Under the pieces are notes generated by a model. It did no database searches, had not been told where the DNA came from, and saw only the letters and a program-made list of their open reading frames with translations. The position numbers and the translations under genes were made by a program. Source: Pseudomonas sp. ML2-2023-3 (GTDB taxonomy: Bacteria > Pseudomonadota > Gammaproteobacteria > Pseudomonadales > Pseudomonadaceae). From it: a DNA stretch of 64,000 nt. Numbering within the stretch: the stretch's first letter is position 1; each line of letters opens with the position of its first letter. The stretch lies in contig NZ_CP146343.1 of the NCBI RefSeq assembly GCF_037055275.1, positions 3,878,501 through 3,942,500 on the forward strand. The letters are read 5' to 3'. Of this stretch, positions 1 to 64,000 are shown piece after piece.

Positions 1-268
1 GCAGGTGGTCGCTGTTGGAGAACACGGCCACGGGGCGCAAGCCCTGGGCGTTGAGCGTCTCGATAACTGCCAGCGGATTGAACACATCACATTCGATAAC
101 GTGCAGCTGGTCAGGCGAAATGTGCGAGGTGGCGAGCAGACGCCGGTGCTCCTGGGCGTGATCAGTAATCACCACAACCGGCAGCCCGCGCGCGTGCGCT
201 GCAGGCAAGAAGCCCTCGAGAATGGCTGGATGTGCGACGTGTGCAAGGATGACAAATGGACGTTGCAT
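1..268 (-). CDS. N-terminal part of an ATP-grasp-like enzyme (cut by window edge)
   Basis: The gene reads leftwards off the window; about 89 codons are visible. The start ATG has AGGAA a few bases upstream. The visible part has a Rossmann-like strand-helix pattern (FVILAHVAHPAIL near the start, LPVVVITDH at about residue 33, AVFSNSDHL at about 80). That pattern fits the N-terminal domain of ATP-grasp ligases or carboxylases found in siderophore gene clusters. It lies 75 bp downstream of a TonB-dependent receptor on the same strand and is probably the third gene of that iron-regulated operon, so a role in making an amide or ester siderophore is likely. That role is inferred from context; the catalytic part lies outside the window. 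Confidence 0.55.
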   Translation of the reverse strand, partial: MQRPFVILAHVAHPAILEGFLPAAHARGLPVVVITDHAQEHRRLLATSHISPDQLHVIECDVFNPLAVIETLNAQGLRPVAVFSNSDHL

Positions 269-343
269 GGCAGTTTCCTGGGGGCAGCAGTTGCCCGTCC
301 CTGAGGATCGGGCAACTGGTTCACGTAGGCGCGTGTGCGCGGG

Positions 344-2431
344 TTAGAAGCGGTAGTTGACGCCTAGGGTGAGCGAACGCTCGGGCGCGGCTTGACGACC
401 CCAAGGGGCGGTGTCGATACCGCGGAAATAGTATTCGCGGTTGAACAGGTTGCTGATGCCCGCCGATGCGGTCAGGACGCTCTTGTCTGCCAGCGGGAAC
501 TCACGTTCCACGGCCGTGTTCCAGACCCAGTACGCAGGCAGCTCACCCACACTGGCCGAGGCATTTTCATCGCGGGTATTCGCGGCATCGGTGTAGGCCT
601 TGCTGATGTACAGGCCGTCAAGGTTGTAGGTCCAGTGCTCGGCAAAACGGTAACGGGCGTCAACCATGAACTGGTTGCGCGAGGAGTACGGCACCTCGTT
701 GTCTGTGTATGTGCCATTGCGTTGTTTGGCATCGAGGTAGGCATAACCGGCATGCAGGTCCAGATCACGCATGGCTTGCGGCGTCCAGAAGATATCGGTC
801 TCGAAACCCTGGTGACGCGTGCTGCCAAGGTTGTCGAAGCGGTCGGTCGTGGCGTTATATGAAATCTGGTCGTCGAAGTCGATGCGGTACAGATTGAAGT
901 CGACGCGCATGCCGTCCCACGGGGTGTAGCGCACACCGGTCTCGTAGTTCCACGCCAGCTCGGCCCCCACAGCACCCTCCTTGACGATCTGCGTAACTTG
1001 GGGCGGACGCAGGGACTTCTGGGCGTTGGCGTAGACATACCAGGCATCGTTCGCCTGATAACCCACAGTCAGGCCCGGCAGCCATTCCTCGGATTTGTTT
1101 TCGCGCTCGAACCCGGTGATGCCGTCGCTGTAATTCATGCGGGCGTTTTCATAGCGCACGCCCGGCGTGATGGTCAGGCGGTGATCGAGCAGACTGATTG
1201 CGTTGCTGATGTAGAAGGCACGGGCGTTGTCATCGAACTTCCAGTCGCGGAACGGCGCCGTCACGCCGGTCGCGAGGCTCTGGCGATTGACCTTGTAATC
1301 GATGTCTTCGCTGACATAGCGGGCACCGAGCAGCCAGGTCTGGCCAACGTTGTCGCCATCGACCGTGGCACTGATGCGCGGCTCCGTCCCCCATACTTTG
1401 AAATCACGAGGGCCGTCCTGTTTGGTGACTGCCGTTCCGTCCGGTGTGAACGGCAAGCCGACCACGAAGTTGCGGTAACTGTTGTGGGCGAAGTTGGTCC
1501 AGCTGAACTCCACCGAGTCGAAAGGCCCCATGGCGCCCAGGCGCTGGGTGTAGGTGCCCCAGACGCGATTGGTGTCGCCCTCGAAGCGGTCCAGTGGGCG
1601 CGTAGACTGGCGCGGATCATCCTTGTAGTCCTTCACGCTGAGCGCGCCGGCCAAGTCCATGTCGGCCTTGTAGTGCTGCACACCGAAGCCCAGATCACGA
1701 TCGTCGTCGATGTTCCACTGACCCCGCAGGCGGTAGTTCTGAACATCGGTGTCGGAGTGCTCGCGACCGTATTCACCGCTCAGAGTGTTGATATCCAGTT
1801 GCAAGCCGAAGTTGTCGGTCAGGTAACCACCGGTGCCCAGATAGGTGTCCCACAACTGGCGCCCGCCAGGGTTGAATGTAGTCCTCTCCTGCAAAGTGGT
1901 CTCCCACTCACGCGGAATCGGCTTGCTGATGAAGTTGATGACCCCGCCTACGTTGTTCGGGCCGTATTGCACCGCTGCGCCCCCGCGCACGATATCAATA
2001 CGATCGACCGTGGCCATGGTCATTGGAAACAGCGACAGGCCCGTCTGGCCGTAAGGTGCCAATGCCAGAGGGATGCCATCGGACAAGGCCTGGATCCGGC
2101 CGCTGCGGCTCTCATAGAGACCGCGAACAGAAATCTGCGGCAAGGCGCCGGTGCCGGTTTCATCAAAAATCTTGATCCCGGGGACCCGCTGCAAAGCGTC
2201 GTCCAGACCGCGGACGCTGGCTTTTTTCAGGTCGCTGGAATCGACGACACTACGACTACCGGCGTAAGTACGCACGTCCTGATCGCTGGCTGCGCCGAGA
2301 ACGTCCCCCTGAATCGTCATGGGTGCCAGTTCCAGACTGCTGACGGGGGGTTGCTCAGCAGCCAGGGCGGCATGGCAAATGCCCAGTGTGATGAGACTGA
2401 GTGAAAAGTGTAGGTATGTTGTTGTTTTCAT
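344..2431 (-). CDS. TonB-dependent siderophore receptor (FecA-like, no signalling domain)
   Basis: A 695-residue outer-membrane receptor that imports a ferric siderophore using TonB energy. A signal peptide of about 24 residues ends at ALAA. A plug domain follows (residues about 55-165) with the DALQRVPGI and VRGLYESRSGR motifs and the IDIVRGGAAVQYGPNNVGGVINF segment that precedes the barrel. The 22-strand barrel ends in the terminal aromatic residue (NYRF) used by the BAM machinery. There is no N-terminal STN domain, so unlike FecA at 15292-17754 it should not signal to an anti-sigma factor. It begins 17 bp after the aldolase gene on the same strand. Expression probably depends on the Fur-controlled promoter in front of that gene. 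The ligand cannot be read from sequence; the neighbours suggest a citrate-containing carboxylate siderophore. Confidence 0.9.
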   Translation of the reverse strand: MKTTTYLHFSLSLITLGICHAALAAEQPPVSSLELAPMTIQGDVLGAASDQDVRTYAGSRSVVDSSDLKKASVRGLDDALQRVPGIKIFDETGTGALPQISVRGLYESRSGRIQALSDGIPLALAPYGQTGLSLFPMTMATVDRIDIVRGGAAVQYGPNNVGGVINFISKPIPREWETTLQERTTFNPGGRQLWDTYLGTGGYLTDNFGLQLDINTLSGEYGREHSDTDVQNYRLRGQWNIDDDRDLGFGVQHYKADMDLAGALSVKDYKDDPRQSTRPLDRFEGDTNRVWGTYTQRLGAMGPFDSVEFSWTNFAHNSYRNFVVGLPFTPDGTAVTKQDGPRDFKVWGTEPRISATVDGDNVGQTWLLGARYVSEDIDYKVNRQSLATGVTAPFRDWKFDDNARAFYISNAISLLDHRLTITPGVRYENARMNYSDGITGFERENKSEEWLPGLTVGYQANDAWYVYANAQKSLRPPQVTQIVKEGAVGAELAWNYETGVRYTPWDGMRVDFNLYRIDFDDQISYNATTDRFDNLGSTRHQGFETDIFWTPQAMRDLDLHAGYAYLDAKQRNGTYTDNEVPYSSRNQFMVDARYRFAEHWTYNLDGLYISKAYTDAANTRDENASASVGELPAYWVWNTAVEREFPLADKSVLTASAGISNLFNREYYFRGIDTAPWGRQAAPERSLTLGVNYRF

Positions 2432-2448
2432 TTATCTACGTCGACTCG

Positions 2449-3216
2449 TTATTGCTGTTGGAGAGAATGCAGGCGGGCTTTCAATGCGTTATGCAGCAAG
2501 CCACGGTCTTCACCGGCCAGAAAACTGCGCACACCCCGAGCTCGCCAAAACGCGTTCTGTTCAGCGGTGCGGGGGTTGGCGCAAAAAGGTACTTCAGCGG
2601 CGAGGCAGGCGTCGGCCATGCCTTGCAGCATTTGCCAGACGTGAGGGCTGAGCGGGTCAGGCCCCAGATCGAGATCAAGGGCCAGATCCAGGGCGCCCTC
2701 CATGATCATGCCGACTCCCGGCAGTAGCAGGATTTCGCCCAGAGCGTCGACCCCTGCGCGGCTTTCAATCATGGGAACAATCGGTGTCTGACGGTTGGCC
2801 AGCTCGATGTATTCGGGTAATGGCACACGACCGAATCCGGTGATGCGCCCCCCTGTTATTCCGCGGTTCCCCAAGGGCGGGAAACGGGTGGCTTCGATGG
2901 CGCGCTGAACCTGCGCGGCACTTTCGGTACGTGACAGGACAATGCCTTCGATACCGGCATCCAGTGCCCTGCCGATCAGCTTTTCGTCAACGTGGGGCAG
3001 GCGCAGCCAGGGAGAAATGCCGGCAGCCTCACAGGCCCGAATGCAATGCATGAGGTCTTCTTCGGAGCGCAGCAAGTGCTCAAGATCGAGGATTACAAAG
3101 TCATACCCGGCAAACGCGAGCATTTCACAGAGCATGGGTGAAGGCAGGGAATTGAGCATGCCGTAAACGCTTTTCCCGTTTTGTAGCAGGGAAAATACCG
3201 GAGAGGTTCTGATCAC
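2449..3216 (-). CDS. HpcH/HpaI-family aldolase, SbnG-like (possible siderophore citrate synthase)
   Basis: HpcH/HpaI aldolases are metal-dependent class II enzymes acting on pyruvate or oxaloacetate. The protein shows the family's GYDFVILDLEH motif near residue 45, the EGIVLSR strand, the PPLGNRG motif and PMIESRAGVDALGEIL. SbnG of the staphyloferrin B cluster is a family member that makes citrate from oxaloacetate and acetyl-CoA. Position at the head of a receptor/ATP-grasp operon behind a Fur box fits that role better than catabolism. An upstream ATG at 3264 would put the Fur box inside the gene. I prefer the GTG at 3216, which has AAGGA nine bases upstream and gives 255 residues, the family's usual size. 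A GTG at 3222 is a weaker alternative. The aldolase family is clear; the citrate synthase role is inferred. Confidence 0.8.
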   Translation of the reverse strand: MIRTSPVFSLLQNGKSVYGMLNSLPSPMLCEMLAFAGYDFVILDLEHLLRSEEDLMHCIRACEAAGISPWLRLPHVDEKLIGRALDAGIEGIVLSRTESAAQVQRAIEATRFPPLGNRGITGGRITGFGRVPLPEYIELANRQTPIVPMIESRAGVDALGEILLLPGVGMIMEGALDLALDLDLGPDPLSPHVWQMLQGMADACLAAEVPFCANPRTAEQNAFWRARGVRSFLAGEDRGLLHNALKARLHSLQQQ

Positions 3217-3249
3217 TGACACAGGTCCTTTGAGCGAGGAAACACTGAA

Positions 3250-3268
3250 GCCAATAATAATCATTCTC
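3250..3268 (-). promoter_or_regulatory. Fur box upstream of the siderophore operon
   Basis: Read on the minus strand, this 19-mer matches the Fur consensus GATAATGATAATCATTATC at 14 of 19 positions. It overlaps a plausible -10 element (TTTACT lies about 17 bases upstream as a -35). It sits 34 bases before the chosen GTG start. The rest of 3269-3492, up to the divergent sngA gene, holds A+T-rich promoter-like sequence and no gene. Confidence 0.7.
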
Positions 3269-3492
3269 AGATAGGAGTAAACGATTTTTATTATCGAATA
3301 GCGATATTCGTGATGGAGTGCATAAAAAAACGTTGCTGCCCGTAAATGGCTGGCTAAACGCCAGTGCTTTCTTGAACTTCAGACGCTGAGCTGTGGAGTA
3401 CTTGGTCATTTGCACATAAATAGCGATACTGCCGATAAGCCATCATTCAAGCTGCAAGGCTCAATTGCGCTCTGGAATCTGAGAATCTCCCT

Positions 3493-5685
3493 ATGGCAAG
3501 CACTTCCAGCTCAGACTTCTTCACCATCAATCTTGGCACTCGCCCTGCAAGGGCATACAGAATCCCCGCTCCCCCCACTCAAAGCGTGAGTGGGGCTTCG
3601 GTCTCGTCGGCGTCTGCTGAAGGCGCTGTCGCAGCGCGCTGGTTAAAGAAAGGCCAACCCCTTTCGGTCGGCAACTTCCTGATCCCGGGTGGGTTAATTT
3701 ACACAACGCTGTGCGTAGATCCCCAATCCGCCTTGTGTGAGCCATCGCTTATCAATACCTGGCTCAAGCTTTGGCCTGAAAACGTTGACTCATCTTCATC
3801 ATTGATGACCTATTGGCCAGACTACAAAACCATATCTGCACAAGCTCGACGCGGGTATGTGCAATGGCTGGCAGAGGGCCGTTGCGATCCTCGGGCTGAT
3901 ATCGGGTACGTGTTCATCTTTTTCTACGGGCTGGAGCGACGCGCCCTGATAGACACAGGCGATGATCAAGAAGCTATTGACGACCTGCCGGATATTATTG
4001 AGGCAGTCGAACATCTGCTCGGTATCTATGGCTCAAACAGCTCGTTGCGAGGCTATGCAGAAAGTTTTCTGGATTATCTGGGCCATTCGCAAGTAGACGA
4101 AAAACTGTATTTACACTCTCCGCCAGTCACCTCTGCAGCGCGATCCAGTATGCCAATGGGGCTGAGAGTCGGCCTCGGGCAAATGGCTATCAATCAGTAT
4201 CCGGTTAACGGGCAATGGGCTTTGGCCTGGGCCCTCTCAGACCCGGACATTACACGACGCACCCCTGCAACTCGTTGCCCGGACTTGCTGGCCACTCTGT
4301 TTATTGATGAGTTTGAGCGGGTCTATCCCGATGGCATTGTGCTGAGCCATAACAAAACGAAGCTCAAGCACGGTTACCGCACCGCTTCGAGAGCGGTTGG
4401 CGCCCCAGTGATGGATTTGGGAGAGATTCCCGATGTGACAGCCAGCTCGCTGAATCGCAAAAAGCTTCAGTTCTTGCTCGACCGCTGCTCCAGTGATCTG
4501 GACGGGTATAGCCGTTTTATTGGCCGCTACCCTGAAAACGCGCAGAAGCTTGAAGGTTTACTTCAACTGCCCATCTCACTATGGCCATCAACCCTGCGCG
4601 ATGAGCTGGAGCGCTTGAAAGCCCGTATAGAAGATGACCTGGAAGTCATGACGTTTGCAGATCTGGGCAAACGCTTCAACAGTGCCGGTGTTTTGTCCCG
4701 CCCGCTGCTGCTGGCCATGGCCCGGGCTTTGGAATCCTTGCAAATAGGCATGGAACCCGACGTGCTGGCGGGCAGCAGGACACCCAAGCCTGATGACTGC
4801 ATTGCCCTGTTTGTCACACTGCCTGACGATGGTGCACTTCGGGCAACACCGGCTTATAACGCGGCGTGTCTGACGCTGGACCTGGCTAGCGCCGTAACGG
4901 TTGCCGACGGAAAAATATCGGCAGAAGAAGTATCACTGCTGTTGAACCAGATCGATGCCTGGCAGCATCTGAGCATTGCTCAGCGCAAGCGTTTGAAAGC
5001 TCACCTGGGTATTCAACTGCAACAACCCCCCACGCTTGTAAGCCTCAAAAGCAGACTAGAACCCTTGGCAATCACAGAGAAGCAGGCAATCGCCCACTTC
5101 CTTGCGAGCCTTGCCCAGGCAGATGGTTGTGTCAGTGCTCAAGAGGTGAAACTACTGGAACGGGTCTACAAAGTCCTTCAGCTGGATCCTCAGTCCCTTT
5201 ACGGCAACTTGCATGTTGCTACTGCGTCACGGGCGTTCTCGGAACACTTCGGCGTACCGCTGACCACCCATGAACCGCAACTCATGCCTGAATTAGGTGG
5301 TGTGGTGCTCAATCTGGATCGCATCGCCCTGCTGCAGCGGGAAACCGAGGCGGTCTCGGCATTACTGGCTAAAGTGTTTACCGAAGAACCGGTCATCGAG
5401 CCTGAGCCTGAGCCAGCCCCCCAGGTGAGCGAAACGCAAGATGATGCCGCCGTCATCATCCCGGGGCTTGAAGGTGACCATCTTGCATTCCTGAGGCTGC
5501 TGCTCTCCCGCCCCCAGTGGAGCCGCTCAGAGCTGGAAGACAGCGCCAGCGATATGGAATTGATGCTCGACGGAGCTCTGGAACATATCAACGAACTGGC
5601 TTATGAACACTTCGACATGCCCATTACCGAAGGTGAAGAGCCCGTCGAAATCAACCCGGACATTCTGGAAAAATTGACCCTATGA
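3493..5685 (+). CDS. sngA: Shango-type TerB-domain protein (SngA-like)
   Basis: A 730-residue protein. An N-terminal region (residues about 55-200, from GNFLIPGGLIY onward) fits the TerB-N domain. Two acidic TerB-type helical segments follow, each with the ADGxxSAEEV/ADGCVSAQEV signature (about residues 470 and 543). TerB modules use such Asp/Glu residues to hold metal. An acidic Glu-Pro linker (EPEPEPAPQ, about 636) leads to a C-terminal helical TerB-C-like part. Its stop overlaps the start of the next gene by 4 bp (ATGA). TerB plus BREX-type ATPase plus DExH helicase is the published composition of the Shango defence system. In that system the TerB protein is required for protection, but its molecular role is not known. 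Domain limits are by eye. Confidence 0.8.
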   Translation: MASTSSSDFFTINLGTRPARAYRIPAPPTQSVSGASVSSASAEGAVAARWLKKGQPLSVGNFLIPGGLIYTTLCVDPQSALCEPSLINTWLKLWPENVDSSSSLMTYWPDYKTISAQARRGYVQWLAEGRCDPRADIGYVFIFFYGLERRALIDTGDDQEAIDDLPDIIEAVEHLLGIYGSNSSLRGYAESFLDYLGHSQVDEKLYLHSPPVTSAARSSMPMGLRVGLGQMAINQYPVNGQWALAWALSDPDITRRTPATRCPDLLATLFIDEFERVYPDGIVLSHNKTKLKHGYRTASRAVGAPVMDLGEIPDVTASSLNRKKLQFLLDRCSSDLDGYSRFIGRYPENAQKLEGLLQLPISLWPSTLRDELERLKARIEDDLEVMTFADLGKRFNSAGVLSRPLLLAMARALESLQIGMEPDVLAGSRTPKPDDCIALFVTLPDDGALRATPAYNAACLTLDLASAVTVADGKISAEEVSLLLNQIDAWQHLSIAQRKRLKAHLGIQLQQPPTLVSLKSRLEPLAITEKQAIAHFLASLAQADGCVSAQEVKLLERVYKVLQLDPQSLYGNLHVATASRAFSEHFGVPLTTHEPQLMPELGGVVLNLDRIALLQRETEAVSALLAKVFTEEPVIEPEPEPAPQVSETQDDAAVIIPGLEGDHLAFLRLLLSRPQWSRSELEDSASDMELMLDGALEHINELAYEHFDMPITEGEEPVEINPDILEKLTL

Positions 5686-6977
5686 GCACTATTCGAACAA
5701 AAGATCGCGATGCGCTTATTCAATCACTGCGTGCTGGCGTTGTACCGCGCGTGGGTCAACACCTGATCCAGGTTGGACGTGTCGGTGAGCTGGATGCTCT
5801 GCTCAAGGACGTGGATAGTTTGGCGGACGGTGGCTCGTCATTTCGGGTAGTGATCGGCGAATACGGCGCAGGCAAGACCTTCTTTCTGAATCTGGTTCGT
5901 GCAATTGCCATGGAGCGCAAGCTGGTCACCCTGCACGCAGACTTGAACCCGGACCGACGTTTGCACGCCAGCGGCGGGCAGGCCCGGTCGCTCTATGCTG
6001 AACTGGCGAAAAACATGTCCACTCGCGCAAAACCGGACGGTGGCGCGCTGCAGGGTATCGTCGAAAAGTTCATATCCCAGGCAAAAGCAGAAGCCAAGGT
6101 ATCGGGCGTTAGTACCGAAAACGTCATCCAGGCACGCCTCAATGAACTGACTGAAATGGTCAACGGGTATGACTTTGCACACGTGATTGCGGCCTACTGC
6201 CGTGGCTTTGATGAGGGCAATGAGCAGCTCAAGGCGGATGCCATTCGCTGGTTGAGGGGGGAGTTTTCGACAAAAACCGATGCACGAGCGGCCCTCGGGG
6301 TACGGACAATTGTTGACGACGCTTCGATCTACGATCAGCTCAAACTGTTATCCCGATTCGTGCGTTTGGCCGGCTATGCCGGATTGATGGTTTGCCTTGA
6401 TGAGCTGGTGAACCTGTACAAGCTGGCCAACACCCAGGCCCGAAACGCCAACTATGAGCAGATCCTGCGCATTCTCAACGACTCCTTGCAGGGATCCACA
6501 CAAGGATTGGGGTTTGTCCTGGGGGGTACGCCTGAGTTCCTGATGGATACTCGCCGCGGTTTGTTCAGCTACCCTGCCCTTCAATCCCGGTTGGCGGAAA
6601 ACGCGTTTGCCAAAAGTGGCCTGGTGGATTTGTCCGGGCCGGTTCTGCGCCTGACCAGCCTGACACCTGAAGACTTTTACGTATTGCTGCAAAAACTGCG
6701 ACACGTGTATGCCTCTGGGGATCCCCAGAAGTACTTGCTGCCCGACGAAGCCTTGCCGCAATTTATGGCGCACTGTCATCAACGTCTTGGGGAAGCCTAT
6801 TTCCGTACACCCCGCACAACGATCACAGCCTTTATCAACCTGCTGGCTATCCTTGAGCAGAACCCGGGTACGGACTGGCGCGAATTGATTGGTAGCGTTG
6901 AAGTGGCAAGGGACAACGGTGGCGCATCCGACCTGACCGTGGAGCAGGACGATGAACTTGCCACCTTCGAACTCTGA
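5682..6977 (+). CDS. sngB: Shango-type BREX-like ATPase (SngB-like, DUF2791 family)
   Basis: A 431-residue P-loop ATPase. Walker A is GEYGAGKT at about residues 59-66. A Walker B-like strand ending in LMVCLDEL is near 235, and a sensor-like GFVLGGTPEFL segment near 280. The N-terminus (RDALIQSLRAGVVPRVG) and the overall arrangement match the ATP-binding proteins annotated as BREX-system ATP-binding or DUF2791, related to BrxC/BrxD. In a Shango system it would form the ATPase partner of the helicase and the TerB protein. It overlaps sngA by 4 bp and sngC by 26 bp, so the three proteins are almost certainly translated together. No transmembrane or nuclease motif was seen. Confidence 0.82.
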   Translation: MSTIRTKDRDALIQSLRAGVVPRVGQHLIQVGRVGELDALLKDVDSLADGGSSFRVVIGEYGAGKTFFLNLVRAIAMERKLVTLHADLNPDRRLHASGGQARSLYAELAKNMSTRAKPDGGALQGIVEKFISQAKAEAKVSGVSTENVIQARLNELTEMVNGYDFAHVIAAYCRGFDEGNEQLKADAIRWLRGEFSTKTDARAALGVRTIVDDASIYDQLKLLSRFVRLAGYAGLMVCLDELVNLYKLANTQARNANYEQILRILNDSLQGSTQGLGFVLGGTPEFLMDTRRGLFSYPALQSRLAENAFAKSGLVDLSGPVLRLTSLTPEDFYVLLQKLRHVYASGDPQKYLLPDEALPQFMAHCHQRLGEAYFRTPRTTITAFINLLAILEQNPGTDWRELIGSVEVARDNGGASDLTVEQDDELATFEL

Positions 6978-9234
6978 CTCCTGCTCTTTCAGCCTTCTCG
7001 ACACCCGGATTCAACGCTGGATCTGGGATGAAGGCTGGACATCTCTCAGGGATGCCCAGGAGCAGGCTGTTCCCGCTTTGGTCGACGCCAATCAGGATGT
7101 GATTATTGCTGCAGCCACCGCAGCGGGTAAAACCGAGGCGGCTTTCCTGCCGATTCTGACCCACCTACTCAATCACCCCGATGTACCAGGCTCGGTGCTG
7201 TATATCAGCCCTCTCAAAGCGCTGATTAACGATCAATGGGATCGCTTGGGTCGCCTGTGCGAGCAGTTGGAAATCCCGGTAGTTGCCTGGCACGGGGATA
7301 TTTCAGCCAGCAAGAAACACCGCTTCCTGAAATCACCTGAAGGTGTGCTACTCATCACACCGGAATCCCTGGAAGCGCTTTTTGTAAATCGAGGTTCCAA
7401 CCTTGGCGCAGTGTTCAAAAACCTGCGCTACATCGTCGTTGATGAATTGCATGCCTTTATTGGCAGTGAGCGCGGCAAACAACTGCAATCGCTGATGCAC
7501 CGCGTCGAATTGGTGGTCGGTCGAACCTTGCCCAGGGTCGGGCTCTCGGCAACGCTGGGTGATATGAAGATGGCCAGTGAGTTTCTTTGCCCTCGTCGCG
7601 CAGAGGGCGTCAAGATCATTGAGTCCAGGAATGCGGGCCAGAAACTTCAGATCCAGGTAAGAGGCTACATCCTGTCCCCGATGTGCAAACTGCTCGAAAC
7701 CGGGGATGAACCTGAAACAGACTCCGATGAAGAACCTGAAGATCAGAGCACACCTGATTTTGCTATCGCCGAGCATCTGTACAAGGTACTCAGAGGTAGC
7801 AATAACCTGGTCTTCCCCAACAGCCGCGGCCAGGTTGAGGTTTACGCGGACCGGCTTCGTCGATGCTGTGAACGGGATGCCGTGCCCAATGAGTTCTGGC
7901 CCCACCACGGCAGTCTGTCCAAGGATCTGCGCGAGCAAACCGAGCATGCCTTGAAGTCCGGGGAATATCCCGCCACAGGCATCTGCACATCAACCCTGGA
8001 GCTGGGTATCGACATTGGTTCGATCAAAAATGTCGTACAGATCGGCTCCCCGCCCTCGGTCGCGAGCCTTCGTCAACGCCTGGGGCGCTCCGGCAGGCGC
8101 CCCGGTGAACCCGCCATTTTGCGTGCTTACTGCAAAGAGCCGATGCTAACAACCAACTCCACCCTTTCGGACCAGTTGCGCCAAGGGTTGGTACAGACCA
8201 TCTCCATGATTCGTCTGCTCACCCAGTCATGGTTTGAGCCGCCACGTACTCAAGGTGTGCATGCCTCCACACTCGTTCAGCAGTGCCTTTCCATCATTGC
8301 CGAATGCGGGGGTGCTACTGCGCACGAGTTATGGCGGCGCCTGGTTACGGACGGTGCGTTTACCCGAACCGAAAAAGCAGACTTTGTTGAACTGCTCAAA
8401 AACCTCGGTGCAAAAGAGCTCATCACACAAGAAAGTTCGGGCCTGTTGCTGCCAGGCAACCTTGGCGAGCGCTTGATCAACCATTACGAGTTTTACAGTG
8501 CCTTCACCAGTGATGAGGAGTTTCGACTGGTCTGCGCAGGCAAACCTTTGGGCTGCGTTCCGGTCAGCCGCCCCCTGACGAAGGATCAGCGAATCATATT
8601 TGGCGGCCGCCGCTGGCAAGTTCAGGACGTTGATCTGGAGGCCAAAGTGATTGTTGTGTCCCCCTCTCGTGGCGGTGCTCCTCCTCATTTTGAGGGACTG
8701 GGCGCCTTGATTCACGACCGGGTCAGGCAGGAGATGCGAGCACTGCTTACTGAAAACACACCCTGCCCTTTCATTGACCGCACAGCCCAGGTATTGCTGG
8801 ACGAAGCGCGACAGACGTTTGCTGCTCTTGGTCTGGCGGAACAGCACATCATAAAAAAAGGCAGCAATTGCCAGATCGTTAGCTGGCTGGGTGACTACGC
8901 CAATGACGCCCTGTGTTTGTTGCTTAATCACGTAGGGCTGAGTTGCGGGACGGAGGGATTGCTGATTTCAGCTGAAGCCGACACCAACGAGATGATGCAA
9001 GCACTTGAACAGGTGGCGGCGCTGGACCCAAGCGATCTAAAAACCCTGCTGGCAGATGTTGAGAACATGCGCCGGGAAAAATGGGACTGGGCGTTACCTG
9101 AGTCGCTGCTTATGAAGTCCTTCGCTTCTACCTCCCTGGATATTGAGGCGGCTATAGGTTTTGCGAAGGCGCAGACTCAATGGTCAGGAACATCCGAAGC
9201 TAAAGCTGACCAGTATCAGGCTGCAAAGAGTTGA
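6952..9234 (+). CDS. sngC: Shango-type DExH superfamily 2 helicase (SngC-like, Lhr-related)
   Basis: A 760-residue superfamily 2 helicase. Motif I is AATAAGKTE (about 54-62), the Q-like aromatic patch is GWTSLRDAQ (about 28), motif II is DELH (about 163) and motif III is SATLGD (about 198). The second RecA domain has STLELGIDIG (about 346) and motif VI QRLGRSGRR (about 375). This is the Lhr/BrxHII style of DExH helicase. A C-terminal part of about 350 residues follows with no motif I recognise. The start overlaps sngB by 26 bp. The best reading is the nucleic-acid-translocating subunit of a Shango anti-phage system. A helicase alone could serve repair, but the gene trio argues against that. 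Confidence 0.85.
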   Translation: MNLPPSNSDSCSFSLLDTRIQRWIWDEGWTSLRDAQEQAVPALVDANQDVIIAAATAAGKTEAAFLPILTHLLNHPDVPGSVLYISPLKALINDQWDRLGRLCEQLEIPVVAWHGDISASKKHRFLKSPEGVLLITPESLEALFVNRGSNLGAVFKNLRYIVVDELHAFIGSERGKQLQSLMHRVELVVGRTLPRVGLSATLGDMKMASEFLCPRRAEGVKIIESRNAGQKLQIQVRGYILSPMCKLLETGDEPETDSDEEPEDQSTPDFAIAEHLYKVLRGSNNLVFPNSRGQVEVYADRLRRCCERDAVPNEFWPHHGSLSKDLREQTEHALKSGEYPATGICTSTLELGIDIGSIKNVVQIGSPPSVASLRQRLGRSGRRPGEPAILRAYCKEPMLTTNSTLSDQLRQGLVQTISMIRLLTQSWFEPPRTQGVHASTLVQQCLSIIAECGGATAHELWRRLVTDGAFTRTEKADFVELLKNLGAKELITQESSGLLLPGNLGERLINHYEFYSAFTSDEEFRLVCAGKPLGCVPVSRPLTKDQRIIFGGRRWQVQDVDLEAKVIVVSPSRGGAPPHFEGLGALIHDRVRQEMRALLTENTPCPFIDRTAQVLLDEARQTFAALGLAEQHIIKKGSNCQIVSWLGDYANDALCLLLNHVGLSCGTEGLLISAEADTNEMMQALEQVAALDPSDLKTLLADVENMRREKWDWALPESLLMKSFASTSLDIEAAIGFAKAQTQWSGTSEAKADQYQAAKS

Positions 9235-9289
9235 ACCCAAGGCATTAGCAAGGCCCGATGACCGGTTAATGATGTGGATGTAGGTCGAT

Positions 9290-9316
9290 GTAGTGTGCTG
9301 TATTACACATCACTAC
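9290..9316. promoter_or_regulatory. Inverted repeat in front of the antitoxin gene
   Basis: GTAGTG at 9290-9295 is mirrored by CACTAC at 9311-9316, with a TGTATTACAC core between them. The repeat lies 12 bases before the antitoxin ATG. ParD/RelB-type antitoxins usually repress their own promoter through such repeats, so this is a likely operator. That function is inferred from position only. Confidence 0.4.
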
Positions 9317-9328
9317 GCCGAGGCTTCC

Positions 9329-9568
9329 ATGCCCGTTATGTCTATACGCCTGCATGACGAAATGGCCGACACCCTCGCCAATTTGGCAAAAGCCACGGGC
9401 CGCAGTAAATCGTTTCTGGCCATCGATGCGCTACGGGATTATCTGGCACGTGAGGCGTGGCAACTAGCCGAGATCCAGCAGGCGCTGGAAGAAGCAGATG
9501 CGGGGGACTTTGCTGCCGAGGAGGAAGTCACCGTCACGCTGAACAAATGGTCCGTCCATGAAGGTTGA
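9329..9568 (+). CDS. Ribbon-helix-helix antitoxin (ParD/CopG-like), now orphaned
   Basis: A 79-residue protein beginning MPVMSIRLHDEMADTLANLAKATGRS, a ribbon-helix-helix DNA-binding fold: a short beta strand (MSIRL), then two helices with the KSFLAIDALRDYL segment. The C-terminal tail (EEADAGDFAAEEEV) is the acidic region that normally wraps the toxin. The ATG at 9329 is preferred over an in-frame one at 9293 because the family begins at the MPVMSIRL strand. Its stop overlaps the start of a RelE/ParE-type toxin that survives for only about 17 codons. The protein therefore probably persists as an autorepressor or scavenging antitoxin. Confidence 0.8.
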   Translation: MPVMSIRLHDEMADTLANLAKATGRSKSFLAIDALRDYLAREAWQLAEIQQALEEADAGDFAAEEEVTVTLNKWSVHEG

Positions 9569-9608
9569 GTGCCTGCGCACGACACTTAAACATCTGGATG
9601 ACCAGGCC
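9558..9608 (+). pseudogene. 5' stub of a RelE/ParE-family toxin gene
   Basis: An ATG overlapping the antitoxin stop opens MKVECLRTTLKHLDDQA, which matches the usual N-terminus of Pseudomonas ParE toxins (MKVEWL..AL.NLDDEA). After that the similarity stops. The frame runs into the terminator and the tRNA gene, so about 80 residues, including the catalytic or gyrase-binding part, are gone. This looks like a deletion that joined the toxin start to the tRNA-proximal terminator. Confidence 0.65.
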
Positions 9609-9631
9609 CCCCGCACGCCAAATTTCAGGCA

Positions 9632-9662
9632 AAAAAAAGCCGCTATCGCTAGCGGCTTTTTT
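9632..9662. terminator. Bidirectional rho-independent terminator
   Basis: A stem of AGCCGCTA paired with TAGCGGCT around a four-base loop is flanked by a run of A on the left and a run of T on the right. It can therefore stop transcription from both sides: the antitoxin side on plus, and tRNA-Asn on minus. Confidence 0.85.
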
Positions 9663-9668
9663 ACTATC

Positions 9669-9744
9669 TGGCTCCACGACCTGGACTCGAACCAGGGACC
9701 CAATGATTAACAGTCATTTGCTCTACCAACTGAGCTATCGCGGA
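9669..9744 (-). tRNA. tRNA-Asn (anticodon GTT)
   Basis: Read on the minus strand, the 76 nt fold as a cloverleaf. The acceptor TCCGCGA pairs with TCGTGGA, the D-arm begins AGCTCAGTTGGTAGAGC, the anticodon loop is CTGTTAA, and the T-arm has GGTTCGAGTCC. Discriminator G and an encoded CCA follow. The anticodon GTT reads Asn codons. The terminator at 9632-9662 lies just beyond its 3' end. Confidence 0.96.
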
Positions 9745-9809
9745 ATGGCGTCTATCTTACTGATATAAAAAGAGAAGTCAACACTTTCGATGACTTCTCA
9801 GTGCATTAT

Positions 9810-11006
9810 TCAGATGACCTGAACAATAGCGTCGGTTACCGCTTCAATGTTGCGCTGATTCAAAGAAGCCACGCAGATTCGGCCAGTGTCCAGGGCGTAG
9901 ATGCCGAACTCGGTACGCAGGCGCGTCACTTGCTCAACGGTCAGGCCGGAGTACGAGAACATGCCGCGCTGACGCGCAACAAAGCTGAAATCATGCCCCG
10001 GAGCCTTTTTCGACAGCAGCTCTACCATTTGCAGGCGCATACCGCGAATGCGCAGTCGCATTTCAGCCAGTTCTTCTTCCCACATGGCACGCAGCTCAGG
10101 GCTGTTGAGCACAGCGGCGGCGATGGTTGCACCGTGGGTCGGCGGGTTGGAGTAGTTGGTGCGGATCACACGCTTGACCTGGGACAGAACGCGAGCGCTC
10201 TCATCCGCAGACTCGGTGATGATTGACAGTGCCCCTACACGCTCGCCGTACAGCGAGAACGACTTGGAGAACGAGCTGGAAACAAAGAAGCTCAGCCCCG
10301 ACTCAGCAAACAGGCGCACTGCCGCGGCGTCTTCGTCGATACCGTCGCCAAAGCCCTGGTAGGCCATGTCCAGGAACGGAATCAGGCCTTTGGCCTTGAC
10401 CACGTCCAGCACGTTCTGCCAGTCAGCCGGGGTCAGGTCGACACCGGTCGGGTTGTGGCAGCACGCGTGCAGCACAACGATGGAGCCGGCTGGCAAGGCA
10501 TTGAGGTCTTCGAGCATGCCGGCACGGTTGACGTCATGGCTGGCAGCGTCGTAGTAGCGGTAGTTCTGAACCGGGAAACCCGCGGTTTCGAACAGAGCAC
10601 GGTGGTTTTCCCAGCTTGGATCGCTGATGGCAACAACAGCATTTGGCTGCAGTTGCTTGAGGAAGTCAGCACCGATTTTCAGCGCGCCAGTACCGCCCAC
10701 GGCTTGAGTGGTGATTACTCGACCAGCAGCCAACAGGGGTGAGTCAGCACCGAACAGCAGTTTCTGAACAGCTTGGTCGTAGGCAGCAATACCATCGATC
10801 GGCAAGTAGCCGCGCGACGCATGCTGAGCAACCCGAATCGTTTCGGCTTCGACAACGGCACGCAAGAGCGGAATTCGTCCCTCTTCGTTGCAGTAAACAC
10901 CGACCCCCAGATTCACTTTGCTGGTACGGGTATCGGCGTTAAATGCTTCGTTGAGGCCCAGGATAGGATCGCGTGGTGCCATTTCGACAGCGGAGAACAG
11001 GCTCAT
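9810..11006 (-). CDS. Aromatic/aspartate-type aminotransferase (class I, PLP)
   Basis: A 398-residue PLP-dependent transaminase of the AspC/TyrB subgroup, moving amino groups between aspartate or aromatic amino acids and 2-oxoglutarate in the cytoplasm. Recognisable elements are the N-terminal VNLGVGVYCNEEG motif, the ACCHNPTGVDL loop, DMAYQGFGDG, the SSSFSKSFSLYGERVG segment carrying the Schiff-base lysine (about residue 247), and the C-terminal GRICVASLNQRN with the substrate-binding region. It lies divergent to uvrB, the same pairing as PA3139-PA3138 in P. aeruginosa, which supports a Pseudomonas core-genome setting. Exact substrate preference cannot be told from sequence. Confidence 0.93.
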   Translation of the reverse strand: MSLFSAVEMAPRDPILGLNEAFNADTRTSKVNLGVGVYCNEEGRIPLLRAVVEAETIRVAQHASRGYLPIDGIAAYDQAVQKLLFGADSPLLAAGRVITTQAVGGTGALKIGADFLKQLQPNAVVAISDPSWENHRALFETAGFPVQNYRYYDAASHDVNRAGMLEDLNALPAGSIVVLHACCHNPTGVDLTPADWQNVLDVVKAKGLIPFLDMAYQGFGDGIDEDAAAVRLFAESGLSFFVSSSFSKSFSLYGERVGALSIITESADESARVLSQVKRVIRTNYSNPPTHGATIAAAVLNSPELRAMWEEELAEMRLRIRGMRLQMVELLSKKAPGHDFSFVARQRGMFSYSGLTVEQVTRLRTEFGIYALDTGRICVASLNQRNIEAVTDAIVQVI

Positions 11007-11330
11007 TATTACGGCGGCTCTGAATGGAGAATGGAGGGGGTGACAACGCTCCAGCCGATTGCACTAGAGCGGTGCACAAACGGGGAGCAAGTATAAGGCC
11101 GATCACGATTCGGGCAACAGGCTATTACCGGTTTTGGCTAAGTATTTGAGTTTATTTTCAGGCCACTGGTCGAATTGCAATCTTTGCCAAGATCACCGTG
11201 TCAGAGCAGCGCCTTGAAACAGTCAGACATGACCTCCATATTTACCCGTATCCTGTTTTTTTCCTGCGGCTTGAGTCGCATGCACTTATAAGGGTCAACG
11301 CCTTTATAGAAGCAAACCCCGAGGTCCTTC
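11007..11330. promoter_or_regulatory. Divergent promoter region between aminotransferase and uvrB
   Basis: No gene was seen in these 324 bp. The region must hold the start signals for both flanking genes. I looked for a LexA box (CTG-N10-CAG) in front of uvrB and found no good match; the nearest CTG-rich stretch at about 11250 lacks the second half. Damage induction of uvrB through LexA is thus not supported here. Confidence 0.4.
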
Positions 11331-13346
11331 ATGCCCGATTTCCAGCTTGTTACCCGCTTCGAGCCTGCGGGTGATCAACCCGAAGCCATTCGCCAGATGA
11401 TCGAAGGCATCGAAGCCGGCCTGTCGCACCAGACCCTGCTCGGGGTAACGGGTTCGGGCAAGACCTTCAGCATCGCCAACGTGATCGCACATGTGAATCG
11501 TCCCACACTGGTACTCGCGCCAAACAAGACCCTGGCCGCGCAGTTGTATGGCGAGTTCAAGTCGTTCTTCCCAAACAACGCGGTGGAGTACTTCGTTTCG
11601 TACTACGACTACTACCAGCCCGAAGCCTACGTGCCCTCCTCCGACACTTTCATCGAGAAAGACGCCTCGATCAACGACCACATCGAACAGATGCGTTTGT
11701 CCGCGACCAAGGCGCTGCTGGAGCGCAAGGACGCGATTATCGTCACCACGGTGTCGTGCATTTATGGTTTGGGCAGCCCGGAAACCTATTTGAAGATGGT
11801 GTTGCACGTCGATCGCGGGGACAAGCTCGACCAGCGCGAGCTGTTGCGCCGCCTGGCCGACCTGCAATACACCCGCAACGACATGGATTTCGCCCGTTCG
11901 ACATTCCGGGTGCGTGGCGATGTGATCGACATTTACCCGGCAGAGTCGGACCTTGAGGCCGTGCGCATCGAGCTGTTCGATGATGAAGTCGAGAGCATCA
12001 GCGCTTTTGACCCATTGACCGGCGAAGTCATACGCAAGATGCCGCGCTTTACTTTCTACCCAAAAAGCCACTATGTGACCCCGCGCGAAACCCTGCTGGA
12101 CGCCGTCGAAGGCATCAAGGAGGAACTCAAGGAGCGTCTTGAGTACCTGCGCGCCAATAACAAACTGGTCGAGGCACAGCGACTGGAGCAGCGCACCCGT
12201 TTCGATCTGGAAATGATCATGGAGCTGGGCTACTGCAACGGCATCGAAAACTACTCGCGCTACCTTTCGGGCCGCGAGTCCGGTGCGCCGCCACCGACTT
12301 TGTTCGACTACCTGCCGGCGGATGCCTTGCTGGTGATCGACGAGTCTCACGTCAGCGTGCCGCAGGTAGGCGCCATGTACAAAGGCGACCGCTCCCGCAA
12401 AGAGACCCTGGTGGAGTACGGCTTCCGTCTGCCTTCGGCACTGGACAACCGGCCGATGCGCTTTGATGAATGGGAGCGCATCAGCCCGCAAACGATTTTC
12501 GTCTCGGCCACGCCGGGTAACTACGAGGCCGAACATGCGGGCCGTGTGGTCGAGCAAGTGGTGCGTCCGACCGGCCTGGTCGACCCGCAAATCGAGATTC
12601 GCCCGGCACTGACCCAAGTCGACGACTTGCTGTCCGAGATCGCCAAGCGCGTCGCGCTGGAAGAACGGGTGCTGGTCACCACGCTGACCAAACGCATGTC
12701 CGAAGACCTGACCGACTACCTGGCCGACCACGGCGTACGCGTGCGTTACTTGCACTCGGACATCGACACCGTGGAACGGGTCGAGATCATTCGTGACCTG
12801 CGTCTGGGGGTGTTTGATGTGCTGGTGGGCATCAACTTGCTGCGTGAAGGCCTGGACATGCCCGAAGTGTCGCTGGTGGCAATTCTCGATGCCGACAAGG
12901 AAGGCTTCCTGCGTTCGGAGCGCTCACTGATCCAGACCATTGGCCGTGCGGCCCGTAACCTTAATGGCCGGGCAATTCTCTATGCAGACCGGATCACCGG
13001 CTCGATGGAACGAGCCATTGGCGAAACCGAGCGTCGTCGCGAGAAACAGATCGCGTTCAACCTCGCCAACGGCATCACCCCCAAAGGGGTGTTCAAGGAC
13101 GTTGCCGACATTATGGAAGGCGCAGTAGTACCGGGTTCGCGCAGTAAAAAGCGCAAAGGGATGGCCAAAGCCGCCGAAGAGAACGCCAAGTACGAAAACG
13201 AACTGCGCTCGCCGAGCGAGATCAGCAAGCGCATTCGCCAGCTGGAAGAAAAAATGTACGCCCTGGCCCGCGACCTGGAGTTCGAGGCCGCCGCGCAAAT
13301 GCGCGACGAAATCGGCAAGCTCAGGGAGCGGTTGTTGCAGGTTTAA
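11331..13346 (+). CDS. uvrB: UvrABC excinuclease subunit B
   Basis: A 671-residue damage-verification helicase of nucleotide excision repair; it is loaded by UvrA and recruits UvrC. Walker A is GVTGSGKT (about 38-45). The aromatic-rich beta-hairpin region ([21 protein letters not shown]) follows. The DESHVSVPQ motif carries the Walker B acid, with [20 protein letters not shown] (motif VI) and a C-terminal UVR coiled coil ([22 protein letters not shown]) that binds UvrC. Length is as expected for the family. A GAGG sequence sits about nine bases before the ATG. Confidence 0.98.
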
Positions 13347-13349
13347 CCG

Positions 13350-13421
13350 TTCACGAGCAGGCTCGCTCCCACAGGGGCACAGAAAAAAATTCAATTAAGT
13401 GGGAGCGAGCCTGCTCGCGAA
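13350..13421. repeat. REPIN-type inverted repeat, 'GTGGGAGC' family
   Basis: Two 23-base arms (13350-13372 and 13399-13421) are inverted copies with two mismatches, centred on the sequence GTGGGAGCGAGCCTGCTCGCGAA. They are separated by 26 bases. This is a common Pseudomonas extragenic palindrome and sits directly after uvrB, where it may also help end or stabilise the transcript. Confidence 0.85.
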
Positions 13422-13482
13422 GTCTTCCAGGTAGCGCGGTTTATCCAGTAACTGCGCGTTAACGGCGGGTTCAGACTCCCAC

Positions 13483-13905
13483 TTAAACCGCCACTGCCGC
13501 CACCGCCTCTACCTCAAACAGCATCTCATCCAGCGCCAGTCGCGGTACCGGGATCAATGTGCAGGCCGGTGCTGGCAGTTCACCCCACACCCGCGAGATC
13601 TCAGCACCCAAAATCTGCAGACGCTCCATGCTGTGATCTACGATCAATACTGTGATCTTGGCGACGTCCTTGATCTGCGCATCCGCTGCTGCCAGGGCAA
13701 TCTGCACGTTGGCAAATGCCTGGCGCACCTGCTCGGCGAAGTCGGGTGACAACTGGCTTTCGGCGTTTTCACCGCCCTGGCCTGCGGTGTACACCAGGCG
13801 CACATTGGGCGCCAGACGGGCGACATGGGAATAGCCGTTGGGCGCAGGGTCATACAAGCCTGCCGGGTTGAGTAATTGCACTGCAGGGTTAGAGTTCTTA
13901 TCCAT
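13483..13905 (-). CDS. RidA/YjgF/Rid-family deaminase
   Basis: A 140-residue member of the Rid family, which hydrolyses reactive enamine/imine intermediates or acts in amino-acid and nucleotide-derived catabolism. Visible features are the beta-strand RLVYTAGQGGENAES, the FAEQVRQAFANVQIALAAADA helix and the PAPACTLIPVPRLALDEMLFEVEAVA C-terminus. The usual RxT catalytic motif (Arg in RVECxA-type) is replaced by PACTLIPV, so it may belong to a non-RidA subgroup. The ATG at 13905 is preferred: an in-frame start at 14103 would overlap the divergent MFS gene and add non-family sequence. Confidence 0.8.
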   Translation of the reverse strand: MDKNSNPAVQLLNPAGLYDPAPNGYSHVARLAPNVRLVYTAGQGGENAESQLSPDFAEQVRQAFANVQIALAAADAQIKDVAKITVLIVDHSMERLQILGAEISRVWGELPAPACTLIPVPRLALDEMLFEVEAVAAVAV

Positions 13906-14052
13906 AAAATACGCACCATAGGCAGTTGAGTAAGCAAGCGCGCTATTCAACCACTCTCGCAAACCCGTATGCCAGCGCCCTCGCGACACCTGCCGCAAAT
14001 ATGTAAGGATGTCCCGCCGCATCGCACCAGAGCCCGTTTTCCAAGGATGACC

Positions 14053-15204
14053 ATGACCGCCATCAACACCCAAATGCCCCTTGTGCCGGGGCGTCTTGAA
14101 CAAATGTCGACCCGCATTGCCTTTTTTATCGCCGGTTTTGGGCTCGCGGCCTGGGCGCCACTGGTGCCCTATGCCAAAGCACGGGCCGGGCTGGATGAGG
14201 CGACCTTGGGGCTTTTGCTGCTGTGTCTGGGCGCAGGGTCGATCCTGGCGATGCCTATCGCAGGGGTTCTGGCCACACGCTTTGGCTGTCGGCGGGTATT
14301 GATCGGCGGGACGCTACTGATCTGCCTCGCACTGCCGCTGTTGGCGACTGCCAGCTCCATGTCGTTGTTGATCGCGACGCTCTTTGTATTTGGTGCAGGG
14401 CTGGGCGCCGTCGACTCCACCGTCAACCTGCAGGCCGTGATCGTTGAGCGCGCCAGCGGACGCAACATGATGTCGGGCTTTCATGGTTTGTTCAGTGTGG
14501 GCGGGATTGCCGGGGCAGCCGGTGTCAGCGCATTGCTTGCGCTGGGCCTGTCACCGCTGTGGGCGATTGTGGTGGTGATTATGCTGCTCCTTGCGGCCCT
14601 GATTAAAGCCGCTCCCCATCTGCTGCCCTATGGCAGCGAAAGCAGCGGCCCGGCGTTTGCCGTGCCTCACGGCGTGGTGCTGTTCATCGGGCTGCTGTGC
14701 TTTACGGTGTTTCTGGCCGAAGGCGCGATGCTCGACTGGAGTGCGGTGTTCCTGACCACCGAAAAAAACATCGGTGAAGCCTACGCCGGGCTTGGCTATG
14801 CCGCGTTCGCACTGACCATGACCGCAGGTCGTTTGATGGGCGATACCATCGTCAAGCGCTTGGGTGCCCGGCGGGTAATTGTCGTGGGAGGGCTGTTTGC
14901 CGCTGCCGGCATGGCCCTGGCAACACTGGGGACGGGTTGGGAAGTTTCGCTGCTCGGGTATGCATTGGTGGGCGCGGGGTGTTCAAACATCGTTCCAGTG
15001 CTGTACACCGCCGTAGGCAAACAAACCGTGATGCCGGAAAACATCGCCGTGCCGGCCATCACCACCCTGGGTTATGCGGGGATTCTGGCAGGGCCTGCGG
15101 CCATCGGCTTTATCGCCCATGCCAGCAGCCTGAGCATCGCCTTTTTGCTGATCACCGCCATGCTGATGGCCGTGGCCATCAGCGGGCGGATCTTGCGCGT
15201 CTAG
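14053..15204 (+). CDS. MFS transporter (YbjJ-like)
   Basis: A 383-residue, about 12-helix major facilitator protein of the inner membrane. The N-half has the RIAFFIAGFGLAAWAPLVPYAK opening typical of YbjJ/fucose-permease-like carriers, and the MFS loop motif GVLATRFGCRRVL between helices 2 and 3. The start is the ATG at 14053 because AAGGA lies five bases upstream; the in-frame ATG at 14047 overlaps that site. It is divergent from the RidA gene with 147 bp between. The substrate is unknown. Confidence 0.85.
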   Translation: MTAINTQMPLVPGRLEQMSTRIAFFIAGFGLAAWAPLVPYAKARAGLDEATLGLLLLCLGAGSILAMPIAGVLATRFGCRRVLIGGTLLICLALPLLATASSMSLLIATLFVFGAGLGAVDSTVNLQAVIVERASGRNMMSGFHGLFSVGGIAGAAGVSALLALGLSPLWAIVVVIMLLLAALIKAAPHLLPYGSESSGPAFAVPHGVVLFIGLLCFTVFLAEGAMLDWSAVFLTTEKNIGEAYAGLGYAAFALTMTAGRLMGDTIVKRLGARRVIVVGGLFAAAGMALATLGTGWEVSLLGYALVGAGCSNIVPVLYTAVGKQTVMPENIAVPAITTLGYAGILAGPAAIGFIAHASSLSIAFLLITAMLMAVAISGRILRV

Positions 15205-15291
15205 GTAACACAACACCCTGTGAGGGGGGCAGTGCTCCACCTCGCAGGCAAACCCGCACCCACAGGTCCGGCAGTACCTGTGTTGAGGCGC

Positions 15292-17754
15292 TTAGAAACC
15301 TACACTCGCCTGCACAAAGAACGTACGCGGCTCACCCAGGTAAATCCCTGAGTTGTTGTCGCTGGAACGGGTGTAGTACTCCTGGTTCAGCAGGTTCTTG
15401 ATCCCCGCCCCCACCTTCAAATTCGACGCTTCAGGGCCGAAATCGTAGCCAACACGGGTGCTCCAGGTCGCATAGCCCGGTATGTCCCCATACTGGCCAT
15501 CCGGTGTCGGATCAGTGATGTACACACCGCCAGTGCCGGGCGCGTGCTGCTGGGACTGGGCAAACATGTCCAGGTTATAGGTCCAGCGATTGACCACATA
15601 ACGCGCACCCAGGTTTACCACCTGGCGGGAATACAGCGGCAGGTCACGCCCCTTGAAGTTCGGAATGTCACCCTCGGAAGTCGCCTTGGTGTAAGTGAAG
15701 CCCGCATTCACCGACAAGCCGTCAAGGCGTGCGTCCAGAGCCGACAGGTCGTAATGAACCGAAGTTTCCAGGCCCTGGTGCTTGGTTGCCCCCAGGTTGG
15801 TCCAGCCCACATCGTTGCTGACGTATTGCAACTCGTCGGCAAAATCGATGTAGAACAGCGTCACTTCACCGCCCCACACGCCATTGTCGTAGCGCGTACC
15901 CAGCTCGTAGGTTTTGGCCTTTTCAGGGCGCAGGCCTGCCGCTGTCGCATCGCCGACACCGCCCTGCCCCAGCTGGAAGTATTGCAGGCTGCCGAACGAG
16001 GTTTCGTAGTTGGCAAACAGCTTCCAGGCGTCCGAGAGGTGATACATCACGCTCAGGGCCGGCAGGGCTTCGCTGCTGTCGATGCTGCGCTTCTTCTCAA
16101 GCACCGGCACACCGTTGTTTCCCAGTACCGGGCGGTCGTGCCATTGGGTGCTGATGCGCTCGAAACGAATCCCCGGAGTCACCGTCCAGTTACCTACATC
16201 GATCTTGTCATCGATATAGAACGCGTTGGCCTCAGTGCCGCCCGTGCGATCCTGATACACATGACCATCGGCTCCTGGCCCCGGCACTGGCACGTAATTG
16301 ACCAGCAAGACCTGGCTGGCCTCCTCGTGCATCGCTTCTTTGAGATAGCGATAGCCCACACCCACTTCCTGCGTCACGGGCCCCAGCGTAAACACATGGG
16401 ACACCCGTGGCTCGATGCCAAACGTGTGATAACTGCGCGGATACGAGGCCAGGGTCTGCAAGTTACGTGCGGCAATAGTGCTGCCACGAAAGCTGTCGGT
16501 GTAATACGTCAGGACTTCAAACTGGGTCTGGTCGTCAATCTGGCGCAGGTACTTGAAGGACACGTCCTTGCGCCGCCCGGTGAAGCTGTCGTAGTCGCGC
16601 ACCGACTGATACGGATCGGCATCGAACTGCTTCTGGGTTAGGCCACCGGGCATGTCCGCTGTGGCATCGTAATAATGAAAGTTGAGGGTGAAGTCATCCT
16701 GATCGGTGGGCGCCCAGTGGGTTTTAAGCAACACGTCATCAATATCGTTGTCATTGTTGCGCGCCCGATAGCCATCCCCCTTGACCCCCGAGTACAGCAG
16801 CGCGGCACCGATGCCGTTGTCTGCCGTGCCGCCCAGAAACGCCGATTCAATGTGCTTCCAGCCACCGCGTTCGGAGGTCTCCAGGGTAGTACCCACTTCG
16901 CCCTGGAAGGTTTCAGGAATGGCCCGGGTGACGAAATTAATCACCCCGCCCACGTTTTGCGGCCCATAGCGCACCGAACCGGCACCGCGTACCACGTCAA
17001 TGCTGTCCAGGTTGCCCGACGAAATCGGAGCCATCGACAATTGTGGCTGGCCGTAGGGCGCGAACGCCGCAGGGATGCCGTCGATCAATACGGTGGAGCG
17101 CGGCGACAGCCGTGAAGTCAAACCGCGTACGCCTACGTTCAGCGAAATATCGCTGCCGCCAGTGCCGTTGGACTCCTGCACCTGCACCCCGGGAATGCGC
17201 TTGAGCGCGTCACTGACGTTCATGGTGCCCTGCTCGACCATGGCCTCGCGGCGTACCACCGTCCGGGCGCCCGGATGATTCTGCACCACCGCGTCATTGG
17301 CATCGCTCAGCCAGTTACCGACCACTTTCACATCCACCGGTCCCAGTTCCAGGGGGCCGGAAGGTGCGGCACTGACGGTGGGCGCAGCACTCAGGGTCAC
17401 GGCATCGCCGTCCAGCGTGTAGCTCAGGCCACTGCCTTGCAGCAACTGCGCCAGGGCTTGCTCGGGTGACAGGTTGCCGTCGACCGCAAGCGCCAGTTTG
17501 CCCGCCACCAGTTGCGGGCTGAAAAACACCTGCAACGAGGTCTGTTGAGCCAACTGGCTCAGTGCGGCACCCAAGGGCTGCGACTGAATATGGACAGCAC
17601 TCGACGGGGATTGTGCGGCAAACGCACAGGGCATCGCCGCATTGACCGCCAGGGCCAACGCCAGCGGCAACAAGCGCGTGCGGGGAAGAGAAGCTGGAGT
17701 GCTCAAAGGTGTTTCAAGCGAGGAAAGTCGCCCACGATGATTGTTGTTTTTCAC
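15292..17754 (-). CDS. fecA: FecA-type ferric dicitrate receptor with signalling domain
   Basis: An 820-residue outer-membrane receptor. A long signal peptide ends near AFAAQ. An STN domain (about 52-130, QPLGAALSQLAQQTSLQVFFSP) follows; it contacts FecR and reports ligand binding. The plug domain (about 145-270) includes SDALKRIPGVQVQ and SIDVVRGAGSVRYGPQNVGGVINF, and the beta-barrel ends in F (ASVGF). It belongs to the fecI-fecR-fecA cassette: FecI made upstream should direct RNA polymerase to the promoter in the 108-bp gap (17755-17862). Ferric citrate is the likely ligand from the strong FecA-type plug and the cassette order (as PA3899-PA3901). An MHS-family symporter nearby supports citrate use. 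Confidence 0.9.
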   Translation of the reverse strand: MKNNNHRGRLSSLETPLSTPASLPRTRLLPLALALAVNAAMPCAFAAQSPSSAVHIQSQPLGAALSQLAQQTSLQVFFSPQLVAGKLALAVDGNLSPEQALAQLLQGSGLSYTLDGDAVTLSAAPTVSAAPSGPLELGPVDVKVVGNWLSDANDAVVQNHPGARTVVRREAMVEQGTMNVSDALKRIPGVQVQESNGTGGSDISLNVGVRGLTSRLSPRSTVLIDGIPAAFAPYGQPQLSMAPISSGNLDSIDVVRGAGSVRYGPQNVGGVINFVTRAIPETFQGEVGTTLETSERGGWKHIESAFLGGTADNGIGAALLYSGVKGDGYRARNNDNDIDDVLLKTHWAPTDQDDFTLNFHYYDATADMPGGLTQKQFDADPYQSVRDYDSFTGRRKDVSFKYLRQIDDQTQFEVLTYYTDSFRGSTIAARNLQTLASYPRSYHTFGIEPRVSHVFTLGPVTQEVGVGYRYLKEAMHEEASQVLLVNYVPVPGPGADGHVYQDRTGGTEANAFYIDDKIDVGNWTVTPGIRFERISTQWHDRPVLGNNGVPVLEKKRSIDSSEALPALSVMYHLSDAWKLFANYETSFGSLQYFQLGQGGVGDATAAGLRPEKAKTYELGTRYDNGVWGGEVTLFYIDFADELQYVSNDVGWTNLGATKHQGLETSVHYDLSALDARLDGLSVNAGFTYTKATSEGDIPNFKGRDLPLYSRQVVNLGARYVVNRWTYNLDMFAQSQQHAPGTGGVYITDPTPDGQYGDIPGYATWSTRVGYDFGPEASNLKVGAGIKNLLNQEYYTRSSDNNSGIYLGEPRTFFVQASVGF

Positions 17755-17862
17755 GTCGAGTCTTGCCCTGTGGATCGCACTTGAGTGCGACTGTTAATGC
17801 AAACCAGTTGCAGTTGATCAAGAAGACGAAGAACTCGAAAAAAACCTGAATTGATTACCCAA

Positions 17863-18840
17863 TTATTTTCTGGCGATGATTTCCTGACTGCCGTCTGACC
17901 GTGCCCGGACAGCGACTGGCAGGATCTGTGGCAAGGCCTTGAGCAGCGCATCGGTGTCATCGGTTTTAAACACGCTGGACAGCCGCAGCCGGGCGATCGC
18001 AGGCGAGGTCACGTGCACAGGCTTGTCGCGATAACGGGACACTTGTGCCGCCACTTCACCCAGGGTGGCATCCTCGAACACCAGTTGTCCCTTGCGCCAG
18101 GCGGTCAACACCCGGGTGTTGACCGCCTGCACGGCAGCCACCTGCCCCTGCGCGTCCACAACAGTCCCCTGCCCCGCCGTCAGGTTGGCCACTGCGTGCG
18201 GGTTGGCACCTTGCACCCGAACATGCCCGGACTCCACCGCAACCCGTGCCTGATCGCCCTCGCGCAACACGTCAAAACGCGTACCGGTCACTGTCACCTG
18301 TCCGGCACCGGCCTGAACCACAAACGGCCTGTCAGCGTCGCGGGCCACGCTGAACATTCCCTCGCCCTGCTGCAACTCGACATTGCGCTGGCGACGCTCG
18401 AAATTGATTCGTACGCGGCTGCGGCCGTTGAGTTCAATGGATGATCCATCGGGCAGGTTCACTGTGCGCCGCTCACCTGTCGCCGTGGCAAACTCGGCCT
18501 GGTAGCCCGCTGACGATTGCAGCTGCATCCACAGACCCGCCCCGGCCGCTATTGCCACAACACTCGCAGCCAGCCCGTAAGCCAGAAACGAGCGACGCCC
18601 CAACCTTGGCGCAGGCACTTCGCACAACGCCTGCAATCGCGCCTTGGGCAACAGGTCTGCGGCCGACCACATGCTGGCCAACCACTGGTATTCCGCCTCA
18701 TGGCTGGCGTGTTGCGTACGCCACGCCTCAAATTCGGCCTGCTCGGCCACGCTCAGGGTGTGCGCTTGCACCCGCGCAAACCAGGTTGCGGCGGCGTCGC
18801 GCACATTCGCGCTGCCACATGCACAGTCAGGCGTATCCAT
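17863..18840 (-). CDS. fecR: FecR-type anti-sigma factor / signal transducer
   Basis: A 325-residue single-pass inner-membrane protein that passes the signal from FecA to the sigma factor FecI. The N-terminal cytoplasmic domain has the AATWFARVQAHTLSVAEQAEFEAWRTQHASHEAEYQWL signature (DUF4880, about 15-55). One transmembrane helix lies at about 85-105 (YGLAASVVAIAAGAGLWM). The periplasmic FecR domain has RRTVNLPDGSSIELNGRSRVRI and a C-terminal STN-like part. I chose the ATG at 18840 because AAAGGA lies seven bases upstream; starts at 18867/18864 overlap the end of fecI and lack a clear site. Confidence 0.92.
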   Translation of the reverse strand: MDTPDCACGSANVRDAAATWFARVQAHTLSVAEQAEFEAWRTQHASHEAEYQWLASMWSAADLLPKARLQALCEVPAPRLGRRSFLAYGLAASVVAIAAGAGLWMQLQSSAGYQAEFATATGERRTVNLPDGSSIELNGRSRVRINFERRQRNVELQQGEGMFSVARDADRPFVVQAGAGQVTVTGTRFDVLREGDQARVAVESGHVRVQGANPHAVANLTAGQGTVVDAQGQVAAVQAVNTRVLTAWRKGQLVFEDATLGEVAAQVSRYRDKPVHVTSPAIARLRLSSVFKTDDTDALLKALPQILPVAVRARSDGSQEIIARK

Positions 18841-18863
18841 CACGCAATCCTTTACCGATGTCA

Positions 18864-19358
18864 TCACGCAGACCCCACACGTTCACGCAGATGGCGCAGG
18901 GTGCGGATCATATACTTTTCCACCATGTTCTTGGACAGCCCCAGGCGCTCTGCAATCTCTGCCTGGGTGAGGCCTTCGATCTTCTGCCAGACAAAGACCC
19001 TGCGACAATTGAGCGGTAGCTCCAGCAATGCCCTTTCAACCGACTCAGCCAACTGCAGAGCACGCATGTACTGCTCCGGATCACCGGTTTCGGACGAGCC
19101 TGAAGGAACGCCCGCCTGCTCCTTGGCAGCGCGCAGTTCTTCACGGCGAAAACCGTCCACCGCGATATTGCGGGCTGTCTGGTGCAAATACGCACGCGGC
19201 TGCTCGACCGCATCCACATTGGATTCGAGCACGCGGACAAAAGTGTCATGGGCGAGGTCTTGAGCCTGCTGTCGGTTGCGCAGGCGCCGGGTCCAGGTTC
19301 CGATCAACTCTTCGTAATGGTCAAAGAAGCCCGTTTTACGGGGCACTTTCTGAGTCAT
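18864..19358 (-). CDS. fecI: FecI-type ECF sigma factor
   Basis: A 164-residue iron-starvation sigma factor. Region 2 is seen in HYEELIGTWTRRLRNRQQAQDLAHDTFVRVLES and region 4 in LPLNCRRVFVWQKIEGLTQAEIAERLGLSKNMVEKYMIRTLRHLR. It should transcribe fecA when FecR relays ferric-citrate binding. A Fur box lies about 27 bases upstream, so iron limitation should switch the gene on. It is the first gene of the fecIRA cassette. Confidence 0.95.
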   Translation of the reverse strand: MTQKVPRKTGFFDHYEELIGTWTRRLRNRQQAQDLAHDTFVRVLESNVDAVEQPRAYLHQTARNIAVDGFRREELRAAKEQAGVPSGSSETGDPEQYMRALQLAESVERALLELPLNCRRVFVWQKIEGLTQAEIAERLGLSKNMVEKYMIRTLRHLRERVGSA

Positions 19359-19384
19359 CGCAGGGGACTACACAGGTGGGGCGC

Positions 19385-19404
19385 GAATAGTAATGCTTCC
19401 TATT
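19385..19404 (-). promoter_or_regulatory. Fur box upstream of fecI
   Basis: The sequence GAATAGTAATGCTTCCTATT fits the iron-sigma Fur pattern GAATAnnAATnnTTCTnATT at all but one defined position. It lies 27-46 bases in front of the fecI start, as expected for Fur repression of an ECF sigma gene. Confidence 0.55.
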
Positions 19405-19442
19405 AAAGCCAGCAATCACTGCGATGACAGAAGGTCAAACCC

Positions 19443-20762
19443 TTACATCTCGGCCTTGGCTAACAAGCGTTTCTCGACTTGAGTGGCACCGCTGGAACCA
19501 TAGCGCCGGGCCGTGAGCAACCCGACCACTCCCATCACCCCGCAGAACGCCACGCACACCCACGGACTCCACGGCATCAACGCGATCAGCAGCAACGGCG
19601 TGGTGCTGGCCCAGAGTGCGTAGGCGATGTTGTAGGTAAACGAAATGCCCGAAACGCGGATCGGCGCAGGAAACAGGCCAACCATCACCGAAGGCACCAC
19701 CCCGACAATCCCGCAGGTCAAACCGGCGAATGCGTACGCCAGCCCGGGCAATGCCCACTCCCCTACCAGACTGGCGTACAACAGGCCGATACCCAGTGGC
19801 AGCAAAACGCTGTACAGCGCAATGCTGCGCCAGACGCCGATACGGTCGACGATCAGACCGGCCAGCACACAGCCGATATTCAAAAACACGATGCCCAGGC
19901 TGCTCAACGCAAAGGTGTGACTGGCAGTCATGCCAAAGCGTTGCTGCATCACGGTCGGCGTAATCACCACAAACACCACCACGGCGCTAGTAAGGACGCA
20001 GGTCAGCAACGCAGCCGGTAGCAAAGACCCACGGTGATCACGCAAAACCGTGCGTAACGGGAACTCTGCGCGGCCTTCCTTGCGCTCGCGCAAGGCTAAA
20101 AACACCGGGGTTTCACTGAGCCAGCGACGCAGCCACACGCCAATCACACCGAACACGCCACCGAGCAGGAACGGAAAGCGCCAGGCGTAATCAAGGATTT
20201 CTGCTGGTGTGAACATCTGGGCGAGAAGCGTCGCGGTCAAGGCCCCGATCAAGTAGCCGAAGGTCAGCCCGGCTTGCAAGAAGCCCAGGGCAAAGCCCCT
20301 GCGACCGGCCGGTGCATGCTCGGCCACAAATACCCAGGCACTGGGCACCTCCCCCCCTACCGCCGCGCCCTGAAGGATGCGCAGGGCCAACAGAATCAGC
20401 GGCGCGAAATAACCGATATCCGCGTAAGTGGGCATGATCCCGATCAGCAGACAAGGCAGCGCCATCATCAGGATGCTCAGGCTGAACACCCGCTTGCGCC
20501 CCAGGTGGTCGGCAAAGTGCGCCATCAAAATCCCGCCTAATGGGCGCGCTAGATAACCGGTCACAAAAATCCCGAAGCTCTGCAGCAAGCGCAGCCATTC
20601 GGGCATGTCCGGCGGAAAAAACAGCTGGCTGAGGGTCAGGGCAAAGAATACGAAAATGATGAAATCGTAAATTTCCAGCGCCCCGCCCAGGGCCGCAAGG
20701 CCCAAGGTTCTATAGTCGGAACGGGAAAAACGCACCGTTGTGGCTTGAGTATCAGCAGACAT
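19443..20762 (-). CDS. MHS-family (metabolite:H+ symporter) MFS transporter
   Basis: A 439-residue 12-helix symporter of the MHS group (citrate, alpha-ketoglutarate, proline/betaine carriers). Diagnostic segments are the ALEIYDFIIFVFFA first helix, the GILMAHFADHLGRKRVFSLSILMMA loop 2-3 motif and RILQGAAVGGEVPSAWVFVAEHAP in helix 4. The start is the ATG at 20762; longer readings to 20975 run back into the REP element. It lies behind fecI in the opposite transcriptional neighbourhood of the iron-citrate genes, so a dicarboxylate or citrate substrate is attractive, but sequence alone does not decide. Confidence 0.85.
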   Translation of the reverse strand: MSADTQATTVRFSRSDYRTLGLAALGGALEIYDFIIFVFFALTLSQLFFPPDMPEWLRLLQSFGIFVTGYLARPLGGILMAHFADHLGRKRVFSLSILMMALPCLLIGIMPTYADIGYFAPLILLALRILQGAAVGGEVPSAWVFVAEHAPAGRRGFALGFLQAGLTFGYLIGALTATLLAQMFTPAEILDYAWRFPFLLGGVFGVIGVWLRRWLSETPVFLALRERKEGRAEFPLRTVLRDHRGSLLPAALLTCVLTSAVVVFVVITPTVMQQRFGMTASHTFALSSLGIVFLNIGCVLAGLIVDRIGVWRSIALYSVLLPLGIGLLYASLVGEWALPGLAYAFAGLTCGIVGVVPSVMVGLFPAPIRVSGISFTYNIAYALWASTTPLLLIALMPWSPWVCVAFCGVMGVVGLLTARRYGSSGATQVEKRLLAKAEM

Positions 20763-20855
20763 AAATAGGCTCAATGTTAACTGGACACGCCTATGTTGGC
20801 GCTTGCGGTCGAGGGCGCGAGCATAGCAAATCCTGCAGAAACCACTGCAAAACCT

Positions 20856-20940
20856 GTGGGAGCGGGCTGGCTTGGGATGCGAACTGCTCGGTGTGACTGA
20901 GTCACCAAAGCGCGGCCATCGCGAGCAAGCCCGCTCCCAC
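20856..20940. repeat. REP-type inverted repeat, 'GTGGGAGC' family (one arm degenerate)
   Basis: The right arm at 20917-20940 matches the usual GAGCAAGCCCGCTCCCAC form. The left arm at 20856-20879 is diverged in its inner half. It lies between the MHS transporter start and the end of the efflux operon, in the same family as 13350-13421. Confidence 0.75.
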
Positions 20941-20962
20941 ATAGGCCACCGCCCCCAGGCAA

Positions 20963-22393
20963 CTACCCCTGCCACCCTCCACCCAATGCCCCAAACACAT
21001 CCACCAGCGACAGCGACACCTGGGCGGTGCTGTCGACCAGCGCTGCTTCGTTGGCCAGCAGCACGTTTTGAACGGTCAATACGTTCAGAAAGTCCACCGT
21101 ACCCTGGGTGTACTGTTGATGGACGCTATCCAGCGCACGCTGGCTATGCACCACCGCCTGCTGCAGGCTGTCACGACGACGCTGGTTGGCCTGATACGCC
21201 ACCAGTGCATCGTCCACCTCATGCCAGGCCCGCAATACGGTTTTTTGATAGGCAATGCCGGCCTCTTGCTGACGCCCTTCCTGCAATTGCAACGCACCCT
21301 GCAAACGTCCACCTTCAAACACCGGCACGCTCAACCCCGGCCCGAACGCAAAACTGCGCGAGCCCCAGCTGCCCAGATCTGACAGTTGCATGGCCTGCAT
21401 CCCCAGGCTTCCAGACAAGGTAATACGTGGATAAAAGTCCGCCTTGGCCATACCGATAGCAGCCGTGGCTGCATGCAATTGTGCCTCGGCACGGCGGATA
21501 TCGGGGCGTCGCTGCGCCAACTCGCTCGGCAAGCCAATCGGTACATCCGCGCCATAGGCCGGCACGGGCGCCGCTGCGTTCAATAGCTGCTGCAAGGCCC
21601 TTGGTTCACGAGCCACCAGCATGCTCAGAGCATTGATCAATTGCGCACTACGCTGCTGCAACGGCGCCATGCGCGCTTCGATCTCGGCTACCTGAGCGGC
21701 GGCTTCCGACACTTGCAAGTCAGTGGCTACGCCCTCTTTGAGCTGCAATTGAGTCAGCTCCAGACTACGGCGGGCGATCTGCAGGTTTTGCTCCACCACC
21801 GCCAGTGCCTGCTGCGTACCACGCAGCTGAATATAGTGCTGCGCGGTCTGCACGATCACCAGCAACTGCACCCCGTGACGATCCTCTGCCGCCACTTGCA
21901 CTGATGCATCAGCCGCTTCCACCGAACGCTTGACCCTGCCCCACAAGTCCGCTTCCCAGCTAAAACCCAGGCCACCATTCCACAGATTGAACGCCTGCTT
22001 GCCGCTGTGCCCCGAAGGGTCATTCAAGCCCACCTGACTGTTACGGCTGCGACTGTAACTGGCCGTACCGTCCACCTCAGGCAAGGTGTCGGCGTTTATT
22101 TGACGGCGTATCGCAAGGCTTTGCTCCAGGCGACTGGCCGCCAGTTTCACATCAAAGTTGCTCTGCTGCGCCTCGCGCACCAATGCCGACAGCTGACGAT
22201 CGCCAAAAGTATCCCACCAACGCGGGTCGATTGCTGACTCGAGCGTCCCGCTATGCCCCGCTTCGGTGGCCACGGGCGCCCAGTTTTTTGCAATCTTGGG
22301 CACGGGCGCCTGGAAGTCCGGACCTACCACGCAACCACTCAGACTCAACACGCTGTAACAGGCCACAGCCCAGATCAATGCAGTGTTTTTCAT
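20963..22393 (-). CDS. Outer-membrane efflux lipoprotein (OprM/NodT family)
   Basis: A 476-residue TolC-like channel subunit. The lipobox LSGC (about residues 18-21) marks a lipoprotein signal. The two outer-membrane efflux repeats follow, with WWDTFGDRQLSALVREAQQSNFDVKLAASR at about 58 and RRPDIRRAEAQLHAATAAIGMAKADFYPRI in the second half, a hallmark of the NodT subfamily. It overlaps the upstream membrane-fusion gene by 4 bp and completes a three-part pump with the DHA2 protein. Confidence 0.92.
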   Translation of the reverse strand: MKNTALIWAVACYSVLSLSGCVVGPDFQAPVPKIAKNWAPVATEAGHSGTLESAIDPRWWDTFGDRQLSALVREAQQSNFDVKLAASRLEQSLAIRRQINADTLPEVDGTASYSRSRNSQVGLNDPSGHSGKQAFNLWNGGLGFSWEADLWGRVKRSVEAADASVQVAAEDRHGVQLLVIVQTAQHYIQLRGTQQALAVVEQNLQIARRSLELTQLQLKEGVATDLQVSEAAAQVAEIEARMAPLQQRSAQLINALSMLVAREPRALQQLLNAAAPVPAYGADVPIGLPSELAQRRPDIRRAEAQLHAATAAIGMAKADFYPRITLSGSLGMQAMQLSDLGSWGSRSFAFGPGLSVPVFEGGRLQGALQLQEGRQQEAGIAYQKTVLRAWHEVDDALVAYQANQRRRDSLQQAVVHSQRALDSVHQQYTQGTVDFLNVLTVQNVLLANEAALVDSTAQVSLSLVDVFGALGGGWQG

Positions 22394-23454
22394 CGTGCGC
22401 TGACCTGTTGATCGTGCGCTGTGGCCGTGTCGATAGATGCATCTACCGACATCCCGAGGCGCAATTGGCTGGCCAGTAACTGCCCTTGATCCAGGGTGAC
22501 TTTCACCGCTATGCGCTGCGCTACCTTGGTGAAGTTGCCCGTTGCGTTATCCGGGGCAATGGCCGAGAACGTCACACCGGTAGCCGGAGCAATACTGTCG
22601 ACGGTGCCTTGCAGGGTCTGGCCGGGGAAACTGTCAACCTTGATCGTCACACGTTGCCCGGCCTGCATGTGGGTCAGCTGATGCTCTAGAAAGTTGGCAA
22701 CGACAAAGGCGTCCGCCAGCGGTACAACCGCCAGCACGGTATCCCCGGGCTTGACGTAAGCGCCAAGACGCACGCTGCGCCGCCCTACAACGCCGTCAAA
22801 AGGTGCCGTCAGTTGGGTGTGGGACAAGTCCAGCTCGGCCCGTGCTTGCAAGGCCTCGGCATAGTCCACCGACGCTTGCGCCGCGGTGGCCTGGGCGGCC
22901 AGCACACGGGTTTGCTGACGGGCAGCTTCCATGGCGGCCTTGTGCTGGGCCAACTCGGCCCGGGCGGTCAGCGAACGATTTTTCGCCTGCTGGGAGTTCT
23001 GCAATGTTCCCGCCCCCTGCCCCGCCAGATGTTGATAGCGCTGCAACTCATGTTCGGCAAACTCCACCTGCGCCAGGTCCGCATCGACCGTGGCCTTGGC
23101 CTGTTCGATCAGCGAGCGTTGACGCTCAAGCATCGCCAGTGCATTGGCCTGCTGCGCCCGAGCGCTCGCCACGCTGGCTTGCGCCGCTTGCACGGCAGCC
23201 TGATAGTCCTGAGGATCGATCCGCGCCAACAACTGCCCGGCCTTGACCGGCTGGTTGTCCTGCACCAGCACTTCATCGATAAACCCTGCGACTTTAGGCG
23301 CGATCAAAGTGTAATCGGCGCTGACAAACGCATCATTGGTGCTCTGCACTGCACCCGATCCGAAAACCAGCCGCCACAACCCGTACAGCACAATAACTGC
23401 CACCAGACCCACGCCGACCATGACCAAAGGCTTGCGCCCGCTTGTTGTACTCAT
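22390..23454 (-). CDS. HlyD/EmrA-family membrane fusion protein
   Basis: A 354-residue periplasmic adaptor with one N-terminal membrane anchor (about 10-30, VMVGVGLVAVIVLYGLWRLVF). The lipoyl-like half motifs are VSADYTLIAPKVAGFIDEVLVQDNQPVKAGQLLARID and LTAPFDGVVGRRSVRLGAYVKPGDTVLAVVP, joined by a long coiled-coil hairpin rich in Ala and Gln. It links the inner-membrane DHA2 pump (overlap 4 bp upstream) to the OprM-like channel (overlap 4 bp downstream). Confidence 0.93.
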   Translation of the reverse strand: MSTTSGRKPLVMVGVGLVAVIVLYGLWRLVFGSGAVQSTNDAFVSADYTLIAPKVAGFIDEVLVQDNQPVKAGQLLARIDPQDYQAAVQAAQASVASARAQQANALAMLERQRSLIEQAKATVDADLAQVEFAEHELQRYQHLAGQGAGTLQNSQQAKNRSLTARAELAQHKAAMEAARQQTRVLAAQATAAQASVDYAEALQARAELDLSHTQLTAPFDGVVGRRSVRLGAYVKPGDTVLAVVPLADAFVVANFLEHQLTHMQAGQRVTIKVDSFPGQTLQGTVDSIAPATGVTFSAIAPDNATGNFTKVAQRIAVKVTLDQGQLLASQLRLGMSVDASIDTATAHDQQVSAR

Positions 23455-24983
23455 TTCACTGCTCCAACAGGTGTGCCCGGCGCGTAGATCCGCGTGGGGC
23501 CAAAAGGGATTAACACAATCAATAGAAGCGCCAAGGCGGCCATGTACAGATAGAGGTCGGCAGACGTCAGCACCACCGCCTGCTGATGAACCCGATGCGC
23601 CAGATCTGCCCCGGTACTGACCAGCGGCGAGTTACCCAGGCGATCGAGCAACATCGTTGAATGGAAGTGCTCGCGGTTGAGCGTCAACACACCCAGCACA
23701 CTGCCCGCGGCAACCGCTGAAAAGCCTTTGACGGTGTTGAACCAGGCCGATGCAAACGGGCCGTCAGCCGGGTTCAGGCCGCCCGTGGCGAGCATCAACA
23801 ACGGAATTACTGCCATGGGCTGTGCGATGATTTGAATCGCCTGCAACCCATAGAAATTCTCGCGACTCCACATTGAGGTCACCTGCGAACCGAGGCCGCA
23901 CGCCAGCGCCAACAGCGCCAGACCAATGGCCAGTACCCAGCGGCAGTCAACCCAGCGCAGGTTGCACAGCGCGACCACCAGCGGCAGCGCAATCAACTGT
24001 GGCAACGCCACCAGCAACATGACCGGAGCGGTTTCAAGGGGACGGTAACCCTGCACCTGAGCCAGATAACTGGAAGGAATCTTGATCACCGCCAACAACA
24101 CAAACAGCACCCCGCCCAACGTCAGCAGGGCATGAGCCAGGTTGCGGATTTTCAACAGTTGCAACTTGAAAAACGGCAGCGGATGCGACCATTCATTAAT
24201 AAAAAACAACACCATCAGCGCGGTGCCGCCGACAATAAAAAACTGAATCATCGACGACTCGAACCAGTTCAGCCGCTGGCCCAGTTCCAGGCCCAGCACC
24301 AGCATGATCAGGCCCGGCAAGCCAAGCAGCAGGCCTCGCCAGTCAAACTGCTTGAAACGCTCCAGCCGCAATGGGTCCTGGGGCAAACCCCAGGCCACAC
24401 AAGCCATCGACAACAGGCCCAGCGGGATGATTTGCCAGAACGCCCACTGCCACCCGGCGTACTCCACCCACCAGGCAGACAGCGGCGTACCAAAACTGGG
24501 GCCAAAGGTCGCGGTCAGCGCATAACTGCCCAGCCCGTATAGACGAATGCCCGGCGGCAAAAACCGTAGCGCCACTGACATCAGCATTGGCGGCAAGGCG
24601 CCACCGGCAAACCCTTGCAAAGTGCGCAGCAACATCAGCACATCGACATTAGGCGCAAACGGGCAGAGGATGCCCAACAGCAAAAAAGCACCGATGGCAC
24701 ACAAGGTAAACCGTCTCAAAGAGAAGGTTGCCGCGCACCAGGGCGCGAAAGCCATGGCACTGATGGACGTGGCCGAATACACCGCCAGCAACCAGGTACT
24801 TTCGTCAAAACCGATGCCCATTGCCCCACGAATATCGGGCATGGCCACCTTGGTTACATTCTCGTTGAAACCCGATACCAGCACCGCCAGCAACACGCCC
24901 AGCAGACCCGTAAAAATCCGCAGCCCAAATGCCGTGCTGATGGCGGGTGCCGGGGTGGTTGCACCTGCAACCAGCGCAGTCAC
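23451..24983 (-). CDS. DHA2-family (EmrB/QacA) multidrug efflux transporter
   Basis: A 510-residue, 14-helix proton antiporter. The VAMPDIRGAMGIGFDESTWLLAVYS segment resembles the ALP.I..D....TWV....L start of EmrB-type proteins, and RTLQGFAGGALPPMLMSVALR matches motif C of drug exporters. It is the first gene of a pump operon with EmrA- and OprM-like partners, each overlapping by 4 bp. The substrates are unknown. A LysR gene lies upstream on the same strand, 327 bp away across a REPIN. Confidence 0.92.
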   Translation of the reverse strand: MTALVAGATTPAPAISTAFGLRIFTGLLGVLLAVLVSGFNENVTKVAMPDIRGAMGIGFDESTWLLAVYSATSISAMAFAPWCAATFSLRRFTLCAIGAFLLLGILCPFAPNVDVLMLLRTLQGFAGGALPPMLMSVALRFLPPGIRLYGLGSYALTATFGPSFGTPLSAWWVEYAGWQWAFWQIIPLGLLSMACVAWGLPQDPLRLERFKQFDWRGLLLGLPGLIMLVLGLELGQRLNWFESSMIQFFIVGGTALMVLFFINEWSHPLPFFKLQLLKIRNLAHALLTLGGVLFVLLAVIKIPSSYLAQVQGYRPLETAPVMLLVALPQLIALPLVVALCNLRWVDCRWVLAIGLALLALACGLGSQVTSMWSRENFYGLQAIQIIAQPMAVIPLLMLATGGLNPADGPFASAWFNTVKGFSAVAAGSVLGVLTLNREHFHSTMLLDRLGNSPLVSTGADLAHRVHQQAVVLTSADLYLYMAALALLLIVLIPFGPTRIYAPGTPVGAVK

Positions 24984-25157
24984 ACCCCTGCTCCAGACGC
25001 CAGACTGCGCCCATGATCAAACCGCCAGTACATGGCTGACTCCGTCGTCTTTATAGATGACAGAAAGTTTAATCAGCTTGCATTACTATAAAAATTGATA
25101 AATAGCTAACTGTGGAGTGCGTCAGACGCAATTATTGCGGATGCCAACTTTTGCCCA

Positions 25158-25297
25158 TAGCAGCTGCCGAAGGAACGAGGCTGCGTCCGGTAGCGAAGCC
25201 GCCATATATCAGCTAACGGGTTAAACAGTAATGGCGCGACTAAAATCTTGCGAGTGCTTCGCACTCGGACGCAGCCTCGTTCCTTCGGCAGCTGCTA
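25158..25297. repeat. REPIN-type inverted repeat, 'GTAGCAGCTGCC' family
   Basis: Two perfect 31-base inverted arms, beginning TAGCAGCTGCCGAAGGAACG and ending in its complement, flank a spacer of about 78 bases that contains a shorter hairpin (GAGTGCTTCGCACTC). It fills most of the 327-bp gap between the efflux operon and the LysR gene. The rest of the gap (24984-25157) is A+T-rich and holds the likely pump promoter. Confidence 0.88.
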
Positions 25298-25310
25298 CAG
25301 GGGTTAAGGC

Positions 25311-26219
25311 TCACACCACTGCGTTATCGCAGAAAGTCTTGAGGGTTCGACGCAGCCAGCGGTGGGCATGGTCGTTGTCCAGGCGCGGGTGCCAGGCCTG
25401 AACGATTTCAACCGGCTGCAACTGGATCGGCAACTCGAACGGACGCAATTTAAGGCCCAGTGGTTCAAGGGTTTTAAGCAGCACCTGGGGCATCAACGGC
25501 AGAATCAGGTCGGCGCCAGCCAGCGCAAAGATCGCCGAGTAGAAGGTCGGCGTAGTGAATGACACCCGACGCTCCAGCCCCTGTTCAGCCAGCACCACAT
25601 CAATCGGCCCCCGGGCATGGCCCCGGCGGGACACACTGATATGGTCATACCCGGCAAAGCGTCGGGGTGTAATGGGCTGGTCGAAGATGGGATGACCTTC
25701 CCGTGCCAGCCCTACAAACGGGCAAGTGAACAGCTTTTGAACCTTGATATCCGAGCTGAAGCGGTTAGTGGCGCAGATGGTGAGGTCAATACGCCCTTCA
25801 TTAAGCGCTTCATCATCGGTAAAACCTTCCGGCACGACCCGCAAGGTGGCCTTGGGCATTTCCAGGGCTATTTGCTGGCGTAAAGCGGCACCATACACGC
25901 CAAAAAATACGTCGTTGGCGCGAATGCTGAACGTGCGCTCCAGCTCACGCAAATCACTGTTCTGACTTTGAGTGAAGATCCCGTGGGCCAACTCAACCAC
26001 ACCGCGTACCTGTTCACGCAATTCCAACGCCCTGGGTGTGGGCACAAGCCCACGGCCGGAACGCACCAAAATAGGGTCATTCAAGACTTCACGGATTCGG
26101 GTCAAGGTGCGGCTCATGGCCGGAGCGCTCAGGTTCATGCGCCGGGCAGCGCCCACCACCGAGCCCTCTTCGAGCAGGACATTCAAGGCAACCAGCAGAT
26201 TCAAGTCAGGTATTTGCAT
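25311..26219 (-). CDS. LysR-family transcriptional regulator
   Basis: A 302-residue regulator of the NodD-like type. The winged helix lies at the N-terminus (LNLLVALNVLLEEGSVVGAARRMNLSAPAMSRTLTRIREVLNDPILVRSGRGLVPT). The effector-binding domain begins near residue 90 (FSIRANDVFFGVYGAALRQQI). Such proteins sense small aromatic or flavonoid-like effectors. It is upstream of the DHA2 pump on the same strand and divergent from the FUSC gene, so it may control either one. The ATG at 26219 is used; AAGG is close to it, so the exact start is not certain. Confidence 0.9.
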   Translation of the reverse strand: MQIPDLNLLVALNVLLEEGSVVGAARRMNLSAPAMSRTLTRIREVLNDPILVRSGRGLVPTPRALELREQVRGVVELAHGIFTQSQNSDLRELERTFSIRANDVFFGVYGAALRQQIALEMPKATLRVVPEGFTDDEALNEGRIDLTICATNRFSSDIKVQKLFTCPFVGLAREGHPIFDQPITPRRFAGYDHISVSRRGHARGPIDVVLAEQGLERRVSFTTPTFYSAIFALAGADLILPLMPQVLLKTLEPLGLKLRPFELPIQLQPVEIVQAWHPRLDNDHAHRWLRRTLKTFCDNAVV

Positions 26220-26309
26220 GCCTTAAAGGGTATCGGGTAACGCATGTCATGCCTAGCCGGCTCGTAATGCACCATTATTGCGCATCAGGTAAAACAGTTT
26301 CGCTCACAC

Positions 26310-26321
26310 TTAGCTAGCTAA
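26310..26321. promoter_or_regulatory. Perfect 12-base palindrome TTAGCTAGCTAA (possible operator)
   Basis: The palindrome sits in the 317-bp region between the divergent LysR and FUSC genes. It is extended to the right by a further CTAAG. Palindromes of this size and A+T character are used by MarR- and LysR-type regulators. No regulator is shown to bind here; the call rests on symmetry and place. Confidence 0.35.
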
Positions 26322-26390
26322 CTAAGAGTGACATTGATACATTGCCGCCCGTCAGGTTGATGCCTGACGCTCTCTTTGGTTGAGATTTTT

Positions 26391-26429
26391 GGCCATTACC
26401 GGATCCCCATGATGGTAATGGCCTTTTTT
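26391..26429 (+). terminator. Strong intrinsic terminator about 110 bp upstream of the FUSC gene
   Basis: A perfect 10-base stem (GGCCATTACC with GGTAATGGCC) around a 13-base loop is followed by TTTTTTA. A smaller hairpin (GTCAGG-TTGATG-CCTGAC) lies just upstream at 26352-26369. No gene on the plus strand ends here, so it either closes a small RNA or acts as a leader attenuator for the FUSC gene. Confidence 0.75.
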
Positions 26430-26536
26430 ACGCCTGCCATTTCTCCCCCGCCCCAAAGTAGAGCCATCCTGAGTGGTGGAGCCACCCATCCTGAACTACG
26501 CTGGCAGCCCAATCCATTACAACGATTGGGGACTCT

Positions 26537-27637
26537 ATGCAGCTGGGCAAAAAGATTTCAAATCTGGAAAAACTGGCCTGCAAATACAACCACTGGATCC
26601 ATGCCACCCGTATCAGTCTGGCGTTCCTGATTACCTTCGTTGTCATTCGTTACTTCAAGCTCGACGGCGCCTCCTATGCCCTGATCACCATGCTCATCGT
26701 GATGGGGCCGCAGCCTTATTGGGGTAATGTCTCGTCACGAGCCGTGCAACGTACCGGTGGCACCATCATTGGTGCGCTGTCGGGGCTCGTGGGTTTGTAC
26801 CTGGAAACCTACTCGTTTTCCCTCATGCTGTTGTGGTCCGGCGTCCTGATGTTCATCGCAGGCTACCTGACGCTGGGCAAGCATCCTTATATGGCCCTGC
26901 TGATCGGCGCAACGCTGGCAGTGGTCAGTTGCGCGCCGCCCAATGACATGGAGTCCGCACTCACCCGCAGTGGTTACGTACTGGCAGGTTCGATACTGGC
27001 CATGCTCTACACCAGCATTTACCCGTTAAGGGCCTACACCGATCTGCGGATCAAACTCAGTGCAAGTCTGGGCAAGATCAACGAACTGTATTCGGCGTAC
27101 TTTTCCCCCCGGATCGCCGAGCGGCCCGATCTGGAGGATGAGCTGAAGGATGAGCTGGACACGATCATCAAGTTGCGCAGCTATATCGCTCCCGCCAGCA
27201 AAGAGACCAAACTCAAGCCACACGTGTTCGAGGCAGTGCAAACCCTGCACCGCAACATGCTGGCGACCATGAGCCTGATGATCGATGCATACTGGTCTTC
27301 ACGCGAAAGCCATCTGCTGATTGAGAGCGAACCAGCATTGAGCGACCTCCACCACCTGATCCCGCAAGCGCTCGAATCACTCCAGAACAAGCTGACCCTG
27401 GGCATTTCAAACAACCAGATCAGTGGCGAACTGCGGCAAAAAACCCACGACCTGCATGAACTTGTGCTCAAGAGTCTTGATGGCAAGATCAGCGAAACAC
27501 CCTTTTATGCCTATGTGTGGCTGAGCCTGGAAATGCTCAGGCAACTGACCGAACTCAATGATCAACTGCACAGCGCACTCTATCCGAACCCCCACAAGCA
27601 CTTGTTTAAAAACGACAAGCTGGCGGATCAGAAATAA
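26537..27637 (+). CDS. FUSC-family inner-membrane protein (YccS/aromatic exporter-like)
   Basis: A 366-residue protein of the fusaric-acid-resistance/aromatic-acid-exporter superfamily. About six clustered hydrophobic segments occur between residues 25 and 165, including ARAVQRTGGTIIGALSGLVGL-like helix 3. A soluble helical domain (about 170-350) follows. It lacks the second membrane block of full-length 650-700 residue FUSC pumps and looks like the half-size form. GGGGA sits six bases before the ATG. Partner genes (DUF1656, HlyD) usually seen with FUSC pumps are absent, so transport is not certain. Confidence 0.75.
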   Translation: MQLGKKISNLEKLACKYNHWIHATRISLAFLITFVVIRYFKLDGASYALITMLIVMGPQPYWGNVSSRAVQRTGGTIIGALSGLVGLYLETYSFSLMLLWSGVLMFIAGYLTLGKHPYMALLIGATLAVVSCAPPNDMESALTRSGYVLAGSILAMLYTSIYPLRAYTDLRIKLSASLGKINELYSAYFSPRIAERPDLEDELKDELDTIIKLRSYIAPASKETKLKPHVFEAVQTLHRNMLATMSLMIDAYWSSRESHLLIESEPALSDLHHLIPQALESLQNKLTLGISNNQISGELRQKTHDLHELVLKSLDGKISETPFYAYVWLSLEMLRQLTELNDQLHSALYPNPHKHLFKNDKLADQK

Positions 27638-27880
27638 CCTCATGGCAGCTGCCTGAATGGTGAATTCGCGGGGTCTCATGCAAGAATTATGACGCTTGCA
27701 TAAGGCCCTATTAATCCAATGCTCTTGACCCATTTAGATGACTTAACGCACAAAAGATGAGGATTTTTCGGACTCTAAAAATGCGTATTTAGCTATAAAC
27801 ACCAGCCAAAAAAGCAAATAAAAAATATGTAATTTATTGTTTTAAAACAATAAAAATCAAAACCAGCCAATTCCAGACTT
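27638..27880. other. A+T-rich intergenic region, no gene seen
   Basis: These 243 bp between the FUSC gene and the IS element are markedly A+T-rich (especially 27780-27870), unlike the surrounding coding DNA. No open frame with a ribosome site was seen. Confidence 0.5.
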
Positions 27881-27935
27881 TGTCAACACCCTGTTACCGG
27901 CGTTTTTCAAGGTACTTGTCGCGTCAACCATCCAA

Positions 27936-28982
27936 CTATGCCGCTCTTTTCTCGGCCTGCTGCTCCCGATCCGGGTTCAGCATCACCGTCCCTATTGGCT
28001 CCCAGTTACGCGTCTGACCTGACCAGCGTTCCGGGCTTTTCTTCCGAGCTCGTTCGTACAGGTCATGCCGCCGAGCCAGGATCTGATGATCCAACCCACG
28101 ATGGCGCTCTGACGGCGTGACGAAGCGGATCCGGCTATGCCGATGCTCGTTGTTATACCAGCGCATAAAATCCCTCACCCAGACCCGTGCGGCATCCAGG
28201 CTGGCGAAGCCTGCCTGCGGCCATTGCGGGCAATATTTCAGCGTTCTAAACAGTGACTCCGAGTACGGATTGTCATTGCTCACTCGCGGCCGACCACGGG
28301 ACGGCGTAATGCCCAGGTCGTACATCTTGCTCAACAGCGTCAGCGATTTCATCGGTGCTCCATTGTCCGAGTGCAGCACCAGCGGCTCGTATAAACACTG
28401 CTCGCCGATCACGCTGCGCTGCAGCAGCGCAGCGGCTTTTTCGCCGCTTTCTTCTTCGTAAACTTCCCAGCCCACGGCCTTGCGGCTGTAAATATCCTCG
28501 ATCAAATACAGGTAGTAATACTTGCCCCGTATCGGCGACGGCAAGTACGTGATGTCCCACGACCACACCTGGTTGGGCGCTTGCGCAGCGTGCGTTGTCG
28601 GTGCTGCGTAGCGCCGGGGACGCTGGCTACGGCCTCGATGCTGTTGCTGGCCCGCCGCTCGCAAGATGCGATAAAACGTGGCCTCCGACGCCAGATAACG
28701 TGCTTCGTCAGCCAGACGCGGAACGATCTGGCTCGGAGGCAGATGGGCGTATGCCGGGCTGTTGCACAGCGTCACGATGGCTTGCCGCTCGATCTCGCTC
28801 AAGGCATTACGCGGCGTAGGCCGCACGGTGGTCGTGCGGGCATCGGCTTGAAGCACCTGCGTTTCGGTCCACCGTTGCAAGGTTCTGAGCGACAGCCCTA
28901 CCTCTCGGCATGCCAGGACTTTTCGGGCCCCGGCCACCACTGCTTCGACCAGCCAAGCTACGAGCAACTGCCGTTCCGGCAA
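27936..28982 (-). CDS. IS3-family transposase, OrfB (DDE integrase part)
   Basis: The 348-residue catalytic half of the transposase. The rve integrase core has the DDE residues in VWSWDITYL, LHSDNGAPM and NPYSESLFRTLKY. A helix-turn-helix part (about 20-60) and HTH_21-type sequence precede it. The frame starts at a TTG but is open further upstream. It lies -1 relative to orfA, so the active enzyme is most likely the OrfAB fusion made by frameshifting. No internal stop or deletion was seen. Confidence 0.92.
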   Translation of the reverse strand: MPERQLLVAWLVEAVVAGARKVLACREVGLSLRTLQRWTETQVLQADARTTTVRPTPRNALSEIERQAIVTLCNSPAYAHLPPSQIVPRLADEARYLASEATFYRILRAAGQQQHRGRSQRPRRYAAPTTHAAQAPNQVWSWDITYLPSPIRGKYYYLYLIEDIYSRKAVGWEVYEEESGEKAAALLQRSVIGEQCLYEPLVLHSDNGAPMKSLTLLSKMYDLGITPSRGRPRVSNDNPYSESLFRTLKYCPQWPQAGFASLDAARVWVRDFMRWYNNEHRHSRIRFVTPSERHRGLDHQILARRHDLYERARKKSPERWSGQTRNWEPIGTVMLNPDREQQAEKRAA

Positions 28983-28987
28983 AGAGG

Positions 28988-29488
28988 TCAGTTGTCCTCG
29001 CTGTCGATCCCCCAGTAATCGTTGAGCTTTTTTCGCAGCACCAACAGCGCGGCGGTTTCGGCCAGCGCCTTGTCTTTGCGGCGCAGTTCACGCTCAAGTT
29101 CCTGGATGCGTTTCTTGTCTTTACGCGCTTGTTCGCGGTCGTCTTTTTGCTGGGACTTTTCAGACTTTTGGCCGCTGATAAATGACTGTCGCCAGGTGGC
29201 GATCTGTTCGGGATAAAGTCCTTTGCGGCGGCAATATTCTCCCAGGTCGATTTCGGCCAAACCGGCGGCTTCAAGGACAATGGCGAACTTGGTTTCGGCT
29301 GACCAGTTCTGGGATGACGGCTTGGTTTCGGACACTACATTCCCTTCGGATCTGAACTGTTTGCGCCAGTTGGACAAAGACATTTCGCTGACCCCTTCGC
29401 GCCGGGAAACCTCGGCCATCGTCAGGCTCAGCGGGGGAAGCAGCATCTTGAGCAATGCGGCTCTACGTTCAGATGAATAATACGGCAC
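28988..29488 (-). CDS. IS3-family transposase, OrfA (DNA-binding part)
   Basis: OrfA has two helix-turn-helix segments (SLTMAEVSRREGVSEMSLSNWRKQF near residue 20 and LGEYCRRKGLYPEQIATWRQSF near 80). A charged coiled coil (KDDREQARKDKKRIQELERELRRKDKAL) follows; it acts as a leucine-zipper-like dimer region. I take the GTG at 29488 as start because GGAAAGAG lies just upstream; a TTG at 29545 would extend it. The gene ends 7 bp beyond the OrfB TTG in the other frame. Confidence 0.88.
   Translation of the reverse strand: MPYYSSERRAALLKMLLPPLSLTMAEVSRREGVSEMSLSNWRKQFRSEGNVVSETKPSSQNWSAETKFAIVLEAAGLAEIDLGEYCRRKGLYPEQIATWRQSFISGQKSEKSQQKDDREQARKDKKRIQELERELRRKDKALAETAALLVLRKKLNDYWGIDSEDN
29027..29033 (-). 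other. Programmed -1 frameshift site (A6G) between orfA and orfB
   Basis: On the minus strand the run AAAAAAG sits in the orfA codons Lys-Lys near its end. A -1 slip here opens KAQRLLGDRQRGQLTS and runs without a stop into OrfB. This is the standard IS3 arrangement for making the OrfAB transposase. Confidence 0.75.
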
Positions 29489-29556
29489 GACCAGTCTCTT
29501 TCCGCCCCCGATATGCTTTTTCAGGAAAAATCGGAGAGGCGACAACTATCCTGACA

Positions 29557-29796
29557 CCGGGGGTTACCACCCTACAGCCTCACCTGGCCTGCCGAGAATT
29601 ATGGTCTAGGCTCTGCTCGCACCCGTATTAATGGATTTGAACGGTTGAGCCCATGAAACGACCACCTGCACCCAAAAACCACTCAAACCTCAACCAGCCT
29701 TTGCACGCTCCCGACGTGTGGAGTGTTTTGCATGCGCGCACGCCTGACACGCACTCCAGAACTTTAATTCTTACCGCACTGTAGATAGGAGGGCTT
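29557..29796. promoter_or_regulatory. Urease operon leader region
   Basis: These 240 bp lie between the IS end and ureA. They must carry the urease promoter unless transcription comes from the IS. One small open frame (29653-29784, 43 codons starting MKRPPAPKNHS) ends 12 bases before ureA. It has only a weak ribosome site and no known relative that I recognise, so I do not call it a gene. No sigma-54 (GG-N10-GC) site was seen. Confidence 0.4.
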
Positions 29797-30099
29797 ATGC
29801 AGCTCACCCCCAGAGAAGTCGAAAAGCTGATGGTTTACACCCTCTCGGACGTCGCATTCCGGCGCAAGGCTCGCGGCTTGAAATTGAACTATCCAGAGGC
29901 TGTTTCAATTATCACCGTGACCGCACTGGAAGGCGCGCGAGACGGCAAGTCAGTTGAAGATGTGATGACCGAGGCCAGCAAAGTGCTGACCAAAGATGAC
30001 GTGATGGAAGGTGTCAGCGACCTGATTCCCAACGTTCAGGTCGAAGCGATTTTCACCGACGGCAGCCGTCTGGTCACGGTCCATGACCCGATCAAGTAA
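29797..30099 (+). CDS. ureA: Urease gamma subunit
   Basis: The 100-residue small structural subunit of urease (urea to ammonia and carbamate). The sequence [20 protein letters not shown], then [17 protein letters not shown], and ending [21 protein letters not shown] is the full UreA family pattern. As I recall them, Yersinia UreA proteins are nearly the same. AGGAGG lies five bases before the ATG. First gene of a nine-gene urea-use operon. Confidence 0.97.
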
Positions 30100-30153
30100 C
30101 CGCCTGTTCCAAACCCGGTTAACGCAAAACTTTCACGTTTTGAGGAGTCAGTC

Positions 30154-30675
30154 ATGAGCACTAAAGAGACCGCAGGGCCGCACCAGGACACCCACCCGAA
30201 GCACAACATCCCTCACGCCAAAAACCCTGGCGGCGTACACAAGGGCGATGAAGCTGACGTGCCTCTGGGCGGGACCATCTTCGCCAGCACCCCGATCACG
30301 TTCAACGAAGACCGTCCCGTCACCAAAGTCAAAGTGCGCAACACCGGCGATCGCCCGATCCAGATCGGCTCACACTTTCATTTTTTCGAAGTCAATCGTG
30401 CCCTTGAGTTCGATCGTGCCGCAGCCTTTGGCAAGCGCCTGAACATCTCGGCTACCACCGCCATCCGCTTCGAGCCGGGCGATGAAATTGAAGTGCCGCT
30501 GATTCCGTACGGTGGCAAGCAAACCCTTTACGGCTTCAACAACCTGGTCGATGGCTGGGCACCGGACAAAATGACCAGCAACCATGAACGCCCGGAAAAA
30601 CTCCAGGCCATTCAGCGCGCGGTCGATCACGGCTTCAAATTTTCCAAGCCGGCCAAGCCCACCAACGACAAGTAA
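30154..30675 (+). CDS. ureB: Urease beta subunit, extended form
   Basis: A 173-residue UreB. The core (about 30-150) has [45 protein letters not shown] and [25 protein letters not shown]. It carries about 30 extra residues at the N-terminus (His- and Thr-rich, [17 protein letters not shown]) and about 35 at the C-terminus, compared with the roughly 100-residue UreB of most bacteria. Similar extensions occur in Yersinia/Morganella-type ureases. TGAGGAG lies upstream of the ATG. Confidence 0.96.
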
Positions 30676-30750
30676 CCACAGCATTTTCATATTTTGCACT
30701 CGCGCCGTTTAGTCATTGACGCCCGCGCGGCATTAGAAAAGGAGCCACCG

Positions 30751-32469
30751 ATGCCAACCATTTCACGCAAAGAATATGCAGGCCTGTTCGGCCCAACCAC
30801 GGGCGACAAAATCCGCCTGGGTGATACCAACCTGTTTGTCGAGATTGAAAAGGACTTACGTGGTTACGGCGAAGAATCCGTCTACGGCGGCGGCAAATCC
30901 CTGCGCGACGGCATGGGGGCTGACAACACCCTGACCCGGGACAATGGCGTACTGGACCTGGTGATCACCAACGTCACCATCATCGACGCGATCCAGGGCG
31001 TGATCAAAGCCGACGTGGGCGTGCGTGACGGCAAGATTGTCGGTATCGGCAAAAGCGGTAACCCGGGCACCATGAGCGGTGTGACCCCCGGTCTGGTGGT
31101 GGGTGTGAGCACCGACGCCATCTCCGGTGAGCACTTGATCCTGACCGCAGCCGGGATCGACACCCACGTTCACCTGATCTCGCCACAACAGGCCTATCAC
31201 GCGCTGTCCAACGGCGTGACCACCTTCTTCGGCGGCGGCATCGGCCCTACCGACGGCACCAACGGCACCACCGTGACCGCAGGCCCGTGGAACATCCGCC
31301 AGATGCTGCGCTCGCTCGAAGGGCTGCCGGTCAACGTCGGCATGCTCGGCAAAGGCAACTCCTTCGGCCGCGACCCGCTGGCCGAGCAAATCATCGCCGG
31401 TGTCGCCGGTCTGAAGGTTCACGAGGACTGGGGCGCAACTTCAAACGCCATACGCCATGCGCTGCGTACTGCCGACGAGATGGACGTCCAGGTGTCGGTG
31501 CACACCGACAGCCTTAACGAATGTGGCTACGTCGAAGACACCATTGATGCCTTCGAAGGTCGTACCATCCACACCTTCCACACTGAAGGCGCCGGTGGCG
31601 GTCACGCCCCCGACATCATCAGGGTGGCAAGCCAGAACAACGTGCTGCCGAGCTCGACCAACCCGACCCTGCCCTATGGTGTCAACAGCCAGGCCGAGTT
31701 GTTCGACATGATCATGGTCTGTCACAACCTCAACCCGAACGTGCCGGCCGACGTGTCGTTTGCCGAAAGCCGGGTACGCCCGGAAACCATCGCCGCCGAA
31801 AACGTGCTGCAGGACATGGGCGTTATCTCCATGTTCTCCAGTGACTCCCAGGCCATGGGCCGGGTCGGTGAAAACTGGTTGCGCGTGATGCAGACCGCCC
31901 ATGCGATGAAGGTTTCGCGCGGCAAACTGCCGGAAGACAGTGCCGACAACGACAACTTCCGTGTACTGCGGTACGTGGCCAAGATCACCATCAACCCGGC
32001 CCTGGCCCAAGGTATCAGCCACGTGCTGGGCTCGGTCGAAGTCGGCAAGATGGCCGACCTGGTGCTCTGGGATCCGCGCTTCTTCGGTGCCAAACCGAAG
32101 ATGGTGATCAAGGGCGGCATGATCAACTGGGCCGCGATGGGTGACCCTAACGCCTCTCTGCCAACCCCGCAGCCGGTGTTCTACCGCCCGATGTTTGGCG
32201 CGTTCGGCAAAACCGTGCAGGACACCTGCGTGACCTTCGTGTCGCAAGCGGCCCTTGAAGACGGCGTGAAAGAAAAGGCCGGGCTGGAACGTCAGGTCGT
32301 GGCAGTACGGGGCTGTCGCACCGTCTCCAAAAAAGACCTGGTACGCAACGACCAGACGCCGCTTATCGAAGTTGACCCTGAAACCTTCGCCGTAAAAGTC
32401 GACGGTGTGCACGCCACGTGCAAACCCATCGACGTGGCCACCATGAACCAGCGTTATTTCTTTGGCTAA
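30751..32469 (+). CDS. ureC: Urease alpha subunit (catalytic)
   Basis: A 572-residue catalytic subunit with two nickel ions. The ligands can be placed by a constant offset of five from Klebsiella numbering: H139 and H141 (DTHVHL), the carbamylated K222 (GLKVHEDWG), H251 (VSVHTDS), H277 ([10 protein letters not shown]) and D365 (SDSQAMGR). The flap is C324-H325 (VCHNL). The start is the ATG at 30751 with AAGGAG seven bases upstream; an in-frame start at 30694 would add non-family residues. All active-site residues are intact, so the enzyme should be functional if matured. Confidence 0.98.
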
Positions 32470-32551
32470 AGTCTGAACGGGCAGCCGCCGGGGACGCATT
32501 CATCCCCGGCGGCAAACGCCCGGCAAATGATTCGGGGAAGGAGTTTGCGAC

Positions 32552-33223
32552 GTGATTTTGATTGAACACATTCTGGGCAACGCCAAGAAAGACCCTCACT
32601 GGAAACAGAAACTGGAAAGCGCCAATGTCGACCTTCTGGTACTGGACCAGCGTGAAGCGCAAAAAAGCCGCTGCCGGCGCACCAGTCTCGGCGGGCTGGA
32701 CCTGGGTATCTCGCTGGAGCGCAACGTCGTGCTGTCTGACGGTGATGTGCTGATGTGGGATGACGCCACCAACACCGCCGTCGTGGTGCAACTGAACCTG
32801 CGCGACGTGATGGTGATTGACCTCAAGGAACTTAAACAGCAACCCCTGGACGTCCTGATCAAGACCAGCTTCGAACTGGGCCATGCCCTGGGCAACCAGC
32901 ACTGGAAAGCCGTGACCAAACACAACGAGGTGTACATCCCGCTCACGGTCGAAACCAAAATGATGGATTCGGTGATGCGCACCCACGGCTTTCAACACTT
33001 GCCATATGCCTTTGTCGGCGGTGCTGAAGTCCTGCCCCTGCTGACCACTTCAGAGGCACGCCTGCTGTTTGGCGGCGCCGAAGAAACCGACACCCACGTT
33101 CACGTGGCCAGCCCGCAAGACAAGCTGGACGCGGCAGCCCTCAAGATCCAGGGCCTGCACAGTCACGACTCGCACAGTCACAGCCACGACAATGGCCATA
33201 CGTTTCACAGCCATAAGCACTGA
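32552..33223 (+). CDS. ureE: Urease accessory protein UreE (nickel metallochaperone)
   Basis: A 223-residue nickel chaperone that delivers Ni(II) to the UreDFG-urease complex. The body has the UreE pattern ([44 protein letters not shown]), and [26 protein letters not shown] sequence carries the metal-site His. The tail is a run rich in His and Ser ([21 protein letters not shown] spans residues about 203-223), a nickel-storage tail. It begins 82 bp after ureC. Longer than the roughly 150-160 residues of tail-less UreE. Confidence 0.95.
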
Positions 33224-33244
33224 ATCCGGCAAGAAGGCGCTTTG

Positions 33245-33931
33245 ATGAACGCATCAGATCTAATTCGCATCATGCAGTTTGGCGATTCCGTATTGCCAGT
33301 GGGTGCCTTTTCGTTCTCGAACGGCGTGGAATCCGCCATTCAGAAAGGCATCGTTCACGATGTCGCGACCCTCAAGGGCTTTGTCCTCACGGCGCTCAAA
33401 CAAGCGGCCAGTTGTGACGGCATGGGTGTGGTCGCCGCACACCGGGCCTGTGTCGCCGAAGACCGCGACGGGATCCTGCGCGCGGACTGGGCGGTCAATA
33501 ACCGCAAGCTCAACGAAGAAAGCCGGTTGATGGCGACGCGCATGGGTAAAAAACTGGCCGAAATGTCGATCCATGTCGTCGAAAAACCCTTGGTCCGCTG
33601 GTGGCTGGAGCAGATCAAGGCCGGCAACGCGGCGGGCACCTACCCCGTCACCCAGGCCGTGGTGATGTCGACCCAGGGCATTGGCGCCAGGGAAGTGGTG
33701 GTGATGCACCAGTACGGTGTCGCCATGACCATCCTCAGCGCCGCCATGCGCCTTATGCGGGTCACGCACCTGGACACCCAGCACATTCTGTTCGAACTCA
33801 ACCACGACATTGAAGCCTTCTGCGACATCGCTGAAATCGGTGATATCGAACAGATGTCGTCCTATGTACCCATCGTCGATGTGCTCGCCGCCGCTCACGT
33901 CAAAGCACACGTGCGGCTGTTCATGAACTGA
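33245..33931 (+). CDS. ureF: Urease accessory protein UreF
   Basis: A 228-residue all-helical accessory protein that joins UreD and UreG on apo-urease and gates GTP hydrolysis. The family pattern is clear: [30 protein letters not shown] at the N-terminus and [18 protein letters not shown] near the end. The ATG at 33245 is used; a TTG three bases earlier is in frame. AGAAGG lies eight bases upstream. Confidence 0.95.
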
Positions 33932-33996
33932 TACTCCCGGATTGCGTTGACGTGGTCGACGCTCAATCAGCTCCCCTATCTGGTAAGGAAATAACC

Positions 33997-34644
33997 GTGA
34001 AAAAGATTACTCGTATTGGTATTGGCGGCCCGGTCGGTTCAGGTAAAACCGCGATCATCGAAGTGATCACTCCGATTCTGATCAACCGTGGCTACAAGCC
34101 ATTGATCATCACCAACGACATCGTCACCACCGAAGACGCCAAGCAGGTAAAGCGCACCCTCAAAGGGATCCTGGACGAAGACAAGATCCTGGGTGTCGAG
34201 ACCGGTGCCTGCCCGCACACCGCAGTGCGTGAAGACCCGAGCATGAACATTGCAGCGGTCGAGGAAATGGAAGAGAAGTTCCCCGACAGCGACCTGATCA
34301 TGATCGAGAGCGGAGGCGACAACCTGACCCTGACCTTCAGCCCCGCCCTGGCCGACTTCTACATCTACGTGATCGACGTGGCAGAAGGCGAAAAAATCCC
34401 GCGTAAAAATGGCCCGGGCCTGGTGCAGGCAGACATTCTGATCATCAACAAGATCGACCTTGCGCCCTATGTCGGCGCCAGCCTGGATGTCATGGAAAGC
34501 GACACCAAGGTGGTGCGTGGCAACCGTCCGTACATCCTCACCAACTGCAAGACCGGCCACGGCATTGAAGAACTGGTGGACATGATCGAGCACATGTTCC
34601 TGTTCGCCCAAAAACCGGCGGTCAAGAGCGAGGTCACTGCATGA
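33997..34644 (+). CDS. ureG: Urease accessory GTPase UreG
   Basis: A 215-residue SIMIBI-class GTPase that powers nickel insertion. P-loop [13 protein letters not shown] (about 7-19), the nickel-binding CPH motif ([13 protein letters not shown]), the [13 protein letters not shown] motif and the guanine-specificity NKID motif are all present. The start is the GTG at 33997, with AAGGA seven bases upstream; an in-frame start at 33952 adds unrelated sequence. Its stop overlaps ureD by 4 bp. Confidence 0.97.
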
Positions 34645-35603
34645 CAGCGCAGAGCCAGATCGTGAACACCCCGTCACGGCTGCGCGCTCACGCATTGGGC
34701 AATGATGCGCCGGAGCTGTCGCAGTACCAGGACGAACCTCCACAAATGCAAAGTGGTGCCGTGGGAAAAAGCGGCTACCTGCGACTGGGTTTTGAAAAGC
34801 GCGGCAATCGCAGCGTGCTGGCGGACATGGAGCGGCGCGTGCCGTCGCTGGTGCAGCGGGCCCTGTATTGGGACGAGGTTATGCCCGAACTGCCCTGTGT
34901 GACCATGATCTCGACTTCGGGCTGCGTGCTGCAGGGCGACCGCCTGGCCACTGACGTCAATGTTGGGGTGGGTGCCTGCGGGCACGTCACCACCCAGTCA
35001 GCGACCAAAGTGCATTCGATGGATGCCAACTACGCCACGCAAATCCAGCACTTGCGAATCGAGGAAGGCGGTTATCTGGAGTTTATGCCAGACCCGCTGA
35101 TCCCCCATCGCAATGCGCGGTTTATCACCAGCACCCAGATCAAGATCCACCCCACGGCAACGGCGATCTACTGCGAAGTGTTGATGTCGGGGCGCAAATA
35201 CCACCATGTCGATGAGCGTTTCGGTTTTGACGTTTACTCCTCGCGAGTGAGCGCTGAAAACCTTGAGGGCCGCGAACTGTTTGTCGAGAAGTACATTCTT
35301 GAACCGAAAAAGGAGAGCCTGGACGCCATTGGTGTCATGCAGACCTTCGACGTGTTCGGCAACGTGGTGCTGCTCACGCCCAAGGAGCATCACGACCGGA
35401 TTGTGGAGCGCATCCCGGCGCTCTTCGACATGAGCGCAGGGCTGGCCAGCGGCGTCACCCGCCTGCCGAACGACTGCGGGCTGATTTTCAAGGTACTGGG
35501 CAACGACAGCGGTGAGGTCAAGGCGCAAATCCGCGAGTTCTGGAAAGTCGCCCGCGAAGAGATCCTGGGCCTGACACTTCAGCCGCAGTTTTTGTGGAAG
35601 TAA
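34641..35603 (+). CDS. ureD: Urease accessory protein UreD (UreH)
   Basis: A 320-residue scaffold protein binding apo-urease together with UreF and UreG. The family features are [56 protein letters not shown] and [14 protein letters not shown], then [17 protein letters not shown]. The N-terminus has about 35 extra residues. Placement last of the accessory genes, not first, is typical of Yersinia- and Brucella-ure2-type operons. Confidence 0.95.
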
Positions 35604-35607
35604 CTGT

Positions 35608-35752
35608 GTAGCAGCTGCCGAAGGAACGAGGCTGCGTCCGACGGCGCAGCCGTCGCAAAATCAGGCACTGCGGTGTGCCAGTCAAACCCTGTCCTCAGGG
35701 ATTACGACGGCTGCGCCGTCGGACGCAGCCTCGTTCCTAGGGCAGCTGCTAC
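35608..35752. repeat. REPIN-type inverted repeat, 'GTAGCAGCTGCC' family
   Basis: The arms GTAGCAGCTGCCGAAGGAAC... and its complement ending GGCAGCTGCTAC enclose a spacer that holds a second inverted repeat (GACGGCGCAGCCGTC). It belongs to the same family as 25158-25297, with one mismatch between the outer arms (CTAGGG against CCGAAGG). It sits between ureD and the urea channel gene, in the middle of the operon. Confidence 0.85.
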
Positions 35753-35793
35753 GCAAGCGGATCCAGGCCAAATGCACAATTGGGAGAGTCAAT

Positions 35794-36774
35794 ATGGAAA
35801 CTGCATCCAAGTGGTCAAAAGTGGCGGATGGCAACGTCGTCCTTGAGTTTATCGACGTCACTCTGCGCGGTTGCGCTCAAGTCATGTTCCAGAACAACCC
35901 CCTGACCGGCTTGCTGTTCTTTGCCGCGATCTTTGTCGGGGCTTTTGCCGAAGGCAATCCGGCAGTGGCCTACGGCAGTGTACTGGGCACCGTGGTAGCA
36001 ACCTTCACCGGCATGCACCTCAAGGACCACACCTCCTGGAAAGCCGGCCTGTACGGGTATAACGGCTGCCTGGTGGGTGTCGCCCTGCCGACCTTTCTTG
36101 CCGTCACCCCCATCCTGTGGCTGTGCATCATCCTGGGCAGCGCGGTCTCGGTGATCGTCACGATCTGCATCGCCGACATCCTGAAAACCTGGAAAGTCGC
36201 TGCGCTCACCGCCCCCTTCGTACTGGTGACCTGGACCATGCTGCTGGCCAGCTATGCCTTTGGCGGCCTGGAAAACAGCTCCCTGCCCGTGCCCAACCTG
36301 CCCCATGATCTGGTCGCCTACAACACCAGTCTGTTCGACGGCATCGACCTGTTCAAAAGTACGTTCTACGGTGTTTCTGAAGTGTTCCTGATCAGCACGG
36401 TGATTGGCAGCGTGCTGTTTCTCGCAGGGCTGGCGGTGTCATCGTTGTGGGCCGCCGTGTTCGGTATTCTCGGATCGTTGCTGGCCGTCCTGACCGCCGT
36501 GGTCCTGCAGGCCGAACACAGCAGTATCAATAACGGCCTGTATGCATTCAGCGCCGTGCTGACGGCCATCGCCCTGGGTTCGACCTTCAACAAGCCAAGC
36601 TGGCGGGTACTGATCTACACCGTGATCGGGGTGATCTTCACTGTCTTTGTGCAGGGCGCCTTGAATACAGTATTGGGCCCGGCAGGCATCCCGACCCTGA
36701 CCATGCCCTTTGTGCTGGCTTCCTGGTTGTTCCTGGTGCCCAACAAAGACGTCATGCCGGCCCACCGCCAATAA
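35794..36774 (+). CDS. Urea transporter (UT/Yut family)
   Basis: A 326-residue membrane channel of the urea transporter family. The two homologous halves each carry the signature region: QVMFQNNPLTGLLFFAAIFVGAF in the first and EVFLISTVIGSVLFLAGLAVSS in the second. GLYGYNGCLVGVALPTFL and GLYAFSAVLTAIALGSTF are the repeated LxGYNxxLVG-type motifs. Passive uptake of urea feeds the urease. GGGAGA lies upstream of the ATG. The gene is followed after 26 bp by the nickel permease. Confidence 0.93.
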   Translation: METASKWSKVADGNVVLEFIDVTLRGCAQVMFQNNPLTGLLFFAAIFVGAFAEGNPAVAYGSVLGTVVATFTGMHLKDHTSWKAGLYGYNGCLVGVALPTFLAVTPILWLCIILGSAVSVIVTICIADILKTWKVAALTAPFVLVTWTMLLASYAFGGLENSSLPVPNLPHDLVAYNTSLFDGIDLFKSTFYGVSEVFLISTVIGSVLFLAGLAVSSLWAAVFGILGSLLAVLTAVVLQAEHSSINNGLYAFSAVLTAIALGSTFNKPSWRVLIYTVIGVIFTVFVQGALNTVLGPAGIPTLTMPFVLASWLFLVPNKDVMPAHRQ

Positions 36775-36800
36775 TGTCCGATCCCTGCCGGAGCCTTCCC

Positions 36801-37859
36801 ATGACCGTGATTGCCCAACCCCTGGTCAATGCCGAACCGTCGAACACCACGCGTCGTGCCATTTACCTGCTGGCCGGATTGATTCTGGCCAACCTCCTCG
36901 CCTGGGCCTGGGCCTTTATCGAGTTTGGCAACAACCCGGTACTGATGGGCACCGCATTACTGGCGTACGGCTTCGGCCTGCGCCACGCCGTGGATGCCGA
37001 TCACATCGCAGCCATCGACAATGTCACCCGCAAACTGATGCAGCAGGGCAAGCGACCGATTGCAGTGGGCACCTGGTTTTCCCTGGGGCATTCCACCATC
37101 GTGGTCCTGGCATCCTTTGCCATCGCCGTCACGGCGATGGCTTTCAAGGACGACATGGAGTGGTTCCATGAAACCGGCGGATTGATCGGCACCCTGGTGT
37201 CCTCGGTGTTCCTGCTGCTGTTCGGCGTGCTCAACCTGGTGATCCTGATCTCGGTGTACAAGAAGTTCAGGCAGGTCAAGGCCGGCCATAGCCTGCCACC
37301 CGAAGAGCTGGACCTGATCACCACTAACAAAGGTGGCCTGATGGCGCGCATCTTTGGCCGGGTGTTCAACCTGGTCAATAAAAGCTGGCACATGTACCCG
37401 GTGGGCTTTCTGTTCGGTCTGGGCTTTGACACCGCCACCGAAATCGGCCTGCTGGGCATCAGCGCCACCAGCGCATCCCACGGCATCAGCCTGTGGTCGA
37501 TCATGGTCTTCCCGATACTGTTCGCCGTGGGCATGGCCCTGATCGATTCACTGGACAACTTCGTGATGATCGGTGCCTACGGCTGGGCGTTTTCCAAACC
37601 GGTGCGCAAGCTCTACTACAACATCACCATCACGGCCGCCTCGGTGGTGGTTGCGTTGTTCATCGGCGGCGTCGAGGCATTGGGACTGATTGCCGACAAG
37701 CTTGAGCTAACCGGCGGAATATGGACGCCGATCAATGCCATCAGTGAAAACTTCGGCGAAATTGGCTACTGGATCATCGGCATGTTTGTGCTGTGCTGGT
37801 TGATCTCGGCCCTCAACTACTACCTGCGCGGTTATGACCAACTGGCAGCCAATACCTGA
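36801..37859 (+). CDS. Nickel/cobalt permease (NiCoT, HoxN/NixA family)
   Basis: A 352-residue, eight-helix high-affinity nickel transporter. The NiCoT signature RHAVDADHIAAIDNVTRK lies in helix 2. Further signatures are GTWFSLGHSTIVV, GLGFDTATEIGLLG and FAVGMALIDSLDNFVM. GGAG sits seven bases before the ATG at 36801. The position at the end of a urease operon argues for nickel, not cobalt, as the metal. This kind of terminal nixA gene is known from Yersinia urease loci. Confidence 0.95.
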   Translation: MTVIAQPLVNAEPSNTTRRAIYLLAGLILANLLAWAWAFIEFGNNPVLMGTALLAYGFGLRHAVDADHIAAIDNVTRKLMQQGKRPIAVGTWFSLGHSTIVVLASFAIAVTAMAFKDDMEWFHETGGLIGTLVSSVFLLLFGVLNLVILISVYKKFRQVKAGHSLPPEELDLITTNKGGLMARIFGRVFNLVNKSWHMYPVGFLFGLGFDTATEIGLLGISATSASHGISLWSIMVFPILFAVGMALIDSLDNFVMIGAYGWAFSKPVRKLYYNITITAASVVVALFIGGVEALGLIADKLELTGGIWTPINAISENFGEIGYWIIGMFVLCWLISALNYYLRGYDQLAANT

Positions 37860-37948
37860 AAAAGACCCAGCACCCGAGACCCCGTGTGGCAGCCAGGAAA
37901 ACCTGGCCTACACTCCCTTCACCCCTCAATAGACGCGTCGTAGGTGCC

Positions 37949-39124
37949 ATGACTTTATTACAGGACGTAAAAAATCGTATCTCCTTTGCCTATGGAGTCG
38001 CTTTGCTGGTGGCGATCAATGGCTTTCTTTTATTCATGCCGGTGTTGCAGCGTGGCATTGCTCACGCCAATACCGTCTCCGGCTCGTTTGATTCATGGAA
38101 GGAGGCTCTGAGCTTTTTAGCCTTGCTTGAAATCCCCGGTTTTGTAGTGGGGTTTGTACTGGTACTGATGTCCCTGGGGTTGTTGATCAAGTCGCGTATC
38201 AGCTGGTTTTTTGCATTACTGCTCTTGGTAGCCACCGTCTGCGTTGATTTTTTCATCCTTAAAAAAACCGACGCAGTGACCTTCTTTTCACTCTTCACGA
38301 TTGCGGTCCTGGTCTTCTACTGGCGCCGGTTTGACCACTACAGCCTGGCCACGGGCAGCTTCTTTGCAGTGGTCAGCATCGCCTCGCTGATCGTCTACAG
38401 CACCCTGGGCACACTCTACATCGGTGAAGGATTCGCTCCCCCCGTCACCGACCTGCCGTCAGCGTTCTACTTCGCCATTGTGGTGATGTCGACCGTGGGG
38501 TTTGGCGACATCGTGCCCCATACCACCGATGCGCGGTTTTTCACCCTGACGGTGATCATCCTGGGCATCACCATCTTCGCGATCTCGGTGGCCTCCATTG
38601 CCGGCCCGCTGATCAGCAACAACATCCAACGAATCGTTAAAGGCAGGATTACCCACATGGCCCGTAAAAATCACTACATCCTCGTCGGCGTCGGTTCACT
38701 GGCACAAAACGTCTACAAAGGCCTGACCGATCGCGGCGAGCACGTCACGGTCGTGTGCGCCACCGGCAGTCAGCACGACTTGCCCGAAAAGGCCGACATT
38801 ATCGAAGGTGATCCATCGGCCGCTTCAACCCTGAAAATGGCCGGTGCCGAGGACGCCAAATACATCGTGACCCTGTGCGACAGCGACGCCGAGAACGTGT
38901 TCACCATTCTGGCGGCCAAGGAAGTCGCCGGGGATGACACCCAGATCATCGCGCTGGTCAACGAAACGCGGAACATGCCCAAGGTCAAACGCGTCAACCC
39001 GACCATGGTGCTGTCGCTGCCGTTGCTGGGCAGCGAGCTGCTGGTGCGCACATTGCAGGGTGATGAGATCAACAATGACCTGATCACCGAGATGTTCTTC
39101 GGAAAGCGTACATCCCTGGCCTGA
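37949..39124 (+). CDS. Potassium channel with RCK/TrkA-N domain (Kch-like)
   Basis: A 391-residue protein with about six N-terminal transmembrane helices. The selectivity filter TVGFGD is at about residues 182-187, in the pore stretch AFYFAIVVMSTVGFGDIVP. A cytoplasmic Rossmann-type TrkA-N/RCK domain (about 232-350, HYILVGVGSLAQNVYKGL) follows. The ATG at 37949 is used; the in-frame start at 37886 runs through non-coding spacer. It is probably a gated K+ channel for membrane potential or pH. It is not obviously part of the urease operon, though it follows after 89 bp. Confidence 0.85.
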   Translation: MTLLQDVKNRISFAYGVALLVAINGFLLFMPVLQRGIAHANTVSGSFDSWKEALSFLALLEIPGFVVGFVLVLMSLGLLIKSRISWFFALLLLVATVCVDFFILKKTDAVTFFSLFTIAVLVFYWRRFDHYSLATGSFFAVVSIASLIVYSTLGTLYIGEGFAPPVTDLPSAFYFAIVVMSTVGFGDIVPHTTDARFFTLTVIILGITIFAISVASIAGPLISNNIQRIVKGRITHMARKNHYILVGVGSLAQNVYKGLTDRGEHVTVVCATGSQHDLPEKADIIEGDPSAASTLKMAGAEDAKYIVTLCDSDAENVFTILAAKEVAGDDTQIIALVNETRNMPKVKRVNPTMVLSLPLLGSELLVRTLQGDEINNDLITEMFFGKRTSLA

Positions 39125-39141
39125 GCCTTTGGCCGGGATAC

Positions 39142-39169
39142 AAAAAAAGCCCTCTGACGAGGGCTTTTT
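39142..39169. terminator. Bidirectional terminator between K+ channel and crcB
   Basis: The stem GCCCTC-TGAC-GAGGGC is flanked by AAAAAA and TTTTT. It lies between two converging genes and can stop both. Confidence 0.88.
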
Positions 39170-39189
39170 CATGGCCGTTGCAACCCTGG

Positions 39190-39591
39190 TTACGGGTTGT
39201 CTGATGCGGGCAGCGGCGTGACCTTTGCTCCGGCAACCAGGCCCAGCTCAACGGCGACAAAACCGATTACCAGGCTCAGTACCAGATAGCAGAGGGAGAC
39301 AAATACACCGCTTGGGTCTTTCATCATTTCGACGGCGCCGAACACGAAGCTGGAGAACGTGGACAACCCGCCCATGATCCCAGTGCCGACCATCACGTGT
39401 ACGTACTGATTGATCCGGTTGCTCTTGAACAGCGACGTGGCCACTCCCAGCAGGAAGGCGGCGACGATATTGACGACAAAAATATCCATCGGGAAACCGT
39501 CGGCCAGGCGCGGCACCGACAGCATGACAAATTCGCGGCACATGGCGCCAAACGCGCCGCCGACGAAAATCAGAATAATCATGTTCAGCAT
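39190..39591 (-). CDS. crcB: CrcB-family fluoride channel subunit
   Basis: A 133-residue, four-helix Fluc/CrcB protein exporting fluoride. [13 protein letters not shown] at the start, [12 protein letters not shown] in helix 2 and [14 protein letters not shown] in helix 3 (with the TFSS motif lining the pore) are diagnostic. It lies 17 bp from a second CrcB gene, with which it shares family but little identity. Such adjacent pairs often form heterodimers. Confidence 0.93.
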
Positions 39592-39607
39592 GGTGTTTGC
39601 TCCTGTG

Positions 39608-39988
39608 TCAGCGCGCCAGCCAGGCGCCGAATGCGGCGGCGGCCAGACCGACCAGTACCGAGATGATCAGATAACCTGCCGCCCATGCACGGTCCCGGGC
39701 CTTGGCCAGCTTGGAAGCATCCAGCTGCATGCTGCTGAACGTGGTGTAGCCGCCAAGAATACCGGTGAGCACGGCAGCACTCAGGAAGTCGCCATAGCGG
39801 TCACGCCAGTCCACGGTAAACAGGATGCTCAAGTAACCGATGACAAAGGCGCCGCTGACGTTGATCAAAAACGTGCCCAGGGGCAAGGAGCCCTTATACA
39901 ACTGCCCCACCCGAAGCCCGATCCACCAGCGCAGCAACGACCCCAGCCCGCCCCCCAGTCCGACCCAGAAAACATCCAGCGCAGTCAT
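39608..39988 (-). CDS. crcB: CrcB-family fluoride channel subunit, second paralogue
   Basis: A 126-residue, four-helix CrcB protein. [27 protein letters not shown] and [16 protein letters not shown] give the family and its TFSS motif. It is the upstream member of the pair. No fluoride riboswitch could be seen in the short region before it (39989-40100), so induction by fluoride is not shown by sequence. Confidence 0.92.
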
Positions 39989-40102
39989 GAAAGTCCCTCT
40001 CGTGTCAGTTGGTAAGTAAGGGGAACTCTAGTTCAGAAATACCAGGCGGCACGTGATTTGGAGCATGAGGGGCACCACACACTTTCTTGAACTTTGTGCC
40101 TG

Positions 40103-40315
40103 GCATTTACGGGAGTTGCTTGGTATTTGAATAGCCGCTTTGAAATGGAAGTCACTTGCTAAAGTCCCACCGGCAGAGTCGTTTTCAACATCAAAGGTAA
40201 TGAGTATCGGCTCGTGGTCGCGGTGGCTTACCGCTTCAGCGCCCTTTACATCAAGTTCGTCGGCACCCGTAAACAGTACGACGCCATTGATGCCGATACC
40301 GTTGAACTGGAGTAA
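40103..40315 (+). pseudogene. higB: Decayed HigB-type toxin gene
   Basis: The last about 38 codons (RVVFNIKGNEYRLVVAVAYR, then ALYIKFVGTRKQYDAIDADTVELE) match the C-terminal half of HigB mRNA interferases well. Upstream, WYLNSRFE and KWKSLAK fragments lie in two different frames with a stop between them. About 15 codons between KWKSLAK and RVVFNI are missing. The toxin therefore cannot be made whole. The gene ends 3 bp before the antitoxin start, as in intact higBA operons. Confidence 0.7.
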
Positions 40316-40318
40316 CCC

Positions 40319-40685
40319 ATGAATATTCGCCCAATCCGTACTGAACAAGACTACCAGGACGCCCTGAAGGCTGTTTCCCCCCTGTTCGACAATGAGCCGG
40401 AACCAGGCACCCCGCAGGGCGACTACCTCGATGTCATGATTACGTTGATTGAAGCCTATGAAGCGAAGCACTTCCCGATGGACCTGCCCAACCCGATAGA
40501 AGCCATACGCTTCAGGATGGAGCAGTCCGGATTGTCACCTGCCGACCTGGTGCCCGCTATCGGCGTAGAACCGCGTTTACGAGGTGCTCAATGGCAAGCG
40601 GGCGCTGACGCTGCCCATGATCTGGAAACTGCATGAGATGTTTGGCATCCCGGCAGAGAGCTTGATCAGGCCGGCAAAACCCTAG
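40319..40685 (+). pseudogene. higA: Frameshifted HigA-type antitoxin gene
   Basis: The first 86 or so codons (MNIRPIRTEQDYQDALKAVS... PIEAIRFRMEQSGLSPADLVPAIG) match HigA. Just after IGVE (about 40570) the family sequence jumps to another frame (RVYEVLNGKRALTLPMIWKLHEMFGIPAESLIRPAKP) and ends at 40685. The base change breaks the helix-turn-helix, so a normal repressor is not expected. In the original frame translation would stop at 40636 after 105 residues. Confidence 0.7.
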
Positions 40686-40785
40686 CCGCCAGGTATCCCG
40701 TCAGCCCGGTGGTTTAAATACAGGCGATTGCGATGAAAAGGAGTACCCTGCCCTCCGGCTTTATCCCCACGCTTATGGACCCCCT

Positions 40786-41064
40786 ATGTTTCCCAACGCT
40801 GAACGCTACAACCACTCCACCGAATACGCCAACAAACTGGTAGACCGCATCGGCCAGACCCCGGCCTGGATTGCCCAGCGCATCGGCGTGACCGAAAAGC
40901 GCATGCGCTACATCCTCGCAGGCTCGCGCACGATCAAGGGTGATACCACAGAAATCATCATGAGCTACGCCGAGCAGTTCTGCCTGGAGTGCCTGGCCGC
41001 TGAAGCCAAGGCCGCCAAGGATCGCGCCAAATCCAAGGCCACCCCACCCGCCAGCGACGCTTAA
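40786..41064 (+). CDS. Small helix-turn-helix protein, unknown function
   Basis: A 92-residue protein. Residues about 17-46 ([30 protein letters not shown]) form a helix-turn-helix like that of Cro/XRE proteins. The tail is Ala- and Lys-rich ([20 protein letters not shown]). It converges on polB, and the two stop codons share the bases TTAA. I do not recognise a named family; a DNA-binding role is likely. Confidence 0.7.
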
Positions 41065-43424
41065 AACAACCCCATCTGCCCGCCCACCAGCGCGCTGAAG
41101 TCGTCGTCGACAAATACCAGAATCGCGTCCGCCACCGGTTGTAGCTGACGCGTCAGGTAGTGGTCGTAGTCCACCTGTGCGGTGCGGTTCTCCAACGGCT
41201 GGGGACCGGCCACGGTCATCACATAGCTGATGGTGCCGCCGTTCTGGTACTGCCGGGGCCGTCCCTGCTGGTCGTTGTACTCATCGGCCAGCCGCGCCGC
41301 CCGCACATGGGGCGGTACGTTGCGTTCGTAATCACTGAGTTGACGACGCAGGCGCTTGCGGTAAATCAGCAGTTCGTCATGCTCCCCAGCCAGGGTGCCG
41401 CGCACAAAATCCCGTACGTAGTCCTGATAGGGCTGGCGATTGAAGATGCGCAGGTACAACGCCTGCTGAAACTGCTGGGCCAGCGGCGACCAGTCGCTGC
41501 GCACAGTTTCAAGCCCCTTGTAGACCATCTCCCGACGCCCGTCTGCATGGGCCACCAACCCTGCATAGCGCTTTTTACTGCCCTCTTCGGCGCCGCGAAT
41601 CGTGGGCATCAGGAACCGGCTGTAATGGGTTTCGAACTGGAGTTCCAACGCACTGGTGAGCCCGTACTCGTCACGCACATGGGCCTGCCACCACTGGTTG
41701 ACGTGCTGCACCAGGTCATGGCCAATACGGGCAGCGTCTTGTTCGCTGTGTTCGCTGCGCAGCCAGACGAAGGTGGAGTCAGTGTCGCCATAGATCACGC
41801 TGTAACCCTTGGCCTCGATCAATGCCCGGGTCTTGAGCATGATCTCGTGTCCCCGCAAGGTGATCGACGACGCCAGTCGCGTATCGAAAAAACGGCAGCC
41901 ACTGGAACCCAGTACCCCATAGAACGCATTCATGATGATCTTCAGGGCTTGGGACAAGGGTGCGTTTTTTTCCCGCTTGGCCACTTCGCGCCCATTGGCC
42001 ACCCGCTCGATAATGGCAGGCAGACAATGCCGGGTTCGGGAAAAGCGCGCCCCGCGAAAGCCTGGCACCGAGGCCTCGTCACTCGGCTCGCGCAGCCCTT
42101 CCACCAGCCCCAGCGGATCGATCAGGAAGGTGCGGATAATCGACGGGTAAAGGCTTTTGTAATCGAGTACCAGCACCGACTCGTAAAGCCCCGGCTGGGA
42201 CTCCATCACAAAGCCGCCGGGGCTGGCCTGGGGTGGCTTGTCGCCAAGATTGGGGGCGACAAAGCCCTGGCGGTGCATCAGTGGCATGTACAAATGGTAA
42301 AACGCCGCCACTGAACCACCGCTGCGATCTGCCTCAAGGCCCGTGACCGAAGCCCGTTCCAGCAGAAAGGTCAGCAACTCGGTTTTCGCGAATATCCGCG
42401 TCACCAGCTCGCAGTCCTTGAGGTTGTAGCGCGCCAGCGCAGGCTTGTCATGGGCAAACATGCGGTTGATTTCGTCCATGCGCTGATACGGCGTGCTGAT
42501 GTCCTTGCCTTCACCCAGCAGGGTCTGGGAGACGTTTTCCAGGCTGAAGGAGGGGAACGACCAGGTTGCCGAACGCAACGACTCAATGCCGTCGATGATC
42601 AGACGCCCCGCCGCGCTGGCGAAAAAATGGTTGTTTCGGGTGCCGTGCTCGCGCCACTGCATTTCACTGCCCCCACGTCCCAGCAGCAACGGGATACCCA
42701 GCCGGCGGGCATGCTCGTGCAATACCCGAAGGTCAAATTGCACAACGTTCCAGCCAATGATTGCATCGGGATCATGCAGCGCCAGCCACTGGTTCAGGCG
42801 CAGCAACAGGTCGCCCCGGGTCGCACAGAACTCAAGATCGAAATCGACCGCAGTGTCAGCCTCGGTGGCCTTGCCCAGCATATACACCTGACGCTGGCCA
42901 CAGCCCTCCAGGGCAATGGAATACAGATCACCCTGGGCGCTGGTCTCGATATCCAGCGAGACCAGTTTCAAGCGCGGCCGGTAATCGGGATGGGGCTTTA
43001 GCCGGGCATCCAGCAACGAACCATCGTCCTGGGCCCGGCCGCCGAAACTCACCGGGGCGGTGATAAAACGCTCCATCAGGAAACGCTCCGGCGGGCGCAC
43101 ATCAGCCTCATACACATCGACCCCGGCGCGCCGCAGACGCTGGGCAACGTCCATCAACTGGGCATGCTGGCGGCAGTAAAGGCCCGTGACCGGTCGCGAT
43201 TGAAAATCGCAGAGCTGCAGCTCGCGAAACGCCACACCCCGTTCATCCTGCAACAGCGTCTGCGCCTGAGCGAGCTGCACCGTCGGGATGAACGCGGTCG
43301 AGGTCTGACAAGGCAGGCGCACGTGCTGCGGCCCGTCATCGGTCGCCAACCAGAAGTCGACTTCGATACCCGACGACGTATCGCGCCAGTGCCGGGTCAG
43401 GACAAACCCCTGCCTCAATTCCAC
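41061..43424 (-). CDS. polB: DNA polymerase II (family B)
   Basis: A 787-residue family B polymerase used in damage tolerance and restart. The 3'-5' exonuclease has LVSLDIETS (Exo I) and [12 protein letters not shown] (Exo II). The polymerase has [17 protein letters not shown] (motif A), [18 protein letters not shown] (motif B) and YGDTDSTF (motif C). Length matches E. coli PolB (783). It starts at a GTG with GAGG nine bases upstream, 18 bp after a small lipoprotein gene. Confidence 0.97.
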
Positions 43425-43442
43425 CGTCGCAGCCTCACGAAC

Positions 43443-43796
43443 TTACAAGCATGTCGCCAGCATCGCCAAACGGCGCATGGCGCTAGCGTCGCCCGGTTGC
43501 TTGGCGTAATAGCTCACCGAAGTGCCCGTACCCTGGGGCACCAGATCGGCAAAGGACTCTGCGCCACGGGTATACACCGTCAGTGGGCCGGTCTTGTCGT
43601 TGTTGACATAGGCACTGGCATCCACCCCGAAGACGCTTTCGTCCTCCCAGGAAAACTTGATGCATTCGGCGACCAGCGCCGTGGCTTTATCCGAAGCCAG
43701 CACCCGGACCGGGGCTTTGCTGCGGGCAGTGTCCATCGCAGGAGACACACAACCGGCCAGCAAGGCCAGGCTCAAAACGCCAATCAGCATTCGCAT
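43443..43796 (-). CDS. Small predicted lipoprotein, unknown function
   Basis: A 117-residue protein with a lipoprotein signal (MRMLIGVLSLALLAGC, lipobox LLAGC). A mostly beta-type periplasmic domain follows (VLASDKATALVAECIKFSWEDESVFGVDASAYVNN). The ATG at 43796 follows GGGGA by six bases; an earlier in-frame ATG at 43832 would bury the signal peptide. It is just upstream of polB on the same strand, but no functional link is known. Confidence 0.85.
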   Translation of the reverse strand: MRMLIGVLSLALLAGCVSPAMDTARSKAPVRVLASDKATALVAECIKFSWEDESVFGVDASAYVNNDKTGPLTVYTRGAESFADLVPQGTGTSVSYYAKQPGDASAMRRLAMLATCL

Positions 43797-44063
43797 TGGA
43801 AATCCCCTTGATAAAGGCCAATACGATATCACGCAGCCAGCTTGAAAAGGTGGCTAAATAACCAGTACCCCCCCCCCCAGGCCAGAGCCAGCAAAGTCTG
43901 CGGGGCAGATAACCGTTGGTCATTTAACAGTGACCAAGACCACAGAATCGGCAGTTTTAAGCCACCACGACAGCGAATCCCGGGGTTAGTGCTAGCGTCA
44001 ATAAAAATAAATTCGCCGCGCATTGGACGATAGAGCGCCATGGGCTATTGAAGGAGCAATACG

Positions 44064-44863
44064 ATGGGATCAAGCACCGCCCGCAAAGCCAGTGTCACGG
44101 CACTCACGCAGGCCCTGATGCCGCTGGCAAGCTGGGCCGACAATGCCCGCGACTGGCAAAACACGCCCACCGACCTGAACTTGCTCGGCCCGCTATTGAG
44201 TGACAGCGTGCGAGCGGTGCGCATCATCGCCGCCCGTAACGTGCAAGGGGCGGCGCGTAACGGCCTGGGGGCATATCAAGGGGCCTGGGACAGCGCCATT
44301 GCTGAATACGAAACGGTGCAATTGAGCCTGGCCGAACGGGCCGAGTCCAACCTCAACCTGGCCATGCTGTATCAGGCCAGTGGTCGCAATGCCGAGGTTG
44401 AACCCAAACTGCGCGCCGCCCTGCTGTGTGACCCGGACTTCTTCCCTGCGGTGGTCACGCTGGCCCAGTGGCTGGAAGCCAGTGGCCGCAGTGCCGAGGC
44501 GATGGCCTTGCTCAGCGACACGATCAAAGCGCACCCGCAAACAGCACTGCTGCAACACAGCCAGGGGCTGGCGTTGATTCGGGCGGGCCAGCCCAAGCAA
44601 GCCATGTCAGCCTTGCAGCAGGCCGTGACACTGGAACCTGACAACGCCCAATACCGTTATGTGCTGGCAGTGGCGTTGCACCAGAACGGTCAGGTCGGGC
44701 CGGCGTGTGAGCACATGGAAGAACTGCTCAAACGCCAACCGGCATTTCGCGATGCGCGGCTGGCGTTGATCAGTTTTACCTCGACAGCGGCCAGGAGCCC
44801 AAGGCACAGGCGGTGCTGCAGGCATGGAAAAAGATCAACCCTGAGGACGTGGTGTTGAAATGA
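44064..44863 (+). pseudogene. Truncated, frameshifted TPR gene (C-terminal remnant)
   Basis: The frame encodes a HEAT-like stretch (LLGPLLSDSVRAVRIIAARNV) and then several TPR units (ERAESNLNLAMLYQASGRNAEVEPKLRAAL, DNAQYRYVLAVALHQNGQV). This resembles the end of the large TPR proteins found fused to multihaem cytochrome domains; the roughly 450 N-terminal residues are missing. At about 44770 the sequence FYLDSGQEPKAQAVLQAWKKINPEDVVLK continues in another frame to a stop at 44863. There is a good ribosome site (GAAGGAG) before the ATG at 44064, so a 264-residue product may still be made. Confidence 0.6.
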
Positions 44864-45217
44864 GTCGTCGTAAACTCAGACGTTAAACTTGGCTGCGCTC
44901 CTCAGCGGCTACAGCGCGCCCATCCTGTAGATACTCTGTTGCCAACCGACCTGCTCAGAGAAATGTGCTTCGCTAAAGAGGTCGGCCTGCAGGCCGCCTC
45001 GGCGGGCAGTTGATCTAGTTTTTGCACTGATCTTTTGATCTGCCTGCCCTTCTTGGCGTCCGCTGCAAGGAGACAGGTCCAGTTTTAGCGCCAACATACA
45101 AGATGGTTGTGACATGTTGAATGTGTTGGGTTGGCGATTGCAGCCTGCATAGAAAAACACCCCAGTGCAGGGTTTTACGACGGCTGCGTCTACAGGATTC
45201 GTCGTCTATCCCTCTAC
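44864..45217. other. Non-coding repeat-rich spacer, part 1
   Basis: Contains GCTGCGCTCCTCAGCGGCTACAG (44890-44912), which recurs at 62698-62720. A degenerate copy (44975-45060) of the GCCTCGGCGGGCAG/TTTTGATCTGCC segment seen complete at 45605-45640 is also present. No coding frame was found. Confidence 0.5.
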
Positions 45218-45568
45218 GTAGCAGTTGACGAGTAGCACGAGGCTACGTTCGATCGCGTAGCGGTCGCAAAACAGGTACATACGCAGTGCCTGATTAACCG
45301 TGCAAGCCGATTCCACGACTGCTACGTCCCAGTGGCGCACCAAGCCCAACGCAGCCTCGCACGGCTCGTCAGCTGCTACGGATATCGTCACCCATCCCGC
45401 GTGTAGCAGTTGACGAGTAGTGCGAGGCTACGTTCGATCGCGCAGCGGTCGCAAAACAGGTACACGCGCAGTGCCTGATTAACCGTGCAAGCCGATTCCA
45501 CGAGTGCTACGTCGCAGTGGCGCACCAAGCCCAACGCAGCCTCGCACGGCTCGTCAGCTGCTACGGAT
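45218..45568. repeat. Tandem pair of 166-bp 'GTAGCAG' repeats
   Basis: Copy one is 45218-45383 and copy two is 45403-45568; they differ at only a handful of positions. Each begins GTAGCAGTTGACGAGTAG and ends GTCAGCTGCTACGGAT, so each is itself an imperfect inverted-repeat element related to the GTAGCAGCTGCC REPINs. The 19-bp linker between them differs from the DNA outside. Confidence 0.85.
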
Positions 45569-45589
45569 CGTGAATGCAACCCACCAACC

Positions 45590-45832
45590 AGGCCGGCCGG
45601 TCTGCCGCCTCGGCGGGCAGTGCTTTTGATCTGCCCGCCCCTTCGGGAGGCCGAGAGGAGGTTCTGCGCAGTGGGTCGACCGGCATGGATGCCGGGAGAG
45701 CCGTGTTGGGCCAGGGATGGCCCGTCACGGCGGGCCCACGGAGCGGGACCGGAGTGAGGGACACCTGAGCGCAGCGAGGGCCGTACGCTGGGGCGAAAGC
45801 GCTTTGGTTACTTTGCCGCTTTTGCAATCGGC
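45590..45832. repeat. Dispersed Pseudomonas repeat serving as 3' exon of intron copy 1
   Basis: A G+C-rich stretch with several hairpins (for example GGCCAGGGATGGCCCGTCACGGCGGGCC) ends in GGCGAAAGCGCTTTGGTTACTTTG. The last 49 bases, next to the intron, are shared with 60602-60650 beside the second intron. I recognise this type of sequence as a common non-coding repeat of Pseudomonas genomes; no protein is encoded. Confidence 0.6.
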
Positions 45833-47657
45833 ATAGGGGACGGCCATCTGGCCGCGCCCCTGCCACACCACCCGGCATGCGGGTCCGCACCGGGCGGTTC
45901 GAGAAGTTGAGGTCAGCAGAGTCGAGGTAGACCCAACCGGTCGGACCACGCCACCGTAAGCACTCCATGGATCAGACCGACACTGTTGTGCCAGAACCTG
46001 TGGCTGTTGCTGGCTATCGCCGCTGCCAAGTCAGGTCCTGCTCCAAGTTTGCGTAGCTCACGGTACGTCCTCCTTCCGGTTCTCCATTGTTTGAGCTGGA
46101 TAGCCCTGAGTCGTCGGCGGATCCATTCATCGAACCGGTGCCAGAGGCGAGGCGTTTGCGATAAACCGAAGTACGCTTTCCAACCCAGCAGGTACAGTCT
46201 CAGACCTTCCACCACCTGCGACATGCTTCGTCCTCCATTACGAGAAGTCAGCTGACGGATGCGGCCTTTGAACGCCTGTAGCGCTTTGCTTGCCACCCAG
46301 CGTTTGACCTCGCCTTGAGCAGACAGCCAAAAGCCGTAGCACAGAAACTTGCGGCCAAACGCACTGGCAATCGCACTCTTGCTCTCGTTCACTTGCAGTC
46401 TAAGTCGATCATAAAGGCGACGGAGCACTGCCATTACCCGTTGACCGGCCTTCAGGCTGCGTACGTAAACGTTCGCATCGTCCGCGTACCTGACGAAGCA
46501 ATGGCCTCGTCGCTCCAGCTCCTTGTCCACCTCGTCCAGCAATACATTGGCCAGTAATGGTGAGAGTGGGCCGCCTTGCGGCGTCCCTCGTTTACTGGCT
46601 ACCACTATGCCGTCGATCAACGTCCCGCTGTTCAGGTAGGCCCGGACCAGACGCAGAACGCCTCGGTCGGTTACCCTTCTGCTCAGTCGAGCGATCAACA
46701 GGTCATGATCAACGCGATCAAAGAACTGCTCCAGATCAACGTCCACCACAGTGTCCCGCCCCGAATCAATATATTGCTGCGCTGCCAATACCGCTTGATG
46801 AGCGCTGCGACCGGGACGAAAACCATAGCTATGATCACTGAATACCGGGTCCAACAGAGGCTGCAAAACTTGTAATAGCGCCTGTTGAATCAATCTGTCC
46901 GTCACCGTTGGGATGCCCAGCTTGCGCTCGCCTCCGTCGGGTTTGGAAATCAGAACTCTACGCACCGGACTTGGCCGGTACGTTCCCGCCAGCAACTGCG
47001 CCCGTATCACGGGCCAGGCCGTTAACAGATGCTCGACCGTCTCATCGATCCCAAGACCGTCGACGCCCGCAGCACCTTTATTTGACCGGACTCGCTTGAG
47101 CGCTAATTGCAGGTTTTCTCTGGTCAGGGCTTCTTGCAGAAGTCCTGACCCCATGTGGTTCGGGTCATGACGCGGACCGCCGGCTTCATCGCTGGACGCT
47201 TCGCGTCGGGTTTCACCCGTCGCAGCTCCGTCCCGCCCCGGTTTCCCGGGCATCTGATGCAAGGCCTGCTGTATCGCCATGGTGAACCTCACTCCTTCTC
47301 GTTTGGCCCTTCACTGCAACGCAGCTACTACGGCCTCTGCTGACTTCTCGCTCCGGCTTGCGCCGTCGCCCTTTCAGGCATGAGGCGAGATCTCCCCAGG
47401 TAAGAACGCCATCCTTCACCGCACAACCGCCGCATTTACATCCCCGGTGCTTTGGCCACAAGAGCTTCGCAGTCACTTGCCTGCTCGCCCTGACCAGAGA
47501 TGCCTCAGATGCGGTTTGTGTACCTCAGCTCGCGGTTTATGCTCCACGCTTCCTTCCCACACTTGGTCACCCTCATGCAGTTGCGCTTCGCTTCATTCGC
47601 TGTGGCCAGCTCAAGAGAGGACTTTCACCTCTAGGATGGCGCCCATGCTGGGCGCAC
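45833..47657 (-). mobile_element. Group II intron, copy 1 (class C-like)
   Basis: On the minus strand the intron begins GTGCGCCCAGCATGGGC, a standard group IIC 5' end, followed by the GGTGAAAGTCC motif. It ends CCCCTAT (AY end). Domain V is the hairpin at 45867-45898 (ACCGCCCGG with CCGGGTGGT, TGCGG-ACC-CGCA tip). Domain VI is the stem just after it. Length is 1825 bp, identical to copy 2. The 5' exon has a small hairpin (TCGCT-CTTAC-AGCGA, 47665-47679) seven bases before the junction, as class C introns prefer. It carries its own maturase. Confidence 0.85.
45913..47280 (-). CDS. ltrA: Group II intron reverse transcriptase/maturase, copy 1
   Basis: A 455-residue intron-encoded protein. RT blocks include NKGAAGVDGLGIDETV (block 1), RRVLISKPDGGERKLGIPTVTDRLIQQAL (block 2), DVDLEQFFDRVDHDLL, GTPQGGPLSPLLANVLLDEVD and the catalytic YADD at about residues 265-268. 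The maturase (X) domain lies at about 340-440. No HNH endonuclease domain follows, in line with class C introns that use single-stranded or replication-fork DNA. The ATG at 47280 is used (GAGG upstream); a GTG at 47292 is possible. The protein is identical in copy 2. Confidence 0.94.
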   Translation of the reverse strand: MAIQQALHQMPGKPGRDGAATGETRREASSDEAGGPRHDPNHMGSGLLQEALTRENLQLALKRVRSNKGAAGVDGLGIDETVEHLLTAWPVIRAQLLAGTYRPSPVRRVLISKPDGGERKLGIPTVTDRLIQQALLQVLQPLLDPVFSDHSYGFRPGRSAHQAVLAAQQYIDSGRDTVVDVDLEQFFDRVDHDLLIARLSRRVTDRGVLRLVRAYLNSGTLIDGIVVASKRGTPQGGPLSPLLANVLLDEVDKELERRGHCFVRYADDANVYVRSLKAGQRVMAVLRRLYDRLRLQVNESKSAIASAFGRKFLCYGFWLSAQGEVKRWVASKALQAFKGRIRQLTSRNGGRSMSQVVEGLRLYLLGWKAYFGLSQTPRLWHRFDEWIRRRLRAIQLKQWRTGRRTYRELRKLGAGPDLAAAIASNSHRFWHNSVGLIHGVLTVAWSDRLGLPRLC

Positions 47658-47897
47658 AAGGGACTCGCTGTAAGAGCGAAACCATCATTTCAGTTAACCG
47701 CGAATGCCGGATATGTACCCCGTGTGCCAGTTGTTTTGCGATGCGCCCGCAGCTATGCCGAGTCCATATCCATTCGATATGTCACGACTTTCTACGGGTT
47801 CCGCCCTAACTCCGGCACTGTCATGGGGGGGGGCACGCCGCGACGGGCCATCCATGGCCCATCGCGGCTCTGGACGGCTACAGCATGTATGCATGAT
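47658..47897. repeat. 5' exon repeat of intron copy 1
   Basis: About 180 bases (47658-47842) are shared with 62476-62656 beside intron copy 2, but with more base changes than the introns and a G-run of nine against five. Next to the end of the shared part is a 32-bp near-perfect hairpin (47837-47868, arms GCCGCGACGGGCC and GGCCCATCGCGGC). The GntR gene stops 30 bp further on. No gene was seen. Confidence 0.6.
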
Positions 47898-48608
47898 TCA
47901 CCTCCCCGCCATCCGCTCCAGGCTGTTGCTCAAGTGCAGCAGCATGGCGGCGCGGGCGGCGTCGGGGTCCTGTCGGCGAATGGCACGCAAGATCGCCTCA
48001 TGCTCCAGCACCGCCATTTGACCCAATTTCATCAAATCGGTGTCGCCACGCTCCTCGGCGTCAATCCGTGTGCGGGGGATCACGGAACGCCCGAGCTGGG
48101 AAATGATGTCGGTGAAATAGGTATTGCCCGTGGCCTGGGCGATCAGGTTGTGAAATCGCTGATCGGGTTCGACGCTGCTGTCGTTATTGGCCAGTGAACT
48201 CTGGTAGTCATCCAGCGCCTGACGCATTTGCAGCAGTTGGCCCTCTGTTCGGCGCACGGCCGCCAACGCTGCGGCTTGTGTCTCCAGCCCCATGCGCAAC
48301 TCGATGATGCCGCGCACGCTGTGCGCAGTATCGCGCTTGAGGTGAATGCCCTGGCGCTGATCGCGCTCCAGCACGAAGGTGCCGATCCCGTGCCGGGTTT
48401 CAACCAGTCCCGAAGCCTGCAATTTCGAGATCGCCTCGCGCACGACGGTGCGGCTGACACCATGCTCACGCACGATGATGGATTCGGAAGGCAGCTTCTC
48501 TCCGGGAGCCAGTTGGCCCAGCAGGATTCGCTGAGTGAGCTCGGCCACGATGTCGTGGGCCAGGCCAGGGGAACGCTTGCGGGTCGATGCGCCTTGCGGG
48601 TCTTGCAT
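47898..48608 (-). CDS. GntR-family regulator (FadR/FCD type) of the glucarate genes
   Basis: A 236-residue repressor-type regulator. An N-terminal winged helix (LAPGEKLPSESIIVREHGVSRTVVREAISKLQASGLVETRHGIGTFV, about 30-80) is joined to an all-helical FCD ligand domain (about 95-225, with RFHNLIAQATGN and HEAILRAIRRQDPDAARAAMLLHL carrying likely metal-binding His). It is divergent from the transporter-gudD-dehydrogenase genes, which it most likely controls in response to a sugar diacid. Confidence 0.9.
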   Translation of the reverse strand: MQDPQGASTRKRSPGLAHDIVAELTQRILLGQLAPGEKLPSESIIVREHGVSRTVVREAISKLQASGLVETRHGIGTFVLERDQRQGIHLKRDTAHSVRGIIELRMGLETQAAALAAVRRTEGQLLQMRQALDDYQSSLANNDSSVEPDQRFHNLIAQATGNTYFTDIISQLGRSVIPRTRIDAEERGDTDLMKLGQMAVLEHEAILRAIRRQDPDAARAAMLLHLSNSLERMAGR

Positions 48609-48937
48609 GGGAAACCCCCTTCAGAGATGGCAGCCTGATATTAGCATCTCACACACCCCAACATGTATGACAACCTATCTTTTGATCGGTAAATACCGCC
48701 CCACAAAACTTAGAGTTTGCTTCGGTTCGCCTCAAAAAACCTCCAACAAACGGCTCGCAAAGCGCTCTAAACAGGGAAAAAACCTGTTAAATGCATTTAA
48801 AACCCGTTTTTTATAACTTATCGGTTTGTTACGAGGCATTGCGATGACAAAAGTCAACTCGTATGATGTCCGTCAACCGAAGGCGCATCCTCCGGCACAT
48901 ATCACCCGCATAACAATAATCAGTGGGGCTTCGACTT
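48609..48937. promoter_or_regulatory. Divergent control region of the glucarate module
   Basis: This 329-bp region has no gene. GTATGA-containing elements occur at 48663-48668 (ATGTATGACAAC) and at 48859-48864 (CTCGTATGATG). They resemble half sites of FadR-type operators and could be bound by the GntR protein. The middle (48700-48830) is A+T-rich and promoter-like. Confidence 0.35.
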
Positions 48938-50278
48938 GTGAACACTTCCAGCAATCCGTCTGCTGCGCACGCCAACGACCCCGTACTGGCGCGCGCGATC
49001 CAAAAGGTGAAGAGGCATGTGCTGCCGCTCTTCGTCATCATGTTTATCGTTAACTACATTGACCGCGTAAACATCGGCTTTGTGCGCACCCACATGGAGC
49101 ATGACCTGGGTATTGGCGCAGCCGCCTATGGCTTCGGTGCCGGTCTGTTCTTCATCGGCTACGCACTGTTTGAAGTGCCGTCCAACATGCTGCTGCAAAA
49201 AGTCGGCGCCCGTATCTGGCTGACCCGGATCATGTTCACCTGGGGCATCACCGCAACCCTGATGGCCTTTATCCAGAACGAAACCCACTTTTATATCCTG
49301 CGCTTTCTGCTCGGCGTGGCCGAAGCGGGATTCTTTCCAGGAGTGATTTACTACTTCACCCGCTGGCTGCCTGGCGCCGAGCGTGGCAAGGCGATTGCCA
49401 TCTTCCTCAGCGGTTCGGCACTGGCGTCCCTGATCTCGGGCCCGTTGTCCGGCCTGCTATTGCAAATCACCGGCATGGGCCTGCATGGCTGGCAGTGGAT
49501 GTACATCATCGAAGGCATGGCCTCGGTGTTTTTGTGCGGCTTTGTCTGGTACTGGCTGGACTCAAAGCCCCATGACGCCAAATGGCTCAGCCGTGAGGAA
49601 CAAGATGCCCTGGTGAACGAGATTGACCGCGAGCAGCGCGAGCGGGATGCCGTCAACATCGTCAAACCGAGCATGCTCAAGCTGCTCAAGGACCGCCAGA
49701 TCATGCTGTTCTGCGCGATCTATTTCTGCATCCAGCTGACCATTTACGCCGCGACCTTCTGGCTGCCCAGCATCATCAAGAAAATGGGTGACTTGAGCGA
49801 CATGCAGGTGGGCTTTTTCAACTCGATCCCGTGGCTGATTTCCATTATTGCCATGTATGCGTTTGCGTCACTGGCCAGCCGCTTCAAATACCAGCAGGCC
49901 TGGATTGCGACGGCCCTGCTGATTGCTGCCCTGGGCATGTTCCTGTCGACCACCGGCGGCCCGATATTTGCGTTTATTGCCATCTGCTTCGCCGCCATCG
50001 GTTTCAAATCGGCATCGGCGCTGTTCTGGCCCATCCCCCAGGGTTATCTGGATGCACGCATCGCGGCAGCCGTGATCGCACTGATCAACTCCATCGGCAA
50101 CCTCGGCGGATTCGTTGCGCCCACCACTTTCGGTTTCCTGGAGCAAACCACCGGTTCGATCCAGGGCGGGCTCTATGGCCTGGCCGGTACATCGATCATT
50201 GCGGCAATCATCGTGTTCTTTGCCAAGACCAAACCCACCCCCGCTGCTGCGACCCCCGCCGCCCTGCAACCTGCCTGA
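48938..50278 (+). CDS. MFS sugar-acid transporter (ACS family, glucarate/galactarate type)
   Basis: A 446-residue, 12-helix transporter of the anion:cation symporter family. The opening helix [20 protein letters not shown] and the [31 protein letters not shown] loop 2-3 motif are diagnostic. Partners are gudD and a dehydrogenase immediately downstream (13 and 55 bp away). Start taken as the GTG at 48938 (GGGG nine bases upstream); a GTG at 48923 is an alternative. Proton-driven uptake of glucarate or a related diacid is likely. Confidence 0.88.
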
Positions 50279-50291
50279 CAAGGAACAGACA

Positions 50292-51641
50292 ATGAACGCC
50301 GAACATCAACACCACGCCACAAAAGCCCCGATCGTCACCAGCCTGCAGGTTATCCCGGTGGCCGGTCATGACAGCATGCTGCTCAACCTCAGCGGCGCCC
50401 ACGGCCCTTTCTTTACTCGCAATATCGTTATCCTCAAGGACAGCAGCGGCAATGTCGGCGTTGGCGAAGTGCCTGGCGGTGAACGCATCCGCGAGACCCT
50501 GGAAGACGCACGCAATCTGGTCGTGGGCCAGCCCATCGGCAACTACCAGAGCATTCTCAACGCCATGCGTACCACCTTCGCCGCCCGTGACTCGGCGGGT
50601 CGTGGCCTGCAGACTTTTGACCTGCGCATCACCATCCACGCCGTCACGGCAATGGAGGCAGCCCTGCTCGACTTGCTCGGTCAGTTCCTGGAAGTGCCAG
50701 TGGCAGCCCTGCTCGGCGAAGGCCAGCAACGGGATGCGGTAAAGATGCTCGGCTACCTGTTTTACATTGGCGATCGCCAGCAGACCGATCTGGCCTACCG
50801 CGATGAAGCCGAGGCTGATGACTGGTTCCGTCTGCGCCATGAAAAAGCCCTGACCCCGCAAGCCATCGTCCGCCTGGCAGAAGCGGCTCAGGCCAAATAT
50901 GGCTTTAACGACTTCAAGCTTAAAGGCGGCGTGCTGCGCGGTGCCGAAGAGATCGAAGCGGTCACCGCACTGGCCGAACGCTTCCCCACTGCCCGCATCA
51001 CCCTGGACCCCAATGGCGCCTGGTCACTCAAGGAGGCCGTGGCCCTGTGCCGCGATCAACACCGCGTACTGGCCTATGCCGAAGACCCCTGCGGTGCCGA
51101 AAACGGTTACTCGGGACGCGAGGTGATGGCCGAGTTCCGTCGCGCTACCGGGTTGCCCACCGCCACCAACATGATTGCCACGGACTGGCGCGAGATGGGT
51201 CACGCCATTCAATCCCAGGCCGTGGATATTCCCCTGGCCGACCCGCACTTCTGGACCATGCAAGGTTCGGTACGCGTCGCGCAAATGTGCCACGAGTGGG
51301 GCCTGACCTGGGGCTCGCACTCCAACAACCACTTTGATATTTCCCTGGCCATGTTCACCCAGGTCGCAGCCGCCGCACCGGGAGAAATCACCGCCATTGA
51401 TACTCACTGGATCTGGCAGGATGGTCAGCGCCTGACCCGCGAGCCGCTGAAAATTGTCGACGGTCACATCAAGGTTCCGGCCAGACCCGGCCTGGGCGTG
51501 GACATCGACATGGACGCCGTGGCCAAGGCCCACGAACTGTACAAAGGCATGGGCCTTGGCGCACGGGACGATAGCGTCGCCATGCAGTACATTGTTCCGG
51601 GCTGGAAATACGACAACAAAAAACCCTGTCTTGTGCGCTGA
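50292..51641 (+). CDS. gudD: D-glucarate dehydratase
   Basis: A 449-residue enolase-superfamily enzyme converting glucarate to 5-keto-4-deoxyglucarate. The pair of acid/base Lys (K209 and K211 in FKLKGG), metal ligands in LDPNGAW, AEDPCG and TNMIATDW, and the catalytic His in [10 protein letters not shown] are all in place. Length matches E. coli GudD (446). AAGGA lies upstream of the ATG. Mandelate racemase relatives are shorter, so GudD is the better call. Confidence 0.95.
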
Positions 51642-51683
51642 GCACCCCACAGCGCATTTAGCACTCTAGCGAGGATCGAAACG

Positions 51684-53267
51684 ATGTCGACCGTAACTGG
51701 CCACAACTTTATCGGCGGCAGCCGCAGCGCTGCCGGAACCGTCACGGTACAAAGCCTGGATGCCAGCACCGGAGAGGCACTGCCTGTGCTCTTTTATCAG
51801 GCCACGCCAGAAGAAGTGGACCGTGCCGCCAACGCCGCCGCCGAGGCCTTTGTACCGTTTCGCCAACTGTCTCCTGAACGCCGCGCCGAATTCCTGGACG
51901 CCATTGCTGACGAAATAGATCAGTTGGGCGACGACTTTGTCGCCTTGGTGTGCAGGGAAACCGCCCTGCCCGCAGGACGCATTCAAGGTGAACGCGGCCG
52001 TACCAGCGGGCAAATGCGCCTGTTCGCAACCGTGCTGCGCCGTGGCGACTTTTTAGGCGCACGAATCGATCTGGCCCTGCCGGATCGCAAACCGCTGCCA
52101 CGGGTGGATCTGCGTCAGTACCGGATCGGCGTCGGGCCTGTGGCCGTCTTCGGTGCCAGCAACTTTCCACTGGCCTTTTCCACTGCCGGTGGCGACACCG
52201 CGGCCGCCTTTGCAGCGGGCTGCCCGGTGGTTTTCAAGGCACACAGCGGGCACATGGCAACCGCCGACCAGGTGGGCTGCGCAATTATTCGTGCGGCTGA
52301 AAAGACCGGCATGCCCAAGGGTGTGTTCAACATGATCTTCGGCGCCGGAGTCGGCGAACAGCTGGTCAAGCACCCGGCCATTCAGGCCGTGGGCTTTACC
52401 GGGTCGCTGCACGGCGGCAACGCACTGAGCAAAATGGCCGCCGAACGCGAGCAACCCATCCCGGTATTCGCCGAGATGTCGAGCATCAACCCGGTGATCC
52501 TGCTGCCTCAGGCCCTGGCCTCACGCAGCGAGGCTGTCGCCAAAGACCTGTCGGCATCGGTCACTCAGGGCGGCGGACAGTTCTGCACCAATCCCGGCCT
52601 GGTGATCGGCCTGCGTAGCGCCCAGTTCTCTGCCTTTGTCGAGCAACTGACCCGGCACATGGCCGAACAGGCGCCGCACACCCTGCTCAACGCAGGCGGG
52701 CTGCGCAACTACGCCAAGGGCGTGGAGCATCTGCTCAGCCATCCGGGCATCACCCACCTGGCCGGCCACACCCAGTCGGGATCGCAAGCGCAACCACAAT
52801 TGTTCAAGGCCGATGTCAGCCTGCTGCTGGACAAGGATCCGCTGTTGCAGGAGGAGGTGTTTGGTCCCACGACCATCCTTATCGAAGTCGACAGCGATGC
52901 GCAGTTAAAAGCGGCCCTGCTGGCCTTGCGCGGCCAATTGACCGCCACCCTGATCGGCGAACCGGATGACCTTGCGCAGTATCAGTGGCTGGTGCCGATC
53001 CTTGAGCAAAAGGTCGGGCGGATTCTGGTCAATGGCTACCCTACCGGCGTCGAAGTGTGCGACGCGATGGTTCACGGCGGCCCATACCCGGCGACTTCCG
53101 ACTCACGCGGTACGTCGGTTGGCTCATTGGCGATTGACCGTTTCCTGCGTCCGGTCTGCTACCAGAACTATCCCGACGCCCAACTGCCCGAAGCGTTGCA
53201 AAACAGCAACCCGTTGGGTTTGAAGCGTCTGGTGAACGGCGAGTGGAGTTCCCTGGCGATCAAATAG
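51684..53267 (+). CDS. 2-oxoglutarate semialdehyde dehydrogenase (ALDH family)
   Basis: A 527-residue NADP-dependent aldehyde dehydrogenase for the last step of glucarate breakdown (semialdehyde to 2-oxoglutarate). The catalytic Cys is C301 (GQFCTNPG) and the general base Glu is E264 (FAEMSSIN). The nucleotide loop GFTGSLHGGNAL and GVFGASNFPLAF-type cofactor site are present. The long form with FDLRVLR-type N-terminus fits the KGSADH subgroup that acts after glucarate/galactarate. It closes the operon, before a strong terminator. Confidence 0.9.
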   Translation: MSTVTGHNFIGGSRSAAGTVTVQSLDASTGEALPVLFYQATPEEVDRAANAAAEAFVPFRQLSPERRAEFLDAIADEIDQLGDDFVALVCRETALPAGRIQGERGRTSGQMRLFATVLRRGDFLGARIDLALPDRKPLPRVDLRQYRIGVGPVAVFGASNFPLAFSTAGGDTAAAFAAGCPVVFKAHSGHMATADQVGCAIIRAAEKTGMPKGVFNMIFGAGVGEQLVKHPAIQAVGFTGSLHGGNALSKMAAEREQPIPVFAEMSSINPVILLPQALASRSEAVAKDLSASVTQGGGQFCTNPGLVIGLRSAQFSAFVEQLTRHMAEQAPHTLLNAGGLRNYAKGVEHLLSHPGITHLAGHTQSGSQAQPQLFKADVSLLLDKDPLLQEEVFGPTTILIEVDSDAQLKAALLALRGQLTATLIGEPDDLAQYQWLVPILEQKVGRILVNGYPTGVEVCDAMVHGGPYPATSDSRGTSVGSLAIDRFLRPVCYQNYPDAQLPEALQNSNPLGLKRLVNGEWSSLAIK

Positions 53268-53285
53268 GGCTCGGTATTGGCCTGG

Positions 53286-53311
53286 AGGCGCCAGCATATG
53301 GCGCCTTTTTT
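53286..53311 (+). terminator. Terminator of the glucarate operon
   Basis: The stem AGGCGCCA-GCATA-TGGCGCCT is followed by TTTTT. It lies 19 bp after the dehydrogenase stop. Confidence 0.9.
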
Positions 53312-53346
53312 ATGCCTGCAAATTGGATCCAATATCAAATTTCAGA

Positions 53347-53430
53347 CAAAAAAAAGCCCAAGTAGCTGATGGAAACTTGGGGCTTAAAAATGCATAAACC
53401 GTGGTAGGTGAACGCAGGGCGATCTTACCC
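53347..53430 (-). ncRNA. Candidate small RNA or trailing terminator on the minus strand
   Basis: At 53347-53385 the minus strand forms a hairpin (AAGCCCCAAGT with ACTTGGGCTT, loop about ten bases) followed by eight T. The nearest minus-strand gene ends 217 bp upstream at 53602. A promoter-like TTGTTA/TAAGAT pair spaced 18 bases lies at about 53425-53455, which would give a transcript of about 80 nt. It may instead simply close the SRPBCC transcript. The rest of 53312-53601 holds an 8-bp palindrome with a T5 loop (53565-53585) and no gene. Confidence 0.35.
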
Positions 53431-53601
53431 TATTGTAACAATCAGTAACAAGTGATTCTGCACAATTTATTTCAAACCAATACTGACCTAAGTCATTAAA
53501 TAGCCACGTTTTTTATTTGTTTTTTGGATCCAGTCTTATTCCAAATTGCTATCACCGCGCTATTTATGGGTATTTTTTACCCATATCTCGCAGCCCTGTG
53601 C

Positions 53602-54012
53602 TCAACCTGGAAAATTGCTTCGCAGCGCCGTCAGCCCGCCCTGATAGATGCCTGAAAACAGCTCTTGGGCCTCGTCATCGCTTACCCCGCTCGGGGTAAA
53701 CCGCCCCGACCAGGTCACCCGGGCACCTGCGCCGTGGGCTTCCACACGCAGAGTGGCCAGGTAATCCGTCACCGGGAACGGCGCCTGAGTAATGGAGTAG
53801 CTGTAGGCCTTGCTCCCGTTGTCGAAGCTTTCAAGCCGTTCGACAATCACCGTACCGTCCTCGGTACGCAGAGTACGCAAGCGCCCGCCTTCACTCAGTT
53901 CGCTTTTTACAACAAACGACAACCAGTCCGGCAGCGAGCCAAAGCCGCCGATCAATTGCCAGACCTGATCGGCTGGAGCGGGAATATCGATAGTTGCGGA
54001 TGCGGTTGCCAT
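53602..54012 (-). CDS. SRPBCC-family (START-like) protein
   Basis: A 136-residue protein of the polyketide-cyclase/SRPBCC fold: the start ASATIDIPAPADQVWQLIGGFGSLPDWL and the end LFSGIYQGGLTALRSNF are typical. Such proteins bind hydrophobic ligands in a deep pocket. The ATG at 54012 follows GGAG by about nine bases; an earlier in-frame ATG at 54027 is possible. Its function is unknown; it is grouped with a NIPSNAP gene upstream. Confidence 0.85.
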   Translation of the reverse strand: MATASATIDIPAPADQVWQLIGGFGSLPDWLSFVVKSELSEGGRLRTLRTEDGTVIVERLESFDNGSKAYSYSITQAPFPVTDYLATLRVEAHGAGARVTWSGRFTPSGVSDDEAQELFSGIYQGGLTALRSNFPG

Positions 54013-54122
54013 GTGGGGATTCTCCATCAGTCAGTGATTTGTCGTCGGCACTTGGTTTGCGGGTTGAACCAAACCGAAACGACGTGTGCCAACAGCAACG
54101 GCCCCTGTGAGACCCGCTCGGG

Positions 54123-54428
54123 TCACTCAAATACCGGTTTAAAGAAGCTTCGCTCGTAACTCAGGATGCAGCGATTGTCTTCAGCCAGCTTGAAGGCGGC
54201 AATGCATTCGGCATCGGTTTTTGAGCGCTCGCGGTAGTCTTCATAGGCCGCAAGGCTCGGGAAGGTAAACATGGCCAGGGCAATGTTGTTGGCGCCTTCC
54301 GAGGGCAGGAAGTAGCCGTGGTGCTGACCGCCGAATTTCTCGACCAGGGGTATCCAGATTCGCCCGTACGCTTCAAATTCGGCCAGCTTGTAAGGGTCAA
54401 TGACATAACGCAGATAGCACGTGATCAT
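54123..54428 (-). CDS. NIPSNAP-family small protein
   Basis: A 101-residue dimeric alpha/beta barrel protein. The family pattern is seen in MITCYLRYVIDPYKLAEFEAYGRIWIPLVEKFGG and HHGYFLPSEGANNIALAMFTFPSLAAYEDYRE. GGAG sits eight bases before the ATG. Proteins of this kind often accompany catabolic genes, but the reaction is not known. Confidence 0.88.
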   Translation of the reverse strand: MITCYLRYVIDPYKLAEFEAYGRIWIPLVEKFGGQHHGYFLPSEGANNIALAMFTFPSLAAYEDYRERSKTDAECIAAFKLAEDNRCILSYERSFFKPVFE

Positions 54429-54493
54429 GTGTTCACTCCATGAGGCGAAAGGAGATCGAGACTAGTCTCCAGCCGCCCCACGGGTCAACAGAC

Positions 54494-55453
54494 TCAAAGA
54501 GGATGCAGACGATCATCCTCGGCATAGATCGCCGTGTGCAAACCACCCTCGGCATCGCGCCAGGCGCGGTACATGCCGGGCGTATTGAAGCTCAACACGG
54601 TCTCTCCGGACGGTGACACCGCCACCACGCCGCCGTTGCCTCCCAAGGTCTTGAGCTCGCCCTGCACAACCTGCTCACAGGCATCCGCAAGGGTTGATCC
54701 CACCAGCCGGATACGCGACGCAATATTGTGCGCCACCACGGTACGCATGAAGAATTCGCCGTGGCCGGTCGCCGAGATCGCGGCACTGCGGTCATCCGCC
54801 CAGGTGCCGGAGCCGATCAGCGGCGAGTCACCCACGCGTCCGTAGCGTTTGTTGGTAATGCCGCCGGTAGAGGTGGCCGCCGCAACATGCCCCTGTCGGT
54901 CCAGTGCCACGGCCCCCACGGTGCCAAACTTTTTCTTCACGCCTCCCGGTTCCAGCAGCACCGTCTCCGGTTGTTGCTGCTGGGCAGCCCACTGACGACG
55001 ACGCAAGGGGGTGTCGTACCAGTCGTTGCTGACGTGCTCCAGGTCAGGTTGCTCGGACAGGAACAGATCCGCCCCCGCGCCTGCCAGCAGCACATGTTCG
55101 CTGTGTTCCAGGACTGCCCGGGCGCCGCAAATGGGGTTGCGCACGTGGTGCACCCCAGCCACCGCACCGGCTTCGAGGTTAGCGCCGTTCATGATCGCCG
55201 CGTCCAGTTCGTGGTCTCCGGCATGGGTAAATACCGCACCTTTACCCGCGTTGAACCACGGACACTCTTCCAGTTCGACTACGCTTGCCTGCACGGCGTC
55301 CAGGCTGCTGCCGCCCTGCTCCAGCACATCAACGCCGGCCCTGAGGGCCTGCAGCAGCGCGGCGTGGATTGCCTGTTCGTCATCCTGGGTCAATACACCG
55401 GGCATCAGGACACCGGCGCCGCCATGCAGGGCCATCGCTATGGATTGAGTCAT
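54494..55453 (-). CDS. iaaA: Isoaspartyl peptidase / L-asparaginase (Ntn hydrolase)
   Basis: A 319-residue type 2 asparaginase-like enzyme that splits itself to free the catalytic threonine. The nucleophile is T178 ([13 protein letters not shown]). Family patterns include [18 protein letters not shown], and [26 protein letters not shown], which forms the substrate pocket. It hydrolyses isoaspartyl dipeptides and asparagine. It overlaps aapP by 4 bp, so it is part of the amino acid transporter operon and likely acts on imported substrate. Confidence 0.93.
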
Positions 55454-56226
55454 TGCGCATGCACTCCGTGATTAATTATCTGGCTCAAAAAGCGTTGGGT
55501 ACGCGGTGATTCCGGGGCCGAGAAAAACCGCTCGGGGGGGGCTTCTTCGACGATTTCGCCCTGGTCCATGAATACGATCCGGTCTGCGACCTTACGGGCA
55601 AAACCCATTTCATGGGTCACGCAAATCATGGTCATGCCTTCCTGGGCGAGGCTGGTCATCACGTCCAGTACTTCGGCTATCATTTCCGGGTCCAGGGCCG
55701 AAGTCGGTTCGTCGAACAGCATAACCTTGGGTTGCATGCACAATGCCCGGGCAATGGCGATACGTTGTTGCTGGCCACCGGACAACTGCGAGGGAAACTT
55801 GTTGGCGTGGTCGCGCATCTTGACCTTGTCCAGCAAGCCCAGCGCACGCTCGATGGCTTCAGCCTCGGGTACGCCCAGATTAGACGTCTGGGGCAAGGTG
55901 CAGTTTTTCAGTACCGTGAGGTGCGGGAACAGGTTGAAGTGCTGGAAACACATGCCCACCTGCCGGCGAATACGCTCCAGGCCCTTGACGCTGCCATTGA
56001 GCTCCTCGCCCAGCACTTCGACCAGGCCCTGCTGGTGTTGCTCAAGTTGATTGATGCAGCGGATCAGGGTCGATTTGCCGGAGCCCGACGGCCCGCAGAT
56101 CACCACCTTTTCTCCGGCGTGCACATTCAGCGAGATGTTTTTCAGCACGTGGGCATTGCCGAACCACTTGTTCAATTGTTCGATACGCACCATCGCGGCG
56201 GCATCTGCCTTGGGTTTCATGATCAT
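55450..56226 (-). CDS. aapP: Amino acid ABC transporter ATP-binding protein
   Basis: A 258-residue polar amino acid ABC ATPase. Walker A is [15 protein letters not shown] (about 42-50), Q-loop [10 protein letters not shown], signature [15 protein letters not shown], Walker [15 protein letters not shown] and H-switch VTHEMGF. It energises the permease pair encoded just upstream. Overlaps the permease gene aapM by 4 bp. Confidence 0.96.
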
Positions 56227-57320
56227 GAGCGGCTTTGCTCCATACGAAGTTCAAGATGTCGGGCATAGCGCGACAGTGCAAAACAGATGACAAAGAAATA
56301 GATCGCCAGGAAGACGTAAATTTCATGGCCGTACTCAACCCATTCAGGTGCGACGGCGGTGCTCATGGCGATGCCGACGATGTCCAGCACGCCGACGATC
56401 ATCACCAGCGTGGTTTCCTTGAACAGGCCGATAAATTGCGTGAGCAACGGCGCAATGGACTGCTTGAGCACTTGCGGCAGGATGATCTGGCCCATGGTTT
56501 TCCAGTAGCCAAAACCCAGGGCCATTGCCGCTTCGTACTGCCCCTTGGGCAGGTTCTGCAGACCGCCGCGCAGGGTCTCGGCCATATAGGCGGCGGTAAA
56601 CAGGATCAGCACCAGTTGCACCCGCAACAGGATGTCGAATGCCGAATCCGGCGGCAGAAACAGCTGGATCATCAGCGACGCCATAAACAGCAGCGAGATC
56701 ACCGGCACCGAGCGCACCAGCTCGATGTAGAGCACGCACAGCATACGGACAACCGGCAGCTTTGAACGTCGGCCCAAGGCCAGCAGGATCCCCAGAGGCA
56801 AGGCGAAAATCATCCCTGCCGTACCCAGAAAGACCGTCACCAGCATCCCGGCAAACTTGGTCGAAGACACCTCGGGCAAACCGGCCCCACCCTTGAGCAG
56901 CCACCACATCACGATCGGCAGCAAGGCCAGGTACGCCAGCAGCAGGCGCCGGTCCAGACGCTTGAAAAACAGCAGGACAAACGCAGCGCCCGCCAGTATC
57001 AGCGACAGGGTCACCCGCCACTGCTCGGCTTGCGGGTAGAAGCCATACACAAACAGGTTCCAGCGCTGGGTGATCGGCAGCCAGCACGCCCCGCCGGGGT
57101 TGCAGTCCTTGGCGCTGTCGCCCACGAACGTCGCGTCGAACACCAGCCAGTTGAGTGCCGCAGGAATGCACCAGCACAACAGTGCAATCACGCTGAGCGT
57201 CAGCAGGCTGTGGCCCACACTGGGGAACAGCTGACTACGGCTCCAGGCCAGCGCCCGCTGTGCCCAGGGCAATCTTGGAGGTGCCAGCGGGATAGACAGT
57301 GATTGATTCATGGCGGTCAT
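56223..57320 (-). CDS. aapM: Amino acid ABC transporter permease (AapM-like)
   Basis: A 365-residue inner-membrane permease with about eight helices. The EAA loop ([28 protein letters not shown]) contacts the ATPase, and [22 protein letters not shown] is typical of HisM-type permeases. The long periplasmic region with a Cys-rich loop ([15 protein letters not shown]) is characteristic of AapM. The ATG at 57320 follows GAGGGGG and lies just past the aapQ stop; the longer frame to 57422 would overlap aapQ. Confidence 0.93.
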
Positions 57321-57322
57321 GT

Positions 57323-58477
57323 TCAGTGCCCCCTCTGGCCAATGCGGTGGTTGTAGATGTTCATTCCCAGGGAGATCACCAGACTGATCGCACAGTAAGT
57401 CCCCATGACCAGCGCGATGCACTCAATGGCCTGGCCCGTCTGGTTCAGGGTGGTGCCGCCGGTAGACGACACCAGCTCCATGAAGCCGATGACCACACCC
57501 AGCGAGGAGTTCTTGACGATGTTCAGGTACGTGTTGGTGATCTGCGGGATCATCGGGTAGATCGCTTGCGGCACGATCAGTTGGCGCAGGGTTGACCCGG
57601 ATTTGAAGCCGAGCGCTTTGGCCGCTTCGTACTGGCCGCGATGCACCGACTCAATGGCGCCCCTGACGATTTCTGCAATGTAGCTTGCGCTGTAGAACGA
57701 CAAGGCCAGGCACAGGGCAAGCATCTCCGGAACCAGGGTAATCCCGCCCTTGAACCCGAAACCGCGCTGCACGGGCACTTCCCATTGCAAATGGGCATCG
57801 CTCAGAACGTACACCAGCAACGGCAGCAACACCGCACCGGCCAACAGCAGAGGCCAGCGCCTGGAGGCAAAACCGCGCCACGGCGTTCGGGCTTCCCTGA
57901 CGCGACAAAACACATAGGCCAGCAGCGTGCCCAGCAGCATCAGGGCCAGGCCCCAACCGACCTGACTGCCTTGGGCAAGCCACGGCAGGTTCAGGCCGTT
58001 GTTGTTCAAAAACACCACGCCAAACAGCGAAGCCGAATGCTTGACCCCTGGCAACGCCAGTACCAGGCCGTACCACCAGACCAGATGCACCACCAGCGGC
58101 ACGTTGCGCAGGAACTCGATGCACGTCCCGCTCAGGCGCTTGATCAGCCAGTTGTCCGACACGCGGGCCATGCCCAGTGCGCCCCCCAGCAGGGTTGCCA
58201 GCACAATGCTCAGTACCGACACCAGCAAGGTGTTGAGCAACCCCACCAGATAGGCCCGGGCATAGCTCGCGTCCGGGGTGTAATCGATCAGCGAAAAACT
58301 GATGTCGTAGCCAGCGCGCTGGGATAAAAACCCGAAGCCCGAGGCAATATTCAGATTTTTCAGGTTCAGCGCAGCGTTGCTGGAAAGCAGATAAAAGACC
58401 GCCGCAACCAGAGCCAGGACCAGCCCTTGCTGCAACACACTCGACAGGCGCAGGTTGTGCGAACGAAAAGTCGACAT
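57323..58477 (-). CDS. aapQ: Amino acid ABC transporter permease (AapQ-like)
   Basis: A 384-residue permease partner. The EAA loop is YEAAKALGFKSGSTLRQLIVPQAIYPMIP, and the FLRNVPLVVHLVWWYGLVL segment with a large insert (VKHSASLFGVVFLNNNGLNLP) is the AapQ pattern. Forms the transmembrane pore with AapM. It is separated by 2 bp from aapM and follows the binding protein gene after 13 bp. Confidence 0.94.
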   Translation of the reverse strand: MSTFRSHNLRLSSVLQQGLVLALVAAVFYLLSSNAALNLKNLNIASGFGFLSQRAGYDISFSLIDYTPDASYARAYLVGLLNTLLVSVLSIVLATLLGGALGMARVSDNWLIKRLSGTCIEFLRNVPLVVHLVWWYGLVLALPGVKHSASLFGVVFLNNNGLNLPWLAQGSQVGWGLALMLLGTLLAYVFCRVREARTPWRGFASRRWPLLLAGAVLLPLLVYVLSDAHLQWEVPVQRGFGFKGGITLVPEMLALCLALSFYSASYIAEIVRGAIESVHRGQYEAAKALGFKSGSTLRQLIVPQAIYPMIPQITNTYLNIVKNSSLGVVIGFMELVSSTGGTTLNQTGQAIECIALVMGTYCAISLVISLGMNIYNHRIGQRGH

Positions 58478-58490
58478 GACAGTAATTCCC

Positions 58491-59528
58491 TTAACGAATC
58501 GGCGGCGCGTACATCAAGCCATTGTCTTTCCAGCTGCGGTTCAGCCCGCGCGGGATGTTCAGTGCCGTCTGCTGGCCGAGGTTGCGGTCATAGATCTGCG
58601 CGTAGTTGCCGACTTGCTTGAGGGCGCGGTATGCCCAGTCACTGTCCAGGCCAAAGGACTTGCCGATCGTGCCTTCAGTGCCCAGCAAACGGGCGATGTC
58701 GGTCGACGCCGTTTTGTCACTGTGCAGTTGGTCGACGTTTTCAGACGTCACTCCCAGCTCTTCACCCGTCATCAGGGCATAGGCGGTCCAGGTCACGATA
58801 TTGCGCCAGGTGGTGTCACCTTGGGCGACGAAGGCGCCCAGGGGTTCCTTGGAAATCACTTCCGGCAACAGCACGTAGTCCTGAGGGTTGTTCATCAGCG
58901 CCAATCGGGCAGCCAGGCCGGAGGAGTCATTGGAGATGGCGTTGCAGCGCCCGCGCTGAAACGCGGCGTACAGCTCGGGGCTTTTCTCGATGACGACCGT
59001 CTTGTACGTCAGGCCGCGCCGACCGAAATAGTCTTCGAGGTTCTGCTCCGACGTGGTGCCCGGCGACAGGCAGAAAGTTGCACCGTCCAGATCCGTCAGC
59101 TTTTTGATGCCATCCGCGGCGTGGGTCATGAAACCCTGGCCGTCGTAAAACCAGACCGTGGTAAAGTCCACCCCCAGGTTGGCCACCCGCTCGGCGGTCC
59201 AGGATGCGGCCCGCGACAGAATGTCGATTTCCCCTGAAGCCAGGGCGGTAAAGCGGTTTTTTGCGGTGGTGGTCAGGTATTCGACCTTGTCCGCATCGCC
59301 CAGTACGGCGGCGGCAACGGCACGGCACAGATCAACGTCCATGCCGGTCCAGCGACCTTTGTCGTCGATCAGGGAAAACCCCGGTTTGTCGCCGGCCACA
59401 CCGCAGCGCACGCTGCCATGGGCCTTGACCTTGTCCAGCACACCTGCCTGGGCAACTTGAGCACCGGTCACCAGCAGCGCCAGCAGTGGTGCCCCAAGTA
59501 AAAGCTTCACCCTATTCAATTTGTGCAT
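58491..59528 (-). CDS. aapJ: Amino acid ABC transporter substrate-binding protein (AapJ-like)
   Basis: A 345-residue periplasmic binding protein with a Sec signal peptide ending near AQVAQA. Family 3 pattern: RCGVAGDKPGFSLIDDKGRWTGMDVDLCRAVAAAVLGD, then FTALASGEIDILSRAASWT and GTTSEQNLEDYF. AapJ proteins bind a broad set of L-amino acids, with acidic ones and asparagine/glutamine preferred in known cases. First gene of the aapJQMP-iaaA operon and divergent from a LysR gene. Confidence 0.95.
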   Translation of the reverse strand: MHKLNRVKLLLGAPLLALLVTGAQVAQAGVLDKVKAHGSVRCGVAGDKPGFSLIDDKGRWTGMDVDLCRAVAAAVLGDADKVEYLTTTAKNRFTALASGEIDILSRAASWTAERVANLGVDFTTVWFYDGQGFMTHAADGIKKLTDLDGATFCLSPGTTSEQNLEDYFGRRGLTYKTVVIEKSPELYAAFQRGRCNAISNDSSGLAARLALMNNPQDYVLLPEVISKEPLGAFVAQGDTTWRNIVTWTAYALMTGEELGVTSENVDQLHSDKTASTDIARLLGTEGTIGKSFGLDSDWAYRALKQVGNYAQIYDRNLGQQTALNIPRGLNRSWKDNGLMYAPPIR

Positions 59529-59682
59529 ATCATTGCCCCTTCAAAATTCTTCTTGTTATGCCTGACAACCACAATCCAACGGCAGGTGGCGGTTGAGACG
59601 CACAATAAAGACAGAGGCATGGGCCGGATAGCGACTATTGATCCACTAAGCTGGACGCGCTATCGAATATTGGAATAACACT

Positions 59683-60552
59683 ATGAACATCGACTGGTAT
59701 GAAGACTTTCTCGCCCTGGCCGATACCGGCAAGTTCACGGCGGCGGCCAGCATGCGCGGCTCTTCGCAATCGGCGCTGAGCCGGCGAATTCAATTGCTGG
59801 AAGCGCACCTGGGAGCCACCCTGATCGACCGCGAACGCAACCCGGTACGCCTGACGGCCGCCGGTGAAGCCTTGCTGCCCAATGCCGTGGAATTGGTGCG
59901 CATGGCCCGCGACTGTGAACAGAGCGTAAAAGTGCTTAATCGGCCGTTGACCTTTGCCTCGTTGCACACCCTGGCGTGCAACTTCTTCCCGGACTGGATC
60001 AGCCAGTTGAACAGCGCGCGATCGCCGCTGTTCACCCGGATCGACACTGGCTATCGAAGCACCGACGATTACTACATGGCGTTGATGTCCGGGCGTTGCG
60101 ATTTCATCCTGTTCTACCGTGATACCAAGACGGCGCCCTACTCGCGCCAGAGCGAATTCGAGGTCAAGTCCCTGGGCCATGACGAGCTGTACTGGGTGGC
60201 CACCCCGGCACTGGCGGCGCATTGCGCGCAGACCGATGAGCCGATCCCGCTGCTCAGTTACTCGCGCAGTGCCCAACTGCATGAATTGTCCCGTATCCAG
60301 ATCAACCGCCACCCCCAGCCCCATCGCCTGCTGCAAGTGTTTGAGGCCACCGTGTCCGAAGCCCTCAAGCCGATGGTTGCCAGCGGCCAGGGCGTGGCCT
60401 GCATGCCCCACAGCATGGTTGCGCCGCTGATTGAGCGCGGGGAACTGGTGCGTTTGTATCCGGATATGGAGTCTGACCATCTGGAAGTGATTCTGGTGCG
60501 CTGGCGGGACAACCGTAACCCCCAGGCCGATGCCTTTTGGCAACGGTTGTAG
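59683..60552 (+). CDS. LysR-family regulator next to the aap operon
   Basis: A 289-residue regulator. The HTH (MNIDWYEDFLALADTGKFTAAASMRGSSQSALSRRIQLLEAHLGATLIDRERNPVRLT) is followed by a substrate-binding domain from about residue 90 (FASLHTLACNFFPDWISQL). It is divergent from aapJ with 154 bp between, the usual place for a LysR activator of a transporter operon. The effector is probably an amino acid; this is inferred from context. Confidence 0.9.
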   Translation: MNIDWYEDFLALADTGKFTAAASMRGSSQSALSRRIQLLEAHLGATLIDRERNPVRLTAAGEALLPNAVELVRMARDCEQSVKVLNRPLTFASLHTLACNFFPDWISQLNSARSPLFTRIDTGYRSTDDYYMALMSGRCDFILFYRDTKTAPYSRQSEFEVKSLGHDELYWVATPALAAHCAQTDEPIPLLSYSRSAQLHELSRIQINRHPQPHRLLQVFEATVSEALKPMVASGQGVACMPHSMVAPLIERGELVRLYPDMESDHLEVILVRWRDNRNPQADAFWQRL

Positions 60553-60601
60553 ACAAAGAACGTGTAAAGATCCCGGGACCGCTGCGCACCGGCGACAGGC
60601 G

Positions 60602-60650
60602 TACGCAGGGGCGAAAGCGCTTTGGTTACTTTGCCGCTTTTGCAATCGGC
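60602..60650. repeat. 3' exon repeat of intron copy 2
   Basis: These 49 bases match the segment next to intron copy 1 (45784-45832) with one base change and then diverge. They follow the LysR stop by 49 bp, so the intron stands downstream of and convergent with the LysR gene. Confidence 0.6.
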
Positions 60651-62475
60651 ATAGGGGACGGCCATCTGGCCGCGCCCCTGCCACACCACCCGGCATGCGG
60701 GTCCGCACCGGGCGGTTCGAGAAGTTGAGGTCAGCAGAGTCGGGGTAGACCCAACCGGTCGGACCACGCCACCGTAAGCACTCCATGGATCAGACCGACA
60801 CTGTTGTGCCAGAACCTGTGGCTGTTGCTGGCTATCGCCGCTGCCAAGTCAGGTCCTGCTCCAAGTTTGCGTAGCTCACGGTACGTCCTCCTTCCGGTTC
60901 TCCATTGTTTGAGCTGGATAGCCCTGAGTCGTCGGCGGATCCATTCATCGAACCGGTGCCAGAGGCGAGGCGTTTGCGATAAACCGAAGTACGCTTTCCA
61001 ACCCAGCAGGTACAGTCTCAGACCTTCCACCACCTGCGACATGCTTCGTCCTCCATTACGAGAAGTCAGCTGACGGATGCGGCCTTTGAACGCCTGTAGC
61101 GCTTTGCTTGCCACCCAGCGTTTGACCTCGCCTTGAGCAGACAGCCAAAAGCCGTAGCACAGAAACTTGCGGCCAAACGCACTGGCAATCGCACTCTTGC
61201 TCTCGTTCACTTGCAGTCTAAGTCGATCATAAAGGCGACGGAGCACTGCCATTACCCGTTGACCGGCCTTCAGGCTGCGTACGTAAACGTTCGCATCGTC
61301 CGCGTACCTGACGAAGCAATGGCCTCGTCGCTCCAGCTCCTTGTCCACCTCGTCCAGCAATACATTGGCCAGTAATGGTGAGAGTGGGCCGCCTTGCGGC
61401 GTCCCTCGTTTACTGGCTACCACTATGCCGTCGATCAACGTCCCGCTGTTCAGGTAGGCCCGGACCAGACGCAGAACGCCTCGGTCGGTTACCCTTCTGC
61501 TCAGTCGAGCGATCAACAGGTCATGATCAACGCGATCAAAGAACTGCTCCAGATCAACGTCCACCACAGTGTCCCGCCCCGAATCAATATATTGCTGCGC
61601 TGCCAATACCGCTTGATGAGCGCTGCGACCGGGACGAAAACCATAGCTATGATCACTGAATACCGGGTCCAACAGAGGCTGCAAAACTTGTAATAGCGCC
61701 TGTTGAATCAATCTGTCCGTCACCGTTGGGATGCCCAGCTTGCGCTCGCCTCCGTCGGGTTTGGAAATCAGAACTCTACGCACCGGACTTGGCCGGTACG
61801 TTCCCGCCAGCAACTGCGCCCGTATCACGGGCCAGGCCGTTAACAGATGCTCGACCGTCTCATCGATCCCAAGACCGTCGACGCCCGCAGCACCTTTATT
61901 TGACCGGACTCGCTTGAGCGCTAATTGCAGGTTTTCTCTGGTCAGGGCTTCTTGCAGAAGTCCTGACCCCATGTGGTTCGGGTCATGACGCGGACCGCCG
62001 GCTTCATCGCTGGACGCTTCGCGTCGGGTTTCACCCGTCGCAGCTCCGTCCCGCCCCGGTTTCCCGGGCATCTGATGCAAGGCCTGCTGTATCGCCATGG
62101 TGAACCTCACTCCTTCTCGTTTGGCCCTTCACTGCAACGCAGCTACTACGGCCTCTGCTGACTTCTCGCTCCGGCTTGCGCCGTCGCCCTTTCAGGCATG
62201 AGGCGAGATCTCCCCAGGTAAGAACGCCATCCTTCACCGCACAACCGCCGCATTTACATCCCCGGTGCTTTGGCCACAAGAGCTTCGCAGTCACTTGCCT
62301 GCTCGCCCTGACCAGAGATGCCTCAGATGCGGTTTGTGTACCTCGGCTCGCGGTTTATGCTCCACGCTTCCTTCCCACACTTGGTCACCCTCATGCAGTT
62401 GCGCTTCGCTTCATTCGCTGTGGCCAGCTCAAGAGAGGACTTTCACCTCTAGGATGGCGCCCATGCTGGGCGCAC
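60651..62475 (-). mobile_element. Group II intron, copy 2 (class C-like)
   Basis: Same 1825-bp length and the same 5' (GTGCGCCCAGC) and 3' (CCCCTAT) ends as copy 1, offset by 14818. Domain V is at 60685-60716. Only two base differences from copy 1 were noticed (60741, synonymous in the maturase; 62345, outside it). The 5' exon again has the TCGCT-AGCGA hairpin seven bases before the junction (62483-62497). The two introns are in direct orientation. Confidence 0.85.
60731..62098 (-). CDS. ltrA: Group II intron reverse transcriptase/maturase, copy 2
   Basis: The 455-residue product is identical to the one encoded at 45913-47280, including the YADD catalytic motif and the maturase domain without endonuclease. 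The one difference I found inside the gene is silent (a proline codon near the end, base 60741). An intact frame in both copies indicates recent movement or gene conversion. Confidence 0.94.
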   Translation of the reverse strand: MAIQQALHQMPGKPGRDGAATGETRREASSDEAGGPRHDPNHMGSGLLQEALTRENLQLALKRVRSNKGAAGVDGLGIDETVEHLLTAWPVIRAQLLAGTYRPSPVRRVLISKPDGGERKLGIPTVTDRLIQQALLQVLQPLLDPVFSDHSYGFRPGRSAHQAVLAAQQYIDSGRDTVVDVDLEQFFDRVDHDLLIARLSRRVTDRGVLRLVRAYLNSGTLIDGIVVASKRGTPQGGPLSPLLANVLLDEVDKELERRGHCFVRYADDANVYVRSLKAGQRVMAVLRRLYDRLRLQVNESKSAIASAFGRKFLCYGFWLSAQGEVKRWVASKALQAFKGRIRQLTSRNGGRSMSQVVEGLRLYLLGWKAYFGLSQTPRLWHRFDEWIRRRLRAIQLKQWRTGRRTYRELRKLGAGPDLAAAIASNSHRFWHNSVGLIHGVLTVAWSDRLGLPRLC

Positions 62476-62714
62476 AAGTGACTCGCTGTAAGAGCGAAAC
62501 CATCATTTCAGTTAACCGCGGATGCCGGATATATACCCCGTGTGCCAGTTGTTTTGCGAAGCGCCCGCACCTATGCCGAGTCCATATCCATTCGATATGT
62601 CACGACTTTCTACGGGTTCCGCCCTCACTCCGGCACTGTCATGGGGGCACGCCGCGCTCGCAAACCCTGCACACCCGGCCTGTCTGAGAATGCGAGGGCT
62701 GCGCTCCTCAGCGG
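62476..62714. repeat. 5' exon repeat of intron copy 2 and mhpR tail
   Basis: Bases 62476-62656 match 47658-47842 with several changes. Beyond that the sequence is unlike copy 1. An imperfect stem (TGCGAGCGCGGC with GCAGCCCTCGCA, 10 of 12 paired) spans 62651-62704, directly after the mhpR stop. Confidence 0.55.
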
Positions 62715-63503
62715 CTACAGTTTGTCTGCGCCCAGCCCCGCCTGAATTTTTCCCACCACCTCCTGCATCGCCGGTAAAAAGCGCCGTGCAGCTTCCTCGA
62801 CCGGCATGGCCTTGGCGATATACACCAGGTTCAGGCAACCCATCACACGCTCCTCGTGCATCACCGGGATCGCAATCGCCGCGATCTTGCGCTCTTCTCC
62901 CCAGTGCGCGTTGTTTTCGCCATAGCCCTTGCTGCGCGTGTGCTCCACCAGTCGCTCGACGAATCGGCGATCCGTTGCCAGCGCCGACTGCGAGTCGTCC
63001 CGACTGATCATCAACTCGATCAATTCTTCCCGCTCGGCCGGCGGGCAGAACGCAAAGTACGCCCGCCCGGTCGCCGTCATCAGCAAGGGCAAGCGGCGCC
63101 CCACCATCGAACGGTGAAACGACAGGCGACTGAAACGGTGAGTGGTTTCGCGAATCACCATCGCGTCGCCATCCAGGGTGCACAGGTCGGTGGGCCAGGC
63201 CACTTGCTGGAGCAACTGGCCAAGCAAGGGCGCTGCAATTGAAGAAATCCACTGCTCATCGCGAAAGCCTTCGCTCAGCTCACGCACCTTCAGGGTCAAC
63301 CGGTAGCTGTCATCCGATTCACTGCGGCGCACGTAGCCTTCAGCCTGCAATGTCTCCAGCAAACGACGCACGGTCGTGCGGTGCAAACCGCTCTGCTCGG
63401 CCAACTGAGCGGTACTGGCGCCCCCGTCGAAACGGTTGAGACCGTTGATCAGTAATAGCCCGCGCATCAGGCCCCGCACGGCCTTGTATTCGGTTTCGCT
63501 CAT
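62715..63503 (-). CDS. mhpR: IclR-family regulator, MhpR-like
   Basis: A 262-residue regulator. The N-terminal winged helix (RGLLLINGLNRFDGGASTAQLAEQSGLHRTTVRRLLETLQAEGYVRRSESDDSYRLT) is followed by the IclR effector domain (about 85-250) with SFHRSMVGRRLPLLMTATGRAYFAF and the NAHWGEERKIAAIAIPV pocket. It is divergent from mhpA, as in the E. coli mhp locus, where MhpR activates catabolism of 3-(3-hydroxyphenyl)propionate. Confidence 0.9.
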   Translation of the reverse strand: MSETEYKAVRGLMRGLLLINGLNRFDGGASTAQLAEQSGLHRTTVRRLLETLQAEGYVRRSESDDSYRLTLKVRELSEGFRDEQWISSIAAPLLGQLLQQVAWPTDLCTLDGDAMVIRETTHRFSRLSFHRSMVGRRLPLLMTATGRAYFAFCPPAEREELIELMISRDDSQSALATDRRFVERLVEHTRSKGYGENNAHWGEERKIAAIAIPVMHEERVMGCLNLVYIAKAMPVEEAARRFLPAMQEVVGKIQAGLGADKL

Positions 63504-63643
63504 GTGTTTTCCATTATTTTTATCGGTAAATCAACGATGAGCACTGAGTGCACCCTAACAAGGGTTGTCGTTGTTCACCAGCTTCGCGATTTCCATACTG
63601 CGCCCAACAAGAAATCCAAAAAAAGCGCTGTACGGAGATACCC

Positions 63644-64000
63644 ATGAGTTCTGCACCCACTGCTTCCCCCTTGGACCTGAGCACCGATATCGCCATTGTC
63701 GGGGCTGGTCCTGTCGGGCTGATGATCGCCAATTACCTGGGCCAATGTGGTGTAAACGTCACCTTGGTGGAAAAGCTCGACAGCCTGATCGACTACCCGC
63801 GCGCCATTGGCCTGGACGACGAAAGCCTGCGCACATTCCAGGCCGTCGGCCTTGCCGATAACGTGCTGCCGCACACCACGCCCTGGCATGCGATGCGCTT
63901 CATGACACCCAAAGGTCGCTGCTTTGCAGACATCCAGCCCAAGACCGATGAGTTTGGCTGGTCCCGCCGTAACGCCTTTATTCAGCCGCTGGCTGACCGC
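63644..64000 (+). CDS. mhpA: 3-(3-hydroxyphenyl)propionate hydroxylase MhpA (N-terminus, cut by window)
   Basis: The visible 119 codons are the FAD-binding start of an aromatic ring hydroxylase. The dinucleotide fold [27 protein letters not shown] is at about 17-44, followed by the [22 protein letters not shown] segment that marks MhpA. CGGAGA lies about eight bases upstream of the ATG. It belongs with the divergent mhpR and begins a catabolic cluster that continues outside the window. Confidence 0.9.

Follow-up and report, generated by a model that had tools for sequence, protein, structure and literature searches.

Gene content of the locus

The DNA analysed here, called the window throughout, is a stretch of 64,000 nucleotides from the 5.41-Mb genome of Pseudomonas sp. 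ML2-2023-3 (contig NZ_CP146343.1, positions 3,878,501 to 3,942,500). Near its left end lie three neighbouring genes that run in one direction in the A-B-C order of Shango:

3493 to 5685, plus strand: sngA, TerB_N - TerB - TerB_C protein, 730 aa, ATG start
5682 to 6977, plus strand: sngB, P-loop ATPase of the BrxC/BrxD family, 431 aa, ATG start
6952 to 9234, plus strand: sngC, Lhr/BrxHI-like DExH helicase, 760 aa, ATG start

Each product matches the corresponding PADLOC profile over nearly its full length (SngA, 1.4e-98, residues 9-729; SngB, 4.2e-186, 617 bits, residues 3-431; SngC, 1.1e-291, 968 bits, residues 11-739). Pfam recognizes TerB_N (9.1e-51), TerB (9.3e-8) and TerB_C (2.4e-34) in SngA, and the BrxC_BrxD family (PF10923, 5e-156; formerly DUF2791) in SngB. 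In SngC, a relative of Lhr-type helicases, it finds the DEAD and Helicase_C domains. An NCBIfam search with SngA gave no match. The open reading frames, Pfam and PADLOC thus agree with the first-pass annotation, which had described three overlapping plus-strand genes for a TerB-type protein, a DUF2791-family ATPase and an Lhr-like DExH helicase. Its proposal of a complete Shango system also held, since the PADLOC check was positive for all three proteins and the catalytic motifs are intact; the contrary outcome that it had named, no match to a Shango profile, did not occur for SngA, SngB or SngC. These results support positions 3493-9234 as a complete, intact-looking Shango locus, which would be expected to act against phages.

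The SngB motifs are a Walker A (GEYGAGKT from residue 59) and a Walker B (CLDE from residue 238), and those of SngC are motif I (AATAAGKT from residue 54), DELH at 164-167 and motif VI (QRLGRSGR from residue 375). For comparison, SngB was used to scan one genome per species across 84,980 species, and the best 80 of 568 confirmed loci were examined. The catalytic residues are 99-100% conserved in the Walker A and B motifs of 81 SngB sequences and in motifs I, II, III and VI of 77 SngC sequences; in the same sets some positions next to these residues within the motifs vary.

The sngA and sngB genes of the window overlap by 4 bp (5682-5685), and sngB and sngC by 26 bp (6952-6977), as the open reading frames of the window place them. 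These lengths had been reported correctly at first, together with the claim that they force co-translation, which is too strong because such overlaps only suggest translational coupling. Among the best 80 of the 568 loci, an open reading frame lies upstream of sngB in 79 and is absent at one; it overlaps sngB by exactly 4 bp in 79 of 79, and is shortened (<650 aa) in seven of them. As all 79 share this overlap and the catalytic residues are so highly conserved, the gene arrangement is not a product of chance. The A/B overlap is not universal, since the two genes are separated by 3 bp in Klebsiella and E. coli copies of Shango.

Insertion site and flanking genes

The surroundings of the operon contain the following features:

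344 to 3264, minus strand: left flank, TonB receptor (344-2431) and HpcH/HpaI aldolase (2449-3264), the end of a siderophore-type cluster that continues leftward beyond the window
3402 to 3452, plus strand: upstream block with a candidate weak promoter-like pair, aligned in the window, L093 and L202 (two other species)
3403 to 9614, no strand: ~6.2-kb segment missing from two near relatives, with its left edge at 3372-3403 and its right edge at 9614-9618; it holds sngABC, an antitoxin gene and a truncated toxin gene
9329 to 9568, plus strand: ribbon-helix-helix/RelB-like antitoxin gene (PF01402, 7.3e-6; NCBIfam RelB-like, 2.1e-11, 43.9 bits against a cut-off of 50 bits)
9560 to 9625, plus strand: ParE/RelE-like toxin gene, first codons only, cut short, named by inspection
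9669 to 9744, minus strand: tRNA-Asn (gtt), right flank, in the same place in L093, L202, L203 and L204
9810 to 11006, minus strand: aminotransferase-like gene, right flank, named by inspection
11331 to 13346, plus strand: uvrB, right flank, named by inspection

Shango occupies this same place in three species, namely that of the window, Pseudomonas sp. NKUCC02_KPG (L093), which is the nearest named relative with the locus and ~95% identical over 9.6 kb, and G365 (L202), whose SngA, SngB and SngC are 81%, 94% and 87% identical to those of the window and whose three genes are all open. The locus is thus stable within its own small species group. At the right edge, L093 has an intact antitoxin/toxin pair; G365 has no match to the antitoxin gene and a different open reading frame in its place.

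Nine further genomes (L203-L211) were chosen for nearness in the flanking aminotransferase gene. Two of these, G265 (L203) and G277 (L204), share the left flank of TonB receptor and aldolase but lack Shango, and are clean empty sites: similarity to the window ends at 3402 and resumes at 9615 in L203, with 129 bp between, and ends at 3372 and resumes at 9618 in L204, with 34 bp between. From these empty sites, sngABC and the small antitoxin gene are read as a ~6.2-kb insertion between the siderophore-type cluster and tRNA-Asn. The right flank is present in the other seven genomes (L205-L211), six of which also have stretches >11.8 kb left of the window, and no TonB receptor, aldolase or Shango was found in the stretches compared; therefore the region left of tRNA-Asn is variable as a whole.

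The siderophore-type cluster (L186, 10825-19986; window, 344-3264) directly adjoins the insertion on its left and comprises two IucA/IucC synthetases, an MFS protein, a decarboxylase, a weak ATP-grasp match, the aldolase and the TonB receptor. The aldolase reading frame and sngA are divergent and 228 bp apart. The candidate promoter pair is TTGGTC (3402-3407) and GATACT (3425-3430), separated by 17 nt and with 7 of 12 matches counted by eye; a consensus promoter scan misses it and reports another plus-strand site at 3230-3258.

Domains and amino terminus of SngA

The structural model of SngA (pLDDT 79.5) has three parts: a TerB_N half without a recognized fold match, the TerB domain and a winged-helix-like C-terminus. 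A Foldseek search with the whole model gave no match at E<=0.001 (best, 9.6e-3, PDB 2h5n), and TerB proteins of known structure (PDB 2ou3, 2h5n) correspond to the TerB domain only. The locus had been called divergent on account of two TerB signatures and a Glu-Pro linker. Neither reason stands, as the two DG...E motifs (~residues 472-479 and 544-551) both lie inside one Pfam TerB domain (464-568), and the Glu-Pro stretch is a low-confidence linker or loop of variable length that differs even in the nearest relative. The locus is divergent in another respect, in that its SngA has no N-terminal anchor.

To compare the amino termini, 73 SngA sequences of at least 650 aa were aligned (the window and 72 loci from the best 80 of 568), and 70 of them have an extra stretch near the start, with a median of 89 residues. 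A hydropathy scan found at least one N-terminal transmembrane peak in 61 of the 73 (two or more peaks in 44, a single one in 17; two of the 61, L166 and L172, are doubtful) and none in 12. In five of these 12 (L119, L141, L144, L167, L169) a different upstream frame encodes hydrophobic stretches, and frameshifts may explain some of them. In the region of the anchor, a ~21-residue repeat (like AIGRYARFSRPSSNLVGGTQP) occurs two or three times in four SngA proteins of the P. syringae group (L122, L141, L147, L123); L123 has anchor and repeats together. By the same scan SngA, SngB and SngC of the window have no transmembrane peak, and in both the window and L093 there is none in any frame upstream of sngA, where stops lie close upstream. 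An N-terminal anchor is therefore common in the Shango family as sampled here and absent from the SngA of the window, a feature outside the definition of Shango in the published text available.

A protein search with SngA returned 1228 clusters, the best 120 of which were analyzed for transmembrane peaks; 98 have a peak and 22 have none. Fifteen of the 22 belong to the clade of the window (62-100% identity), and three of these fifteen are N-terminally incomplete; the other seven, whose starts fall inside the soluble part or further on, may be incomplete or wrongly called. Among these best 120 clusters, the anchor is absent from 12 of 12 N-terminally complete clusters at >=62% identity, the window's own included, and present in 98 of the 105 clusters outside the complete and incomplete members of the clade. 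Clade members down to 62% identity mostly begin with a MAS...SDFF-like sequence. In a tree of the region shared by SngA proteins (94 rows), made by a quick method with long-branch warnings for rows elsewhere than the clade, the 14 tested members form one branch (SH-aLRT 100). The minimum number of changes in anchor state is four on the SngA tree (90 rows, 21 without anchor) and five on an SngB tree (68 rows, nine without anchor, doubtful rows excluded). The anchor seems to have been lost or replaced in other lineages too, for example in the P. syringae group, where short repeats seem to take its place.

Comparison with L093 gave dN/dS values of 0.06 for sngB, 0.13 for sngC and 0.15 for sngA, the last resting on small counts (17 synonymous and 8 non-synonymous changes). 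At synonymous sites the window and L093 diverge by 0.03 in sngA and 0.07 in sngB, compared with 0.16 in sngC and 0.17-0.31 for four genes of the flanks, and identity in 400-base bins is 96.5-99.2% at 3201-6800, ~98% at 7201-8000 and 89-96% left of 3200. From this low divergence and the tract of high identity over sngA-sngB, it is probable that both genes were swapped recently between the lineages of the window and L093.

Because dN/dS is below 1, with small counts in sngA, the SngA of the window looks like a lasting soluble variant and not a broken gene. An alternative is that loss of the anchor inactivated the operon and that its genes are coasting, as might be thought from the hydrophobic segment that begins most SngA proteins (61 of 73 from the best 80 of 568 loci, plus, by eye, those of E. 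coli NCTC86, a Klebsiella plasmid and an Aeromonas plasmid) and from the adjoining toxin gene, which is cut short. Such degeneration is unlikely, since all three frames are open in the window, dN/dS is below 1 in each gene (small counts in sngA), the anchorless form is common to clusters down to 62% identity, most with the MAS...SDFF-like start, and the third species (L202) keeps sngA, sngB and sngC open.

Distribution of Shango

SngB matches were found in 20 of 199 Pseudomonas genomes, 19 of them at Shango strength and one weak and BREX-like (6e-34), and also in one of 14 control genomes. SngA matches were found in 44 of 398 Pseudomonas genomes, three of the 44 being only pieces or split matches. 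The possibility, raised at the outset, that these are core genes in all relatives is thus not what was observed, given 19 of 199 genomes for SngB, 44 of 398 for SngA and empty sites in two near relatives. A SngB-like gene is present in 695 of 72,556 plasmid records (452 Klebsiella, 144 Salmonella), of which 545 are predicted to be conjugative and 38 have the gene at <60% identity; there was no SngB match among 50,697 phage records. Of 5426 E. coli genomes, 437 have matches to at least 80% of an operon of Klebsiella Shango.

Of 144 proteins encoded beside Shango in Pseudomonas, three match a single GajA model and three a single GajB model; the commonest Pfam families in this set are mostly ordinary, so these neighbours lend weak support to a defence role. 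One locus (L088, G051, 5795-12868) is a tandem in which sngA matches at full length and is followed by a fragment of sngB, an incomplete second sngA, and then sngB and sngC, as if an exchange of two sngA alleles were under way. In another (L083, G183, 10268-13769), sngC is broken near residue 181 by a two-ORF insertion sequence, IS3-type by inspection.

TerB domains occur in tellurite and stress systems, SngC is related to Lhr-type helicases, and three related species keep the locus at one site, all of which would suit a Ter-type role in stress or genome maintenance (metal, oxidative, DNA damage) instead of phage defence. No terC/terD-type gene was found among the close neighbours (ten left-hand proteins by Pfam, the antitoxin and two right-hand genes). 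This role is quite improbable, because phage inhibition by the homologous operon is known from P. aeruginosa and, as reported, from E. coli (PMC10250203, in the text available), and because the distribution is patchy and includes the 695 plasmid records, most of them predicted to be conjugative. A fragment or variant of BREX (brxD plus brxHI) beside an unrelated TerB gene is barely credible: SngB and SngC are homologous to BrxD and BrxHI, but SngB scores 617 bits for its own PADLOC profile against 151 for BrxD, and 147.6 bits for the NCBIfam BrxD equivalog against a cut-off of 350, SngC scores 968 bits against 421 for BrxHI, a 4-bp overlap between the TerB gene and sngB recurs in 79 of 79 cases (best 80 of 568 loci), and no BREX gene (pglZ, methyltransferase or brxC) was seen among ten left-hand neighbours by Pfam or the antitoxin and two right-hand genes by inspection.

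Proposed function

It is probable, with good confidence, that the locus is a complete, intact-looking Shango operon, inserted as ~6.2 kb beside tRNA-Asn in a Pseudomonas chromosome and drawn from a clade with an anchorless SngA, and that it works broadly as set out below. Its gene content, intact motifs, insertion, missing anchor and dN/dS below 1 are features read from the sequence. We infer in addition a defence activity, a division of labour among the three proteins and a cytosolic location.

SngA would be the recognition or regulatory part, which on infection would license the SngB ATPase; SngB would then load or drive the SngC helicase on phage DNA, and the action of SngC there would block phage replication. 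Median identity to the window, L093 excluded, is 51.9% for SngA (71 rows), 84.5% for SngB (79 rows) and 65.4% for SngC (75 rows), so SngA is the fastest-changing part, which is the reason for assigning it the recognition role. Blocking by an ATPase-driven helicase, gated by SngA, is favoured because no nuclease domain was seen in the Shango proteins. A membrane tether is predicted for the SngA of most relatives examined, and in the clade of the window the same machine would work from the cytosol; in ordinary Shango, the anchor may place this action at sites of DNA entry.

A more tentative proposal, which we regard as possible, is that this Shango lineage moved from membrane to cytosol, that its soluble SngA senses or acts on phage DNA untethered, and that the change perhaps altered the phages or the infection stage recognized. 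If true, such a shift would make the anchor of ordinary Shango a module that can be shed or swapped.

Comparison with known systems

Shango had been cited at the outset as an experimentally shown defence system known in Pseudomonas, and this is confirmed by P. aeruginosa PA14, where the same set of three genes acts against phages (Johnson et al., 2023; PMC10250203). According to the available text of that paper, protection on plates is modest (10-100 fold) and extends to many but not all tested phages, protection in liquid is strong, and Shango is found in E. coli as well; the paper also cites a 2012 Ter paper, and its main text uses 'membrane' once, concerning gasdermin. The accessible parts of other sources place SngC in a defence clade of helicases, described as 'potentially distinct', with BrxHI, DruE and DpdJ (PMC12278908), count a P. 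fluorescens Shango among the systems induced in a Gac/Rsm preprint (PMC11888443), and report SngABC on some E. coli genomic islands (PMC11096173). The view that the mechanism of Shango is still open agrees with a 2026 review, which in its available text gives it as unknown (PMC12926258). A literature search, in sources mostly available short of full text, found no published account of the mechanism and no mention of a membrane anchor on SngA.

The PA14 system, at cDHS1, has the same TerB-like, ATPase and DEAD/DEAH helicase genes and also lies in a Pseudomonas chromosome (PMC10250203, available text). Its hotspot likewise holds a tRNA gene, but for proline, and is another site than tRNA-Asn/uvrB of the window. 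The SngA of P. aeruginosa PA7 (L124), taken as a stand-in for PA14, has a predicted anchor, unlike that of the window. BREX is alike in having homologues of SngB and SngC in BrxD and BrxHI, and differs in that the window proteins score far lower on those models than on Shango models and that methyltransferase, PglZ and BrxC are missing from the close neighbours.

Shango of E. coli NCTC86 (L189) and of the Klebsiella plasmid pKGB1a (L187) has the gene order and families of the window. These copies are distant in sequence (Klebsiella SngB is 61.5% identical), A and B are 3 bp apart and B and C overlap by 4 bp, compared with overlaps of 4 and 26 bp in the window, and their SngA has, by eye, one hydrophobic N-terminal segment, unlike that of the window. 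Beside these systems the window holds an otherwise ordinary Shango that belongs to a stable clade with an anchorless SngA, of which no earlier report was found. Set against the anchored forms, with the empty sites of two related species as matched backgrounds, this natural, selected clade offers a probe of whether Shango acts at the membrane, through DNA entry or envelope sensing, or on cytosolic DNA.
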